Assembly (NCBI RefSeq): GCF_016612535.1 | Contig: NZ_JAENXS010000002.1 | Coordinates: 310,001 to 374,000, forward strand | Length of the DNA stretch: 64,000 nt | Direction of reading: 5' to 3' | Origin: Bradyrhizobium diazoefficiens | GTDB lineage: Bacteria; Pseudomonadota; Alphaproteobacteria; Rhizobiales; Xanthobacteraceae | Translations under genes and position numbers: made by a program | Shown here: piece by piece, positions 1 through 64,000 of the stretch | How the letters are laid out: each line of letters starts with the position of its first letter | Position numbering within the stretch: position 1 is the first letter of the stretch | The notes under the pieces: generated by a model | What the model saw: the letters and a program-made list of their open reading frames with translations, nothing else | The model's database searches: none | What the model was told of the DNA's origin: nothing

Positions 1-1135
1 CGAAGGTGCGATCACCGGCATGGTGACCTCGCTCGATCCGCATTCGCGCTACATGAACGACAAGGCCTGGACCGAGATGCAGGAGATCACCTCCGGCGAG
101 TTCGGCGGCCTCGGCATCGAGGTCACGATGGAGGAGGGCCTGGTCAAGGTCGTTTCGCCAATCGACGACACGCCGGCGTCAAAGGCCGGCATCATGTCCG
201 GCGACCTGATCAGCAAGATCGACGGCGAAGCCGTGCAGGGCTTGACGCTCGAGCAGGCCGTGAACAAGATGAAGGGCCCGGTCGATACCCAGACCAAGCT
301 CACCATCGTGCGCAAGGGCGCCGACGCCCCGCTCGATGTCGCGATCAAGCGCGAGATCATCCATGTGCGCCCGGTGCGCTTCCACGTGGAGAGCGGCAAC
401 ATCGGCTACATCCGGGTCACCTCGTTCAACGAGCAGACCACCGACGGCCTGAAGAAGGCGATCGCCTCGATCTCCAAGGATGTCCCGCAAGAGAAGCTCG
501 TCGGCTACGTGATGGACCTGCGCAACAATCCGGGCGGTTTGCTCGACCAGGCCGTGTCGGTGTCGAGCGCGTTCCTCCAGCGCGGCGAGGTCGTTTCGAC
601 CCGCGGCCGCAATCCGGAAGAGACCCAGCGCTTCACCGCGCATGGCGGCGATCTCACCAAGGGCAAGCCGCTGGTGGTCCTGGTCAACGGCGGCTCGGCC
701 TCGGCCTCGGAGATTGTGGCCGGCGCGCTGCATGATCACAAGCGTGCCACCATCATTGGCACGCGGTCGTTCGGCAAGGGCTCGGTGCAGACGATCATTC
801 CGCTCGGCGCCGGCAACGGCGCGCTGGCGCTGACCACGGCGCGCTACTACACGCCGTCGGGTCGTTCGATCCAGGCCCAGGGCATCGCGCCCGACATCGA
901 GATCCTCCAGGACGTGCCGCCCGAGCTGAAGGGCCGCGTCGACACCATGGCGGAGTCCCAGATGCGCGGCCATCTCCAGGCTGCCGACGGCAAAGAGCAG
1001 ACCGGGTCGCAGTCCTATGTTCCGCCGGAAGAGAAGGACGACAAGGCGCTGCACGCGGCTTACGACTTCCTGCACGGCGTCACCGTAAATGCGGCGGCTG
1101 CCAAACCGGCGCCGAAGACGACGGTGCCGAACTAG
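1..1135 (+). CDS. ctpA: Carboxy-terminal processing protease CtpA (S41 family), 5' end missing
   Basis: Tail-specific serine protease of the periplasm that trims C-termini of envelope proteins. The reading frame is open from base 2, before any start codon, so the N-terminus (signal peptide and start of the protease fold) lies upstream of the window; 377 residues are visible. A PDZ domain follows the SLDPHSRYM segment (about residues 35-115), then the S41 core with catalytic Ser in GGSASASEIV and catalytic Lys in SFGKGSVQT. The C-terminal tail is Ala/Pro/Lys-rich. A strong hairpin follows the stop. Family assignment is secure; which CtpA paralogue is unknown. Confidence 0.95.
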   Translation, partial: EGAITGMVTSLDPHSRYMNDKAWTEMQEITSGEFGGLGIEVTMEEGLVKVVSPIDDTPASKAGIMSGDLISKIDGEAVQGLTLEQAVNKMKGPVDTQTKLTIVRKGADAPLDVAIKREIIHVRPVRFHVESGNIGYIRVTSFNEQTTDGLKKAIASISKDVPQEKLVGYVMDLRNNPGGLLDQAVSVSSAFLQRGEVVSTRGRNPEETQRFTAHGGDLTKGKPLVVLVNGGSASASEIVAGALHDHKRATIIGTRSFGKGSVQTIIPLGAGNGALALTTARYYTPSGRSIQAQGIAPDIEILQDVPPELKGRVDTMAESQMRGHLQAADGKEQTGSQSYVPPEEKDDKALHAAYDFLHGVTVNAAAAKPAPKTTVPN

Positions 1136-1165
1136 ACTCCATTCGGTCCTGCGACCTCCAGAGAT

Positions 1166-1195
1166 CGCCCGGGAGTGGATGGCCGCTCCCGGGCG
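1166..1195. terminator. Bidirectional terminator-like hairpin
   Basis: Perfect 10-bp inverted repeat CGCCCGGGAG / CTCCCGGGCG with a 10-nt loop, between the convergent ctpA and GGDEF-EAL genes. There is no clear T-run on either side, so intrinsic termination is inferred from position and stem strength. Confidence 0.5.
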
Positions 1196-1230
1196 AATTC
1201 GTATCGAGGCCGTTCGATGAGTACGCAGCC

Positions 1231-3951
1231 CTAGCTTGCCTCGCGGCGACGGCTTTCGTTGCCGTCACGCTGGGCGAGGCGGCTGCGATGGAGCGCGAAC
1301 AGCTCCACGACCTTGTCGGCCGGTTTCGCGGCGCTGAACAGATAGCCCTGCATTTCGGTGCAGCCGAGCGCGCGCAACAGCCGCTGCTGTTCCTCGGTTT
1401 CGACGCCCTCGGCGGTGGTCGCCATGCGGCGGGCGCTGGCGAGGTTGACCACGGCCTGCACGATGCTGGCGGAGCCGTCGGGCCCTGCGATGTCGTTGAC
1501 GAAACAGCGGTCGATCTTGATCTTGTCGAATGGGAAGCGGTGCAGGTAACTCAGCGACGAGTAGCCGGTGCCGAAATCGTCGAGGGCGATGCGGACGCCG
1601 ATGGCGCGAAGCTGGTGCAGGATCGCAAGTGCGGTGTCGTCGTCGCGGATCAGCACGGCCTCGGTGATTTCGAGCTCGAGCCGGCTCGCCGGCAGGTTGG
1701 AGGCGGCCAGCGCGGCCATGATCTTCAGCGCCAGCGTGCCGCTCTTGAACTGCACCGGTGAGACGTTGACGGCGAGGCGGATGTCGTCGGGCCAGGCGGC
1801 AGCATCCCGGCAGGCGGTCGCCAGCACCCATTCGCCGATCTCGTTGATCAGCCCGGTATGCTCGGCAATCGGGATGAACTCGGCGGGCGAAACCATGCCG
1901 CGCTCGGGGTGGCGCCAGCGCACCAGCGCCTCGCAGCCGGTGATGCGGTCGTCCTTGAGGCTGAGGCAGGGCTGGTAATAGACTTCGAGGCCGCCTTGAG
2001 CGATGGCGTGGCGCAGATCAATCTCCAATTGGCGCCGCTCGCGCACCTTGGCGTCCATCTCCGGCTCGAAAAAGCGGTAGGTGCGGCGCCCGGCGGATTT
2101 GGCGGCATACATCGCCATGTCCGCGTTCTTCAGGATCTGGTCCAACGCGGTGCCGTGTCCCGGTGCCAACGCAATGCCGATGCTGGCGTCGGTGGTGAGG
2201 TGATGGCCCATGCAGTCGACCGGCGTACGGATTGCCGCGAGGACCCGCGCCACGAGTTCGTTGACCTGGTCTGGCGAGGTCACCGCGCTCTGCACGATCG
2301 CGAACTCGTCGCCACCGAGCCGTGCCACGAAATCGGTCGGGCCGGCGCAGCCGCGCAGCCTCTCCGCCACCGTCTTCAGCAGCTCGTCACCGACGAGGTG
2401 ACCGAGCGCATCGTTGACGCCCTTGAATTCGTCGATATCGATATAATGCACCGCGAGCTCTTCGCCGTGGGAGATGGCGGCCAGCTCCTCGCGCAGACGT
2501 TCGTGGAACATGGCGCGGTTCGGCAAGTCGGTCAGCGCATCGTAATGGGCGAGATGGGTGATGCGCTCCTCGATGCGACGTCGCTCGGTGATGTCCTCAT
2601 GGGTCGCCACCCAGCCGCCATCGTCGAGCGGCTCGTTGACGATCTGGATCGAGCGGCCGTCGCCGGTGTCGACGATCATGGAATTGCGCAGGTGGACGTC
2701 GCGCAGCACACGCACGACATACTGATCCGCATCACCCGGGAACGAACCAATGGCCTTACGATGGGCGATGATGTCGAGAAAACTGCATCCGGGCTTCACG
2801 ATCTCCGCCGACAAGCCGTACATTTCGATGTAGCGCTGGTTGCAGACCACGAGCCGCCGCTCAGCGTCGAACAGCAGCAGGCCCTGGGTCATGTTGTTGA
2901 CGGCGCGGTCGAGGCGCTGCTTCTCCAGCATCAGCCGCTCCCGGGACATGCGGTGCTGCTCCAGCAGCTTGCGCACGATTGCGATCAGCACGCCGGCGAT
3001 CGCGAGCGCGGAGGCGCCGGCGACAGAAATCAGGATTCCGATTTGCTCGCGCCAGTCGGCAAGAGCCGCCGCGCGCGTGGTCGTCGCCATCATCAGGATC
3101 GGAAAATGGGGCAGGGCGCGTGCCGAGATCAGCCGGTCGTCACCGTCGATCGGGCTCACGAATCGGCCGGCGAAGTGATCGAGTGCGAAGACCCGCTGCT
3201 GCTCGAACGAGCCGTTCCTGAAATTGCGTCCCATCACGTCGCTGGAATGAGGGAAGCGGGCAAGCAGCGTGCCGTCCCGATGCAGCATCGAGATCGCGGC
3301 ACCGTCGCCGAGCACGACGGTCGCGAAGAACTTTTCGAAACCGGCCGGCTCGATGCCGCGCCCGACGACGCCCATGAACTCGCCGTGCGGTCCCATGATC
3401 TTGCGCACGATCAGGATGGTCCAGGCGCCTGAGATGCGGCTGTACAGCGGTTCGATCAGCACGTCAGGCGCCTGCGGATCGTATCGGAAAGTGCGGAAAT
3501 AGGCGCGATCCGACATGTTGACCTTCGGGACCGGCCATGCCGTCGAGGAGTTGATCAGATTGCCGTCGGCGTCGATGATGTTGACGCCGCCCATGTAGGG
3601 CAACGCCTCGATCTTCGAGCGCAGCATTTTGTGCACGTCCTGGCCCGAGAGGCGCTTGCGATAGTCCTCGGCAGTTGTGATTCCGCTCGCGCGCACATGG
3701 TCGATGAAATCCTTCTGGATGACCGCGAAATCCTGCAATTGCTGGTCGAAATGGTGGGCTAGCAGCAGCACGGTGTTTTCCAGCTCGCGGCCCGAGTTGC
3801 GGAGCGCGCGCTCGCGGAAATTCTGCGCCATCAGCACCGCGCCGACGGCGATCGTCGCGATCAGGAGTGCGCCGCCCACGACGAGCCAGCGGATCGGTCC
3901 GCTGCGCGCGAAGGCCTGGTCAAGGAGGCGACTGCCGTATCTCGTCATCAT
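1231..3951 (-). CDS. Membrane-anchored GGDEF-EAL cyclic-di-GMP protein with Cache-type sensor and PAS
   Basis: Bifunctional cyclic-di-GMP signalling protein of about 906 residues. Order: N-terminal membrane segment (WLVVGGALLIATIAVGAVLM), a periplasmic dCache-like sensor (with NIIDADGNLINS and MSDRAYFR), a second membrane segment, a PAS domain, GGDEF (intact LGGDEF) and EAL (intact CEALVRW and DDFGTGYSS). The inhibitory-site Arg expected before GGDEF is replaced (GPTD), so product inhibition may be weak. The start chosen is the MMTRYG Met pair; an in-frame ATG 51 bases upstream (4002) is possible, and neither has a good ribosome site. Ligand and net activity cannot be read from sequence. Confidence 0.9.
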   Translation of the reverse strand: MMTRYGSRLLDQAFARSGPIRWLVVGGALLIATIAVGAVLMAQNFRERALRNSGRELENTVLLLAHHFDQQLQDFAVIQKDFIDHVRASGITTAEDYRKRLSGQDVHKMLRSKIEALPYMGGVNIIDADGNLINSSTAWPVPKVNMSDRAYFRTFRYDPQAPDVLIEPLYSRISGAWTILIVRKIMGPHGEFMGVVGRGIEPAGFEKFFATVVLGDGAAISMLHRDGTLLARFPHSSDVMGRNFRNGSFEQQRVFALDHFAGRFVSPIDGDDRLISARALPHFPILMMATTTRAAALADWREQIGILISVAGASALAIAGVLIAIVRKLLEQHRMSRERLMLEKQRLDRAVNNMTQGLLLFDAERRLVVCNQRYIEMYGLSAEIVKPGCSFLDIIAHRKAIGSFPGDADQYVVRVLRDVHLRNSMIVDTGDGRSIQIVNEPLDDGGWVATHEDITERRRIEERITHLAHYDALTDLPNRAMFHERLREELAAISHGEELAVHYIDIDEFKGVNDALGHLVGDELLKTVAERLRGCAGPTDFVARLGGDEFAIVQSAVTSPDQVNELVARVLAAIRTPVDCMGHHLTTDASIGIALAPGHGTALDQILKNADMAMYAAKSAGRRTYRFFEPEMDAKVRERRQLEIDLRHAIAQGGLEVYYQPCLSLKDDRITGCEALVRWRHPERGMVSPAEFIPIAEHTGLINEIGEWVLATACRDAAAWPDDIRLAVNVSPVQFKSGTLALKIMAALAASNLPASRLELEITEAVLIRDDDTALAILHQLRAIGVRIALDDFGTGYSSLSYLHRFPFDKIKIDRCFVNDIAGPDGSASIVQAVVNLASARRMATTAEGVETEEQQRLLRALGCTEMQGYLFSAAKPADKVVELFALHRSRLAQRDGNESRRREAS

Positions 3952-4261
3952 GCCGATCGTTGCCGTGCACACGTCAGGGTCAATTCTCGACCCCCATAAC
4001 ATCCGTCGGTTTACGGGATCGACGTGGAGGCGGAGTTAGGAAGCGCGGTTAATGCGACGTGAACCGCAACACGCAAATGCAATCGATGCGCATGACGAGA
4101 GGCGTGCAGGATTGCCGGGGATTGTCGCGCTGTCGGTCAGTTCTTGCCGGCGATTGCAATCTCAATCAGCGTTTAACGATCTAACGTGTTGACGATCCTC
4201 GGTGCCGCATTGGCACGCGTTTGCGAACTGGTCTCGGCAGAGACGCAGAGAGGACGCGATC
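3952..4261. other. Intergenic region upstream of GGDEF-EAL and Flp pilin genes
   Basis: About 310 bases between divergent genes. It should hold both promoters. A GTGCC-N5-GGCAC inverted repeat lies at 4202-4216. No further gene was recognised; a sigma-54-like motif here was examined and rejected. Confidence 0.4.
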
Positions 4262-4426
4262 ATGAAAAAGACATTGAAGAGTTTTTGGGCCGACGAATCC
4301 GGCGCGACCGCGATCGAATATGGCCTGATCGCCGCCGGCATCGCACTCGCCATCATCACCGTCGTGAACGGCTTGGGCAGCAAGCTCAACACGAAGTTCG
4401 GATCGATCAGCGCGTCGCTGAAATAA
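4262..4426 (+). CDS. Flp/Fap-type (type IVb) pilin, 54 aa
   Basis: Small pilin precursor. The leader MKKTLKSFWADESG is followed by the type IVb prepilin-peptidase site G/ATAIEYGLI and a hydrophobic assembly helix (LIAAGIALAIITVVNGLG). Start chosen at the ATG preceded by AGAGAGGA. No tad/cpa assembly genes or prepilin peptidase are nearby, so assembly would depend on a machinery elsewhere. It is convergent with moaC, with 8 bases between the stops. The family is certain from the motif; whether it builds adhesive pili is inference. Confidence 0.92.
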   Translation: MKKTLKSFWADESGATAIEYGLIAAGIALAIITVVNGLGSKLNTKFGSISASLK

Positions 4427-4434
4427 CGGCCTGG

Positions 4435-4950
4435 TCAGGCGCGATAGTGACCCGACTTGCCGCCGAGCTTCTCGATGAGACGGATGCCTTCGATGCGCAC
4501 ACCGCGCTCCACCGCCTTGATCATGTCGTAGATGGTGAGGCAGGTGACCGAGACCGCCGTCAGCGCTTCCATCTCGACGCCGGTGGGGCCGGTTACCCCC
4601 ACGCTCGCGCGCACCACGCAGCCCGGCAGCCCCGCGTCGGGCTCGATGTCGACCGTGACCTTCGACAGCGCGAGCGGATGACAGAGCGGGATCAGCTCGG
4701 AGGTGCGTTTTGCCGCCATGATTCCAGCGATGCGGGCGGTGCCGAGCACGTCGCCCTTCTTGGCGTTGCCGGAAACGATCAGGTCGAACGTCGCCTTCTC
4801 CATGACGACACGTCCTTCGGCGACGGCGAGCCGCTCGGTTGCGGCCTTATCCGAGACGTCGACCATGCGCGCCTCGCCGGAGGCGCCGATATGGGTGAGC
4901 GCAGGACTCGCCTTCTTCGATGACTTGGTCTTCGCAGGCTTGCGCGCCAT
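4435..4950 (-). CDS. moaC: Cyclic pyranopterin monophosphate synthase MoaC
   Basis: Molybdenum cofactor biosynthesis enzyme that forms cyclic pyranopterin monophosphate together with MoaA. The 171-residue protein has a short Lys/Ser-rich N-terminal extension, then family hallmarks: ARMVDVSDK, the [10 protein letters not shown] segment, [12 protein letters not shown] and the C-terminal KSGHYRA. It is the last gene of a leftward operon, one base after trpC. In many Rhizobiales moaC is followed by moeA and lexA; here it runs into a convergent pilin gene instead. Confidence 0.97.
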
Positions 4951-4951
4951 C

Positions 4952-5773
4952 TTAGCGCGTGCCCGTGGCGCGGGCTTTGGTCTTTCGTGCGAGCAGCGTG
5001 CGCGTGGCGGCGGTGACGTCGGCCTGCCGCATCAGGCTTTCGCCGACCAGGAACGTCGACATGCCGACGCGCGCGAGTCGTGCCAGGTCGGCAGGCGTGA
5101 AGATGCCGCTCTCGCCGACCATCAGCCGCTCCGCGGGGATCAGCGGTGCCAGCGTCTCGCTTGTTGCCAGCGTGGTCTCGAAGGTGCGCAAATTGCGGTT
5201 GTTGACGCCGATCATCGGCGAACGCAGCTTCAGCGCGCGGTCGAGCTCGGCGCGGTCGTGGATCTCGATCAGCACGTCCATACCATAGGCAGTCGCTGCG
5301 TCTTCGAGGTCCTTGGCGGTGGCGTCATCGAGCGCAGCCATGATGACGAGAATGCAATCGGCCCCATGCGCGCGTGCCTCGACGACCTGATAGGTGTCGA
5401 ACAGAAAATCCTTGCGCAGCACCGGCAGCGAGGTCGCCGCGCGCGCCGCCACCATGAAGTCGAGATGGCCCTGGAACGAGGGCGTGTCAGTCAGCACCGA
5501 CAAGCAAGCCGCACCGCCCGCCTCATAGGCCCTGGCGAGATCAGGCGGATCGAAATCCTCGCGGATCAGCCCCTTGGACGGCGAGGCCTTCTTCACCTCC
5601 GCGATCAGCGCGTAGTCGCCAGCGGCGTGCTTGGCCCTGATCGCGCGCAGGAAGCCGCGTGGCGCGCCTTGCGCTTTGGCCGCCGCTTCGACGGCCGAGA
5701 GCGGCTGCGCGCGCTTGGCCACCGCGATCTCCTCGCGCTTGTAGGTTTCGATCTTGGTCAGGATGTCCGACAT
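4952..5773 (-). CDS. trpC: Indole-3-glycerol phosphate synthase TrpC
   Basis: Tryptophan pathway enzyme that closes carboxyphenylamino-deoxyribulose phosphate to indole-3-glycerol phosphate. The 273 residues form a single TIM-barrel domain with [11 protein letters not shown] (catalytic Lys and phosphate site), LRKDFLFD, the catalytic Glu region [20 protein letters not shown] and the phosphate loop [10 protein letters not shown] / FLVGESLMR. It stands alone rather than fused to TrpF. It sits 7 bases after trpD and 1 base before moaC, so cotranscription is very likely. Confidence 0.98.
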
Positions 5774-5780
5774 GGAAAGC

Positions 5781-6794
5781 TCAGCTGTTCGAGACCGCGA
5801 TCAGATGTTTCAACCGTGCGCCCGCCGCGCCGCTGTCGAGCGATTTCGCACCGATCGCGACGCCGTCCCTGAGGTCCTTGGCGCGGCCGGCGACGACCAG
5901 CGCCGCAGCAGCATTTATCAACGCGACGTCGCGATAGGCGCTCGGCTTGCCGTCGAGCACGCTTTGCAGCGCAATCGCATTGGCGTCGGCATCGCCGCCC
6001 TTGAGGGCACCAGGCTCGCAGCGCGGCAAGCCGGCGTCCTCGGGCGTGACCTCGAAATTCCTGATCTCGCCTTTGTGGAGCGCGGAGACGAAGGTCGGGC
6101 CGGTGAGGGTGATCTCGTCCAGACCGTCGGAGCCGTGCACTACCCAAGCGGATTCGGAGCCGAGATTCTTCAGCACCTGCGCCAGCGGCTGCACCCATTG
6201 CCGCGAGAACACGCCGACCATCTGCCGTTTCACGCCGGCCGGGTTGGACAGCGGCCCAAGCAGATTGAAAATCGTGCGCGTGGCGAGCTCGACCCGGGTC
6301 GGGCCGACGTTCTTCATGGCCGGATGATGGGCCGGCGCGAACATGAAGCCGATGCCGCATTCGCTCACGCAGCGCCCGACCTGCTCGGGCTTGAGGTCGA
6401 TCTTCACGCCAAGCGAGGCCAGCACGTCGGCGGCACCCGAGCGCGACGATAGCGCGCGGTTGCCGTGCTTGGCGACCGGCAGGCCGGTGCCCGAGACGAT
6501 GAACGAGGCGCAGGTCGAGACATTGACCGAGCCGGAGCCGTCGCCGCCGGTGCCGACGATGTCGACGGCGTCCGCGGGCGCGTCGACGGTGAGCATCTTC
6601 GAGCGCATCGCCGTAACCGCGCCGGTGATCTCGTCCACGGTCTCGCCGCGGACCCTGAGTGCCATCAACAGGCCGCCCATCTGCGAGGGCGTGGCCTCGC
6701 CGGACATCACGGCATCGAAGGCGGAAGCGGCCTCGTCACGCGACAGGCTGGCGCCGGTCGCCACTTTTCCAATGATCGATTTCAGGTCGTCCAT
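5781..6794 (-). CDS. trpD: Anthranilate phosphoribosyltransferase TrpD
   Basis: Transfers phosphoribosyl from PRPP to anthranilate in tryptophan synthesis. The 337-residue length is normal. The PRPP-binding glycine loop [15 protein letters not shown], the [17 protein letters not shown] segment and the Asp-Glu metal site region ([11 protein letters not shown]) are all present. Located 14 bases after the peptidylprolyl isomerase gene and 7 bases before trpC, in one leftward operon. Confidence 0.98.
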
Positions 6795-6808
6795 CGCGTG
6801 CTTTCAAC

Positions 6809-8716
6809 TCACTGGTTCGCGCCGGTCACTTGCGCGAAGGCGGCCTGATTAATGGTGGTCCCGATGTCGGCCTCAAGCTTGTTGACGTAGGAGGCGACCT
6901 GCTCGTCGGTCAGCGACTTGTCGATGCTGTCCTTCAGCTTCTTGACGGCCTCGGAAGCGGGATCGGCCGCGGGATCGACGATGTCGGTGACGCGGAAGAC
7001 GATGACCTCGGTGCCGCCGGTCACGGGCGCCTGTCCGACGCCGTCCTTGGCGGTACGGAAGGCGGCCGCCACGATGTTCGCGGGTACGCCGGCCGGGGAA
7101 TCGTCGCGCTTGAAGCCGCTCGCGGTCTCGACCTTGGCGCTGATCGCAGCTGCCTCGTCGGCGAGCTTGCCGCCCTGTTCGAGCTTCTGCACCATCTCGG
7201 TCGCCTTGGCCTTCAGCTTGGTGGCGATCTGGTCCTGGCGCCAGCGCACCTCGACCTGGTCGCGGACCTCGTCGAGATTGCGGTCGCGCGACGGCGTGAT
7301 GGCGAGCACGTCGTACCAGACATAGCCGCCCTTGAACGAGATCGGGTCGTTGTCGACGCCGATGTCGCTGTTGAAGGCCTGTGACACCACATCGAGGCCC
7401 TGCGGAATATTGTCGACCGGCTGCCCGTTCGGCGCACGGCCGGAGCGGTCGACGGCATCGATGGTCACGGCGGTGAGCCCGAGCTTCTTCGCGGCGTCGG
7501 CGACGCTGGTGCCGGCGCCTCGTTCGTCTTCCATCTTGTCGCGGAGCTCGCCGACCTTAACGCGCGCCCGCCCGGCTGCGATCTCGCGCTTGATGGCGGG
7601 GGCGAGGGTGGCGTAGTTCGCCTCGACACCCGGCTCGATCTTGTCGACCTTGACGATCGAGACGCCAATGGGGCCCTGGATCGGCTGGCTGATCTCTCCT
7701 GCGGCAAGCGCGAAGGCAGCATTGCCGACCGCGGGTTCGAGCGAGGATTTGGTCACGAGCCCAAGATCGACGTCGGAGGCGGTTAGCCCGCGCTCCTTGC
7801 CGAGGTCCTCGAAGGAGAGCCCGCCGACCAGGCGCTCGCGTGCGGCCTGCGCTTCGGCGGCGTTCGGGAACACGATCTGCTGGATCTGGCGCTTCTCCGG
7901 CGTGCCGAGTTGGTCCTTGCGCTGGTCGAACAATTTTTTCGCCTCGTCATCGGAGACGTCGGTCCACTTGGCGATATCCTCCGGGGAAATCACGGCGAAG
8001 ACGATCTTGCGGTATTCGGGCGCGCGGAACTGGACCTTGTGATCTTCGAAATAAGCGGCCAGCGCATCGGGCGAGGGCGCCTCGATCTGGCCTGCCTGCG
8101 CTGTGTCGAGCCTGACGAATTCGATCGCGCGCTGCTCGTTCTGGAAGCGCGTCGCCACATCGAGCATGGCTTTCGGCGGCTCGAGGCCGGCTCCGATCGT
8201 GCCGGTGATCTGCCGGCGCAGCGCCACTTTGCGCTGCTCGGCAACATAACGCTGCTCGGTGTAGCCGAAATTACGGATCAGCCCCTGGAAGCGGTTCGCA
8301 TCGAATTTACCATCGACGCCCTTGAAGTTCGGATCGTTCATGATGAGCTGGCGGATCTGGTCGTCGGACTGGCCGAGACCGAGTCGGCGCGCGTTCTCGT
8401 CGAGCGCGGCTTCCGCGATCGTCTGCTGGAGCACCTGGCGATCAAGGCCAAACGCGCGCGCCTGCTCGGGCGTGAGCGGGCGGCCGAACTGGCGGCCGAT
8501 CTGCTGGAGGCGGTCGGTGTAGATCTGGCGGAACTCGTTTAGCGAAATCTCGGTATGGCCCACCTTGGCCACCGTTGACTGACCGAAGCCCCGGAAGATG
8601 TCGGCGATGCCCCAAACGCCGAAACTGATGATCAATACGCCCATCACGACGGCCATAATGGTCTTGCCGACCCAGTTTGATGAGGCCTTGCGCATTCCTC
8701 GAAGCATTTGGTCCAA
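6809..8716 (-). CDS. ppiD: PpiD/SurA-type peptidylprolyl isomerase, inner-membrane anchored
   Basis: Periplasmic folding helper of 635 residues. One N-terminal membrane anchor (MAVVMGVLIISFGVWGIADI) is followed by a SurA_N-like chaperone domain (about 40-200), a parvulin-like rotamase region (about 245-360, with KRQIQQIVFPN and GLSFEDLGKERG) and a long helical C-terminal part. The architecture matches PpiD, a partner of the Sec translocon. First gene of the trpDC-moaC operon; divergent from tpiA. The linkage to trp genes is common in the group, and the functional reason is unknown. Confidence 0.9.
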   Translation of the reverse strand: MDQMLRGMRKASSNWVGKTIMAVVMGVLIISFGVWGIADIFRGFGQSTVAKVGHTEISLNEFRQIYTDRLQQIGRQFGRPLTPEQARAFGLDRQVLQQTIAEAALDENARRLGLGQSDDQIRQLIMNDPNFKGVDGKFDANRFQGLIRNFGYTEQRYVAEQRKVALRRQITGTIGAGLEPPKAMLDVATRFQNEQRAIEFVRLDTAQAGQIEAPSPDALAAYFEDHKVQFRAPEYRKIVFAVISPEDIAKWTDVSDDEAKKLFDQRKDQLGTPEKRQIQQIVFPNAAEAQAARERLVGGLSFEDLGKERGLTASDVDLGLVTKSSLEPAVGNAAFALAAGEISQPIQGPIGVSIVKVDKIEPGVEANYATLAPAIKREIAAGRARVKVGELRDKMEDERGAGTSVADAAKKLGLTAVTIDAVDRSGRAPNGQPVDNIPQGLDVVSQAFNSDIGVDNDPISFKGGYVWYDVLAITPSRDRNLDEVRDQVEVRWRQDQIATKLKAKATEMVQKLEQGGKLADEAAAISAKVETASGFKRDDSPAGVPANIVAAAFRTAKDGVGQAPVTGGTEVIVFRVTDIVDPAADPASEAVKKLKDSIDKSLTDEQVASYVNKLEADIGTTINQAAFAQVTGANQ

Positions 8717-8929
8717 CTTGTTTGGCAGGAGGGGAACGGGAGCGCGTCTTAATGCAGATTCCGCAGAAGCGCGTCACCAATTTGATATGCCATCATAAAG
8801 TGGCGGCTTTCCCCCCGCAACCTCAGGTCACGAGGCCGCGCGAAGCTGCGGTTAAAGGCCCCTGGTCTCTGGAATTGCCGCAGCTCCTCTGCTAGCGCAT
8901 GGAGAAACCTCATTGTGCTGGAAATCGAC

Positions 8930-9685
8930 ATGACCGACGCCATCCGCCCCTTGATCGCCGGCAACTGGAAAATGAACGGCCTGAAGGCCGCAGCCGCCGA
9001 ATTTGGCGCCATGCTCAATGGTGCGGCAGAGGTCACCGGCAAGGCCGATCTGCTGGTCTGCCCGCCGGCGACCCTGATTGCGGCCTTTGCCGACAAGGCG
9101 CGCGGCAAGGCCGTCGCGATGGGAGCCCAGGACTGCCATCCCAAGGCCTCCGGCGCCCATACAGGCGATATCGCGGCCGAAATGCTGGCTGACGCGGGCG
9201 CGAGCGCCATCATCGTTGGCCATTCCGAGCGCCGGGCCGACCATGGCGAGGGCGATGCACTGATCCGGCAGAAGGCGGAGGCCGCCTGGCGGGCCGGGGT
9301 GGTCGCGATTGTCTGCATCGGCGAAACGCAAGGCCAGCGCGATGCCGGCCAGACCCTGGATATCCTGCGCGGCCAGCTCGACGGTTCGCTGCCGGACGGC
9401 TCGACGGCGGCCAATCTGGTCGTCGCCTATGAGCCGGTCTGGGCCATCGGAACAGGACTGACCCCAACGTCCCAGGATGTCGAGCAGATTCATGGCTTTA
9501 TCCGGGAACTCCTGACCTCCCGGTTCAAGCCGGATGGGGCCAGGATGCGGATCCTCTATGGCGGCTCGGTCAAGCCGTCGAATGCGGCCGAGCTGATGGC
9601 GGTGAAGAACGTCAACGGCGCGCTGGTCGGCGGCGCCAGCCTGAAAGCGGCCGATTTCCTTGCGATTGCCAAAGGCTGCCCCTAG
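8930..9685 (+). CDS. tpiA: Triosephosphate isomerase
   Basis: Glycolytic and gluconeogenic isomerase interconverting dihydroxyacetone phosphate and glyceraldehyde 3-phosphate. About 251 residues; active-site Lys in AGNWKMNG, His in VGHSERR, Glu in [11 protein letters not shown] and the phosphate loop [10 protein letters not shown] are all present. Start taken at ATG 8930 ([14 protein letters not shown]); an in-frame GTG five codons upstream is possible. The stop codon lies inside a short tandem duplication. Divergent from ppiD, with about 210 bases for both promoters. Confidence 0.98.
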
Positions 9686-9709
9686 CTAAAGCGCTGCCCC
9701 TGGCTAAGC
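9675..9709 (+). repeat. Tandem duplication spanning the tpiA stop codon
   Basis: Two near-identical units, GCTGCCCCTAGCTAAAGC (9675-9692) and GCTGCCCCTGGCTAAGC (9693-9709), lie head to tail. The tpiA stop codon is in the first unit, so the gene end was probably duplicated by slippage. Confidence 0.7.
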
Positions 9710-9728
9710 GTAAAGCGCCGGAGGCGGC

Positions 9729-9759
9729 CGATCGGGGGTGGAAATGCCCCTTCCGATCG
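9729..9759 (+). terminator. Hairpin downstream of tpiA, possible terminator
   Basis: Inverted repeat CGATCGG / CCGATCG with additional G-C pairing inside, between tpiA and secG. There is no strong T-run, so function as terminator or processing site is uncertain. Confidence 0.4.
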
Positions 9760-9843
9760 TGTAACACCGCGCAACTTCAGGAAAACCCGCGAAGCGCGAT
9801 CGGCCGCCGTCTCGGCGCTGTCGGCTTGTGACGGAAGGACACT

Positions 9844-10233
9844 ATGCAGACCGTTGTCATCGTCATCCACCTCATGATCGTCGCCGTCATGATCGGCGCC
9901 GTGCTGCTCCAGAAGTCGGAAGGCGGCGGCCTCGGCATGGGCGGAGGCGCGGGCTTCATGTCGAGCCGCGGCACTGCGAATCTGTTGTCGCGAACCACCG
10001 CGGTCCTCGCCGCGGGCTTCTTCCTGACCAGCCTGTTCCTGTCCTGGTATGCCGGCTACAACCGTGCGCCTTCGTCGATCATCGGCACGCCGGCGTCGCA
10101 GACCCAGCCGGCCGGCGGCGGGCCGATCACCCCGCCGACCTCGGGCGGCATCCTGGATACGCTGAAGAAGGCGGACGAGCAGCAGCAGGCCCCGGCAGCG
10201 CCAAGCGGTCCGCAGGTGCCTCGCTCGCAATAA
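9844..10233 (+). CDS. secG: Preprotein translocase subunit SecG
   Basis: Small inner-membrane subunit of SecYEG that assists protein export. 129 residues with two membrane helices: TVVIVIHLMIVAVMIGAVLL at the N-terminus and TTAVLAAGFFLTSLFLSWY, separated by the conserved Gly-rich cytoplasmic loop KSEGGGLGMGGGAGFMSSRG. The C-terminal tail is Pro/Gly/Gln-rich, as in alphaproteobacterial SecG. A good ribosome site (GGAAGGACACT) precedes the ATG. The tpiA-secG-pyrG order is common in this class. Confidence 0.96.
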   Translation: MQTVVIVIHLMIVAVMIGAVLLQKSEGGGLGMGGGAGFMSSRGTANLLSRTTAVLAAGFFLTSLFLSWYAGYNRAPSSIIGTPASQTQPAGGGPITPPTSGGILDTLKKADEQQQAPAAPSGPQVPRSQ

Positions 10234-10387
10234 AGCAGGGGGGCCATGCAGGGCGGTGGCTAGCGTCCTGCATCAACAGTCCCCATCAACGCTCTGTCAC
10301 CACTCTTAGTTTTGGCTCACCCACAGGCCCGCAGATTCTTTGGGGCGGAATGCGAATCGCTTTGGCGAATCGAATTCGAGGGATTAG

Positions 10388-12031
<1,644 letters not shown>

Positions 12032-12067
12032 TGTCGCAAAGCGCGGCGCTCAATGGACCCGGGTGAC

Positions 12068-12814
12068 TCACGTTCCGGTCCTGACGGCCGGCGGGTCGAT
12101 TTGAAGACTTGGCGTATCCAGGCCAAAGGTATCGCGAAGACCGATCTCGCCCGCGGTCGTTACCTGCACTGCCCGTGTGCCATTCACCCGGATCAGCCAG
12201 TTGAGCTCCATGCAGCGTCGCTGGATTTCAGCTCCGATGTGACCGGCGATGTGATACCGGCGTTCGCTCCAGTCGAGGCATGGCCTGCAAAAGATGCGCT
12301 TGCTCTGGCGCGTTCGGCTCAGCTCGACGCCGAATTTCCTCAAGACCTTCGCGCCGGCATCAGTGACGTCGCCACCATCCTGGCCGAGCACGACGCAGCC
12401 GCAGGCGATGAGAGAGTCTGCAATCGCAACGCCTAACCTGCCCGCCAAGTGATCGTAGCACGTGCGACCGAGCCGCAGCGCGTTGTGGCGCGCCGATCGA
12501 GGGTGATATCGCTGGGGAACTTCCAGAGCAGCCACCAGCTTCATGGCCTCGAGCATGCTTGCGACCAGCGGCGATGCGATCTGGTAGTACCGATAGCTGC
12601 GCTTCTTGGTCACCGAGATGAGCCGGGCATCGACCATCTTGGACAGGTGCTCACTGGCCGTCGGTCGCGAAATCCGCGCAAGAAACGCCAGCTCGCTTCC
12701 TGTCAGCGATTGGCCGCCCATGAGCGCTGACAACATGGTCGCGCGCGCGGTATCGCCGACGAGCGCTGCCACTTCGACCATGTTTGCCGATGCAGACATG
12801 GTCTTCCGTATCAT
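12068..12814 (-). CDS. ArsR-family winged-helix regulator with C-terminal extension
   Basis: DNA-binding repressor-like protein, about 248 residues. Residues 10-85 form an ArsR-type winged helix: DTARATMLSALMGG, ELAFLARISRPTASEHLSKM (recognition helix) and KKRSYRYYQIAS. The C-terminal half has the RTCYDHLAGRLGVAIADSL and CLDWSERRYHIAGHIG segments seen in long ArsR relatives; no obvious N-terminal metal-binding CxC is present. The start at 12814 lacks a ribosome site; ATG 12799 (MSASANMVEV) has GGAAGA upstream and may be better. Divergent from the RidA-SnoaL gene, which is its most likely target. Confidence 0.85.
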   Translation of the reverse strand: MIRKTMSASANMVEVAALVGDTARATMLSALMGGQSLTGSELAFLARISRPTASEHLSKMVDARLISVTKKRSYRYYQIASPLVASMLEAMKLVAALEVPQRYHPRSARHNALRLGRTCYDHLAGRLGVAIADSLIACGCVVLGQDGGDVTDAGAKVLRKFGVELSRTRQSKRIFCRPCLDWSERRYHIAGHIGAEIQRRCMELNWLIRVNGTRAVQVTTAGEIGLRDTFGLDTPSLQIDPPAVRTGT

Positions 12815-12946
12815 TGTTCACGCCAGCACAACAAGCGAGCAGAGTTCGGCGCGCGCCAAACTCGCAGAGCGAGACAATCGACACGCGGGATGCGACAGGA
12901 GGGGCATGTTCGGTCCATCCGATCAACAGACCCGGAGGAGGCGATC

Positions 12947-13720
12947 GTGAAACGCGAACCCATCAGAGTTGAGCCTGTTTCCACCTTTCTGGAACGACGG
13001 CGGAAGGGACCGGTCTGTCCGGTCATTGTCGCCGGCGAGACGGTTTATGTATCGGGCTTGCCGCCATTTGATCCAGCCAACGGCGAAGTCAAGCGATTGC
13101 CGTTCGTGCAGCAGGCCGAGATCGTGCTCGACCAGATGAAACTCTGTCTGGAGGTCGCCGGCTCATCGTTGCAACAGGTCGTGAAATGCAACGTCTACTG
13201 CACACCTGAAAGCTCGAACTTCAAAGCATTCAACGCGGTGTATCAACGCTATTTTCCCGTCTCGCCGCCTGCGCGCATCTTTCTGACGGTGCCGTCCTGG
13301 CCCGGTGAATTCGACGTGGAAGTCGATTGCGTTGCGATCAAGTCCGATCTGGAGGATGGACCGTCGGCAAGGGATATGAACGCACTGACGCACCTCAACG
13401 CCGGCTATATGGGCTCGGTTGCCACGAGAGATGTTGATTGGTTCCGCGAACATTTGAGTGATGATTTCCTCAACAGCAACCCTGATGGATCAGTGGTCGA
13501 CCGCGCAGGGTTCATTGAACAGATCGCGAAGCCCGTAACCATATCGAACCTGGGATATGAGGACGTGCGGATCCGGATCATGGGTGACATGGCGATTATT
13601 CATGCGCGGACGACGTACACAAAGGCCGATGGATCGGCCGGCTTCGGGCGATACACCGACAGCTGGGCGCGTCGTGCTGGCCGCTGGGTTTGCGTTGCTG
13701 CGCACGTCACCCGGGGATGA
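12947..13720 (+). CDS. RidA (YjgF/UK114)-SnoaL-like fusion protein
   Basis: About 257 residues. The first half is a RidA-like domain (deaminates reactive enamine/imine intermediates); the ligand Arg in PPARIFLTV and the VEVDCVAI strand are conserved. The second half (from about residue 145) resembles a SnoaL/DUF4440 cone-fold domain: DWFREHLSDDFLNSNPDGS, YTKADGSAGFGRYTDSW, WVCVAAHVTR. The start is set at GTG 12947 because GGAGGAG lies 6 bases upstream; an ATG 57 bases earlier has no such site. Divergent from an ArsR regulator. Its substrate is unknown; the fusion suggests detoxification of a small metabolite. Confidence 0.85.
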   Translation: MKREPIRVEPVSTFLERRRKGPVCPVIVAGETVYVSGLPPFDPANGEVKRLPFVQQAEIVLDQMKLCLEVAGSSLQQVVKCNVYCTPESSNFKAFNAVYQRYFPVSPPARIFLTVPSWPGEFDVEVDCVAIKSDLEDGPSARDMNALTHLNAGYMGSVATRDVDWFREHLSDDFLNSNPDGSVVDRAGFIEQIAKPVTISNLGYEDVRIRIMGDMAIIHARTTYTKADGSAGFGRYTDSWARRAGRWVCVAAHVTRG

Positions 13721-13899
13721 GGCGTACAGGAGTCTCGCGGCGCCGCAGCAATTTGGTTGATTTCGGAACGAAATGGAGATTCTGGCTCGCGCTTGCGGAG
13801 CTGGGCTCTCGAATCGTCATGCGTGCCGCGCGCGATCGCATCAAGACACCTCCTAGGGCAATCGCTATAACCGCCGCGCGAGAAAATTGGAGGGAATGG

Positions 13900-14226
13900 A
13901 TGATCTACGAAATGCGCCAGTATCGCTGCGTGCCCGGCCGTCTGCCGGCGCTGCTCAAGCGCTTTGACACCATCACGCTGAAAATCTGGGAAAAGCACGG
14001 CATCAAGCAGGCCGGCTTCTTCACGACGCTGATCGGGGACTCCAATCAGGAACTGACCTATTTCCTGGCCTGGGAGTCGCTCGCCGACCGCGAGAAGAAG
14101 TGGGGCGCATTCATGATCGATCCGGAATGGATCGAGGCGCGTGCCAAGACGGAAGCGGACGGCCAGATCGTTGCCAATATCGTCAGCCAGATCCTGGCGC
14201 CGACCGCCTTCTCGTCGGTCAAGTAG
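13900..14226 (+). CDS. NIPSNAP family protein
   Basis: Small (108 aa) dimeric alpha/beta-barrel protein of the NIPSNAP family. Typical features are the start MIYEMRQYRCVPGRLPALL, the KHGIKQAGFFTTLIG segment, and YFLAWESLADREKKWGAFM. Start chosen at ATG 13900 behind GGAGGGAATGG; in-frame upstream codons are not family-like. Biochemical role is not established for bacterial members. It stands alone between the RidA fusion and kdsA. Confidence 0.9.
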   Translation: MIYEMRQYRCVPGRLPALLKRFDTITLKIWEKHGIKQAGFFTTLIGDSNQELTYFLAWESLADREKKWGAFMIDPEWIEARAKTEADGQIVANIVSQILAPTAFSSVK

Positions 14227-14244
14227 CGGCTTCCCGCGCGGGGG

Positions 14245-14264
14245 GCGTCGGGAGACCCCGACGC
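14245..14264 (+). terminator. Hairpin after NIPSNAP gene
   Basis: GCGTCGGG-AGAC-CCCGACGC, a perfect 8-bp stem with 4-nt loop 18 bases after the stop, followed by AACCCTGTTATTC. A plausible but T-poor intrinsic terminator. Confidence 0.5.
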
Positions 14265-14352
14265 AACCCTGTTATTCTGATAGCCCGGGCCGAATGGGGT
14301 TGATCGGCCCCTCATCACCGCTATGGTCGCGGCGAAACGAGGGACATTGGCC

Positions 14353-15216
14353 TTGAGCTCTTCACCATCCGCGGCCCCGGTCGTCAGCGTTGGCACGGTC
14401 AAATTCGGCAATGATCTGCCGATCGCGATCATTGCCGGGCCGTGCCAGCTCGAAAGCCGCCAGCATGCGCTGGAGGTGGCCTCCGCGCTGAAGGAGATCG
14501 CCGCGCGGCTCAAGGTCGGCCTTGTCTACAAGACCTCGTTCGACAAGGCCAACCGCACCAGCGCTTCGGCTGCGCGCGGCCTCGGGCTTGCGCAGTCGCT
14601 GCCGATCTTCGCCGAGATCCGGTCCTCGCTGGGTCTGCCCGTGCTGACCGACGTGCACGATGCCGCGCAATGCGCCGATGTCGCGCAGGCCGTGGACGTC
14701 TTGCAGATTCCGGCCTTCCTGTGCCGGCAGACCGATCTGCTGCTGGCGGCGGCCGCAACCGGCAAGGTCGTCAACGTCAAGAAGGGCCAATTTCTCGCGC
14801 CCTGGGACATGACGAATGTCGTGAGCAAGATCACCAGCGCCAACAATCCCAACGTGCTCGTCACCGAGCGCGGCGTTTCCTTCGGCTACAACACCCTGGT
14901 GTCGGACATGCGCGCGCTGCCGATCATGGCGCGCACGACCGGCGCGCCCGTGATCTTCGACGCCACCCATTCGGTGCAGCAGCCGGGCGGGAAGGGCGCG
15001 TCTTCGGGCGGCGAGCGCGAATTCGTGCCGGTGCTGGCGCGCGCAGCCGTCGCCGTCGGCGTCGCCGGCGTCTTCATCGAGACCCATCCCGATCCCGATC
15101 GCGCGCCGTCCGATGGACCCAACATGGTGCCGCTACGCGAATTCGAAGGGCTGATCCGCACGCTGATGGCGTTCGATACGCTTGCCAAGAGTACGTCGAA
15201 GAGCACACCGCGCTGA
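14353..15216 (+). CDS. kdsA: 3-deoxy-8-phosphooctulonate (KDO-8-P) synthase
   Basis: Condenses phosphoenolpyruvate with arabinose 5-phosphate to KDO-8-phosphate for the lipopolysaccharide inner core. Hallmarks of the aldolase barrel are [57 protein letters not shown] and [16 protein letters not shown]. Start set at TTG 14353 ([11 protein letters not shown] follows) because GAGGG sits 9 bases upstream; TTG 14347 and ATG 14323 are alternatives. The stop overlaps the MFS start by one base (TGATG). Confidence 0.97.
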
Positions 15217-16427
15217 TGCACCAGCCTGTGACCAGGCCGCCCTCCGACCAGAAGTTTCCGCCGGCGATCAACATCATCGCGCTCGCCGGATTCTCCGCGG
15301 CCTTGTCGACGCGCGCGCTCGATCCCGTGCTGCCGCACGTTGCGGAGGATTTTTCCATCAGCATCACCACGGCCGCGAGCATCGCGGCCGGCTTTGCGCT
15401 GATCTATGCGCTGGTGCAGCCTGCGGTCGGCGCGGCCGCCGATCTGTTCGGCAAGGCGCGGCTGATGACGCTGTGCCTGGCGCTGCTTGGCGTCGCCTGC
15501 ATTCTGGGTGCGCTCACGACCAGTTTTTCGGGCCTGTTCGCAACCCGCATCCTGGCCGGTATCGCCTCCGGCGGTGTGTTTCCGGTGGCGCTTGGCCTGA
15601 CCGCCGATCTCGTCGCGCCGGCCAAGCGACAGGTCGCGATCGGACGCACCATGGCGGGGTCGATGACCGGCAATCTGCTCGGCGCGTCCGCAAGCGGCAT
15701 CATTGGCGATTTCGCCGGCTGGCGCGGCGTGCTCGTGATCCTTGGCGCGCTTGGCCTGATTGCCGCCGTCGCGGTTGCGGCAGGTTTTCGCGGCGCCGCG
15801 CTGACGCCGCCGCCGAAGACCGACCTGAGAACCTTGAGACAAGGCTACCGCACCATCTTCGCCAATCCCAACACGCGCTACTGCTACTCCGCCGTGTTCG
15901 TCGAAGGCTGCTGCGTGTTCGGCTTGTTTCCCTTCATCGCGGCATTCCTGTTCGATCTCGGCGAAAAATCATTGTCGATCGCCGGCATCGTGATCGCGGG
16001 TTTTGCGGTCGGCGGGTTGCTCTATACGTTCATGGTCTCGCGCATGCTGCCGCGGCTCGGCGTCAAGGGCATGATGATCGCTGGCGGTTGCCTCGTGGCG
16101 CTGCAACTCGGCGCGCTCGCCTTCGGTCCCGGCTGGAAGCTGCAATTCGCCAGCATGCTGGCGATGGGCTGGGGTTTCTACATGATCCATGGCTGCTTGC
16201 AGGTGTTCGCCAGCGAGCTGTCGATCGGGGCGCGGGCGACCGCGATGTCGCTGCACTCGTTCTTTTTCTTCATGGGGCAGACCGTCGGACCGCTGGCCTA
16301 CGGCCTCGGCCTCCAGCACGGCGGCAAGGTGCCGACGCTCCTTGCGAGCGCCGCGATCATCGTGGTGCTGGGCTTCGTCTGCGCCCAGCTGCTCAAGCCG
16401 CGGGCACCGTCCGACGCGCGCGCGTGA
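15216..16427 (+). CDS. Major facilitator superfamily transporter
   Basis: Predicted 12-helix inner-membrane transporter of 403 residues. The N-half resembles drug/sugar-efflux MFS proteins: SISITTAASIAAGFALIYAL in early helices, the loop motif ADLFGKARLMTLCLALLG, and RILAGIASGGVFPVALGL. The C-half has repeated Gly-rich helices (SIAGIVIAGFAVGGLLYTFM). Its ATG overlaps the kdsA stop codon by one base, indicating translational coupling; substrate is unknown. The same frame stays open upstream through kdsA, but that part is antisense to normal codon usage and not part of this protein. Confidence 0.9.
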   Translation: MHQPVTRPPSDQKFPPAINIIALAGFSAALSTRALDPVLPHVAEDFSISITTAASIAAGFALIYALVQPAVGAAADLFGKARLMTLCLALLGVACILGALTTSFSGLFATRILAGIASGGVFPVALGLTADLVAPAKRQVAIGRTMAGSMTGNLLGASASGIIGDFAGWRGVLVILGALGLIAAVAVAAGFRGAALTPPPKTDLRTLRQGYRTIFANPNTRYCYSAVFVEGCCVFGLFPFIAAFLFDLGEKSLSIAGIVIAGFAVGGLLYTFMVSRMLPRLGVKGMMIAGGCLVALQLGALAFGPGWKLQFASMLAMGWGFYMIHGCLQVFASELSIGARATAMSLHSFFFFMGQTVGPLAYGLGLQHGGKVPTLLASAAIIVVLGFVCAQLLKPRAPSDARA

Positions 16428-16467
16428 TGGCGTTGCAGCTTAGCGCGCTTGCCGCGGAAATATCGTT

Positions 16468-18354
<1,887 letters not shown>

Positions 18355-18388
18355 GCCGGCGTTTCAACAAGGACACGGGAGGATCGAC

Positions 18389-19528
18389 ATGAGCGACGGC
18401 AAGACCGGCCTGCAACTGCGTTCGCTGATCAAGAAGAGCGGTGAACTCGAAATCTCGCTTTTGGACGTGCCGACCCCCGAGCCCGCGGACGACGAGGTCG
18501 TCGTCCGCATCGAGGCGGCACCGATCAACCCGTCCGACCTCGGCCTGCTCGTTGGCGCTGCCGACATGAGCACGGCCAAGGCGTTCGGCACGAAGGAGGC
18601 GCCAATCATCACCGCAAAGGTGCCTGACGCTGCGATGCGCGCGATGGGGGCGCGGCTCGACCAATCCTTGCCAGTTGGCAATGAGGGCGCCGGCGTCGTC
18701 ATCAAGACCGGTTCGTCCGATGCTGCGAAGGCGCTGATGGGCAAGACGGTCGCGATGATCGGTGGCGCCATGTACGCGCAGTACCGAACGCTGAAGGCGA
18801 GGGACTGCCAGCCGTTGCCCGAGGGCACGAGTGCGGCGGAGGGCGCGTCCTGGTTCGTCAATCCGCTCACCGCGCTCGGCATGACCGAGACGATGCGGCG
18901 CGAAGGCCACAAGGCCCTTGTGCACACCGCAGCTGCCTCCAATCTCGGCCAGATGCTGAACAAGATCTGCATCAAGGACGGCATCGGGCTCGTCAACATC
19001 GTGCGCAGCAGGGAGCAGGCGGAGATCCTGAAGAAGATCGGCGCCAAGCACGTTGTCGATTCCAGCGCGCCTGATTTCCTCGACGATCTCACGGCCGCGC
19101 TGGTCGAGACCGGTGCCACCATCGCCTTCGATGCCATCGGCGGCGGCAAGCTCGCCGGCGACATCCTCAACTGCATGGAGATCGCGATCAACAAGACGGC
19201 CAAGGAATACAGCCGCTACGGTTCCAGCGTGCACAAGCAGGTCTATGTCTACGGCGCGCTCGATATCCGTCCGATCGAACTGCCGCGCGGCTTCGGCATG
19301 GCCTGGGGTGTCGGTGGCTGGTTGCTGACCCCGTTCCTGCAGAAGATCGGGCCTGCCGATATCGGTCGGCTGCGTCAGCGCGTCGTGAGTGAACTGAAGA
19401 CCACCTTTGCCAGCCACTACACCAAGGTCGTGTCGCTTCCTGAGGCGCTCGATCCGGTCAATATCGCGGTGTACGCCAAACGCGCGACCGGCGAAAAATT
19501 CCTCATCGATCCGAATAAATTGTCGTGA
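18389..19528 (+). CDS. Zinc-binding dehydrogenase / quinone-oxidoreductase-like MDR protein
   Basis: Medium-chain dehydrogenase/reductase superfamily member, 379 residues. N-terminal GroES-like domain (VVVRIEAAPINPSDLGLL, VGNEGAGVVIKTG) and Rossmann domain with VHTAAASNLGQML in place of the usual GxGxxG, and IAFDAIGGGKL. The pattern is that of NADPH-dependent quinone reductase-like proteins lacking structural zinc cysteines. Begins shortly after eno, behind GGGAGGATCGAC. Natural substrate is unknown. Confidence 0.88.
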   Translation: MSDGKTGLQLRSLIKKSGELEISLLDVPTPEPADDEVVVRIEAAPINPSDLGLLVGAADMSTAKAFGTKEAPIITAKVPDAAMRAMGARLDQSLPVGNEGAGVVIKTGSSDAAKALMGKTVAMIGGAMYAQYRTLKARDCQPLPEGTSAAEGASWFVNPLTALGMTETMRREGHKALVHTAAASNLGQMLNKICIKDGIGLVNIVRSREQAEILKKIGAKHVVDSSAPDFLDDLTAALVETGATIAFDAIGGGKLAGDILNCMEIAINKTAKEYSRYGSSVHKQVYVYGALDIRPIELPRGFGMAWGVGGWLLTPFLQKIGPADIGRLRQRVVSELKTTFASHYTKVVSLPEALDPVNIAVYAKRATGEKFLIDPNKLS

Positions 19529-19561
19529 TCTGCGAAGGCAGGTCAACCAAAAGAGATCTTG

Positions 19562-19630
19562 CCTTCTGAGCGAAGCGGGAGATTGTTCCGCCGCGTTGAA
19601 AGCGGAAAACCGCAACGCGCGCTCAGAAGG
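19562..19630 (+). promoter_or_regulatory. Long inverted repeat in leader of the metallo-hydrolase gene
   Basis: Perfect 11-bp arms CCTTCTGAGCG (19562-19572) and CGCTCAGAAGG (19620-19630) enclose 47 bases that contain a smaller CCGC/GCGG hairpin. The 3' arm includes the AGAAGG part of the ribosome site of the following gene, so folding would hide it. Could equally be a terminator of the upstream gene. Confidence 0.4.
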
Positions 19631-19640
19631 GGACATCGCC

Positions 19641-20639
19641 ATGACCGATCTCAATCGCCGTCATCTGTTTGCAGGCGCCGCCGCGATCGGCGCAGTTGCC
19701 ATGGCCGGACTGCGACCAATTGCAACCAATGCCGCAGTGCCGCAAGCCGGCGCGCAGGCGCCGGGCTTCTACCGCTAGAAGGTCGGCAGCTTCGAGTGCA
19801 CCTCGATCAACGACGGTGCGCGCAGCTTCCCGATGCCGGACACGTTCGTGACCAACATCCCTAAGGAGGAGGCGCTCGCCGCTTCGGACGCCGCCTACAT
19901 GCCGAAGGGCATGGTCACGGTGCCGTTCAATCCGCAACTCATCAACACCGGTTCCAAGCTCGTGCTGATCGACACCGGCAACGGCATTGCGAACTTTGAG
20001 GCGACCAAGGGCGCGGTCGGCCGTACACTGCAAAACCTTCAAGCAGCCGGCATCGATCCGAATAGCATCGACGTCGTGCTGCTCTCGCATCTGCATCCCG
20101 ACCACACCAATGGCATCCGTTTGGCCGATGGTGCGATGGCCTTTCCCAACGCCGAGATCATGGTGCCAGCCAAGGATTGGGCGTTCTGGACCAGCGAGGA
20201 CAACGCGTCGAAAGCCGAGTCCAATCCGATGATGAAGAATTACTTCGCCAACGTGAAGAAGACCTTTGCCGGCCTCCAATCCAAGGTCACCAAGTACGAT
20301 TGGGGCAAGGAGGTTGCACCCGGCATCACCTCGATCGGAACGCCGGGCCACACGCCGGGGCATACTTCGTTCGCGGTCCCATCGGGCGACAAGAAGATAC
20401 TGATCCAGTCCGACGTCACGAACATTCCGGAATTCTTCCTGCGCAATCCGGACTGGCATGTGATTTACGACACTGACGCCGCGTTGGCGCAGGAAACGCG
20501 CCACAAATTCTACGACATGGCAGCGGCGGAGAAGGCGACCGTGGTCGGTTTCCACTTCACCTTCCCCTCGGTCGGACATGTCGAGAAGGACGGCGCCAAG
20601 TACCGCCTGATTCCGTCGGCGTGGAATCCGACGATCTGA
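19641..20639 (+). pseudogene. Tat-exported metallo-beta-lactamase-fold hydrolase, interrupted by an in-frame amber codon
   Basis: The frame starts at ATG 19641 behind AGAAGGGGA, with a twin-arginine signal (NRRHLF, then a hydrophobic stretch and a likely cleavage before APGFYR). A TAG at 19776-19778 interrupts it; the same frame continues at once with KVGSFECTSINDGARSF and stays open to 20639. The remainder has the metal motif SHLHPDHTNG, the second-metal loop GTPGHTPGHTSF and a C-terminal HFTFPSVGHV. Length without the stop would be about 331 residues, normal for the family. This may be a true nonsense mutation, a sequencing error, or rare readthrough; without readthrough, any product from internal starts would lack export signal. 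Confidence 0.8.
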
Positions 20640-20665
20640 TCGATTTGCAGATTTGCAGGAATGAC

Positions 20666-20695
20666 CGGGCCGCCGCTTGGCGGCCCGATTGTTTT
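20666..20695 (+). terminator. Intrinsic terminator after metallo-hydrolase gene
   Basis: CGGGCCGCC-GCTT-GGCGGCCCG followed by ATTGTTTT: a 9-bp perfect stem, 4-nt loop and T-rich tail, 26 bases after the stop codon. The best rho-independent terminator in the window. Confidence 0.8.
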
Positions 20696-20821
20696 GGGCG
20701 ACCATCTGCTTTCGAGAAACTCAGTGTTTCCAAATCGGGTCGGTTCATGCACTTGCATCCATCGATCCGGATGGCTTAAGTGCCGCCCGGCACTTTCCCT
20801 CAAGGTTTTAAGGATCATCTG

Positions 20822-21373
20822 ATGGCCTACAACATCCTCACGATCGCCGGCAGCCTGCGCAAGGAGAGCTTTTCGCTGAAGATCGCCCATGCGCTCGCCA
20901 AGCTTGCGCCGGCCTCGCTCAAGCTCGAGGTCATCACGCTGGCGGGCATCTCGTTCTTCAATCAGGACCTCGAGGGCGCACCGCCCGCCGACTGGCTTGC
21001 CTTCCGCGACAAGGTCCAGAAGTCCGACGGCGTCATTTTCGTCACGCCGGAATACAACCGCGCCATCCCGGGCGTGCTGAAGAACGCCATCGACGTCGGC
21101 TCGCGGCCCTATGGTAAGAGCTCGTTCAACGGCAAGCCGGTCGGCATCGTCTCGAACTCGCCCGGCCCGCTCGGTGGCGTCAGCGCAGCCAAGACGCTCC
21201 AGAACATCCTGCCGGGCATCACCGGCCCGATCATGCAGCAGCCCGAGATCTACCTGAATGCCGTCGGCGACGCCTTTGATGCCGAGGGGAATCTGACGAA
21301 GGAGTCGCTCAAGCCCGTGCTCCAAGCCTACATCGACGCCTTCGCGGCGCACGTCGCCAAGCACCACGGCTGA
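20822..21373 (+). CDS. NADPH-dependent FMN reductase family protein
   Basis: Flavodoxin-fold reductase of 183 residues. Phosphate-binding loop AGSLRKESFSLKIAHAL near the N-terminus, the FMN contact segment FVTPEYNRAIPGVLKNAID, and SNSPGPLGGVSAAKTLQ typify the NADPH:FMN/quinone (chromate-reductase-like) family. Start ATG 20822 with AAGGAT upstream. It has its own upstream region after a strong terminator, so it is probably transcribed independently. Exact electron acceptor cannot be told. Confidence 0.92.
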   Translation: MAYNILTIAGSLRKESFSLKIAHALAKLAPASLKLEVITLAGISFFNQDLEGAPPADWLAFRDKVQKSDGVIFVTPEYNRAIPGVLKNAIDVGSRPYGKSSFNGKPVGIVSNSPGPLGGVSAAKTLQNILPGITGPIMQQPEIYLNAVGDAFDAEGNLTKESLKPVLQAYIDAFAAHVAKHHG

Positions 21374-21384
21374 GCCTCATTCTC

Positions 21385-21470
21385 CGTCATGGCCGGGCTT
21401 GTCCCGGCCATCCACGTCTTTGCGGTGGCCATGAAGAACGTGGATGCCCAGCACAAGGCCGGGTATGACG
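21385..21470. repeat. Interspersed palindromic repeat, family B copy 1
   Basis: An extended imperfect palindrome: left part CGTCATGGCCGGGCTTG ... CCATCCACG, right part CGTGGATGCC ... GGGTATGACG. The same layout recurs at 63857-63942. Such elements are common between genes in bradyrhizobial genomes (established generally; family name not asserted). Confidence 0.8.
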
Positions 21471-21521
21471 GTTGGGGCTGAGGTTAGCACTTCCTTAACC
21501 AAGCTGGCCCATCTTGCCAAA

Positions 21522-21839
21522 ATGGTCTCCCGCGCGCGCCTCAAATCGATCCTGACCGGCCTTGCCCTCTATGCGATGGCGGCCGCCATCGTCGGCTATT
21601 TCGGCGTCAACGCCTATACCGGCAAATACGGCCTCAACGCCCGCCAGGAGCTCGATCAGGAGATCATCGCGCTGACCAGTGAGCTGGCCCAGCTCAAGCG
21701 CGAGCGCGCCCGGAGCGAGCAGCGCGTGTCGCTGCTGCGCACCGAGAAGATCGACCCCGACATGCTCGACGAGCGGGCGCGCTTTCAGCTCGACTATGTC
21801 AATCCGCACGATCTGGTTCGGATGATCCCGCAGAACTAG
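21522..21839 (+). CDS. ftsB: Septum formation initiator FtsB/DivIC-like protein
   Basis: Bitopic cell-division protein of about 105 residues. An N-terminal cytoplasmic stub (MVSRARLKSI), one membrane helix (LTGLALYAMAAAIVGYFGV), then a leucine-zipper-like coiled coil (QELDQEIIALTSELAQLKRE) and the DivIC-type end ERARFQLDYVNPHDLVRM. It would bridge FtsL and FtsQ in the divisome. No clear ribosome site precedes ATG 21522; the frame is open further upstream. In many Alphaproteobacteria this gene lies directly before pdhA; here about 4.6 kb of other genes intervene. Confidence 0.9.
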   Translation: MVSRARLKSILTGLALYAMAAAIVGYFGVNAYTGKYGLNARQELDQEIIALTSELAQLKRERARSEQRVSLLRTEKIDPDMLDERARFQLDYVNPHDLVRMIPQN

Positions 21840-22009
21840 CGCTTTCCGCGTCTTCCGAAACCGGCATCGAAAGTCGCAGGCACAGAACCGGACGGCGGCT
21901 TGACGGCAGTGTCGGAGCTGGCCCATGGGTTCAATCGCTGTTTCAAGGTTGACGCAGATCAACCGGGCCGTACCGGCTCAGCCTAGACTGCCACCCGGAG
22001 GAAACAGTG

Positions 22010-22969
22010 ATGAATGGGCAAGCCCCCCAGCATCACGCGGCCCGTGTCGAGGCCGCCATTGCATCAGGCCAGGCGGCTCGTTCCGCGCTCGTGGCCTCTT
22101 GGCGCCGTTCGTCGCGATTGCATCGTCTCGACCCGTCCGGCCGCGGCGTGCCGGAGCGGCTGACGGAAGCGGAACTCCGCGAGGCGCGCGAGCGCATCGC
22201 GCCGTTGCTTGCTGCTGCGCGGGGCGCGATGGATCGGCTCCATCACGCGGTCGGCGCCGCCGGCTGTTGCGTGCTGCTTGCCGACGGCGAGGGCGTGCCG
22301 GTCGATCGTCGCGGCACGCCGGCAGACGACACCACCTTTCAATCCTGGGGCCTGTGGACCGGAGCGCTCTGGAGCGAGGAGCACGAGGGCACCAATGGCA
22401 TCGGCACCTGCCTCGTCGAGCAGCGGCCGCTGACGATCGACCGCGACCAGCATTTTTTCACCCGCAACACGCTTCTGAGCTGCACCGCCATTCCGATCTA
22501 CGACCATGAGGCGGCCCTCGCAGGCGTCCTCGACGTCTCCTCCTGCCGGGCCGACCGGACCGATGCGTTCTCCAATCTGATCGCGCTCGCGGCAAGCGAG
22601 GCGGCAAAGCGCATCGAGGCCGATCTGTTTCGCAGGGCGTTCGCCCATGCGCGCATCGTATTGACGCATGGCCCGGACGGCCAGTGCAGCGGCCTCGTTG
22701 CGGTCGATGCGGATGATCTCGTGGTAGGTGCGACCCGGTCCGCCCGGGTGGGATTGGGGATCGCGCCCGGCCGTCCGCTGCAGCCGGTGCCTGCAACCGA
22801 TCTGTTCGGCGGCGATGCGGCTCATGACCACCTCGCCGGCGGTCAGCGCGTGGTGGTGCAGCGGGCGTTGTTGCGCGCGGGTGGCAACGTGTCGGCAGCC
22901 GCCAAGGCCCTCGGCGTCAGCCGAGCCACGCTGCACAGGAAGCTCAAGCGGTTCGAGCTCAAGCACTAG
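22010..22969 (+). CDS. AcoR-like regulator: GAF domain plus Fis-type helix-turn-helix, no AAA+ domain
   Basis: Putative activator of 319 residues. The N-terminal region and GAF domain (about 60-200: MDRLHHAVGAAGCCVLLADG, EEHEGTNGIGTCLVE, TLLSCTAIPIYDHEAALAGV) match AcoR/DhaR-type sensors; the C-terminus is a Fis-like HTH (GGNVSAAAKALGVSRATLHR). The sigma-54-interacting AAA+ module normally between them is absent: no Walker A loop is visible. Start at ATG 22010 behind CGGAGGAAACAG. Just upstream of an aldehyde dehydrogenase with a palindromic operator candidate, its likely target. The stop codon lies within a repeat element. Confidence 0.85.
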   Translation: MNGQAPQHHAARVEAAIASGQAARSALVASWRRSSRLHRLDPSGRGVPERLTEAELREARERIAPLLAAARGAMDRLHHAVGAAGCCVLLADGEGVPVDRRGTPADDTTFQSWGLWTGALWSEEHEGTNGIGTCLVEQRPLTIDRDQHFFTRNTLLSCTAIPIYDHEAALAGVLDVSSCRADRTDAFSNLIALAASEAAKRIEADLFRRAFAHARIVLTHGPDGQCSGLVAVDADDLVVGATRSARVGLGIAPGRPLQPVPATDLFGGDAAHDHLAGGQRVVVQRALLRAGGNVSAAAKALGVSRATLHRKLKRFELKH

Positions 22970-23074
22970 AGCGTTTTCCAGCGAAGTGGATAGCGGTTCG
23001 CGTGAAGAAAACGCGTCAAAACAAAAAAATCTAGAGCTTCCGTTCCGATTCTATCGGAACGGAAAAAGCTCTAG
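22966..23074. repeat. Interspersed repeat, family C, with hairpin and GAF-regulator stop codon
   Basis: Begins CTAGAGCGTTTTCCAGCGAA and ends GGAAAAAGCTCTAG. The 3' half (23031-23074) folds into a long hairpin with CCGTTCCGAT/ATCGGAACGG arms flanked by CTAGAGCTT/AAGCTCTAG. The TAG stop of the upstream gene is part of the element's left end. Could act as its transcription terminator. Confidence 0.75.
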
Positions 23075-23104
23075 GGATCACGCCGATATCGCTGCCGTCC
23101 GCAT

Positions 23105-23130
23105 GACCTGTCGCAGAACTGCGACAGGTC
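23105..23130. promoter_or_regulatory. Perfect 12-bp palindrome, candidate operator for the aldehyde dehydrogenase
   Basis: GACCTGTCGCAG, a 2-base AA spacer, then its exact reverse complement CTGCGACAGGTC. Placed about 110 bases before the dehydrogenase start and 135 bases after the GAF-HTH regulator gene. The dyad fits a dimeric Fis-type HTH site; the assignment is inference from position. Confidence 0.65.
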
Positions 23131-23159
23131 AGCCCGGCCATCGTTCCCGCCCGGGCTGA
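23129..23159 (+). promoter_or_regulatory. Second inverted repeat in the aldehyde dehydrogenase leader
   Basis: TCAGCCCGG (23129-23137) and CCGGGCTGA (23151-23159), 9-bp perfect arms with a 13-nt loop, overlapping the last two bases of the palindromic operator. It could be an RNA hairpin or second protein site. Confidence 0.4.
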
Positions 23160-23240
23160 CAGAAAACACCCCCTGCGACATCGTCGGCGCAAGTCGTGAA
23201 CACACGACGATTGCGCCAACAGCAACATCGGGAGTGATCA

Positions 23241-24758
23241 ATGAACAAGGTCGAATTTCTCAGCGTTATCAAAGTTCCCTTCGCCGCGCGCTATGACAAC
23301 TTCATCGGCGGCAAGTTCGTCGCGCCGGCTTCCGGCCGGTATTTCGACAATGCCTCGCCGGTGACGGGTCAGATCGTCTGCAAGATCGCGCGCTCCGACC
23401 AGCAGGACGTCGAAGCCGCTCTCGACGCGGCGCATGCCGCCAAGGACGGCTGGGCGCGCACCAGCGTTGCCGAACGCGCCGCGATCCTGAACAGGATCGC
23501 CGACCGCATGGAGGAGAATCTCGAGCGGCTCGCAATCGCCGAGACCTGGGATAACGGCAAACCGATCCGCGAGACCCGCGCCGCCGACATTCCGCTCGCG
23601 ATCGATCACTTCCGCTATTTCGCCGGGGTCGTCCGCGGCCAGGAAGGCTCGATCGGCGAGATCGACCACGACACCATCGCCTATCATTTCCACGAGCCGC
23701 TCGGCGTGGTCGGCCAGATCATTCCCTGGAACTTCCCGCTGCTGATGGCGTGCTGGAAGCTCGCGCCGGCGCTCGCCGCCGGCAACTGCGTGGTGCTGAA
23801 GCCGGCCGAGCAGACGCCAGCCTCGATCATGGTCTGGGCCGAGATCGTCGGCGATCTGCTCCCGCCCGGCGTTCTCAACATCGTCAATGGCTTTGGTCTC
23901 GAAGCCGGCAAGCCGCTGGCCTCCAGTCCACGGATTGCCAAAATCGCCTTCACCGGCGAGACCTCGACCGGCCGGCTGATCATGCAATATGCCAGCCAGA
24001 ACCTCATTCCCGTGACGCTGGAGCTCGGCGGCAAATCGCCGAACATCTTCTTCAAGGACGTCCCCGCCGAGGATGACGATTTCTTCGACAAGGCGATCGA
24101 AGGTTTCGTCATGTTCGCGCTGAACCAAGGCGAGGTCTGTACCTGTCCGAGCCGGGCACTGGTGCACGCGGATATCTACGATCGCTTCATGGAGCGGGCG
24201 CTGACGCGCGTCGCCGCCATCAAGCAGGGCGATCCGCGCGACGCCGACACCATGATCGGCGCTCAGGCCTCGGGCGAACAGTTGGAAAAAATCCTCTCCT
24301 ACATCGACATCGGCAAACAGGAGGGCGCGAAGGTGCTCGCTGGCGGCGGACGCGCAAACCTCGCCGGCGATCTCGCCAGCGGCTTCTATGTCCAACCGAC
24401 GGTGTTCGAGGGCCACAACAAGATGCGAATCTTCCAGGAGGAGATCTTTGGCCCCGTCGTCTCCGTCACGACCTTCAGGAACGACGACGAGGCGCTCGCC
24501 ATCGCCAACGACACGCTCTACGGCCTCGGGGCCGGCGTCTGGAGCCGCGATGCCAACCGCTGCTATCGCTTCGGCCGCGCGATCCAGGCCGGCCGGGTCT
24601 GGACCAACTGCTACCACGCCTACCCCGCCCATGCGGCGTTCGGCGGCTACAAGCAGTCGGGCGTCGGGCGCGAAACCCACAAGATGATGCTCGATCACTA
24701 CCAGCAGACCAAGAACCTCCTGGTCAGCTATAGCCCAAAGAAGCTCGGATTCTTCTGA
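23241..24758 (+). CDS. NAD-dependent aldehyde dehydrogenase (AcoD/ExaC/AldB-like)
   Basis: Oxidises aldehydes to acids; 505 residues, one complete ALDH domain. Substrate/cofactor motifs: [31 protein letters not shown], catalytic Glu in [12 protein letters not shown], nucleophile Cys in [15 protein letters not shown], and the C-terminal [13 protein letters not shown]. The [11 protein letters not shown] form and start region resemble acetaldehyde dehydrogenases of ethanol/acetoin catabolism. Preceded by an adjacent GAF-HTH regulator and a palindromic operator candidate, so inducible control by aldehyde or its precursor is likely. RBS is CGGGAGTGATC. Confidence 0.95.
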
Positions 24759-24770
24759 TCCGGCAGGAGA

Positions 24771-24794
24771 GGGCGGCGCTCATCTGCGCCGCCC
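24771..24794 (+). terminator. Terminator-like hairpin after aldehyde dehydrogenase
   Basis: GGGCGGCGC-TCATCT-GCGCCGCCC, a 9-bp perfect GC stem with 6-nt loop, 12 bases after the stop. The tail (GTTCCGGGCTGTTG) is not T-rich. Confidence 0.55.
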
Positions 24795-24900
24795 GTTCCG
24801 GGCTGTTGTCTATGCGGCCTACCGTCATCCGCCTGTCAGAGTTTTAAGACAAGACGGCAAGCCCGGCATTGATACGATGCCGTGAAGATGGAGGCTTGCC

Positions 24901-26280
24901 ATGACGAACAATCGTTCCCGACGGACGCTGCGTGCTGGAGCGATGTTGTTCGGCGCGGCGCTGCTGCCGATGTCGATGGCGTGCGCGCAGACCGCCCCGG
25001 TGCCATCAGGCACAAAACCCTTCCTGACCGTCGATGGCAAGGCGCCGCTGATCCTCGGACATCGCGGCGTGCCGGGACTGGTGCCCGAAGAGACCGAGGC
25101 CTCGTATGACCTCGCCGCGGCGCTCGGAGCCGACGCGCTCGAAGAGGATTTGCACCTCACCAAGGATTGCGTCCTGGTCGCGCGGCACAACCCCTGGCTC
25201 GCCGACAACACCAACGTTGCCGAGGTGGCGAAGACCAATGCGGCGGTCGCAGCGCGCAAGCGCACGGTGCCCGGTGTGCGCGTCAAGGCGCCTTCTCCCA
25301 CCAACGGTCCAGCCGACTACCTCGTCGACCTAACCGATCCGGCCGATCCCAAATCGGTGCTGAAGTCACTGATCGTCGACGGCGAAGATCACACCAATGA
25401 CTGGTCGATCACCGACTTCACCATGGCCGAGCTGAAGGGCTGGATTGGCGGCACCACCTATGATGCCGCCAGCGAGCGGCCGAAGGTGTTCAACGGCAAA
25501 TTCCCGGTCATCAGCTTCCAGGACATCCTCGATATCGCCAAGGCCAAGAGCAAGGAGACGGGGCGTTCCATCGCCGTCTATCCGGAAACCAAAAATCCGA
25601 CCTGGAATAACGCCCAGGCCATCGCCAATGGCTGCGGCGCGCCGGGCAGCCATCCGCTCGAGGATGCCCTGATCAAGATCGTCAAGGATAACGGCCTCAA
25701 CACCAAGGACGCTCCGATCTTCGTTCAAAGCTTCGAGCCCGGCAGCCTGAAATATATGCGCAGCCATGGCCTGGAGACCCGGCAGGTCCAGCTCGTCGAC
25801 GGCAACGGGATCGACTTCAAAACCGGCAAGGTCCTGCTCAACAACATCACCAATTCCCGTCCGTACGACTGGACGGTTGCCGGCGACGCGCGGCTGTACG
25901 ATGCGATGTTGACCCCTGCCGGCCTTGCCGAGATCAAGACCTATGCCGACGGCATTGGGCCGTGGAAGGCCTATATCGTGCCGCTCAAGATCGCGCCGTG
26001 GAAGGACGCCAATGCCGACGGCACGCCCTACAAGGGCGCGACGCCTGAGGCTTCGACGCAGGATGCAACGAGCCTGATTGCCGACGCCCACAAGCTCGGC
26101 CTGTTCGTGCACGTCTTCACGTTCCGGAACGAGAAGAAATATCTGGCTGCCGACTATCGCGCCGATCCGGGCCTGGAATATCTCAAATTCTTCCGTCTCG
26201 GCGTCGATGGGGTCTTCACCGACTTCACGCATACCGGCGTTGCCGCCCGTGCGGCGTATCTGCGCGAGCTCGGCTGGTGA
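24901..26280 (+). CDS. Secreted glycerophosphodiester phosphodiesterase
   Basis: Hydrolyses glycerophosphodiesters to sn-glycerol 3-phosphate and an alcohol, probably in the periplasm. 459 residues with an N-terminal signal peptide (RAGAMLFGAALLPMSMACAQ), then the GDPD barrel: LGHRGVPGLVPEET, LEEDLHLTKDCVLVARHNP and C-terminal LEYLKFFRLGVDGVFTDF. It is longer than cytosolic GlpQ-like enzymes, with an insert after the first catalytic block typical of periplasmic forms. RBS GATGGAGGCTTGCC. No glycerol-phosphate transporter is adjacent. Confidence 0.92.
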   Translation: MTNNRSRRTLRAGAMLFGAALLPMSMACAQTAPVPSGTKPFLTVDGKAPLILGHRGVPGLVPEETEASYDLAAALGADALEEDLHLTKDCVLVARHNPWLADNTNVAEVAKTNAAVAARKRTVPGVRVKAPSPTNGPADYLVDLTDPADPKSVLKSLIVDGEDHTNDWSITDFTMAELKGWIGGTTYDAASERPKVFNGKFPVISFQDILDIAKAKSKETGRSIAVYPETKNPTWNNAQAIANGCGAPGSHPLEDALIKIVKDNGLNTKDAPIFVQSFEPGSLKYMRSHGLETRQVQLVDGNGIDFKTGKVLLNNITNSRPYDWTVAGDARLYDAMLTPAGLAEIKTYADGIGPWKAYIVPLKIAPWKDANADGTPYKGATPEASTQDATSLIADAHKLGLFVHVFTFRNEKKYLAADYRADPGLEYLKFFRLGVDGVFTDFTHTGVAARAAYLRELGW

Positions 26281-26449
26281 GGCGGGCGTCGCGGGAGCCA
26301 AATGTTGCCTGATCAAGCCTAAAGGTTTTGCAAAGTTTCGGCCACGTTGCAGTGCGGCATAATGAAAGTCGTGCCATGTCGCTGCGGTGCTTTCGCACGC
26401 GATTGAGTTGGGTTAGAGAGGGCTTAGTTTTCTCTGACCCGGAATTCTC

Positions 26450-27472
26450 ATGGCCGCCCCCAAGAAAGCCGCCGCAAGCAGCCCACAAGACAAGACCAAC
26501 GGCGGTTCGCCCCCGGAATTCACCAGGGAGCAGGAGCTGAAGGCGCTCCGCGACATGCTCCTGATCCGGCGATTCGAGGAAAAGGCCGGTCAGCTCTACG
26601 GCATGGGCGCGATCGGTGGTTTCTGCCACCTCTATATTGGCCAGGAGGCCGTGGTGGTCGGCATGCAGATGGCCCTGAAACAGGGCGATCAGGTCATCAC
26701 CGGCTATCGCGATCATGGCCATATGCTCGCGACCGGTATGGAGGCCAAGGGCGTGATGGCCGAGCTCACGGGACGCCGCGGCGGCTATTCCAAGGGCAAG
26801 GGCGGCTCCATGCACATGTTCAGCAAGGAGAAGCACTTTTACGGCGGTCACGGCATCGTCGGCGCGCAGGTCTCGCTAGGCACCGGTCTCGCCTTCGCCA
26901 ATCACTATCGCGATAACGACAATGTCAGCGTCACCTATTTCGGCGATGGCGCGGCCAACCAGGGTCAGGTCTATGAGAGCTTCAACATGGCGGAGCTCTG
27001 GAAACTGCCGGTGATTTACGTCATCGAAAACAACCGTTACGCCATGGGCACCTCGGTCTCGCGCGCTTCGGCGCAGCAGGATTTCTCCAAGCGCGGCGCA
27101 TCCTTCAACATTCCCGGCCTGCAGGTCGACGGCATGGACGTTCGCGCCGTCAAGGCCGCCGGTGACGAGGCTGCCGCCTGGTGCCGCGCCGGCAAGGGGC
27201 CGATGATTCTGGAAATGCAGACCTACCGCTATCGCGGCCATTCGATGTCCGACCCTGCAAAATACCGCACGCGCGAGGAGGTCGAGAAGGTCCGCCACGA
27301 CCAGGATCCAATCGAGCAGGTGCGTAACCGTCTGCTGGAGGCCAAGGTGAGCGAGGCCGACCTCAAGGCAATCGACGCCGAGGTGCGCGACATCGTCAAC
27401 GCGTCCGCCGACTTTGCCCAGCATGATCCCGAGCCGGATGCCGCCGAGCTCTGGACCGACGTTTATCGCTGA
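26450..27472 (+). CDS. pdhA: Pyruvate dehydrogenase E1 component, alpha subunit
   Basis: Thiamine-diphosphate-binding half of E1, which decarboxylates pyruvate for acetyl-CoA formation. 340 residues; Ala/Lys-rich lead, then [38 protein letters not shown], the ThDP/Mg motif [18 protein letters not shown] ... VIENNRY and the phosphorylation-loop-like [11 protein letters not shown]. First gene of the PDH cluster; pdhB starts 29 bases later. Its own promoter must be in the 169 bases upstream. Heterotetrameric E1 (alpha2beta2) is the alphaproteobacterial and mitochondrial arrangement. Confidence 0.98.
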
Positions 27473-27501
27473 ACGCGCGCAAGCTTTCTCTTGGAGTCGA
27501 T

Positions 27502-28890
<1,389 letters not shown>

Positions 28891-28893
28891 GCC

Positions 28894-29196
28894 ATGGTGG
28901 GCCCGAAGGAGCAGCCATTGCCACCCGACGTCGTCGCCCGCGATGATGCGGTCGAGATCCTGCGCGTGTTCGTGCTGGACGGCGGGCTGTCGATGGCGTT
29001 CCAGCGCGCCTTCGAGGAGCCCGACATGTGGGGCCTGCTGCTGGTCGATCTCGCCCGCCACGCCGCGCGCGCCTATTCGCGCGAAAGCGAATACACCGAG
29101 GAGGACGCCATGAACCGGATCCTCGAGATGTTCCAGGCCGAGATCGAGCGTCCCACCGACACCGGCACGACGACACCGCGCGGGAAGGGACACTGA
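28894..29196 (+). CDS. DUF5076-like small protein within the pdh cluster
   Basis: 100 residues, acidic, no membrane segment. Features: PPDVVARDDAVEILRVFV, SMAFQRAFEEPDMWGLLLVD, ARHAARAYSRESEYTEEDA. I associate this with DUF5076, a small protein family found between pdhB and pdhC in Bradyrhizobiaceae. It starts 3 bases after pdhB and ends 2 bases before the deaminase gene, so it is translated as part of the operon. Function unknown; its position suggests a PDH accessory or regulator. Confidence 0.8.
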   Translation: MVGPKEQPLPPDVVARDDAVEILRVFVLDGGLSMAFQRAFEEPDMWGLLLVDLARHAARAYSRESEYTEEDAMNRILEMFQAEIERPTDTGTTTPRGKGH

Positions 29197-29198
29197 CC

Positions 29199-29651
29199 GT
29201 GGCGATCGAATCCTACCATTTCGATGTCATGCTGGAGGCGATCCGCGAGGCGCAGGATTCGATCGCGCAGGGCGGCCTGCCGATCGGCGCCGTGCTGACG
29301 CGCGACAACAAGATCATCGCCCGCGGCCACAACAACCGCGTGCAGGAGAACAACGTCATTCTGCACGGCGAGATGAGCTGCCTGCGTGAGGCCGGCGCGA
29401 TCTCGTTCCACGACACCGTCATGTACACCACGCTGTCGCCATGCTCGATGTGTGCCGGCGCGCTCGCTCTGTTCAAGGTCAAACTGGTGGTGATCGGGGA
29501 ATCCGTCACCTTCGAGGGATCCAAGGACATTCTCGACAAGTTCGGGATACCCTGGATCGATCTTGCCGACGACCGCTCCATCACCATGATGAAGAATTGG
29601 CGTTCCGTTCCCGCCAATGAGCGCCTGTGGCAAGGCGACATCGGCAACTAA
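29199..29651 (+). CDS. Nucleoside/cytosine deaminase-like zinc enzyme
   Basis: CDA-superfamily deaminase of 150 residues. The zinc site is intact: His-Glu in LHGEMSCL and two Cys in SPCSMCAGAL. The HGEMSCLREAG context and lengths resemble fungal cytosine deaminase more than tRNA adenosine deaminase TadA. Start set at GTG 29199 (VAIESYHFDVM) because AAGGGA lies 8 bases upstream; ATG 29229 would truncate the first helix. It sits between the DUF5076-like gene and pdhC, an unexpected partner for PDH. Substrate (cytosine, guanine or other) cannot be assigned. Confidence 0.88.
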   Translation: MAIESYHFDVMLEAIREAQDSIAQGGLPIGAVLTRDNKIIARGHNNRVQENNVILHGEMSCLREAGAISFHDTVMYTTLSPCSMCAGALALFKVKLVVIGESVTFEGSKDILDKFGIPWIDLADDRSITMMKNWRSVPANERLWQGDIGN

Positions 29652-29713
29652 ACCTGGTCTGTTCGTCCTCGCTTCCGGGGGCGACATTTTGAGAAGTTCT
29701 TCGTGAGGTCGGC

Positions 29714-31054
29714 ATGCCCATCAACATCCTGATGCCCGCTCTTTCGCCAACGATGGAGAAGGGCAACCTCGCCAAATGGCTGAAGAAGGAAGGCGACAAG
29801 GTCAAATCCGGCGACGTCATCGCCGAGATCGAGACCGACAAGGCCACCATGGAGGTCGAGGCCATTGATGAAGGCACGATCGCCAGGATCCTCGTGCCCG
29901 AGGGCACGCAGGACGTGCCGGTCAACGACGTGATCGCGGTACTCGCCGGCGAGGGCGAGGACGTGAAGGCGGCAGGTAGCGCGAAGCCCAGCGCTTCGGC
30001 TGCACCTCCGAAGGCTGCCGATACTCCCGCTGCAGCGCCGGCTCCTGCTGCGCCGAAAGCGCCGCCGCCGGCCGCGGCTGCAGCGCCGCAGGCCGCAGCA
30101 CCGGCGGCACGAGGCAACGGCCATGGCGGCCGCGTGTTCTCATCGCCGCTGGCGCGCCGTCTCGCCAAGGACGCCGGCATCGATGTCGGGATGGTCACCG
30201 GCACCGGCCCGCACGGCCGCGTGGTTGCGCGCGACGTCGAGCAGGCCAAATCAGGCAAAGGCCTCAAGGCACCCGCCGCGGCGCCGTCCGGTGCGCCGTC
30301 GATCGCGCCGACCATGTCGGACAAGCAGATCCTGTCGCTGTTCGAGCCGGGCTCCTACGAGGTCGTCCCGCATGACGGCATGCGCCGCACCATCGCGCAA
30401 CGCCTGACCGCGTCGATTCAGAACGTCCCGCACTTCTATCTCACCATCGACTGCGACATCGGCAAGCTGCTCGCGGCGCGCGAGGAGATCAACGCGGCTG
30501 CTCCCAAGGACAAGGACAAGAAGCCGCTCTACAAGATCTCGGTCAACGATTTCGTCATCAAGGCGATGGCGGTGGCGCTGCAGAAGATTCCGAACTGCAA
30601 TGTGAGCTGGACCGAAAGCGGCATGGTCAAGCACCACCATTCCGACGTCGGCGTTGCCGTGGCGATGCCCGGCGGCCTGATCACGCCGATCATCCGCAAG
30701 GCCGAGACCAAGACGCTCTCGACCATCTCCAACGAGATGAAGGATTTTGCCGCGCGCGCCCGCTCGCGCAAGCTGAAGCCGGAAGAGTACCAGGGCGGCA
30801 CAACGGCTGTCTCCAACCTCGGCATGTACGGCATCAGCCACTTCACCGCGGTGATCAACCCGCCGCATGCGACGATCCTCGCGGTCGGCACCAGCGAGGA
30901 GCGTCCGGTCGTGCGCGGTGGCAAGATCGAGATCGCGCAGATGATGAGCGTGACCTTGTCGTGCGATCACCGCGCCATCGACGGCGCGCTCGGCGCCGAA
31001 CTGATCGGCGCCTTCAAGCAGCTGATCGAAAACCCCGTCATGATGATGGTGTGA
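29714..31054 (+). CDS. pdhC: Dihydrolipoamide acetyltransferase, PDH E2 component
   Basis: Core acyltransferase of the pyruvate dehydrogenase complex, 446 residues. Order: one lipoyl domain (1-78; [10 protein letters not shown]), Ala/Pro linker (about 85-135), peripheral-subunit-binding domain (SSPLARRLAKDAGIDVGMVT), second linker, and catalytic domain from about 215 with MRRTIAQRLTASIQNVPHFY and active-site SCDHRAIDGALGAEL. In the E2 signature, AI replaces the more usual VV of DHRVVDG. Follows the deaminase gene by 62 bases; a palindromic repeat follows its stop. Confidence 0.98.
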   Translation: MPINILMPALSPTMEKGNLAKWLKKEGDKVKSGDVIAEIETDKATMEVEAIDEGTIARILVPEGTQDVPVNDVIAVLAGEGEDVKAAGSAKPSASAAPPKAADTPAAAPAPAAPKAPPPAAAAAPQAAAPAARGNGHGGRVFSSPLARRLAKDAGIDVGMVTGTGPHGRVVARDVEQAKSGKGLKAPAAAPSGAPSIAPTMSDKQILSLFEPGSYEVVPHDGMRRTIAQRLTASIQNVPHFYLTIDCDIGKLLAAREEINAAAPKDKDKKPLYKISVNDFVIKAMAVALQKIPNCNVSWTESGMVKHHHSDVGVAVAMPGGLITPIIRKAETKTLSTISNEMKDFAARARSRKLKPEEYQGGTTAVSNLGMYGISHFTAVINPPHATILAVGTSEERPVVRGGKIEIAQMMSVTLSCDHRAIDGALGAELIGAFKQLIENPVMMMV

Positions 31055-31069
31055 GAACCGAATTCGCGT

Positions 31070-31150
31070 CGTCATTGCGAGCGAAGCGAAGCAATCCAGG
31101 ACGTGACCGGCAGACTGGATTGCTTCGTCGCAAGAGCTCCTCGCAATGAT
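31070..31150. repeat. Interspersed palindromic repeat, family A copy 1
   Basis: Starts CGTCATTGCGAGCGAAGCGA, ends GAGCTCCTCGCAATGA. Arms CGAAGCAATCCAG and CTGGATTGCTTCG pair in the middle, TCATTGCGAG and CTCGCAATGA at the ends. Located between pdhC and lpdA. Confidence 0.85.
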
Positions 31151-31194
31151 GGTCTCGAACATTGAGGCCGGTTGAATGGGAACGAGCGCTAAGC

Positions 31195-32613
31195 ATGGCC
31201 GACACATCCTTCGACGTCATCATCATCGGCTCCGGCCCCGGCGGCTATGTCACCGCGATCCGCGCCGCCCAGCTCGGCCTCAAGACCGCGATCGTCGAGA
31301 AGTCGTATCTCGGCGGCATCTGCCTGAACTGGGGCTGCATCCCGACCAAGGCGCTGCTGCGCTCGGCCGAGATCTACCATTACATGCAGCACGCCAAGGA
31401 TTACGGCCTGTCGGCCGATAACGTGTCGTTCGACCCGAAGGCCGTCGTCCAGCGCTCGCGCGGCGTGTCGAAGCGGCTCAACGACGGCGTCGGCTTCCTG
31501 ATGAAGAAAAACAAGGTGAGCGTGATCTGGGGCGCCGCCTCGATCGACGCGCCTGGCAAGGTCACCGTGAAGAAGTCCGATGTCGAGGCGCCCAAGGGCG
31601 CGCTGGGCGAGGGCGCTTATCAGGCCAAGCACATCATCGTCGCCACCGGCGCGCGCCCGCGCGTGCTGCCCGGGCTCGAGCCCGACAAGAAGCTGATCTG
31701 GACCTATTTCGAGGCGATGGTGCCGGAGAAGATGCCGAAGTCGCTGCTGGTGATGGGGTCGGGCGCCATCGGCATCGAGTTCGCATCGTTCTTCAAGACG
31801 ATGGGATCGGACGTCACGGTGGTCGAGGTGCTGCCGCAGATCCTGCCGGTGGAGGACGCCGAGATCGCCGGGCTGGCACGCAAGCGGCTCGAGAAGCAGG
31901 GCATCAAGATCCTCACCAACACCGGCGTCGTCAAGCTGGAGAAGAAGAGCGACAGCGTGGTCGCAACGCTGGATGACGGCAAGACCAAGCAGACGGCCGA
32001 GTTCGAGCGCGTCATCTCGGCGGTCGGTGTCGTCGGCAATATCGAGAATCTCGGACTGGAGAAGCTCGGCGTCAAAACCGACCGCGGCTGCATCGTGATC
32101 GACGGCTACGGCAAGACCAACATTCCCGGCATCTACGCCATCGGTGACGTCGCCGGTCCGCCGATGCTGGCACACAAGGCCGAGCATGAGGGCGTCGTCT
32201 GCGTCGAAGCGATCAAGGGCCTGCATCCGCACCCCATGGACAAGCTTCTGATCCCCGGCTGCACCTATTGCAACCCGCAAGTGGCTTCCGTCGGCCTGAC
32301 TGAAGCCAAGGCCAAGGAGAACGGCCGCGAGATCCGCGTCGGCCGCTTCCCCTTCGTCGGCAACGGCAAGGCGATCGCGCTCGGTGAGGACCAAGGCCTG
32401 GTCAAGGTCATCTTCGACAAGAAGACCGGCCAGCTGCTCGGCGCCCACATGGTCGGTGCGGAGGTGACCGAGCTGATCCAGGGCTATGTCGTCGCCATGA
32501 ATTTGGAGACCACTGAGGAAGAGCTGATGCACACGGTGTTCCCGCATCCGACGCTGTCGGAGATGATGAAGGAAGCCGTGCTCGATGCCTATGGAAGGGT
32601 GTTGAATATCTGA
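31195..32613 (+). CDS. lpdA: Dihydrolipoyl dehydrogenase, E3 component
   Basis: FAD enzyme that reoxidises dihydrolipoamide with NAD. 472 residues. FAD-binding IIIGSGPGGYVTAIRAAQLG, redox disulfide GGICLNWGCIPTKAL, NAD-binding GSGAIGIEFASFFKTMG, second FAD motif GIYAIGDVAGPPMLAHKAEHEG, and the C-terminal His-Glu dyad region HTVFPHPTLSEMMKEAV. Start ATG 31195 (MADTSFDVII). Flanked on both sides by family A palindromic repeats, so it may have its own processing or expression unit within the pdh cluster. Confidence 0.98.
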   Translation: MADTSFDVIIIGSGPGGYVTAIRAAQLGLKTAIVEKSYLGGICLNWGCIPTKALLRSAEIYHYMQHAKDYGLSADNVSFDPKAVVQRSRGVSKRLNDGVGFLMKKNKVSVIWGAASIDAPGKVTVKKSDVEAPKGALGEGAYQAKHIIVATGARPRVLPGLEPDKKLIWTYFEAMVPEKMPKSLLVMGSGAIGIEFASFFKTMGSDVTVVEVLPQILPVEDAEIAGLARKRLEKQGIKILTNTGVVKLEKKSDSVVATLDDGKTKQTAEFERVISAVGVVGNIENLGLEKLGVKTDRGCIVIDGYGKTNIPGIYAIGDVAGPPMLAHKAEHEGVVCVEAIKGLHPHPMDKLLIPGCTYCNPQVASVGLTEAKAKENGREIRVGRFPFVGNGKAIALGEDQGLVKVIFDKKTGQLLGAHMVGAEVTELIQGYVVAMNLETTEEELMHTVFPHPTLSEMMKEAVLDAYGRVLNI

Positions 32614-32620
32614 CCGCCGC

Positions 32621-32705
32621 CGTCATTGCGAGCGAAGCGAAGCAATCCAGAAGGCATCGGCGGAGATAGTCTGGATTGCTTCGTCGCAAGAGCTCCTCGC
32701 AATGA
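32621..32705. repeat. Interspersed palindromic repeat, family A copy 2
   Basis: Same arms as the copy at 31070-31150 (CGTCATTGCGAGCGAAGCGA left, GAGCTCCTCGCAATGA right) with a different central 15-20 bases. Begins 7 bases after the lpdA stop. Confidence 0.85.
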
Positions 32706-32742
32706 CAAAGGATCGCTCACAGAACAAGAAAGAAGAGAGCCC

Positions 32743-33984
32743 ATGCAAGACAACGACAACCTCACCATCGAACGCCCGACCTTCGTCACCCATCTCGAAT
32801 GCGCGATGGAGGGCGATCATTACGCCGCCGACCAGGTCCACAATCTCTCCAAAGCCGGCAAGCCGCTGCTCGTGCGCTACGACCTCGCCGGCGTGAAGAA
32901 GGCGCTGACCAAGGATGCGCTTAGCAAACGGCCCGCCGACATGTGGCGCTACCGCGAGCTGCTGCCGGTGCGCAAATGCCAGGACATCGTCTCGCTCGGT
33001 GAAGTGACCACGCCGTTGATCCGGCTGCCGAAGCTCGGCGCAAAACTCGGCGGCGGCGAGATCATCGTCAAGGACGAGGGACGGCTGCCGACCGGTTCGT
33101 TCAAGGCGCGCGGCCTCGTGATGGCGGTGTCGATGGGCAAGGCGCTCGGCATCAAGCACATGGCGATGCCGACCAACGGCAATGCTGGTGCTGCGCTCGC
33201 GGCCTATGCGACGTCTTGCGGCATCAAGACCACGATCTTCTGCCCGGCCGATACGCCCGAGGTGAACGTCAGCGAGATCGAGCTCCAGGGCGCGACCGTC
33301 TACCGCGTCAACGGCTATATCGACGATTGCGGCAAGATCGTCGGCGAGGGCAAGGCAAAAGTCGGCTGGTTCGACACCTCGACCTTGAAGGAGCCGTACC
33401 GCATCGAAGGCAAGAAGACGATGGGCCTGGAGCTCGCCGAGCAGCTCAACTGGGACGTACCCGATGTGATCTTCTATCCGACCGGCGGCGGCACCGGCCT
33501 GATCGGCATGTGGAAGGCGTTCGACGAGCTCGAGAAGATCGGCTTCATCGGCAGCAAGCGTCCGCGCATGGTCGCCGTGCAGGCCTCGGGCTGCGCGCCG
33601 ATGGTGCGCGCCTATGAGGCCGGTTCCGAGCATGCCACGCGTTGGGAGGACGCCCACACCATCGCATCGGGCATCCGCGTGCCGCAGGCGATCGGCGACT
33701 TTCTGATTTTGCGCGCCGTGCGTGAGAGCAAGGGTTTTGCCATCGCGGTCGACGACGACAAGATCTCGTCGGCGCTGAACGAAGTCGCGCGCGAGGAGGG
33801 GCTGCTGCTGTGCCCCGAGGGCGCCGCGACCTATGCCGCCTACAAGGACAGCCTCGCCGACGGCCGCGTCAGCAAGACCGACCGCGTGATGCTGTTCAAC
33901 TGCGCGACCGGCCTGAAGTACCCGCTGCCGCCGGTCACCCGCACGCTCGATCGCCACAAGCCGATCGACTACACACAGTTCTAG
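32743..33984 (+). CDS. thrC: Threonine-synthase-like PLP enzyme
   Basis: Fold-type II PLP enzyme of 413 residues, closest to the short threonine synthase class that makes threonine from O-phosphohomoserine. PLP Lys in LPTGSFKARGLVMAV, substrate loop PTNGNAGAALAAYA, phosphate-binding YPTGGGTGLIGMW. N-terminal THLECAMEGDHYAADQVHNL resembles the zinc-ribbon-like lead of this class, but only one Cys is left. ATG 32743 follows GAAGAGAG. Members of this group include paralogues of unproven specificity, so the symbol is tentative. Confidence 0.8.
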   Translation: MQDNDNLTIERPTFVTHLECAMEGDHYAADQVHNLSKAGKPLLVRYDLAGVKKALTKDALSKRPADMWRYRELLPVRKCQDIVSLGEVTTPLIRLPKLGAKLGGGEIIVKDEGRLPTGSFKARGLVMAVSMGKALGIKHMAMPTNGNAGAALAAYATSCGIKTTIFCPADTPEVNVSEIELQGATVYRVNGYIDDCGKIVGEGKAKVGWFDTSTLKEPYRIEGKKTMGLELAEQLNWDVPDVIFYPTGGGTGLIGMWKAFDELEKIGFIGSKRPRMVAVQASGCAPMVRAYEAGSEHATRWEDAHTIASGIRVPQAIGDFLILRAVRESKGFAIAVDDDKISSALNEVAREEGLLLCPEGAATYAAYKDSLADGRVSKTDRVMLFNCATGLKYPLPPVTRTLDRHKPIDYTQF

Positions 33985-33986
33985 AA

Positions 33987-34170
33987 GCTCTCCCTCGCCC
34001 CGCTTGCGGGGGCGCGACGAGCTTCGCTCGCGCTGAGAGGGTCGGGGTGAGGGGGAGTCTCCGCGAGTCCTCTAGCAGAAGGGCTCGCGGAGGCTCCCCC
34101 TCACCCGAAACCCGCGCTTCGCGGGAATTTCGACCTCTCCCCGCAAGCGGGCGAGGTGAAGAAAAAGAGG
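33987..34170. repeat. Large imperfect palindromic intergenic element (family D)
   Basis: Pairs of arms such as GTGAGGGGGAGTCTCCGCGAG (left half, read up to 20 bases) against CTCGCGGAGGCTCCCCCTCAC (right half), flanked by CCCGCTTGCGGG-type and GCGCTTCGCG-type small hairpins. It fills the gap between thrC and the TTT binding-protein gene, ending at the latter's ribosome site. Confidence 0.7.
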
Positions 34171-34188
34171 AAGCGTCGGGAGAGCACA

Positions 34189-35160
34189 ATGAAGAAGACC
34201 GTCTGGGCCGGGCTGATCGGCATTCTCGCGCTCACCGGCGCCGCGCGCGCCGACGATTATCCGTCGCATCCCATCACCATCATCGTTCCCTTCGCGGCCG
34301 GCGGCCCGTCGGATGCGATGGCGCGCGTGCTCGCCGAGCGGATGCGCGTCTCGCTCGGCCAGGCCGTGGTGATCGAGAACGTTACGGGTGCCGGCGGCTC
34401 GATCGGCGTCGGCCGCGCCGTGCATTCGCCGCCGGATGGCTACACCATCTCGTTCGGCCATCTCGGCACCCATGTCGCCAACGGCGCCGTCTACAAGCTC
34501 AATTACGATCTCGTCGCCGATCTCGAACCCGTGGTGCTGTTGCCGAGCAACCCGATGATCGTGGTCAGCAAGAACGCCGTGCCGGCGACCTCGCTGAAAG
34601 AGCTTATGGAATGGCTGAAATCGCGCCCCTCGCCGCCGACGGCCGGCACGGCCGGTGCCGGCTCCGGCAGCCATATCGCCGGCGTCTATTTCGAGAGCGT
34701 CTCCGGCATCAAGCTGCAATTCGTGCCGTATCGCGGCACCGCGCCCGCGCTGAACGATCTCATCGCCGGCCAGATCGACATCATCGTCGACCAGACCTCC
34801 AACTCCATCAACCAGGTCCGCGCCGGCACGATCCGCGCCTATGCCATCACCGACAACAAGCGCCTGGCGTCAGCACCGGAGATCCCGACCGCGGAAGAGG
34901 CTGGGCTGAAGGGCTTCAACATGACGCTGTGGTCGGGCCTGTGGGTGCCGAAGGGCACGCCGAAGGAGATCGTCACCAAACTCAATGCGGCCGCCGTGGA
35001 AGCGCTGAACGATCCCGCTGTGAAGAAGCAGCTCGAAAGCCAGGGCCTGGAGATGACGCCGAAGGATCAGCTCACGCCGGAAGCGCTCGGCAATCGCCAG
35101 AAGGCCGAGATCGCAAAATGGTGGCCGATCATCAAGGCCGCGAACATCAAGGTGGAGTGA
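34189..35160 (+). CDS. Tripartite tricarboxylate transporter (TTT) family substrate-binding protein
   Basis: Periplasmic solute receptor of the TctC/Bug type, 323 residues. Signal peptide MKKTVWAGLIGILALTGAARA, then YPSHPITIIVPFAAGGPSD (the family's first ligand loop), VENV-like VIENVTGAGGSIGVG, and LQFVPYRGTAPALNDLIAGQ. Start ATG 34189 after GGGAGAGCACA. No TctA/TctB membrane subunits are adjacent, a common situation for the many orphan Bug receptors in this group. Ligand (a small carboxylate) is unknown. Confidence 0.92.
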   Translation: MKKTVWAGLIGILALTGAARADDYPSHPITIIVPFAAGGPSDAMARVLAERMRVSLGQAVVIENVTGAGGSIGVGRAVHSPPDGYTISFGHLGTHVANGAVYKLNYDLVADLEPVVLLPSNPMIVVSKNAVPATSLKELMEWLKSRPSPPTAGTAGAGSGSHIAGVYFESVSGIKLQFVPYRGTAPALNDLIAGQIDIIVDQTSNSINQVRAGTIRAYAITDNKRLASAPEIPTAEEAGLKGFNMTLWSGLWVPKGTPKEIVTKLNAAAVEALNDPAVKKQLESQGLEMTPKDQLTPEALGNRQKAEIAKWWPIIKAANIKVE

Positions 35161-35171
35161 GACGGGGATTT

Positions 35172-35279
35172 GTTGGTGGGTTAGCGAAGCGTAACCCACC
35201 AACGCCTCTATCCGCGGCAACAGAAGAGGTGGATTACGCCAGCGGACTGCGCTCGCGCAGCCGCGGTCTAATCCACCCT
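35172..35279. repeat. Two palindromic hairpins at a convergent gene junction (family E/F)
   Basis: First: GTTGGTGGGTTA / TAACCCACCAAC with an 8-nt GCGAAGCG loop (35172-35103 bases onward to 35203). Second: GGTGGATTA (35228-35236) / TAATCCACC (35269-35277). Between the TTT receptor and transglycosylase genes, where they may terminate both transcripts. The second arm pair recurs at 48232-48259. Confidence 0.7.
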
Positions 35280-35291
35280 ACGAAGCGGTGC

Positions 35292-37478
35292 TTACTCCGA
35301 TCCCATAAATCCGACCGGCGTTGCCTTGGCGGTCGCATCCTGCGTCACCATGCGCTGGTCGCTCTTGCCCGCGACTGCGCCGCTGCCCTCGAACCGCGCG
35401 CGATATACCAGCACGTTCTCCATCACGCGCTGGACATAGTTGCGCGTCTCCGAGAGCGGGATGCGCTCGACCCAGTCGACCGGGTCGATCTTGGGGTCGC
35501 GCGGATCGCCGTGGGCTTGCACCCATTCGCGCACCCGGCCGCGGCCGGCGTTGTAACCGGCGAAGGTCATGATCTGGTTGCCGCGATATTCGGAGAGCAA
35601 AGCGCTCAGCTCGGCGGCGCCCATCTGGGTGTTGTAGACGGGATCGGAGACCATCCTGTCCCAGTCATACGTGACACCAAAGCGCTTTGCGGTGTCGCGT
35701 CCGGCTTCCGGTGTTACCTGCATCAGGCCAACGGCATTGGCAGATGACTTGTCGCGTTGGTCGAACGAGCTCTCGGTGCGGGCCACCGAATAGATCACGC
35801 TGGTCTCGATCGCCGGCGCGATCTGCTTGTGCTCGGGAATGCCGATGGTCGGGAAGGCGTAGTGGTCGAGCGCCAGCCCGCGCGCCAGCGCCGACTTGCC
35901 GATTTCGAGCATGACGCGCGCGTCGTTGCGCCGGCTGGCGAGTTCGCCGAGCGCTTCGAGCGCCGCGACGTCGGCGCTCTCCTTGGCAAAATCCTCAGCG
36001 TAGTAGAGCACCACGTCGCGCTCGCCGATGCGGTAGAGCATGTCTGCGGCGCGCACGCGGTCGTCCGCGGGCGGGGTGTCTGCTTCTGCTGAAGCCAGCA
36101 CCGGCGAGGGCGCGCGCAACTCGATATTGTCATTGTCGAGGCCGAGCTTGGCACGGGCGAGCTGGCCGTAATACGCGGTCGGATAGCGCGCGGCAGTCTT
36201 GTAGCTCATGCGTGCGTCGGCTGTGGCCCCCATGGCTTCTGCTGCGCGGCCGCGCCAGTAATTGGCACGCGACAGCGCGATCGGATTGGCCGAGCCTTCG
36301 TCTATCGCGGCAAAGTGCATCATCGCGGTCCTGGGATCGTCGAGATAGCGTAGCGCGATCCAGCCGCACATAAAGTGGTAGTCGACGCGATAGACCTCCA
36401 TTGCCGGCATCGCGGCCGCGCGCACCACGTCGTAGGCGGTCTTGAACTTGCCCTGGTCGAGCAGTTTTCGCGCCAGCAGGCGGCGCTCGCGCCACCACGC
36501 ATCGGTGTCCTGGGCCGCCATCGCGTCGGGCGCCGCAGCCAGGATCAGTTCGGCCGCGTCGTCGACGCGGTCCTTCTGCAGATGCCATTGCGCGCGGCAC
36601 AGCACGTAGCCGAGGTCGCGGCGCGCGTCAGCCGATACCTCGTCGAGATAGTCCGTGGCCTTGTTCTCCTTGCCGTTGACGGCGGCGCAGGCCTTGACGA
36701 TCGCGAGCGCATCCTCGCCGAGACGTTTTGCGGCGCGCCTCGCACCGGCGTAGTCCTTGGCGCCCAGGCGCTTGTCCATGCGGACGCGATGATCCTCGGC
36801 GGTCAAGAGGTCGTGGAACGCTTCGTAGGAATCCTCCTCGCTGCGCTCGGACAATTCGTCCGTGCGCCAGGCCTCGCGGACGAGACGCGCGGCCCGGTCG
36901 CTGTCGCCTTCGGCGATCAGCACGCGGGCGAGCGCGAAATTGCCCTTGGCGCTGGTCGGCCGGTCCATCGTGAAGGCGTGCACGGTGGCCGCATCGCTTT
37001 TCTCCTGCCACAGCCGAGCCTCGGCGCGGCGGCGCAGCAGCGCGGCGCTCGGCCAATCCGGATTGGCGGCAAGGAAAGCGGCGTAGCGCTTGAAATTCGC
37101 GGTGCTCTCGGAATGGCGCAGCATGAACCAGTCGGCGAGCTTTTGTCCGGCGGGATCGGCAATGCGGTCGCGCGCGGCCGTCGCGTCATCGGTCTTGCCC
37201 TTGCGCGCAAGGTCGATCGCATCCTTCAGCGCGACGAGGTCGCCGGTCAATGGCGGCGGGGCCGGCTTGTCCGCGGATTCGTCCTGCTTCTTCGACTTGC
37301 GCTTGGCCTGGGCATGCTTGCCGTGCTTGCCCGCCGCAGCGTGCCGCTGCTTTCCGGCTTTGGCCTCGAGGGTCTTCTTCGGCGCTGATGATTTGCTCTT
37401 CGCCGCCAGCTCCGTCGGGAGCAGCGCCAGTGCGGCCATGGCAACGACACACGCGAGCGAGCGTAGGCACTGGTTCAT
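35292..37478 (-). CDS. slt: Soluble lytic murein transglycosylase (Slt family)
   Basis: Cleaves peptidoglycan glycan strands in the periplasm. About 728 residues: signal peptide (SLACVVAMAALALLPTELAA), a Lys-rich low-complexity segment (about 30-75), a long alpha-superhelical domain, and the C-terminal GH23 lysozyme-like domain with catalytic Glu in VARTESSFD, NAVGLMQVTPEAG and FAGYNAGRGRVREW. Start at 37478 is fixed by AGGGGGA just upstream. Convergent with the TTT receptor gene and divergent from the cyclase. Confidence 0.94.
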   Translation of the reverse strand: MNQCLRSLACVVAMAALALLPTELAAKSKSSAPKKTLEAKAGKQRHAAAGKHGKHAQAKRKSKKQDESADKPAPPPLTGDLVALKDAIDLARKGKTDDATAARDRIADPAGQKLADWFMLRHSESTANFKRYAAFLAANPDWPSAALLRRRAEARLWQEKSDAATVHAFTMDRPTSAKGNFALARVLIAEGDSDRAARLVREAWRTDELSERSEEDSYEAFHDLLTAEDHRVRMDKRLGAKDYAGARRAAKRLGEDALAIVKACAAVNGKENKATDYLDEVSADARRDLGYVLCRAQWHLQKDRVDDAAELILAAAPDAMAAQDTDAWWRERRLLARKLLDQGKFKTAYDVVRAAAMPAMEVYRVDYHFMCGWIALRYLDDPRTAMMHFAAIDEGSANPIALSRANYWRGRAAEAMGATADARMSYKTAARYPTAYYGQLARAKLGLDNDNIELRAPSPVLASAEADTPPADDRVRAADMLYRIGERDVVLYYAEDFAKESADVAALEALGELASRRNDARVMLEIGKSALARGLALDHYAFPTIGIPEHKQIAPAIETSVIYSVARTESSFDQRDKSSANAVGLMQVTPEAGRDTAKRFGVTYDWDRMVSDPVYNTQMGAAELSALLSEYRGNQIMTFAGYNAGRGRVREWVQAHGDPRDPKIDPVDWVERIPLSETRNYVQRVMENVLVYRARFEGSGAVAGKSDQRMVTQDATAKATPVGFMGSE

Positions 37479-37804
37479 TCCGTGGTCCCCCCTGCGAAAC
37501 CAGTACAAACCAAAGTCCGCGACGACATGCGGCTCGAGAATCAAATCGACATGAAGAACGGTGACGCAGCATTGTTTCGCATTCCTCACGCTCCCGCAAC
37601 AATGCGGCAAAATACGGATGGAACGCGGGAACTTGTGCAACGGAGGATAGAGCGAGACTCCTTACCTTTGTTAACGAATGAAGGCTGCGCGACGGTTGCG
37701 GACGGCTCGCGGCGCCACCAGCGGCCAGATTGCGCGTGTTCCCCGGCCGAAATCCGGTGTATTGAGTTCCATCAAGCCGTCCTTCACCCTTTGCCCCGCT
37801 CCCC
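37479..37804. other. Intergenic region between slt and cyclase gene
   Basis: 326 bases between divergent starts; probably holds both promoters. It contains one stretch of lower GC around 37655-37680 (CTTACCTTTGTTAACGAATG). No gene or convincing motif recognised. Confidence 0.4.
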
Positions 37805-39540
37805 ATGCCGCTGTTCAACCAGACGATCCGGCGCAAAATCGTCGGCATCGCCCTCGGACTGATCGTCCTGATGGTCGTCACATCGATCCTGTCGATGGTG
37901 ATGTCGAGCAGGTCGGCCTGCTCCTGGACGAACTGACCGACCGCTACATCCCGGCCTACGGGCATCTGGCGCGCGCCAATATCCGCTCGCTGGAGCGGGC
38001 GCTGGCGCTGCGGCGCATGGTCATGACCAAAATGCAGTCGCCCTCGGACGAGGAGGCCTATGCGGCGCGCCTGCGCGAGTTCGAGGAAATCGACCGCAAG
38101 ATCGAGGAAGAAGCCGAGGGCGCACGCACGCTCATCAACGCGATCATCGACGATCCAAGGACCTTCTCGGACAATGCCGCACTGGCGCGGATTGAGACGC
38201 GCATGGAAACCGCCGTCGCCGAGCTACGCCGCGATCTGAACGAGGAGCATGCAAAGCTCCTCAAGCAGGTCGATGCGCGCCAGATGACGGAGGCCCGCGG
38301 CACGCTGGAGCGGATCGACACGCTGCGCGACCAATTCAACCAGAAGATCGACGCAGTCCGTGCCGACATGTTGAAGCAGGTCTACTTCAGCACCTCGCAG
38401 GTGATCGACCGTCAGCGCCAGGCGATCATCATCTCGGGCATCGTGACGATCCTCGCCGCTGTGGTCGGCTTTGCCTTTGCGCTGCTGGTCAGTAGCGGCA
38501 TCACGCGTCCGGTGCGGCTGTTGCTCGCCGGCACCCGCGAAGTCGAGGCGGGCCGCTTCGACAAGACCATCAGCATCACGACTCAGGACGAGATCGGCGA
38601 ACTCGCCGCAGCCTTCAATCGCATGATCGAGCAGCTGCGCCAGAACGAGCGCATCCGCGAGACCTTTGGCCGCTACATCGATCCCAAGGTGGTGCAGGGG
38701 TTGATCGACCGGCCGGAGGTCGCCATCGACGGCCAGCGCCGGGTGATGACGATCATGTTCTGCGACATGAGCGGCTTCACCTCGATGAGCGAGGGCATGA
38801 CGCCGCGCGGCCTCGTCAAGGTGATGAACCATTATTTCACGATGATGTCCGGCCCGATCAGGAGCAATCGCGGCGTCATCGACAAATATATCGGCGACGC
38901 CATCATGGCCTATTGGGGCCCGCCCTTCATCGAGGAGGACGAGCCGGCGCTGCTCGCCGGTATCGCAGCCATCGAGATGACCGACCAGGTGCCGGCGCTT
39001 CAGAAGCAGCTGCCGGACCTCCTAGGCATCCGCGCCATGCCGGGTCTCTGCGATCTGCGCATCGGCATTGCCACCGGCGAGGTCCTGACCGGCAGCATCG
39101 GTTCCGATCTGATGATGAGCTTTACGGTGATGGGTGACGCGGTGAACCTTGCCTCGCGTCTGGAAGCCGTGAACAAGCTCTACGGCACCCGGATCCTGAT
39201 CTCGCAGGCAACGGCGGATGCGATCGGCTCACGGCTCGAACTGCGCGAGATCGATCGCCTCGCGGTTGCCGGCCAGAGTGCGCCGCAGCCCGTGTTCCAA
39301 ATGATGGGCCGGGCAGGTGCGCTTGCCCCCGCCCGGGAGAGCCTGCGCGCGCACTATGCCGAAGGCCTTGCCGCGTATCGCGCGTGCCGCTTCGACGACG
39401 CACGCACCGCGTTCAACGCCGCGCTGGAGAGCGCCCCCGGCGATGGCCCTACGCGCACGCTGCTCGCCCGCATCGCAGAGTTCGCGGCCAATCCGCCTGC
39501 CGCCGATTGGGACGGCGCGTGGCGGATGGACAGCAAATAG
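37805..39540 (+). pseudogene. HAMP-domain class III adenylate/guanylate cyclase with a one-base frameshift near the N-terminus
   Basis: From ATG 37805 the frame encodes MPLFNQTIRRKIVGIALGLI and a first membrane helix, then fails after SMVM and ends within about 10 codons. One frame over, the sequence continues as VEQVGLLLDELTDRYIPAYG. Adding one G at about 37903 (ATGTCG to ATGGTCG) restores a single 578-residue protein: TM1, periplasmic helical region, TM2 (IIISGIVTILAAVVGFAFAL), HAMP, and a cyclase domain with metal Asp in FCDMSGFTSM and YIGDAIMAYWG, and Asn/Arg in GDAVNLASRLE. As read, full-length anchored protein cannot be made. It may be mutation or sequencing error. Confidence 0.82.
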
Positions 39541-39647
39541 CCCTCCGCCTCCGGGAATAATTGATTCTATCTCATAACGATGTTCGCCGTGACGCATTTT
39601 CCGGGATTAGGTTTGTTGTCCTTGAGGCGTTTGATGGGGATACGCCG

Positions 39648-39824
39648 ATGACAGAACTTGAGGACAGGCTGGAGCGGTTCGAGACACTCACGGCCGAATG
39701 CGAGTTGATCACCAAGCTTGCCACCGACAGCAACAAGCGCGAATTTTACCTAAAGCTGTCGGAGCAGTACCGGCAGCTCGCGGTCGACATGCGGCAGGCG
39801 ATCGCGACCAGGGCGGCAGCCTGA
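39648..39824 (+). CDS. Small hypothetical protein, 58 aa
   Basis: Begins MTELEDRLERFETLTAECEL; almost entirely helical and amphipathic, with no membrane segment or cysteine cluster beyond one Cys. ATG 39648 has GATGGGGA upstream. Codon third positions are GC-rich, as in coding DNA here. It follows the cyclase by about 100 bases. No function can be assigned. Confidence 0.55.
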   Translation: MTELEDRLERFETLTAECELITKLATDSNKREFYLKLSEQYRQLAVDMRQAIATRAAA

Positions 39825-40040
39825 CATGGCCTAAGGGTTCCAGTTGGAGCGAGGTACGACGCCGGGGGCATCCCTGCGTTTGCGAGACGTCGCGCGGTCG
39901 CAATCCGTTCTTAACAATTGAGACGCATGCTCGCTGGGAAGCGGGAGTCGCGCGGCGCGGTTCCCGGCGATGGGAATGCCCGGGCAAGGTTGCCATGCAA
40001 CATTGCCCACGAAAATTGCTCGTCCGGTGGATGACATCCC

Positions 40041-40268
40041 ATGCGTCTGTTTGCCATGCGTCTGTTTGCGGTCATCTTGTTTGCGCTCATGACGGCAGCC
40101 TGCAACCAGGAGCAGGACGTCACGGGCTCGACCCCGCTTTGTCCGATACGCAGCTACAGCTCCTACAATCCGCGCGACATGAACCAGTGCGTTGCCGCCT
40201 GCAAGTCGTGCGACCACGGCAATACGGTCACCTGCACCACCTCCTGCACGCTGAGGGGCGCGCACTGA
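40041..40268 (+). CDS. Small cysteine-rich exported protein, possible lipoprotein
   Basis: 75 residues from ATG 40041 or 70 from ATG 40056; the two starts lie in a tandem duplication (ATGCGTCTGTTTGC twice). A hydrophobic signal (FAVILFALMTAAC) ends in a Cys that could be lipidated, although Thr at -3 is atypical. The mature part has six further Cys, in CVAACKSCDHG and CTTSCTL, suggesting disulfides or metal binding. No family recognised. It lies at the left edge of the metal-gene island. Confidence 0.6.
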   Translation: MRLFAMRLFAVILFALMTAACNQEQDVTGSTPLCPIRSYSSYNPRDMNQCVAACKSCDHGNTVTCTTSCTLRGAH

Positions 40269-40540
40269 GCGGGGCCGCGTCTGGTGACCGACAGCCCGCA
40301 GATCGCCCATGCCGGCGAGCTCGCGCAGGAGACGCTGGCCTATGTCGTCCATGCCGCCGTGGCGCTCCACATCTCGGCGACCGTCTGGGGATGCCGTTGG
40401 TGATGCGCGATGGAACGCTGGCGCGGATGTGGCAGCGATCGGGGAACCGCGAGAGCTGAACCGCTGACGGTGCTCCGCCACCGGAACGAATGACATAGGA
40501 TACTCATTGGAAGGAGCAGGCAGGACGCGGAGTCGAATGA

Positions 40541-40798
40541 ATGGGTATGCTCGATCCCGGCCGGTTTCTGGTGTCGTGCTCGCATTGCGAGGCTTGGCCG
40601 ATGGCCGCCAATGTCAAGCGTGCGAGCTGGTCGGCGCAGCCACACGAGGTCCGCTTCGTCTGCCCGCGCTGCCGCCGCGAGGAGACCGCGATCGTATCCG
40701 CATCCGGGCAATTGCTACCGATCAAGCGCGTCGATATTCCGCCGCAGGACGTGACTGCTGCCTGGGCCCAGGCCCAACGTCCGCGGGGGCGGACATAA
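40541..40798 (+). CDS. Small zinc-ribbon-like protein, 85 aa
   Basis: Two CxxC pairs, CSHC (residues 13-16) and CPRC (about 41-44), are spaced as in a treble-clef or zinc-ribbon knuckle. The remainder is unremarkable, with a Pro/Arg-rich tail. Starts MGMLDPGRFLVSCSHCEAW. No family can be named. The gene is preceded by about 270 bases containing only short, unconvincing frames. Confidence 0.6.
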   Translation: MGMLDPGRFLVSCSHCEAWPMAANVKRASWSAQPHEVRFVCPRCRREETAIVSASGQLLPIKRVDIPPQDVTAAWAQAQRPRGRT

Positions 40799-40885
40799 GC
40801 CGCACATCATTGCGCGATCCCGTTTTGGAACCCTGCCAACCGTCGGACGTTTCCGCCTCGACACCAATGCATCGAGGCTGAACGC

Positions 40886-41107
40886 ATGATCAGCGAGCAT
40901 TTCGACACCCGCACACGGATCAACATGAAGCTGGCGCTGGACCGGGTTTGCCGCCATCGTCCCGACGGCGAGGATCATGGCTTCCGCAGGTCAGTCGCCG
41001 AAAACATCATCCGCTGTGCGCTCGCGGGTAGGACCGGCATCGGCCAGCTCGTCGATGCCGGCGAGCGGGCCACGATCAGGACGCGCGCGGAGCGGGAGAC
41101 GGCCTGA
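40886..41107 (+). CDS. Small hypothetical protein, 73 aa
   Basis: Hydrophilic, basic protein beginning MISEHFDTRTRINMKLALDR; a segment SVAENIIRCALAGRTGIGQL follows, probably helical. No membrane segment or known motif. It resembles small uncharacterised proteins I associate with Bradyrhizobium genomes. Reported because start, length and GC-rich third positions look coding; function unknown. Confidence 0.5.
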   Translation: MISEHFDTRTRINMKLALDRVCRHRPDGEDHGFRRSVAENIIRCALAGRTGIGQLVDAGERATIRTRAERETA

Positions 41108-41278
41108 TTGCGTACTGGCGGAATTCGTCGATAGCCGTGGTAGGGTTGTCGCCAGGAGATTGTCCATGGTGCTCACGATCCTGCCGCTGCATGCCGACCG
41201 CATTCGCCTTCACCCAGTCTGCTTTGCGATGCTGACCGAGTCGTCTGCGCTCGCAAGTCTTGCGGGACGCGCGACAGC

Positions 41279-41569
41279 TTGATCAGTGAGGCCCATTGGC
41301 GCGACGACATCGCGTCGCTGGTGTTTTCAGTCACCGGCCATGGCGCGATCTGTGCCGTGCACCGGGGCGCCTTCCGAACCTTGCTCGGCACAGAGCCGTC
41401 GCCGGCGGCCTGCCTCGGCTATTTCCGGCGGTTTGAAGCCGCCTTTCGAGCCGCCGCCGGCGCCAAGATTGCCCGCAAGGGCATTTTGCCCGGGACAAGC
41501 CTGCATCTTACCAGTCGCGACATCGCCCGGAAGCTGCTAGAAGACGCGCAAATCGCCAATGGAGAATAG
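41279..41569 (+). CDS. DUF1488-like protein, 96 aa
   Basis: Small soluble protein with the pattern of DUF1488: FSVTGHGAICAVHRGAFRTL near the N-terminus, FRRFEAAFRAAAGAKIARKG in the middle and LHLTSRDIARKL at the C-terminus. The only in-frame start is TTG 41279, without a strong ribosome site. It ends 3 bases before cbtB, whose ribosome site GGAGAA lies in its last codons, so the two are probably cotranscribed. Role unknown. Confidence 0.65.
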   Translation: MISEAHWRDDIASLVFSVTGHGAICAVHRGAFRTLLGTEPSPAACLGYFRRFEAAFRAAAGAKIARKGILPGTSLHLTSRDIARKLLEDAQIANGE

Positions 41570-41572
41570 CCT

Positions 41573-41782
41573 ATGAGCCCGTCGCAGCTCACGAACGCCC
41601 AGCTCGCCAACGCTCAGGTCACGCTTCCGGTTGCCGCCGGGCACGTGGGACGGCTGTCGCAGGCTCTGATGGCGATGATGCTCGGCGTGTTCGTCGTCGG
41701 GGTGGTCGGCTTCTCGCATATCGACGTCGTCCACAACGCTGCCCACGACGTGCGGCATTCGAACGCGTTCCCCTGCCACTAG
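41573..41782 (+). CDS. cbtB: CbtB-type cobalt transporter subunit
   Basis: 69-residue protein with one membrane helix (LSQALMAMMLGVFVVGVVGF) and a short metal-binding-looking tail rich in His (HIDVVHNAAHDVRHSNAFPCH region). This is the CbtB pattern, predicted small partner of CbtA in cobalt uptake. ATG 41573 has GGAGAA 7 bases upstream. cbtA starts 10 bases after its stop. Elsewhere cbtAB often follow a cobalamin riboswitch; none was recognised here. Confidence 0.88.
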   Translation: MSPSQLTNAQLANAQVTLPVAAGHVGRLSQALMAMMLGVFVVGVVGFSHIDVVHNAAHDVRHSNAFPCH

Positions 41783-41792
41783 CCGGGGTGGC

Positions 41793-42578
41793 ATGAGCAC
41801 GTTTCGCGCGATCGTCTTCGCGTCGGTCATTGCCGGTTTCATCGTCGGTCTCATCGTCACTGTCGTCCAGCAGTTCGGCACCGTCCCCCTGATCCTGAAG
41901 GCGGAAGTCTTCGAGAAGGCGGCGGAAGCACATCAGCATGACGTTCCAGCCACCGCGCAACCGACGGCTGCCGGGCATGATCACGCAGACCATGATCATG
42001 CCGGTCACGACCATGGCGCCGGCGACCACGACCATGGCGCCGGGGCGTGGGAGCCGCGCGACGGGTTCGAACGCAACGCCTACACCGCCGCTGCCAACAT
42101 CCTGACCGCGATCGGCTTCGCGCTGCTCCTGGCCGGCTTCTTCGCCGTGCGCAGCGGTGCCACCGGCGGCAGCGTCTCCTGGCACGAAGGCCTGCTGTGG
42201 GGCTTGGCGGGCTTTGCCGTCTTCACGCTTGCGCCCGGCCTCGGCCTGCCGCCCGAGCTGCCCGGCGTGCCTGCCGCGCCGTTGCTGTCGCGGCAGATCT
42301 GGTGGCTGGCCGCCGTGCTGGCGACGGCCGGAGGGCTTGCCTTGATGGTCTTCCGCCGCTCGGTGCCGGCGGCGATCGCCGGCGTGATCCTGCTGACCCT
42401 GCCGCATCTGATCGGCGCACCCGAACTCGCCAACATCGAGACCAACGTGCCGTCGTCACTGACGCATCAGTTCGTCACCGCCGTGACGGTGACGAGCCTG
42501 GTGTTCTGGACCCTGCTCGGCGGTTTGACGAGTATGGTATTCGCGCGTTTCGACCGCGGCGCGGACCAGCGCGGCTAA
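41793..42578 (+). CDS. cbtA: CbtA-type cobalt transporter subunit
   Basis: 261-residue membrane protein: first helix SVIAGFIVGLIVTVVQQFG, then a periplasmic-type His/Asp-rich loop (residues about 48-85, repeating GHDHA/DHDHG units), followed by four more helices. This is the CbtA architecture of a predicted cobalt permease; biochemical proof for the family is limited. Unit with cbtB (and probably the DUF1488-like gene). Its stop overlaps the stop of the convergent small membrane gene by 4 bases. Confidence 0.9.
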   Translation: MSTFRAIVFASVIAGFIVGLIVTVVQQFGTVPLILKAEVFEKAAEAHQHDVPATAQPTAAGHDHADHDHAGHDHGAGDHDHGAGAWEPRDGFERNAYTAAANILTAIGFALLLAGFFAVRSGATGGSVSWHEGLLWGLAGFAVFTLAPGLGLPPELPGVPAAPLLSRQIWWLAAVLATAGGLALMVFRRSVPAAIAGVILLTLPHLIGAPELANIETNVPSSLTHQFVTAVTVTSLVFWTLLGGLTSMVFARFDRGADQRG

Positions 42579-42799
42579 CGTTGCGACCGTGTCGCGGTGC
42601 GCCACCGTAGCAACGCGACCGCGGTCCAGACGGTCTCGACACATCCGAACGGCCAGGCGCCCTGGAGAAAGCCGTAAATCGCACTGAGCGCGCACGCCGC
42701 CGCGAAGGCCAGCACATAATGCGGTCCGCGCGGCTCGAGCGCGTAGAACAGCAGCATCGCGCCGACCGACAGCAGTCCGAAGATCGCGAGCCCGTCCAT
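42575..42799 (-). CDS. Small membrane protein, partner of MerT-like gene, 74 aa
   Basis: Two predicted membrane helices (FGLLSVGAMLLFYAL; YVLAFAAACALSAIYGFLQG) and a conserved-looking GAWPFGCVETVWTAVALLRW end. The ATG overlaps the TGA of the MerT-like gene by one base, so it is translationally coupled to it. No family recognised. Cysteines at the helix end and near the C-terminus could bind soft metals; role as transport partner is inference from coupling. Confidence 0.7.
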   Translation of the reverse strand: MDGLAIFGLLSVGAMLLFYALEPRGPHYVLAFAAACALSAIYGFLQGAWPFGCVETVWTAVALLRWRTATRSQR

Positions 42800-43239
42800 C
42801 AGCCGGCCGGCGGCTTCGGCTTCTTGGCCACGCCGAGCTCGTGGAAGACGACGGACTCCATTGCCGGCCACAATGCGGCCGTCGCGGTCAGCACGGTCGC
42901 CGCGCACATCGCCGCCAGCACCGTCGATCGGATTTTCAAGCCCGTCATTCGCGACCGCCACACGATCCAGCCCCAGGCGCAGAGCACGACGGCAATCGAC
43001 AGCTTCGTTATCTGGCCATGCGCATGGTCGAGCACGGCGATCAGGCTTCCCGCGCTGGCGAGCACCACAGCGGGCAAGGTGAAGGGAAGCAGGCAGCACG
43101 CCGTGCAGGCTGCAGCGACAATAGCCGTCGCCACGGCGGTGCCCGCGGCCTTGCCGCCACCTTGCTCGATCTTCGCAGCGCAGCCGCATCCCGACGACGT
43201 CTCCGAGGGGAGGCCGCAGGACGGTCCAATAACGCTCAT
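42799..43239 (-). CDS. MerT-like inner-membrane metal transporter, 146 aa
   Basis: N-terminal soluble Cys-rich part (SCGLPSETSSGCGCAAK), then three or four helices. Helix 1 carries ACTACCLLPFTLPAVVLAS, resembling the vicinal CC-x-x-P of mercuric transporter MerT. ATG 43239 has GAGGAGA upstream. It is transcribed from a MerR-type promoter with a 19-bp spacer, divergent from the merR-like gene. A soft-metal or mercury role is supported by this context; the ion itself cannot be fixed, and MerP or MerA are not in view. Confidence 0.75.
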   Translation of the reverse strand: MSVIGPSCGLPSETSSGCGCAAKIEQGGGKAAGTAVATAIVAAACTACCLLPFTLPAVVLASAGSLIAVLDHAHGQITKLSIAVVLCAWGWIVWRSRMTGLKIRSTVLAAMCAATVLTATAALWPAMESVVFHELGVAKKPKPPAG

Positions 43240-43274
43240 GTGATTCTCCTCATGCTTGTGCGTCTCGAACCTGA

Positions 43275-43305
43275 TCGCTACGCCCTCAGGCCACTTGAGG
43301 TTCAA
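43275..43305 (-). promoter_or_regulatory. MerR-type promoter/operator of the MerT-like operon
   Basis: On the minus strand: -35 TTGAAC (43305-43300), 19-bp spacer, -10 TAGCGA (43280-43275). The spacer contains the dyad CCTCA-N7-TGAGG (43284-43300). A 19-bp spacer with internal dyad is the known signature of promoters that MerR-family proteins activate by DNA distortion. Predicted transcript start near 43268, leader about 29 bases. Confidence 0.8.
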
Positions 43306-43324
43306 GCGAAAAGTGAGAGCTTCC

Positions 43325-43729
43325 ATGAGAATTGGTGTCCTCGCCAAAGCCGCCGGAGTCTCGGTCCCGACCATCCGCTATTACGAGAGCATCGGCCTGC
43401 TCACGCCGCCGGCGCGCCAGGGCGGCCAGCGCATCTATGGCGGCGAAGACGTCAATGCACTCCGCCTGATCAGGCATTGCCGCGATCTCGACTTCTCGAT
43501 TGACGAGACCCGCAACATCCTCGCATCGGTGCATCGGCGCTTGCCCTGTAGCGACACGAAGGCGTTTGCGGAGCAGCACCTCGCATCGATCAGGAAGAAG
43601 ATCGCGGAGTTGCGCGCGCTTGAGACGACAGTAGCCGCGCTGGTGAGCGGCTGCGAGACAACCTGCTGCGGCAGCGCCGCGCCGGATTGCGTGATCCTGC
43701 AGCCAGGAGAGATCAATTGCGGATCATGA
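43325..43729 (+). CDS. MerR-family metal-responsive transcriptional regulator
   Basis: 134 residues. N-terminal winged helix MRIGVLAKAAGVSVPTIRYY with GLLTPPARQGGQRIY, a dimerisation helix, and metal-loop cysteines: C75 (LPCSDT), C110, C114, C115 and C122 (SGCETTCCG ... PDC). The 35-residue gap between C75 and C110 equals that between MerR C82 and C117, fitting a thiol-based Hg/Cd/Pb-type sensor. Divergent from the MerT-like gene with its operator between. The 3' end overlaps rcnA tail to tail by 6 bases. Confidence 0.9.
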   Translation: MRIGVLAKAAGVSVPTIRYYESIGLLTPPARQGGQRIYGGEDVNALRLIRHCRDLDFSIDETRNILASVHRRLPCSDTKAFAEQHLASIRKKIAELRALETTVAALVSGCETTCCGSAAPDCVILQPGEINCGS

Positions 43730-44785
43730 CATCAGTTCGTGCAGGCCGATCCAGCCGGTGTAGAGGCCGACGAAGACGATCAGGGCCGCCGATACGTAGG
43801 GCGCACGGTGAGCGTAGCGGCTGAAGCCGCCCCAATGTCGTTCGACGTGCCGCAGGCTGAGCGCCGCCAGCACGCCTGCCGACACCATCGTGATAGCGAG
43901 CCCGATGCCGAAGGACAGCACCAGGACGAAGCCAAGGCTGAACTGCTTCAGCTGAATGCAAAGCAGCAGCACGGTGATCGCGGCGGGGCAGGGGATCAGT
44001 CCACCGGTGAGGCCGAACAGGACGATCTGTGCGGTGGTGACGTTGCCTCCCGCAAAGCGCTTGCGGATGTCCGCGGCATGGGCGCGGGCGTGCGCATCGT
44101 CCTCGTCGCCGAGATTCATGTGGCCGTGATCGTGCTCTTCGAAGAGGAGCTCTGCGGCGGCGGCGCCCAGGGTCACGCGCGCCTTGAATGCATGCGGCTC
44201 GGGAATTTCCTCGACGCTTTCGAGGTAATCGTCCCGGGAGGCGAACGCGAAGGTCTGCTCCGAACCGTCTTCGCGAAGCGTGGTCACCTTGATGTCGCCG
44301 GCAGCGGGAAGCGCGCCGTTCGCGCTCCGGATCCGCCAGCGCGGCGGCACGCCGTCTTCAAAAACCTCCAGCAGCAGGGACGACCCGGCTAGCGAGACGG
44401 ATTGCGGTTCGTCGTGATGGTCGTGGTCGTGCTCGTGGTTCTGCTCTCGCCACGTGCGCCAGACCATCCAGGCGGCAACGCCGATGATGATGGCGGCGGA
44501 CGCCAGTTGCAGGTAGGCCTCGCTGCGTTCGCCGGACAATTCCCGGCCGAAATAAAGTCCCGCGAGCGCGATCGCCCAGACCACCGCGGTATGGGAGATG
44601 GCCGCCGACAGACCGAGCAGCGCGGCCTGAAGCACCGTTCCTCTCACCGCGATGATGAAGGCGGCCATCATGGTCTTGGAATGGCCGGGCTCGAGACCAT
44701 GCAGGGCGCCGAGCAGGATCGCGCTTGGCACGAACAGCCATGCGTGCGCGCTGCTCTGTTGGAGCAGATGAGACAGGTCGGTCAT
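43724..44785 (-). CDS. rcnA: Nickel/cobalt efflux protein, RcnA/NicO family
   Basis: 353 residues, predicted six to seven helices. The family metal motif is in helix 1-2 (HGLEPGHSKTMMAAF, residues 29-43). A His/Asp loop (EHDHDHHDE) and a longer soluble insert with another acidic/His stretch (EEHDHGHMNL) separate the two membrane halves; the second half has GGLIPCPAAITVLLLC. Start MTDLSHLLQ is 5 bases after the rcnR stop (TGA-ACGAC-ATG), so it is the second gene of an rcnR-rcnA unit. Expected role is export of excess Ni/Co. Confidence 0.92.
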   Translation of the reverse strand: MTDLSHLLQQSSAHAWLFVPSAILLGALHGLEPGHSKTMMAAFIIAVRGTVLQAALLGLSAAISHTAVVWAIALAGLYFGRELSGERSEAYLQLASAAIIIGVAAWMVWRTWREQNHEHDHDHHDEPQSVSLAGSSLLLEVFEDGVPPRWRIRSANGALPAAGDIKVTTLREDGSEQTFAFASRDDYLESVEEIPEPHAFKARVTLGAAAAELLFEEHDHGHMNLGDEDDAHARAHAADIRKRFAGGNVTTAQIVLFGLTGGLIPCPAAITVLLLCIQLKQFSLGFVLVLSFGIGLAITMVSAGVLAALSLRHVERHWGGFSRYAHRAPYVSAALIVFVGLYTGWIGLHELMS

Positions 44786-44790
44786 GTCGT

Positions 44791-45069
44791 TCACTTCAAA
44801 TAGGTTCGGACGACGTCGATGAGGTCGGCCGCGCCCCTGGCCTTCTCCGGATCCTTCTCGTGCGCGGGATCCACGACATGGTGGCGGATGTGGTCCTCGA
44901 GCAGTTCGGTGGTGAGGCCGCTGATCGCGCCTTTCACCGAAGCCACCAGCATCAGGACATCGGCGCAACCGATCTCCGACTCGAGCGCGCGTTCGACCGC
45001 CTCGAGCTGCCCCTTCATGCGACGGACGCGGCCGATGAGCTTCGACTTGTGCTTGATGGTGTGCGACAT
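44791..45069 (-). CDS. rcnR: RcnR-type (CsoR/FrmR family) nickel/cobalt-sensing repressor
   Basis: 92 residues from ATG 45069. All four Ni/Co ligands of RcnR fall at the exact positions: His3 (MSHTIKHK), Cys35 (EIGCAD), His60 and His64 (EDHIRHH). The helical core KLIGRVRRMKGQLEAVERAL and AISGLTTELL fits the all-alpha family. The start is chosen because it restores His3 and coincides with the predicted transcript start; an ATG 6 bases upstream lies next to the -10 box. Expected to repress itself and rcnA until Ni or Co binds. Confidence 0.93.
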   Translation of the reverse strand: MSHTIKHKSKLIGRVRRMKGQLEAVERALESEIGCADVLMLVASVKGAISGLTTELLEDHIRHHVVDPAHEKDPEKARGAADLIDVVRTYLK

Positions 45070-45075
45070 GTCCAT

Positions 45076-45104
45076 AAGATAGGGGGGTACCCTATAGCTG
45101 TCAA
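45076..45104 (-). promoter_or_regulatory. rcnR-rcnA promoter with G-tract operator in the spacer
   Basis: Minus strand: -35 TTGACA (45104-45099), 17-bp spacer, -10 TATCTT (45081-45076). The spacer holds the dyad ATAGGG-GGGTA-CCCTAT (45079-45095), including a six-G tract like those bound by RcnR. Start of transcription would fall at about 45069, the A of the rcnR ATG, implying a leaderless mRNA. Confidence 0.8.
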
Positions 45105-45629
45105 ATGCGTCGACCTCATCTGGCCAAGCAGGGCGGGTCATCAAAGTTCTAAAAAAGAGAAATTTCGCTTGCACCGCCGGGCCACACATTTTTACGACTT
45201 CGCCCATCCCGGCGCGACCTGGAGGCGCGATCGTACGTCGTTACTGATCGCGAGCCAGGCTTGCAGTGATGCGGCAGCGTCATCGCCGACTCAGTCGTGG
45301 GCCGCCCGCCATCGCCCTCGCTTTGGGCCCGCCGCGTACGCCACAACATCTCCAGTTGCGGGATGCCCCCTCCCGTGAGGGTAACACTGTAGGCATTCTC
45401 CGTGTCCTCTGAGCCACGATTGTGCTCTCCAGGCAACATCCACGTGCGATTTAACGGTTATCGCAGTCCGTTCGCATCGGCGCCGCTTTTTGGCCACACC
45501 CAAACATGAATAAAATCGCTCTGACGTTTCAGGGCTGGGCTGGCCCATGGCAGGCGGGAAATCCCCAAGGTCGATCGAAAAGGTCGATTCAAATCTTGGG
45601 TCTCATGTTCCGGGTCTGACAAGGGTTCG
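45105..45629. other. Intergenic region upstream of ilvD
   Basis: About 525 bases between the rcnR promoter and the ilvD leader repeats. Short frames exist on both strands but none resembles a protein family. The ilvD promoter is presumably near the lower-GC stretch at 45495-45525 (CAAACATGAATAAAATCGCT). No attenuator-like leader peptide or terminator was convincingly recognised. Confidence 0.4.
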
Positions 45630-45671
45630 CCAAGGAAACTGGACCAAGGAAACTAGACCAAGGAAACTGGT
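45630..45671 (+). repeat. Three tandem 14-bp repeats carrying Shine-Dalgarno-like cores before ilvD
   Basis: Units CCAAGGAAACTGGA, CCAAGGAAACTAGA and CCAAGGAAACTGGT lie head to tail, the last ending 4 bases before the ATG. Each has the AAGGAAA core; only the third is spaced correctly for translation from 45676. Confidence 0.85.
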
Positions 45672-45675
45672 CGCG

Positions 45676-47400
45676 ATGGACGCCAAGACCAACATCAAGC
45701 AGAGGCTGCCGAGCCGTCACGTGACGGAAGGCCCTGCGCGCGCGCCCCATCGCTCCTATTTCTACGCCATGGGTCTGACCACCGAGCAGATCCACCAGCC
45801 CTTCGTCGGCGTCGCCTCCTGCTGGAACGAGGCCGCGCCCTGCAACATCTCGCTGATGCGCCAGGCGCAGGCGGTGAAGAAGGGCGTCGCGTCGGCCGGC
45901 GGCACGCCCCGCGAGTTCTGCACCATCACCGTCACCGACGGCATCGCCATGGGCCATGACGGCATGCGCTCGTCACTGCCGTCGCGCGAATGCATCGCCG
46001 ATTCCGTCGAGCTGACCGTACGCGGCCATGCCTACGACGCCCTCGTCGGGCTCGCCGGCTGCGACAAGTCGCTGCCGGGCATGATGATGGCGATGGTCCG
46101 CCTCAACGTGCCCTCGATCTTCATTTACGGCGGCTCAATCCTGCCCGGCAATTTCCGCGGCCAGCAGGTCACCGTGCAGGACATGTTCGAGGCCGTCGGC
46201 AAGCACTCGGTCGGCGCCATGTCGGATGAGGATCTCGACGAGATCGAGCGCGTGGCATGTCCGTCGGCGGGCGCGTGCGGCGCACAGTTCACCGCCAACA
46301 CCATGGCGACCGTCTCGGAAGCCATCGGGCTCGCGCTGCCTTACTCGGCCGGTGCTCCGGCACCGTATGAAATCCGTGACGCCTTCTGCATGACCGCGGG
46401 CGAGAAGGTGATGGACCTGATTGCGTCCAATCTCCGGCCGCGCGACATCGTCACCCGCAAGGCGCTGGAGAATGCGGCCGCCGTGGTCGCCGCCTCCGGC
46501 GGCTCGACCAATGCTGCACTGCATTTGCCCGCGATCGCGCATGAGGCCGGCATCAAGTTCGACCTGTTCGACGTCGCCGAAATCTTCAAAAAGACACCGT
46601 ATGTCGCGGATTTGAAGCCGGGTGGCCGTTATGTCGCCAAAGACATGTTTGAAGTAGGTGGCATACCGCTTCTGATGAAGACGCTGCTCGACAATGGATT
46701 TCTCCACGGCGACTGCATTACGGTCACCGGTCGAACGATCGCCGAAAACCTCAAGAGCGTGAAGTGGAATCCGCACCAGGACGTGGTGCACCCGGCAGAC
46801 AAGCCCATCACCGTCACCGGCGGTGTGGTTGGTCTGAAGGGCAATTTGGCGCCAGAAGGTGCGATCGTGAAAGTCGCGGGAATGTCCAATCTGAGGTTCA
46901 CCGGTCCGGCGCGCTGCTTCGACCGGGAAGAGGACGCCTTCGAGGCCGTCCAGAACCGCACCTACCGCGAAGGCGAAGTCATCGTGATCCGCTACGAGGG
47001 CCCCAAGGGTGGACCCGGCATGCGGGAAATGCTTCAGACCACTGCGGCGCTGACCGGGCAGGGCATGGGCGGCAAGATCGCGCTCATCACCGACGGCCGC
47101 TTCTCCGGCGCCACCCGCGGCTTCTGCATCGGCCATGTCGGGCCTGAGGCCGCCATCGGCGGCCCGATCGCACTGTTGCAGGACGGCGACATCATCGAGA
47201 TCGACGCCGTTGCCGGAATCCTTAACGTAAAATTGAGCGACGCCGAGCTCGCGCAACGCAAGACCAAGTGGAGCGCTCGCGCGACTAACCACACGACGGG
47301 CGCGCTCTGGAAATATGCTCAGCAGGTTGGGCCGGCGGTCGATGGGGCAGTGACCCATCCGGGTGGCGCGCACGAGAAACAGTGTTATGCGGATATCTAG
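45676..47400 (+). CDS. ilvD: Dihydroxy-acid dehydratase
   Basis: Iron-sulfur enzyme of branched-chain amino acid and pantothenate synthesis, dehydrating dihydroxyisovalerate and its homologue. 574 residues. Cluster and metal ligands are in GVASCWNEAAPCN, GLAGCDKSLPGMMMA and CPSAGACGAQFTANTMA; the C-terminal DGRFSGATRGFCIGHVGPEA is intact. Start ATG 45676 is chosen because MDAKTNIKQRLPSRHVTEGP matches the family and follows the AAGGAAA repeats. The last 14 bases overlap exoR in another frame. Confidence 0.97.
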   Translation: MDAKTNIKQRLPSRHVTEGPARAPHRSYFYAMGLTTEQIHQPFVGVASCWNEAAPCNISLMRQAQAVKKGVASAGGTPREFCTITVTDGIAMGHDGMRSSLPSRECIADSVELTVRGHAYDALVGLAGCDKSLPGMMMAMVRLNVPSIFIYGGSILPGNFRGQQVTVQDMFEAVGKHSVGAMSDEDLDEIERVACPSAGACGAQFTANTMATVSEAIGLALPYSAGAPAPYEIRDAFCMTAGEKVMDLIASNLRPRDIVTRKALENAAAVVAASGGSTNAALHLPAIAHEAGIKFDLFDVAEIFKKTPYVADLKPGGRYVAKDMFEVGGIPLLMKTLLDNGFLHGDCITVTGRTIAENLKSVKWNPHQDVVHPADKPITVTGGVVGLKGNLAPEGAIVKVAGMSNLRFTGPARCFDREEDAFEAVQNRTYREGEVIVIRYEGPKGGPGMREMLQTTAALTGQGMGGKIALITDGRFSGATRGFCIGHVGPEAAIGGPIALLQDGDIIEIDAVAGILNVKLSDAELAQRKTKWSARATNHTTGALWKYAQQVGPAVDGAVTHPGGAHEKQCYADI

Positions 47401-48211
47401 GCGTACCATCGTTGCGTTTGTGTTGGGGGCTACCGCGCTGGCCGCGCCGGCGCTCGCCTTCGACGGGGCGCCGGTCAATCCCAAGGATGCGACCATCCCG
47501 GTGGTGACCACCTTGCCCGGTGCTGCGGGCGTAGTGCGCAAGTCCGCGCCGCCGGCGGCGACCCAGGATACCTCGCTGAGCGCCCTGCAATACGCCGCCG
47601 AGGGCGGTCACCCGATCGCGCAGTGGAAGCTCGGCCGCATGTACGCCAACGGCGACGGCGTGGCCCAGGACGACGTGCGCGCCTTCGAATATTTCACCCG
47701 GATCGCCAACGCGCATGCCGATGACAGCCCGTCGGCGCCGCAGGCGCAGATCGTGGCTAACGCCTTCGTTGCGCTTGGCCGCTACTATCTGAGTGGCATT
47801 CCGAACTCGAAGATCAAACCTGATCCGGATCGGGCGCGGGAGATGTTCTCCTATGCGGCGTCCTATTTCGGCAACGCCGATGCGCAATACGATCTCGCCC
47901 GGCTCTATCTGAAGACGCCGGACGCCTCGCGCGAGGATTTCCGCTATGGCGCGCGCTGGCTCGGTCTGGCCGCCCAGAAGGGCCAGCACGAGGCCCAGGC
48001 GCTGCTCGGACAGATGCTGTTCAACGGCGACCGCCTGCCGCGGCAGGCCGCGCGCGGCCTGATGTGGCTGACGCTCGCGCGTGACAGCGCCGGCGTCGAC
48101 GAGATCTGGATCAAGGAAAACTACAACCGCGCCTTGGCCAAGGCTTCCGACGACGACCGCGCCATGTGCCTGCAAATGCTGGAACAGTGGGTGCAGGGGC
48201 GCCGCGAATAG
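47387..48211 (+). CDS. exoR: ExoR-like periplasmic Sel1-repeat regulator
   Basis: 274 residues: signal peptide (TIVAFVLGATALAAPALAF), then Sel1-like repeats beginning ALQYAAEGGHPIAQWKLGRM and continuing ANAFVALGRYYLSGIP, YFGNADAQYDLARLYL, GQHEAQALLGQMLFNGD, RGLMWLTLA. Order and spacing match ExoR of rhizobia, a periplasmic inhibitor of the ExoS sensor kinase that controls exopolysaccharide, motility and symbiosis (established in Sinorhizobium). No exoS/chvI genes are in the window. Start ATG 47387 overlaps the end of ilvD, suggesting translational coupling. Confidence 0.8.
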   Translation: MRISRRTIVAFVLGATALAAPALAFDGAPVNPKDATIPVVTTLPGAAGVVRKSAPPAATQDTSLSALQYAAEGGHPIAQWKLGRMYANGDGVAQDDVRAFEYFTRIANAHADDSPSAPQAQIVANAFVALGRYYLSGIPNSKIKPDPDRAREMFSYAASYFGNADAQYDLARLYLKTPDASREDFRYGARWLGLAAQKGQHEAQALLGQMLFNGDRLPRQAARGLMWLTLARDSAGVDEIWIKENYNRALAKASDDDRAMCLQMLEQWVQGRRE

Positions 48212-48231
48212 GGGGGGACCTCGGTGCGTAG

Positions 48232-48259
48232 GGTGGATTAGCCGAAGGCGTAATCCACC
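48232..48259. terminator. Hairpin at the exoR/xthA convergent junction (family E/F repeat)
   Basis: GGTGGATTA / TAATCCACC, 9-bp perfect arms with a 10-nt GCCGAAGGCG loop, between two converging genes. The arms are identical to the second hairpin at 35228-35277. Confidence 0.65.
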
Positions 48260-48263
48260 ATTC

Positions 48264-49061
48264 TCACGCCGCCTCGAGATCCAGATCCACCCACACCGGC
48301 ACGTGGTCCGACGGCTTCTCCCAGGCCCGCACATAGCTGTCGATGCCGACATTGGCGAGCCGGTCGCTGGCCTGCGGCGACAGCAGCAGATGGTCGATGC
48401 GCAGCCCATGATTCTTCTGCCAGGCCCCGGCCTGGTAGTCCCAGAAGGTGTAGAGCCCGGGCTCGTCGGTGACGGCCCGCAAGGCATCGGTCAGGCCGAG
48501 GCCGAGCAGGGACTGAAAACTCTCCCGTGTCTCCGGTTTGAACAGGGCGTCCTCGGTCCAGGCGGCTGGATTGTGGACGTCGCGGGCATGCGGAATGACG
48601 TTGAAGTCGCCTGCGAGGATCAGCGGCTCTTCGGTCTTGAGGCGCTCCTTCGAATACTCGAGAAGTCGCGACATCCATTTGAGCTTATAGGGATATTTCT
48701 CCGTCCCGACGGGATTGCCATTGGGCAGATAGAGGCAGGCGATGCGCAGCACCCCGCGCTTGAGCGTCACCACGCCCTCGAGGAAGCGGGCATGGGCGTC
48801 CTCGTCATCGCCGGCGAGCCCCGATGTGGTCTCGTCGAATTTGAGCTTCGAGAGCAGGGCGACGCCGTTGAACGTCTTCTGCCCGTGGGTGATGACGTTG
48901 TAGCCCAGCGCCTCGATCTCCAGCCGCGGAAAGGCCTCGTCGACACATTTGATCTCCTGGAGGCAGACGATGTCCGGCTGGCACTCCCTGAGCCATGTCA
49001 GGAGAAGATCAATCCGCTGCCGGACCGAGTTTACGTTCCAGGTGGCAACTCTGATGGGCAT
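48264..49061 (-). CDS. xthA: Exodeoxyribonuclease III family AP endonuclease
   Basis: Repairs abasic sites and trims 3' ends. 265 residues, single EEP-nuclease domain: MPIRVATWNVNSVRQR, catalytic Glu in IVCLQEIKC, ILAGDFNVIPHARDV, and the C-terminal RIDHLLLSP and SDHVPVWVDL. Start 49061 follows GGAGCTCCCCGAC. Stands alone between convergent exoR and the divergent hybrid kinase. Whether exonuclease or AP endonuclease activity dominates cannot be told. Confidence 0.96.
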   Translation of the reverse strand: MPIRVATWNVNSVRQRIDLLLTWLRECQPDIVCLQEIKCVDEAFPRLEIEALGYNVITHGQKTFNGVALLSKLKFDETTSGLAGDDEDAHARFLEGVVTLKRGVLRIACLYLPNGNPVGTEKYPYKLKWMSRLLEYSKERLKTEEPLILAGDFNVIPHARDVHNPAAWTEDALFKPETRESFQSLLGLGLTDALRAVTDEPGLYTFWDYQAGAWQKNHGLRIDHLLLSPQASDRLANVGIDSYVRAWEKPSDHVPVWVDLDLEAA

Positions 49062-49195
49062 GTCGGGGAGCTCCAGGCAGGGGCCATGGTTAGAACAAAC
49101 TGCAAACGCGCCCGTCAAGGACGCCGCAAAATCTCCCACAAAATTAACCCGGCTTAAGCCGACCGCAGGCCATTGATACGGAAAAGGTTCCGCGG

Positions 49196-51526
<2,331 letters not shown>

Positions 51527-51611
51527 GCGTTAGCCGCGTGCCTGAATATGCGTTTGGCACCAGTTGGCCGGACGCAGGCAATTCGGATGCGCCGTGTTAT
51601 CTTGCCGCGCC

Positions 51612-52721
51612 ATGCGCCTTGTTGCCCTGCTTCTCATCCTGTTCACAGCCTCTGCCCGCGCGGGCGACGGGCCGCTAATGAGCGCGCACATGATGTTGCC
51701 TGTCGTGATCTCCGGCAACAAAGTGTCGCTGGAAAGCTTCGTCATTCATCCTGATCGCCCCGGCAAATTTCCTCTCGTCGTGATCACTCACGGAATGCCT
51801 CACGGCTTCGGCGAAGAATTCTTCACTGAAATCCTCAACCGCTCTCCGGTCGACTACAGCAAGGCGGCCGTCGCCTTCGCGCAGCGAGGATATGCCGTGG
51901 TCTCGATCATGCGTCGTGGCTATGGCCGATCCGGGGGAGGGTTCTCCGAGTCTGCGCGGCAGGCCTGCGACTATCTTCCGGCTGTGCGCGCTGCCAGCGA
52001 CGATATCATTGCGGCGGTCGCTTCACTGCGCAATGAGCCCTGGGTCGACGCTGAGCATATTGTCTTGCTCGGTCATTCGGTTGGGGGGCTCACGGTGATG
52101 GGCGTCGCCGCACAGAACATACCGGGGGTCGTTGGCGCAGTGAACTTTGATGGCGGTCGGAATAGCTTCTCCGCACCCAACCAACCTTGCTCGCCTGATC
52201 ATCTGGTCGATACAGTCGCCGCATTGGGGCGCACAGCCCGTGTCCCCATGCTTTGGCTCTATGCCGAGAACGATCAATTCTACGGTCCAGACTTGGCACG
52301 GCGCATGTTCGCGGCCTACAGCGCTGGCGGTGCGCCCGCGCAGTTGCACGTGCTGCCTCCGTTCGAACCGAACGGCCACAACACCGTGATACTCGCGCCG
52401 GCAGACACCTGGTTTCCGGCCGTCGACCCGTTTCTTGAAAAGTTAGGTCTTCCAGCCAAGACTGTCATAGAGGCGCCGTTGTTCGCGCAGCTGCCAATCC
52501 CGCCGGGGGCTGTCGCCGTGTGCCAGGAATCATTCGCGGCCTACCTCGCCAATCCCGACGATGCCAAAGCCTTCGCGGTGAGCACGGGCGGCCACTGCGG
52601 GACTGGATTTGGCCGCACAGCTCTCGAGGCGCGCGAGCCTGCCTTAATGAAATGCAAGATCAATTCGCGCGGCGAAGATTGCAGTCTTTACGCCGTCGGA
52701 CAGAAGCTTGCGGGGGATTGA
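51612..52721 (+). CDS. Secreted alpha/beta hydrolase (dienelactone-hydrolase-like)
   Basis: 369 residues with signal peptide MRLVALLLILFTASARAG. Fold motifs: PLVVITHGMPHGF (oxyanion region), GYAVVSIMRRGYGRSGG, nucleophile Ser in LLGHSVGGLTVMG, and LWLYAENDQFYG before a downstream His in PNGHNT. The C-terminal extension (about 290-369) has four Cys and is not part of the basic fold. Start ATG 51612 is set by the signal peptide. Esterase or peptidase specificity is unknown. Confidence 0.85.
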   Translation: MRLVALLLILFTASARAGDGPLMSAHMMLPVVISGNKVSLESFVIHPDRPGKFPLVVITHGMPHGFGEEFFTEILNRSPVDYSKAAVAFAQRGYAVVSIMRRGYGRSGGGFSESARQACDYLPAVRAASDDIIAAVASLRNEPWVDAEHIVLLGHSVGGLTVMGVAAQNIPGVVGAVNFDGGRNSFSAPNQPCSPDHLVDTVAALGRTARVPMLWLYAENDQFYGPDLARRMFAAYSAGGAPAQLHVLPPFEPNGHNTVILAPADTWFPAVDPFLEKLGLPAKTVIEAPLFAQLPIPPGAVAVCQESFAAYLANPDDAKAFAVSTGGHCGTGFGRTALEAREPALMKCKINSRGEDCSLYAVGQKLAGD

Positions 52722-52757
52722 ACCACAGTCCACGCGATCCAGCGTAACGCGGCGCCG

Positions 52758-53660
52758 CTACAGTTTTCCATAGACCCGCCCGGCGACCGCCTTCAGGCGC
52801 TCGACCGAGCCGGACTCCGGATGCGGCTTGACCGGCGCGAACAGGATCGAAGCCTGCTTGCCGTTCTTCCAGACGAAGATGTTGACGGCATTGCCGTTGC
52901 CCTTGGTGCAGGAATGCTCGCCGAACGCCTCACGGCCGAGTTCGGGGATCGCCACGTGTTGGCAGGGACCTGCGCGTTTCATCATGCCGACGGCGGTGTC
53001 GCGCGAGGTCGCGATGACAGCGACGACCATGGTGTTGGCCTCCCGATCGAACATCATGCAGCTGCCGGCGCCGGTGCGCTGGACCTGCAGCGTGCTCGTG
53101 TCGAGGAAGCCGTCGGCATCCGCGGCGTTAAGCCATTCGCAATCGCCGAACCGCTCGCTGGTCCTGGTCACATTGCCAATGGCAATGCGCGCGACCTGGG
53201 TGAGGGGGCCGAGCAGTGCGTTGTCGGCGTGCCGGCCGATCGGATAGACGCCAATCTGGACAATGTAATCGCCGGACAGGGCAAGCACTGAGGCCTCCTG
53301 GCGCTGCGCATCCGCGGCGGTCGTCCCGCGCTGACCTTCATCGGCGATTTCCGACATCGCGCTCAGCGGCATGCGCTCACCAAGCGTCTTGACGAAGGTC
53401 GCATACAATTCCCTGGCGCGGTCCTTGTCCGGATTGCGAAACACGGTCAGCATCATCGTGTCGCCGCGCCCGGCCTGGTAGATGCAGCCGCGGCCGTCCT
53501 GATTTGAAATCAGCGACCATTTGAGCGCCGGCATCGCGCCGGCGAGCTCCTGGGCGCTGATGAAGGGGCAGGTCTCACTAGCGTGCGCGGGAGGCGCCGG
53601 GACGGCTGCGATGGCAAGGGGCAGGGCGAGGCAACTGAGCAGACGATTGATCATGCGCAT
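52758..53660 (-). CDS. Secreted hypothetical protein with an internal duplication
   Basis: About 300 residues. Signal peptide (INRLLSCLALPLAIAAVPAP) and Ala cleavage region, then two similar modules: ETCPFISAQELAGA ... GRGCIYQAGRGDTMMLTVF and GDCEWLNAADADGF ... GAGSCMMFDREANTMVVAV. Each has a Cys pair bracketing about 25 residues. A final part, FVWKNGKQASILFAPVKP, resembles neither. Start 53660 (MRMINRLL) or 53654. No known family recognised; periplasmic location is inferred. Confidence 0.7.
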   Translation of the reverse strand: MRMINRLLSCLALPLAIAAVPAPPAHASETCPFISAQELAGAMPALKWSLISNQDGRGCIYQAGRGDTMMLTVFRNPDKDRARELYATFVKTLGERMPLSAMSEIADEGQRGTTAADAQRQEASVLALSGDYIVQIGVYPIGRHADNALLGPLTQVARIAIGNVTRTSERFGDCEWLNAADADGFLDTSTLQVQRTGAGSCMMFDREANTMVVAVIATSRDTAVGMMKRAGPCQHVAIPELGREAFGEHSCTKGNGNAVNIFVWKNGKQASILFAPVKPHPESGSVERLKAVAGRVYGKL

Positions 53661-53853
53661 TGGATAATTGACTACCGCTATTGGCGCGCCACGGCCGATG
53701 AAGACGGGCACTATTGCTTCGCCGTGGCGCTATGATGCCGCAGTCTGGCATGCTCTCCAAACGGCAAGGCTGCGATGGGCATGCTCGGACTTGTCGCGGC
53801 CGAAGATGGCTCGTGATATTGTGCGTTTGACAAGCGCTGGGGGAATTGGCGTG

Positions 53854-54531
53854 ATGAGTGGGAGGCTGTCGGTGGAGAACGGGGGAATCTCAGCGGAAGC
53901 TATTGATAGAAGGCTCAGGTCAGAAAGCATCCTTCGAGCCGAGGGCGTACCTATCCTTGCCACACTACCCGTTATTGAGACCACGGCTGAGGCGCTGAAG
54001 CGATCAAAAGAAGAAGTCGCGCTGCGCACTCTTTGCGTCCTTTTCGTTGCTGCAAAGGGCGAGGGACTTGGGGAAGAGCTAGTTGAACAACTTCTGGAAT
54101 CATATGAACTCCGGCCCCATCTGACTCCCAAGGAACTCGCCTTCGTACTGGAAAAGTCCCCCTCGCAGCACGACCGGATACAATTCACCTGGAGGCACGA
54201 AGCCGCGTGGGCTCTGCTTTGGGCATTGGGCTTCGTGGCCCAACTAGGCAAGCCAAGTCAGATTTGCGATGTGGGATTCGCCGCAGGGACAATGGCCGAA
54301 AGGACGACCTCTGAATTTATCGAGGACGCTAAACTTCGTCCGATCACTGACATTCTTGACCAGGCCGATCTGATCTACAGATACCACTGGGCTGTTAGAA
54401 ACGCCCGTCTGAGAGGGCAGCAGGTACCGGCAGCTCTCGATCCTGGCGTGACGCAAGAAAGACACCACGCGTTGAACTGGCTGATCGGATGCGGTGAGCA
54501 AGCGTGGGATCATGTCACGACTGACACCTGA
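53854..54531 (+). CDS. DUF4272 domain-containing protein
   Basis: 225 residues from ATG 53854, chosen because GGGGGAATT precedes it; the frame is open upstream. Pattern of DUF4272: RRLRSESILRAEGVPILATL, EALKRSKEEVALRTLCVLFV, LTPKELAFVLEKSPSQHDRI, WRHEAAWALLWALGFV and RYHWAVRNARLRGQQVP. Base composition is visibly less GC-rich at third positions than neighbouring genes (for example AAGCATCCTTCGAGC, ACTCTTTGCGTCC), a hint of more recent acquisition. Function unknown; DUF4272 proteins are often linked to competition or phage loci elsewhere, but no such genes are nearby. Confidence 0.8.
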   Translation: MSGRLSVENGGISAEAIDRRLRSESILRAEGVPILATLPVIETTAEALKRSKEEVALRTLCVLFVAAKGEGLGEELVEQLLESYELRPHLTPKELAFVLEKSPSQHDRIQFTWRHEAAWALLWALGFVAQLGKPSQICDVGFAAGTMAERTTSEFIEDAKLRPITDILDQADLIYRYHWAVRNARLRGQQVPAALDPGVTQERHHALNWLIGCGEQAWDHVTTDT

Positions 54532-54578
54532 CGCTCGACTGCGGCAGGAGCCGCTACGGCGTTGGGCTGTATCGAACC

Positions 54579-54620
54579 CGCGAGGTGTGTCCGGTCGAAC
54601 CCCGACTTGGGGACCTCGCG
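54579..54620. terminator. Nested hairpin downstream of DUF4272 gene
   Basis: Outer arms CGCGAGGT (54579-54586) and ACCTCGCG (54613-54620), with an inner CCCC-GACTT-GGGG stem. Lies between the DUF4272 gene and the end of erpA, which converge; possible bidirectional terminator. Confidence 0.45.
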
Positions 54621-54732
54621 ATGATCACACCTTACCCCTGTTTTGCCCGACGCGTCAAATCATTTTCGCAAAAGCCGAAAAGCCTCGTCCCGGCTACTGT
54701 GCATGGGGTTGTTTTGCAGATTTTGAGTCGGG

Positions 54733-55062
54733 CTAGATCGAGAAGCTGGTGCCGCAGCCGCAGGAGGCCGTCGCGTTGGGGTTGTTGACGCGGAACGAGG
54801 CGCCGATCAGATCATCGACGAAATCCACCTGCGAGCCCGCCAAAAATGGCTGGGAGGCGGAATCGACCAGCACCACTGCGTTCTCCTGCTCGATCACGAG
54901 ATCGTCGTCGCCGCGCGCGCGGTCGATATCGAACTTGTACTGGAAGCCGGAGCAGCCGCCGCCCTCGACCGAGATGCGCAGCATCGCGCCTGTGCCTTCG
55001 CCCTTGAGGATCTCCCCAATCCGGCGTGCGGCGCGGTCACTGATGGTCACGTCAGTCGTCAT
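54733..55062 (-). CDS. erpA: Iron-sulfur cluster insertion protein ErpA-like (A-type carrier)
   Basis: 109-residue A-type Fe-S carrier that delivers clusters to apo-enzymes. Three ligand cysteines are intact: GGGCSGFQY and the C-terminal SCGCGTSFS. MTTDVTISDRAARRIGEIL is a typical start. Divergent from dgt, about 135 bases apart. ErpA versus IscA cannot be separated strictly from the sequence, but no isc genes are adjacent, which favours ErpA. Confidence 0.93.
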   Translation of the reverse strand: MTTDVTISDRAARRIGEILKGEGTGAMLRISVEGGGCSGFQYKFDIDRARGDDDLVIEQENAVVLVDSASQPFLAGSQVDFVDDLIGASFRVNNPNATASCGCGTSFSI

Positions 55063-55198
55063 GGCTCGTCTCCGATAGTCCCGCGGTCATACCAAGTTCA
55101 CTTGTCAGGTTCACCTGCCCAATTCATCTGGTATCCCGCGTCCGGCATAGTTAAGTGCAAGGATACGCAGAATCAAATGGATAGGGACTAAATTCGTC

Positions 55199-56407
55199 GT
55201 GTCCGTCGGAATGGCAGCCCCCCGCGCGCCCTATGCCTGCGACCCCGATCGCAGCCGCGGCCGACTGGTCACCGAGCCGCCGAGCCAGACCCGCAGCCCG
55301 TTCCGGCGCGATTGCGACCGGGTGATCCATTCCACCGCGTTCCGCCGCCTGAAGTACAAGACCCAGGTGTTCGTGTTCCACGAGGGCGACCATTACCGCA
55401 CCCGCCTGACCCATTCGCTGGAGGTGGCGCAGATCGCCCGCGCGCTGGCCCGGCAGCTCGGGCTGGACGAGGACCTTACGGAAACGCTGGCGCTCGCCCA
55501 CGATCTCGGCCATCCACCGTTCGGCCATGCCGGAGAGCGGGCGCTGGACGCCTGCCTGAAGGAGTTCGGCGGCTTCGACCACAACGCCCAGGCGCTCCGC
55601 GTCGTCGGCTCGCTGGAGCACCGCTATCCCGAGTTCGACGGGCTGAACCTGACCTGGGAGTCGCTCGAGGGCATCGTCAAGCACAACGGCCCGCTGACCG
55701 ATCGCAGCGGCGCGCCGGTCGGGCGCTATCGCGAGCGTGGCGTTCCCGTCGGCATCGCCGACTATGTCAAGAGCTACGACCTCGAGCTCTGGAGCTTCGC
55801 CTCGCTGGAGGCGCAGGTCGCGGCGATCGCCGACGACATCGCCTATGACGCCCACGACATCGATGACGGCCTGCGCGCCGGGCTGTTCCACCTCGATGAT
55901 CTCAAGGTCATGCCGCTCACGGCGGAGATCATCGCCGAGACCTCGGCGCATTATCCTGGCCTCGAAGACGTCAGGCGCGGCGCTGAACTGGTGCGCGAGC
56001 TGATCTCGCATCTGATCAGTGCGGTGTTCGCGGAGGCGCAGAAGAACATTGCCGCCGCCAGGCCGCAATCGGCCCAGGACGTGCGCCAGCAGAGCCGGGC
56101 GCTGATCGCGTTCCCCGCAGTGGTCGCCGAGGAGGAGGCTGCCATCAAGCGCTTCCTCTACCAGCACATGTACCGCCACACGCGGGTGATGCGGGTGATG
56201 GGCGAGGCGGAACAGATCCTGTTCGACCTGTTCGCGAAATACCTGACATCGCCGGCCGACCTGCCGCCGGAATGGCTGGTGGGGGCGGAGGCGGACGACG
56301 ACGGCGACCGGGCCCGCCGGATCGGTAATTTCATTGCCGGAATGACCGACCGTTTCGCCCTGACCGAGCACCAGCGGCTCTTTGACTCGACCCCGGATTT
56401 GCGTTAG
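55199..56407 (+). CDS. dgt: dGTP triphosphohydrolase-like protein (dGTPase type 2)
   Basis: HD-domain enzyme of 402 residues that releases triphosphate from deoxynucleotides. [20 protein letters not shown] leads to the HD core: [38 protein letters not shown] and [14 protein letters not shown] (metal-site residues intact). GTG 55199 is used as start, giving [14 protein letters not shown] 55211 is the alternative. Followed 9 bases later by argS, so likely cotranscribed. Conserved neighbourhood dgt-argS-SPOR in the Rhizobiales. Confidence 0.95.
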
Positions 56408-56416
56408 GCGGCGGCC

Positions 56417-58207
56417 ATGCCCGACACATCCTCAGCACCGCATTTGTTCGCCGACGTGCTCGCACGCGTGCACGCCGTCTGCCGCGCGCTCGCCGCGGAG
56501 GCCAAATGGCCCGAGGGCATCGATTTCGCGCGTGTGGTGGTCGAGCCGCCGCGCGATCCGACTCATGGCGACATGGCGACCAACGCCGCCATGGTGCTTG
56601 GGAAAGAGGCAAAGGCCAAGCCCCGCGACCTCGCCGAGCAGATCGCCGAACGGCTCCGCGCCGATGCGCTGATCGAGAAGGTCGACGTCGCCGGTCCCGG
56701 CTTCATCAATTTGACGCTAAAGCCTGCCGCCTGGGCCGAGGCCCTGCGGACGGTGCTGCGCGAGGGCGCCGATTACGGCCGCGTCCGCGGCGGCTCCAAG
56801 GTCAATGTCGAATACGTCTCGGCCAATCCGACCGGGCCGATGCATGTCGGCCATTGCCGCGGCGCCGTGTTCGGCGACGCGCTGGCGAGCCTGCTCCAGT
56901 TTGGCGGCCACGATGTCACGCGTGAATATTACATCAACGATGCCGGCGCTCAGGTCGACGTGCTCGCGCGCTCCGCCTTTCTCCGCTATCGCGAGGCGCT
57001 CGGCGAGGACATCGGTGCCATTCCGGAAGGCCTCTATCCCGGCGATTATCTGAAGCCTGTTGGTGCGGCGCTGGCGCAGGAGCACGGCGACAAGCTGCTT
57101 GCGATGAGCGAGGCGCAGTGGCTGCCGACGGTGCGAGCCAAGGCGATCGCGATGATGATGGACGAGATCAAGGACGATCTCGCCGCCCTCAACATCCGTC
57201 ACGACGTGTTCTTCTCGGAACGCTCGCTGATGGAGACTGGCAACAACAAGGTCGCCGAGACCATCGATTTCCTGAAGGCCAAGGGCGACATCTACGAAGG
57301 CCGCCTGCCGCCACCGAAGGGCGCACCGGTCGAGGATTGGGAGGACCGCGAGCAGCTGCTCTTCAAGGCGACCGCTTACGGCGACGACGTCGATCGTCCG
57401 CTGATCAAGTCGGACAATTCCTACACCTACTTCGCCTCAGACATTGCCTATCACAAGAACAAGTTCGACCGCGGCTTCGCCGAGATGATCGACGTCTGGG
57501 GCGCCGATCATAGCGGCTACATCAAGCGCATGCAGGCGGCGGTGAAGGCGACCACCTCCGGCAAGGGCGCGCTCGACGTCAAAATCGTCCAGCTCGTGAA
57601 GCTGCTGCGCAATGGCGAGCCGGTGAAAATGTCCAAGCGTTCCGGGGACTTCGTCACCTTGCGTGAGGTGGTGGATGAAGTCGGCCAGGATGCCGTCCGC
57701 TTTATGATGCTTTACCGGAAGAACGATGCGGTGCTGGATTTCGACCTCGCTAAGGTCATGGAACAGTCGCGCGACAATCCGGTGTTCTATGTTCAGTACG
57801 GCCACGCCCGCGGCCACTCGATCTTCCGCAACGCGCGGGCCGAAATGTTCCCGGAACTGCCGGGGGATTCGGACAGGCGGATCGCGTGGCTGGGTGAGTC
57901 GGCGGTGGAACGGCTGTCGGACCCCGTTGAGCTCGATCTTCTTAAGCGCCTCGCAATTTATCCGAGGATGCTGGAAGCCGCCGCCGCGGCCCATGAGCCG
58001 CACCGAATTGCCTTCTATCTCTATGACTTAGCGAGCGAATTTCACGCACTTTGGACGAAGGGGCGCGATTTGCCCTATTTACGCTTCATTATCAATAATG
58101 ATGCAGATCTAACGAAGGCGCGACTGGCCATGGTCCAGGGCGTCGTCTCTGTCCTGGCATCGGGCCTCGCCATCCTCGGCGTCCATGCCCCGGACGAGAT
58201 GCGGTAG
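56417..58207 (+). CDS. argS: Arginyl-tRNA synthetase
   Basis: Class I aminoacyl-tRNA synthetase, 596 residues. N-terminal Add-1-like domain, HIGH motif as HVGH in [24 protein letters not shown] in [20 protein letters not shown], and the DALR anticodon-binding end ([18 protein letters not shown]). Start [15 protein letters not shown] follows dgt by 9 bases. Essential housekeeping gene. Confidence 0.98.
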
Positions 58208-58347
58208 TTTGGGGCGAACTACTTAAGGGGAATTTTGGGGGTACCGGCAGAAGCCGGATCGCTTAGACTTGGTTGAAAGCCTTGTGGGTCGAAAGCCGCG
58301 CCTTGGTCGAGGGGCGCGCGGCTTTCCCGAAGGGACGCATCATCACG

Positions 58348-59880
58348 ATGGCCGATCGATATCAGGACAGACCTTTCGCTTCCGATGACTATGGTCGCGG
58401 TGCCGACCAGCATGGGAGGGTGGAGAGCGATCCCTTGGCCGAACTCGCCCGCCTGATCGGGCAGACCGATCCCTTCGCGGCGCAGGGGCGGCCGAGCCCG
58501 CGTCCGCCGGCAGCGCCTGCGCCCACGCAGAGCTATCACGAAGACGATTATCCGCAGGACGACTACCAGCAGGACTATGCCGAGCCGGCGCCGCCGCCTC
58601 AGCCCGGTCCGCCCTCATGGATGCGGCGCGCCAATGTGCAGCCGGCGCCCACTCCCGAGCCTGACTATCCCGTCTCAGTAAACCCTGTTCATCCATTGCA
58701 TCGCTATTCAGCCCAACCGACCGCACCCGAGCCTGATCTTCATCAGCCGCAGCCCTATCCGGATCACGCGTATCAGGACCGGGTTCATCAGCCGCAGGCC
58801 TTTCATCAGGAGCAGGGCTACGAGGCGCCCTACGAGCAACCCGATCCGGCACGCTACGATGACGCGCTCTACGGCCGGCTGGAGGGCGAGCAGGATTTCC
58901 AGCGTGAGCCGGCCTATCCGGACGATCCCTACGCGTTCCAGAGCGACTATCCCGAGGCCGACCTCGATGAGCCCAGGAAGTCGCGCGGCGGCATGATGAC
59001 GGTCGCTGCGATCCTTGCACTCGCCGTAGTCGGGACCGGCGCCGCCTTCGCCTACAAGACCTATGTCGGCTCGCCCCGCAGCGGCGAACCACCGATCATC
59101 AAGGCCGATAATACGCCGACCAAGATCGTGCCGGCACCGTCGGACTCCTCGGCCAAGGTGCCGGACCGCATGATGAGCGGTGACGGCAGTGAGAAGATCG
59201 TGCCGCGCGAGGAGGCACCCGTCGACGTCAACGCCAAGGCGGCCGGCCCGCGTGTGGTGTTTCCGCCGCTGAATCCGAATGCGAACCCGCCGCCTGTTGC
59301 GAGCGTGTCACCGTCCGCCGTTCTGCCGCCGAGCGCCAGTCCGATTCCAAGCAACGGGACGATGCCGAACAGCGCGCCACGCTCGATCAAGACCGTGGCG
59401 GTGAGGGGCGATCAGACCGACAGCGCCGTGCCGCAAGGCGCCGCGCCGTCACCCGCGAGGCCGGTCGCGCCGCCGAAGCCGGTCGCCGCGCCGCGAACAC
59501 CGCCAACCTCGGCCAATGCCAGTGTCAACCAGCCGCTCTCGCTGGCGCCCCAAGCCGCGCCCGCCGAGCCGCCGCAGCGCATGGCTGCGACCAATCCGAC
59601 GCAGATTGCGCCCGTGAGCAGCGGCGGCTTCGTCGTGCAGGTCTCCTCGCAGCAGAGCGAGGATAGCGCGCACGCCTCGTACCGGGTGCTCCAGAGCAAA
59701 TATGGCAGCGTGCTCGGCTCTCGCTCGCCGGTCATCAAACGAGTCGATCTGACCGACAAGGGCAAGGGAATCGTCTACCGCGCCTTCGCAGGTCCCTACG
59801 GCTCGGCCGAAGAGGCTGTGCAGGCTTGCAACAACCTGAAGTCTGCGGGCCTGCCGTCCTGCTTCGTCCAGAGGAATTAG
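58348..59880 (+). CDS. SPOR-domain inner-membrane protein with long low-complexity N-terminus
   Basis: 510 residues. Residues 1-205 are cytoplasmic and rich in Pro, Gln, Tyr, Asp and His (QDDYQQDYAEPAPPPQPGPP style); one membrane helix at about 216-238 (MMTVAAILALAVVGTGAAFAY); a Pro/Ala/Ser periplasmic linker; and a C-terminal SPOR domain (GFVVQVSSQQSEDSAHASYR ... GPYGSAEEAVQACNNL) that binds denuded septal peptidoglycan. Start ATG 58348 after GGGACGCATCATCACG. Probably a divisome-associated protein; conserved position between argS and nagZ. Confidence 0.92.
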   Translation: MADRYQDRPFASDDYGRGADQHGRVESDPLAELARLIGQTDPFAAQGRPSPRPPAAPAPTQSYHEDDYPQDDYQQDYAEPAPPPQPGPPSWMRRANVQPAPTPEPDYPVSVNPVHPLHRYSAQPTAPEPDLHQPQPYPDHAYQDRVHQPQAFHQEQGYEAPYEQPDPARYDDALYGRLEGEQDFQREPAYPDDPYAFQSDYPEADLDEPRKSRGGMMTVAAILALAVVGTGAAFAYKTYVGSPRSGEPPIIKADNTPTKIVPAPSDSSAKVPDRMMSGDGSEKIVPREEAPVDVNAKAAGPRVVFPPLNPNANPPPVASVSPSAVLPPSASPIPSNGTMPNSAPRSIKTVAVRGDQTDSAVPQGAAPSPARPVAPPKPVAAPRTPPTSANASVNQPLSLAPQAAPAEPPQRMAATNPTQIAPVSSGGFVVQVSSQQSEDSAHASYRVLQSKYGSVLGSRSPVIKRVDLTDKGKGIVYRAFAGPYGSAEEAVQACNNLKSAGLPSCFVQRN

Positions 59881-59896
59881 CGGCGGTTTCCTTGAC

Positions 59897-59914
59897 CCCC
59901 TGCCGGGGCAGGGG
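59897..59914 (+). terminator. Short GC hairpin between SPOR gene and nagZ remnant
   Basis: CCCCTGC-CGGG-GCAGGGG, a 7-bp stem with 4-nt loop, 12 bases before the nagZ remnant start. No T-run follows; may slow transcription or shape translation of the next frame. Confidence 0.45.
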
Positions 59915-59925
59915 TAATCGGCCCC

Positions 59926-60375
59926 ATGAGCAGGCGGGCCTTCATTACCGTATCCGGAACGGAGCTGACCGCCGCTGAGCGGGAGTTTGCCCGCAGCGAG
60001 CGCCCATGGGACTTCAATCGCTTCAGGCGTAGCGTCGAGATTTCGACCCAAGTTACGGCAATAGCTGAGGAAGTGACGGCGACGCGGGTTATCGGGGCCA
60101 ATCTCGTTGGCCTCAGCATTCCCGTGGATGGCGTGGCCGACCCCGCCCATCCGTCGACGACTTCTGCGACAATGATCTCTCAGGTGATTCGCAGTGCAGT
60201 CGGGTTCCAGGGTTTATTAATGAGTGATGACGTGCCGATGATGAACGCGCTGGCGGGAAGCGTTGGCGACCGGATTCGCGCCATGTTCGCGGCCGGCTGC
60301 GACACGACGCTTCACAGCAACGACAATGCGAAATTGGGCGCATCGATTGCACGGGTAACGACGGCATCCGCATGA
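59926..60375 (+). pseudogene. nagZ: Internally deleted nagZ (beta-N-acetylhexosaminidase) remnant
   Basis: The 149-residue open frame begins like NagZ (SRRAFITVSGTELTAAEREF, ERPWDFNRFRRSV) and ends like its C-terminal half (STTSATMISQVIRS, VGFQGLLMSDDVPMMNALAGS, RIRAMFAAGCDTTLHSNDN). The middle, which should hold the DQEGGRVQR substrate loop and the catalytic His loop (KHxPGHG), is absent, so a normal glycosidase of about 340 residues is cut to under half. The final residues diverge too. Position between the SPOR gene and scpA is the normal nagZ place. The stop still overlaps the scpA start (ATGA). Probably inactive. Confidence 0.8.
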
Positions 60376-61211
60376 CCGCAGAAATCCTATCGTTTGAAAC
60401 CGGCCGGCCCGCAGAGCTCGCCGAGGGCGAGCCGGCGTTGGTGGTTGACGTCGAGGGCTATGAAGGCCCGCTCGATCTGTTGCTCGCGCTGGCGCGGCAG
60501 CAGAAGGTCGACCTCGCCAAGATCTCGATCCTCGCGCTGGCCGACCAGTACCTCCACTTCATCGAGGCCGCGCGAAAGATCCGGCTGGAGCTTGCCGCCG
60601 ACTATCTCGTCATGGCCGCCTGGCTCGCCTTCCTGAAGTCGCGCCTGCTGCTGCCGGAGCCGCCGAGCGCGGACGGTCCGAGCGCCGAGGAAATGGCAAC
60701 CGCGCTCGCCAACCGTCTGCGCCGTCTGGAAGCCATTCGCGAAGCCGCCAACCGGCTGATGAACCGGCAGCAATTGCTGCGTGACATTTTCCCGCGCGGC
60801 GAGCCCGAGCAGATCGCCGAGATCAGGCATCCGAAATACACGGCGACGCTGTACGATCTGCTCACGGCCTATGCCTCGCAGCGCCAGTCGCGCGTGCTGG
60901 CGAGCGTGCATCTGGCCAAGCGCACGGTGTGGTCGCTGGCCGAGGCGCGCGCCACGCTGGAGCGGCTGGTCGGCAGCATCACCGAACAGGACGACTGGGG
61001 TGTCCTCGATGATTTCCTGGTCCGTCACGTCGCCGATCCGACGCAGCGCGCGACGGTGTTCGCCTCGAGCTTCGCCGCCGCGCTCGAGCTGGTGCGTGAA
61101 GGTCAGCTCGAGTTGAACCAGAAAGAGGCGTTTGCGCCCATCTATTTCCGGAAGGGGCGCCCGAAACCGGTTCCGGACGCAGCTCCCGCGCCCGATGCGC
61201 CGGTCGCTTAA
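60372..61211 (+). CDS. scpA: Segregation and condensation protein A (kleisin)
   Basis: Kleisin that links SMC heads in the chromosome condensin complex. 279 residues: N-terminal VDVEGYEGPLDLLLALARQQ and KVDLAKISILALADQYLHFI, central acidic linker (PSADGPSAEEMATALANRL), C-terminal winged helix. ATG 60372 overlaps the nagZ remnant stop (ATGA), so its translation is likely coupled to the upstream frame even though that frame is damaged. Followed by scpB 21 bases later. Confidence 0.96.
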   Translation: MTAEILSFETGRPAELAEGEPALVVDVEGYEGPLDLLLALARQQKVDLAKISILALADQYLHFIEAARKIRLELAADYLVMAAWLAFLKSRLLLPEPPSADGPSAEEMATALANRLRRLEAIREAANRLMNRQQLLRDIFPRGEPEQIAEIRHPKYTATLYDLLTAYASQRQSRVLASVHLAKRTVWSLAEARATLERLVGSITEQDDWGVLDDFLVRHVADPTQRATVFASSFAAALELVREGQLELNQKEAFAPIYFRKGRPKPVPDAAPAPDAPVA

Positions 61212-61232
61212 GTGCAAGAAGGAGAAGCTGCC

Positions 61233-61976
61233 ATGGCAAGCCTGGCTGAAGTGCGGGTAGAAGAGGCCGAGCCGATGGAGAACGAATCCCAGGCACGTCC
61301 CGAAGAATTGCGGCTGCTGGAAGCGCTGCTGTTTGCTTCGAACGAACCGCTGGATACCGCGACGCTGGCCAAGCGCATGCCGGAGGGCGTCGATGTCAAG
61401 GCCGCACTCGAACAGCTCCAGGCAGACTACGCCTTGCGCGGCGTGAACCTGGTGCGGGTCGCCAACAAATGGACGTTCCGCACCGCGGGCGATCTCGCTT
61501 GGCTGATGACCCGCGAGAGCACGGAGACCCGGCGCCTGTCGCGGGCCGCGCTCGAGGTGCTTGCGATCATCGCCTATCACCAGCCGGTGACGCGCGCCGA
61601 GATCGAGGAGATCCGCGGCGTGATCACCTCCAAAGGAACTCTCGACGTGCTGCTGGAGACCGGCTGGATCAAGCCACGCGGCCGCCGCAAGACGCCCGGC
61701 CGTCCGCTGACCTTCGGAACCACTGAGGACTTCCTGTCGCAGTTCACCTTGGAACAGCTTGGCGATCTGCCGGGGCTGGAGGAGCTGAAGGGCACGGGCC
61801 TATTGGATTCGCGTCTGCCGACCGGCTTCAGCGTGCCGACGCCGTCGGACGACCCGGCGTTGCGTGAGGACGAGGATCCCTTGGAACCGGGCGAGGACCT
61901 GGATCTGGCGCTGGCGCCTGCCGTCGAGCCGGAGACGCCGCCGGAAGGTGGTAACGAGGGCGGCGAAGAAGGCTGA
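61233..61976 (+). CDS. scpB: Segregation and condensation protein B
   Basis: Winged-helix partner of ScpA and SMC, 247 residues. RLLEALLFASNEPLDTATLA, YALRGVNLVRVANKWTFRT, ALEVLAIIAYHQPVTRAEIE and GRPLTFGTTEDFLSQFTLE are typical. The C-terminal about 60 residues form an acidic Pro/Glu-rich tail. Start at ATG 61233 is supported by AAGGAGAAG upstream. Third gene of the SPOR-nagZ-scpAB block. Confidence 0.96.
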   Translation: MASLAEVRVEEAEPMENESQARPEELRLLEALLFASNEPLDTATLAKRMPEGVDVKAALEQLQADYALRGVNLVRVANKWTFRTAGDLAWLMTRESTETRRLSRAALEVLAIIAYHQPVTRAEIEEIRGVITSKGTLDVLLETGWIKPRGRRKTPGRPLTFGTTEDFLSQFTLEQLGDLPGLEELKGTGLLDSRLPTGFSVPTPSDDPALREDEDPLEPGEDLDLALAPAVEPETPPEGGNEGGEEG

Positions 61977-62143
61977 GATTCCGGCCTTTTCCCGGCCCCC
62001 TGCGACCGGTTAACACTAGCAGGATTACGTAGCGCCAACAGCGAATTGGCGCTGCCTTGGTCCTTGTTTTTGACGCCTGCGAAGCCTACGTTTCGTCGTA
62101 GATCGGCCGGGGTCCCGGCCATGCGCGTTTGGAGGGTTGCAGG

Positions 62144-62377
62144 ATGGGTTCGCTTAGCATTTGGCACTGGATCTTGGTGATCGCAGTGGTCCTGCTGCTG
62201 TTCGGCCGCGGCAAGATTTCGGATTTGATGGGTGACGTGGCGCAGGGCATCAAGGCTTTCAAGAAGGGGATGCAGGACGACGACAAGGTCGCCGACAAGC
62301 CCGAGCCGTCCAAGTCCATCGAGCACAATGCGGCGCCGACCGCGGCGCGATCCGACGTCGGCAGCAAGGCCGTCTGA
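62144..62377 (+). CDS. tatA: Sec-independent translocase subunit TatA
   Basis: Pore-forming subunit of the twin-arginine translocase, 77 residues. [20 protein letters not shown] membrane helix, [13 protein letters not shown] hinge and the amphipathic helix [18 protein letters not shown] 62144 follows GGAGGGTTGCAGG. First gene of tatABC. The upstream 167 bases after scpB contain its promoter and short palindromes; the Tat system exports folded proteins such as the RR-signal hydrolase at 19.6 kb, if that is made. Confidence 0.96.
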
Positions 62378-62466
62378 GCCAGAAAGCACGCGAGACGCGG
62401 GTAGCGGCCTGGATCCTGCGCTTGAGGGATCGGGCCGATTGTGGTTTCGCGTGAACGGAAGACGTC

Positions 62467-63006
62467 ATGTTCGACATCGGGTGGAGTGAACTGGTTCTGA
62501 TCGGGGTCGTGGCCCTGGTCGCCATCGGCCCGAAAGAGCTGCCGGGCGTGCTGCGCATGGTCGGTCAATGGATGGGCAAGGCCCGCAAGATGGCCGCCGA
62601 ATTCCAGGGCCAGTTTCAGGAGGCCATGCGCGAGGCCGAGATGGCCGACCTCAAGAAGAGTTTTGACGAGGTCAAGGAAGCCGCCTCCGGCTTCACCGGC
62701 GGCAATCTGATGACCTCGCTTCAGAAGGATGTCAGCGACGCGCTCCGCGTTGACGCACTCGACAAGCCGACCGAGACGTCCACGACCGCTGTAGCTGAAA
62801 CGCCGACGACCTCAAGTGAGGCGCCGACGACTTCAACTGAAACTGTGACGATCCCGACGACGCCGGAAGCTCCGACGCCGGAGACCTTCGTGAAAGCCGA
62901 GGCGGCGGTGAACGAACCGCTCGCGATCACCCGCGAGGTCGAGCCTGCACCGGTCAGCCAGGATACCGCGCCATCCGAGGCGATCAAGGACGCCAAAGCG
63001 TCATGA
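62467..63006 (+). CDS. tatB: Sec-independent translocase subunit TatB
   Basis: Twin-arginine substrate-receptor subunit, 179 residues. Conserved start [39 protein letters not shown], and the amphipathic [20 protein letters not shown]. The C-terminal 80 residues are a low-complexity Thr/Pro/Glu tail (repeated TTS/APTTS), longer than in enterics. Its end overlaps the tatC start by 4 bases (ATGA). Confidence 0.96.
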
Positions 63007-63815
63007 GCGACGCCGAGATCGAAGCCAGCAAAGCCCCCTTGATGGACCATTTGATCGAGCTGCGCTCGCGGCTGATCAAGGCGCTGCTCGGCTTCGGCCT
63101 GGCCTTCATCTTCTGCTTCTTCTTCGCCAAGCAGATCTACAACGTGCTGGTCTGGCCGTTCGTATGGGTCGCAGGCGCCGACAACTCGAAATTCATCTAC
63201 ACGGCGCTGCTGGAATATTTCATCACCCAGCTCAAGCTCGCGCTGTTCGGTGCAGGCTTCATCTCGTTCCCGATCGTGGCGACACAGATCTATGCGTTCG
63301 TCGCGCCGGGCCTCTACAAGCACGAGAAGCAGGCGTTCCTGCCCTACCTGGTCGCGACCCCGTTCTTCTTCGTCCTGGGATCGATGCTGGTCTATTTCGT
63401 CGTGCTGCCGATGCTGGTTCGCTTTTCGCTCGGCATGCAGCAGTTGGGCGGCGAGGAGACCGCGCAGATCCAGCTGCTGCCCAAGGTCGGCGAATATCTG
63501 TCGCTGACGATGTCGTTGATCTTCGCCTTCGGCATCGCCTTCCAGCTCCCGGTGATCCTTACGCTTCTGGGCCGGATCGGCATCGTCACGGCAAAAATGC
63601 TGCGTGACAAGCGACGCTATTTCATCGTGGTCGCCTTCATCATCGCGGCCGTGCTGACGCCGCCGGATATCCTCAGCCAGTGCTCGCTCGCGATCCCTCT
63701 GCTCGCGCTCTATGAGGGTTCGATCATCGCGGTGGCCATGGTGGAGAAGAAAGCGGCAGCCTCATCGCAGGCAAGCGGCACTGACGCGTCGTCGGACGCC
63801 AATCCAGCGGAGTAG
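63003..63815 (+). CDS. tatC: Sec-independent translocase subunit TatC
   Basis: Six-helix core receptor for twin-arginine signals, 270 residues. [20 protein letters not shown] with the family Glu/Arg motif, then [25 protein letters not shown]-like helices [17 protein letters not shown] and [23 protein letters not shown] 63003 overlaps the tatB stop. A palindromic repeat separates it from serS. Confidence 0.98.
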
Positions 63816-63856
63816 GGCGCTTTTCGCTCTATCATATCGCTGCTCAGCCCATGATT

Positions 63857-63942
63857 CGTCATGCCCGGGCTTGACCCGGGCATCCACGACTTGATCTAAG
63901 GCGGCAGACACGTGGATGGCCGGGATAAACCCGGCCATGACG
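63857..63942. repeat. Interspersed palindromic repeat, family B copy 2
   Basis: CGTCATGCCCGGGCTTG ... CATCCACG, then CGTGGATGGCC ... CCGGCCATGACG. Same outer arms and layout as 21385-21470. It ends 11 bases before the serS start. Confidence 0.8.
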
Positions 63943-63953
63943 GGAAATCAGCC

Positions 63954-64000
63954 ATGCACGACATCAAATCAATTCGCGACAATCCGCTAGCCTTTGACGC
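63954..64000 (+). CDS. serS: Seryl-tRNA synthetase, 5' end only
   Basis: The window ends 15 codons into a frame reading MHDIKSIRDNPLAFD, the characteristic N-terminus of alphaproteobacterial seryl-tRNA synthetase (MxDIKxIRxNPxxF). A GGGAAA ribosome site lies 7 bases upstream. tatC-serS adjacency is usual in the Rhizobiales. The rest lies beyond the window. Confidence 0.88.
   Translation, partial: MHDIKSIRDNPLAFD

Follow-up and report, generated by a model that had tools for sequence, protein, structure and literature searches.

The question raised by this locus is what a MerR-type regulator controls in Bradyrhizobium diazoefficiens when the operon divergent from it encodes a MerT-related membrane protein (MTL) and a 74-residue membrane protein (S74), and includes neither merP nor merA. 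The stretch of DNA analysed, called the window throughout, is 64,000 nucleotides long, and the positions of the features considered are collected in Table 1. The trio is a real, conserved and so far unnamed module, the core of which consists of the regulator, its operator and MTL. The module is best read, with a probability of roughly 0.6, as a reduced mer-like module without merA or merP whose substrate would be a thiophilic metal, most probably Hg(II) or an organomercurial.

Table 1. Features of the module and of the genes next to it, in positions of the window.
Feature	Position	Strand	Details
CbtB, neighbour, not always present	41573-41782	+	family scans
CbtA, convergent neighbour, not always present	41793-42578	+	end overlaps S74 end
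S74, small accessory membrane protein of 74 aa, third gene	42575-42799	-	window ORFs
MTL, MerT-related membrane protein, 146 aa	42799-43239	-	C8/C18/C20 N-terminal; CxxCC in first membrane stretch
MTL-S74 promoter	43275-43305	-	-35 TTGAAC 43305-43300; spacer 19 bp; -10-like TAGCGA 43280-43275
MerR operator dyad CCTCA-N7-TGAGG	43284-43300		minus-strand letters CCTCAAGTGGCCTGAGG
MerR-family regulator, 134 aa	43325-43729	+	C75, C110, C114 and C122 conserved in all 26 compared proteins
NicO/RcnA-type Ni/Co efflux protein, neighbour, not always present	43724-44788	-	
CsoR/RcnR/FrmR-family repressor, neighbour	44791-45066	-	

The layout that an earlier note had described at 42575-43729, a divergent MerR gene and a promoter with a 19-bp spacer and CCTCA-N7-TGAGG, was read again in the same form. 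The minus-strand promoter is TTGAAC-N19-TAGCGA and the dyad is contained in its spacer, in keeping with the definition of the MerR family in the excerpted text of PMC9909328, which places the dyad in a promoter spacer of 19-20 bp. The start/stop overlap of MTL and S74 also stood, the two codons sharing one base (TGATG), and the same junction was found in 9/9 parsed close-clade copies. As the note had held, the operon is not merTPA, neither of its two genes being merP by family scans and merA likewise being absent from it. The immediate neighbours of the module are Co/Ni genes according to family scans, and a search of positions 30000-56000 for Rfam families at gathering scores, in which a cobalamin riboswitch near CbtAB was sought, returned none.

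The expected number of CCTCA-N7-TGAGG sites in 64 kb is 0.05. When the longer pattern TTGANCCTCAAGNNNCNTGAGG was searched in the 8.0-Mb own genome, the window site was the sole match with zero mismatches; one further place matched with 2 mismatches, and the reversed control pattern also gave 1. With up to one mismatch allowed in the arms, the operator was present in 22/27 scanned loci, including seven in which MTL is only 42-48% identical, and was not found in the remaining five (L010, where the promoter is lost, L109, L112, L113 and L115). The exact pattern TTGANCCTCAAGTNNCTTGAGG, from which the window operator differs by one base, occurred in 5/296 family genomes; four of these matches lie at MTL and the fifth, in G421, elsewhere. 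Its reversed control gave none among the matches listed.

MTL had no Pfam match in a single-sequence scan, and its score against NCBIfam merT_RC607 was insignificant (11 bits against a cut-off of 130, E 0.41). Profile comparison using hhalign aligned MTL with MerT at 95.9% (92 columns) and 96.4% (94 columns), both single-pair values, in an alignment that spans all three membrane stretches and has a CC-x-x-P motif in common. The MTL profile was built from 27 sequences chosen among 120 matches listed of 199, distant MTL being added for the 96.4% run, and the MerT profile (set A3) from 12 sequences of the same bacterial family, one of them below cut-off. The MerT search had given 16 matches, of which one near-copy, one fragment and two MerF-like proteins were omitted from A3; matches fell in 11/100 genomes searched (10 over cut-off) and none in the own genome. 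Control profile pairs among S74, YnfA, MerT and MTL reached 0.2-0.7%, and comparison of a MerF-like set with MTL reached 12%. On the strength of these profiles MTL is a relative of MerT, and the label 'MerT-like' given to it earlier is borne out through profile comparison, not via Pfam or NCBIfam cut-offs. The N-terminal Cys cluster reported at the same time is present as C8, C18 and C20, the other cysteines being C45, C48, C49, C87 and C112. C45, C48 and C49, invariant in 29 sequences, form the CxxCC in the first membrane stretch. Compared with MerT (PF02411; NCBIfam PRK13751, merT_RC607), MTL has aligned membrane stretches, CC-x-x-P and vicinal cysteines in helix 1 in common, and differs by falling below the family cut-offs, by its N-terminal Cys cluster and by lacking the Cys pair of the loop between helices 2 and 3 (in A3, C98 invariant and C92 at least 90%). 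In MerT this pair faces the cytosol. The AlphaFold2 model of MTL was poor (pLDDT 56), with helices at 32-69, 74-99 and 105-134, and the median dN/dS was 0.195 (13 sequences).

The regulator contains PF13411 (71.9 bits) and PF09278 (57.5 bits) domains over cut-off and fell below every equivalog cut-off in the NCBIfam scan, including that of the Hg(II)-specific MerR model TIGR02051 (92.8 bits against 150.85). Cysteine was found at C52, C75, C110, C114 and C122 in 26/26 compared regulators. C75 aligned to MerR C82 and CadR C77, C110 to MerR C117 and CadR C112, and C122 to CadR C119, the compared MerR piece stopping before C126. In the excerpted text of PMC9909328, C77', C112 and C119 are the metal ligands of CadR, the ligands of MerR include C82' and C117, and Cys rather than Ser at the C75-equivalent position accompanies divalent metals. 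Like the CadR/PbrR and MerR sensors, the regulator has Cys at ligand positions; it differs from them in its Cx3Cx7C loop with an invariant fourth Cys and in its sub-cut-off equivalog scores. The earlier note's statement that a Cys pair is spaced as in MerR does not hold, since 11 residues lie between C110 and C122 as against 8 between C117 and C126 of MerR (numbers from the same part of PMC9909328); the difference is due to a longer loop, in which C114 and C115 lie. A MerR-type soft-metal sensor next to a MerT-related membrane protein, which that note had also proposed, is supported.

A mercury reductase was sought by model search, and no MerA over cut-off was found in the own genome, where the best three matches were by eye two dihydrolipoamide dehydrogenases and one glutathione reductase. 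MerA exceeded the curated cut-off in 2/20 MTL genomes (G491 and G543) and in 0/12 close-clade MTL genomes. With no MerA over cut-off in the close-clade genomes, an Hg importer would lack a recipient for its metal, and export or sequestration would fit better than import where MerA is absent. Counting against a reductase-free reading is the statement, in the excerpted text of PMC11227200, that rhizobial genera all have merA outside operons; that statement seems to be based on a looser definition. Set beside the mer operon (MerR, MerT, MerP, MerA; MerC/MerF/MerE variants), the module is alike in its MerR-type regulator, its 19-bp-spacer promoter and a MerT-related protein whose first membrane stretch carries vicinal cysteines. 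It differs in an operon without merA or merP in genomes of a clade in which MerA over cut-off was not found, in the divergent orientation of the MTL gene, in the extra regulator Cys and in a third gene that is either S74 or YnfA. The survey of mer operons in PMC3466566 was, in its excerpted text, anchored on merA, so modules without merA would not be counted there. In open-licence PubMed Central, the titles and abstract starts among the matches listed held nothing on a MerR-MTL-S74 module, and no paper was found with the exact operator letters or joining YnfA, MerR and mercury.

MTL is rare, having been found in 22/341 family genomes and 5/297 order genomes, each count including one doubtful weak match (G411 and G287, neither taken as an MTL locus); a further six matches at class level, all in other genomes (4 to the N-terminal domain alone, 2 to the membrane part), were not counted. 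The named organisms closest in the searches were Bradyrhizobium, and MTL proteins of 53-69% identity came mostly from metagenome contigs. Sixteen loci belong to the close clade (window, L003, L007, L008, L009, G103, G490, G527, G530, G536, G538, G539, G541, G562, G568 and G610) and eight are more distant (G176, G420, G491, G543, G554, G576, G577 and G606). The MTL proteins of G071 and of 6/8 distant loci have at their N-terminus a CC-motif domain of ~110 residues that no Pfam or NCBIfam model matches. The window MTL protein had no plasmid match, and the long MTL relative was matched by 13 plasmid records, 12 of them via the CC-motif domain alone. On plasmids this domain is either free-standing or, as judged by eye in three proteins, preceded by a MerF-like membrane part, and it adjoins a related regulator in 6/11 loci opened among 40 matches listed of 707 records. 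On a Janthinobacterium plasmid, a relative of the regulator adjoins merRTPA, and in Sphingomonas CL5.1 another, which carries an in-frame stop, lies near genes for GDCCVxC, YnfA and a protein resembling MerT (PF02411 E 8.6e-6, below cut-off). The merRTPA, MerT-like and GDCCVxC neighbours speak for the mercury-type reading. Among the 11 regulators of the opened loci, three (Roseibium, Paracoccus yeei and Pseudomonas K-62) have no fourth-Cys loop and fall into other MerR groups; a fourth, from Mycobacterium, has no Cys at the C110 position. The Paracoccus denitrificans and Mycobacterium loci had no metal-resistance neighbour by name, save for an ArsR-family gene in P. denitrificans.

Against the mercury-type reading speak the scarcity of MerA in MTL genomes, the sub-cut-off MerT scores of MTL and its missing second Cys pair, the five loci without the operator and the poor structure model, and also that several relatives of the regulator stand beside SBF genes and that Co/Ni genes adjoin the window module. 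The SBF neighbours bear on a possible arsenite/antimonite module, in which the four-Cys regulator would sense As(III)/Sb(III) and MTL would be an accessory of metalloid efflux. In G421 the TTGANCCTCAAGTNNCTTGAGG match precedes an SBF gene, divergent to which stands a regulator of the window type, and genes that are ArsR-like and ACR3-like (names by eye) are close. SBF or 'arsenic resistance protein' genes adjoin such regulators in G071, G438, Nitratireductor and Sinorhizobium M14, and in S. meliloti a bile acid:sodium symporter lies ~2 kb from a regulator of this type. In Sphingomonas CL5.1, arsH and arsN2 are also found near the relative of the regulator. Against this stand the kinship of MTL with an Hg transporter and the lack of any ars gene in the window module and its four immediate neighbours; the SBF protein of Nitratireductor scored 23.7 against an ACR3 cut-off of 282.8, and that of G071 had no NCBIfam match. 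We regard a metalloid module as unlikely.

A distinctly unlikely role is that of a Cd(II)/Pb(II)/Zn(II) module, with a CadR/PbrR-like sensor and one of these metals transported by MTL. It draws on the near-equal scores of the regulator with the MerR and CadR-PbrR models (92.8 and 90.6 bits, both below cut-off) and on its PDB matches, the best of which was an entry titled 'Transcriptional regulator, MerR-family', followed by MerR and CadR. The window module and its four immediate neighbours, however, contained no match to a P-type ATPase or cation-diffusion family, and the relative of MTL is again an Hg transporter.

The adjoining genes would suggest a cobalt/nickel module, in which the trio would form a unit with CbtAB and NicO-RcnR and answer to Co(II)/Ni(II). 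CbtA adjoins in 7/16 and NicO in 7/16 close loci (hand-made table), and two distant loci, G420 and G491, likewise have NicO-RcnR next to the module. CbtA is nevertheless lacking from 9/16 close loci and NicO from 7/14 in which that side is visible, and S74 decays where CbtA is the neighbour (5/7 vs 0/9, Fisher p 0.005, kinship uncorrected and counted from a hand-made table). An all-Cys site, moreover, is unusual for Co/Ni. Such a module is rated as having little chance of being correct.

The third gene, which the note had called a two-helix protein of no recognised family, does have two strongly hydrophobic stretches and no PHROG or NCBIfam match and no Pfam match above cut-off; it nevertheless belongs to a widespread family of small membrane proteins. 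Relatives of S74 numbered 1,257 at E <= 0.001, and the family was present in 156/341 family genomes and 45/297 order genomes, the operon copy being the sole S74 of the own genome. Other copies have differing surroundings, often housekeeping genes by eye (18 loci opened, L116-L133). An origin of S74 as a remnant of YnfA was rejected (profile comparison 0.2%, no PF02694 match), as was one as a remnant of MerT (0.3%), and a weak match to Pfam DUF3054 (E 0.015, below cut-off) was set aside.

Conservation of S74 next to MerT-like genes, the lack of which the note had named as refuting its proposal, applies to the close Bradyrhizobium clade and not beyond it. Within the clade S74 is intact beside MTL in 11/16 loci, broken in L007, L008 and G610 and absent from G538 and G103; of these five loci, four have intact MTL and MerR, and in G103 MTL itself is broken. 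The median dN/dS of S74 (0.26, 9 sequences) indicates purifying selection. In a tree of only 66 columns, from which the G568 copy is missing because the search pattern did not match it, 9/10 operon copies form one branch (support 100/99) and the G530 copy lies apart, among canonical ones. An independent second recruitment of S74 in G530 was considered on this account, but a single origin of the operon copies including that of G530 was not rejected (AU p 0.196). In 8/8 of the more distant loci a YnfA/UPF0060 gene follows MTL in place of S74, as confirmed with PF02694 in the four loci checked (G491, G576, G577 and G176). YnfA (PF02694) thus occupies the same third-gene slot in relatives, and differs from S74 in that no sequence relation between them was found. 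The YnfA frame of G176 appears to be damaged, since its match covers model positions 15-88 only and its ends diverge, and YnfA may therefore be dispensable too. Among 10 genomes, UPF0060 genes numbered one each, the slot copy, in the 3 of YnfA type and none in the 7 of S74 type. The title of PMC9295541 presents YnfA of Shigella flexneri as an efflux transporter. S74 is an add-on and no specific partner of MTL. The two-component transporter suggested by the note, in which MTL and S74 would be an obligate heteromeric pump, is very improbable, the TGATG coupling, the purifying selection and the single branch of operon copies being outweighed by the loss of S74 beside intact MTL, its replacement by YnfA in every distant locus and the frequency of S74 without MTL (156 vs 22 of 341 genomes).

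For the reduced mer-like module, Hg(II) is the first choice because the kin of MTL are Hg transporters, and the following course of events is proposed. The regulator would bind a thiophilic divalent metal through C75' of one subunit and C110 and C122 of the other, with the extra C114. Metal-bound and seated on the dyad of the 19-bp spacer, it would untwist the promoter and activate the divergent MTL-S74 operon; these activation steps follow the known mechanism of the MerR family as given in the excerpted text of PMC9909328. MTL, as a predicted three-helix protein of the inner membrane, would move the metal across the membrane via its CxxCC, and its Cys-rich N-terminus would stand in for a separate binding protein. 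S74 would be a small, dispensable accessory, recruited from a common family into the position occupied by YnfA in related modules. In a more specific and clearly less probable version, MTL would be an exporter of MerT fold in MerA-less cells; its cytosolic Cys-rich head (in relatives, the CC-motif domain) would take the metal from thiols, with S74 or YnfA helping as interchangeable small membrane proteins.

Should the exporter version be true, the module would represent a branch of mercury-type resistance that does without a reductase, controlled by a four-Cys MerR sensor that has an operator of its own. If the module deals with Hg(II), or with some other soft metal, in the absence of a reductase, unnamed genes of Bradyrhizobium and of metagenomes would gain a testable function, and the direction of MerT-type metal movement would become a testable question. 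The exchange of S74 for YnfA in one slot offers a handle on two families of small membrane proteins.

A domain of about 110 residues, with the pattern IACTL ... E-x-x-CC-x-F-L-x-F ... I-x-A-P-E and matched by none of the Pfam or NCBIfam models, was found in three settings: fused N-terminally to MTL (the MerT-related membrane protein), following MerF-like membrane parts (assigned by eye), and standing alone. A MerR-type gene lay close to the domain in the majority of opened loci; none was seen near it in locus L167.

Opened loci carrying the ~110-residue CC domain
Locus	Coordinates
L106	5992-6762
L107, L108, L109, L110, L111, L114	
L165, L167, L169	
L180	3312-3902
L183	3537-3899
L184	3279-3902
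L185	3548-3877

On the Sphingomonas CL5.1 plasmid, the regulator gene (L183:4001-4420) contained an in-frame stop, and the CC-domain, MerT-like and YnfA genes beside it were all annotated as open frames. The YnfA gene after MTL in genome G176 (L110:6476-6838) had ends that looked damaged.

The operator sequence of the MTL module also preceded an SBF-family gene in genome G421 (L164:2931-4477), divergent from a regulator of the module's type, with ArsR-like and ACR3-like genes (identified by eye) nearby.

The repressor adjoining NicO (window 44791-45066) scored 76.5 bits as FrmR and 57.4 bits as RcnR, both under the cut-off; because the FrmR score is the higher, its signal may be other than Ni/Co. 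Near CbtB-CbtA (window 41573-42578), no Rfam match was obtained at gathering score, and therefore a cobalamin riboswitch was not seen there.

Copies of S74, the 74-residue membrane protein coupled to MTL, were examined elsewhere by opening 18 loci (L116-L133) and assigning neighbour functions by eye. Several, in Bradyrhizobium and kin, were close to ruvX, gatC/gatA or a LysR gene. In L121 and L130 the copy had a LapA-like gene on one side and trpF on the other. S74 is a common small membrane protein that carries no name.
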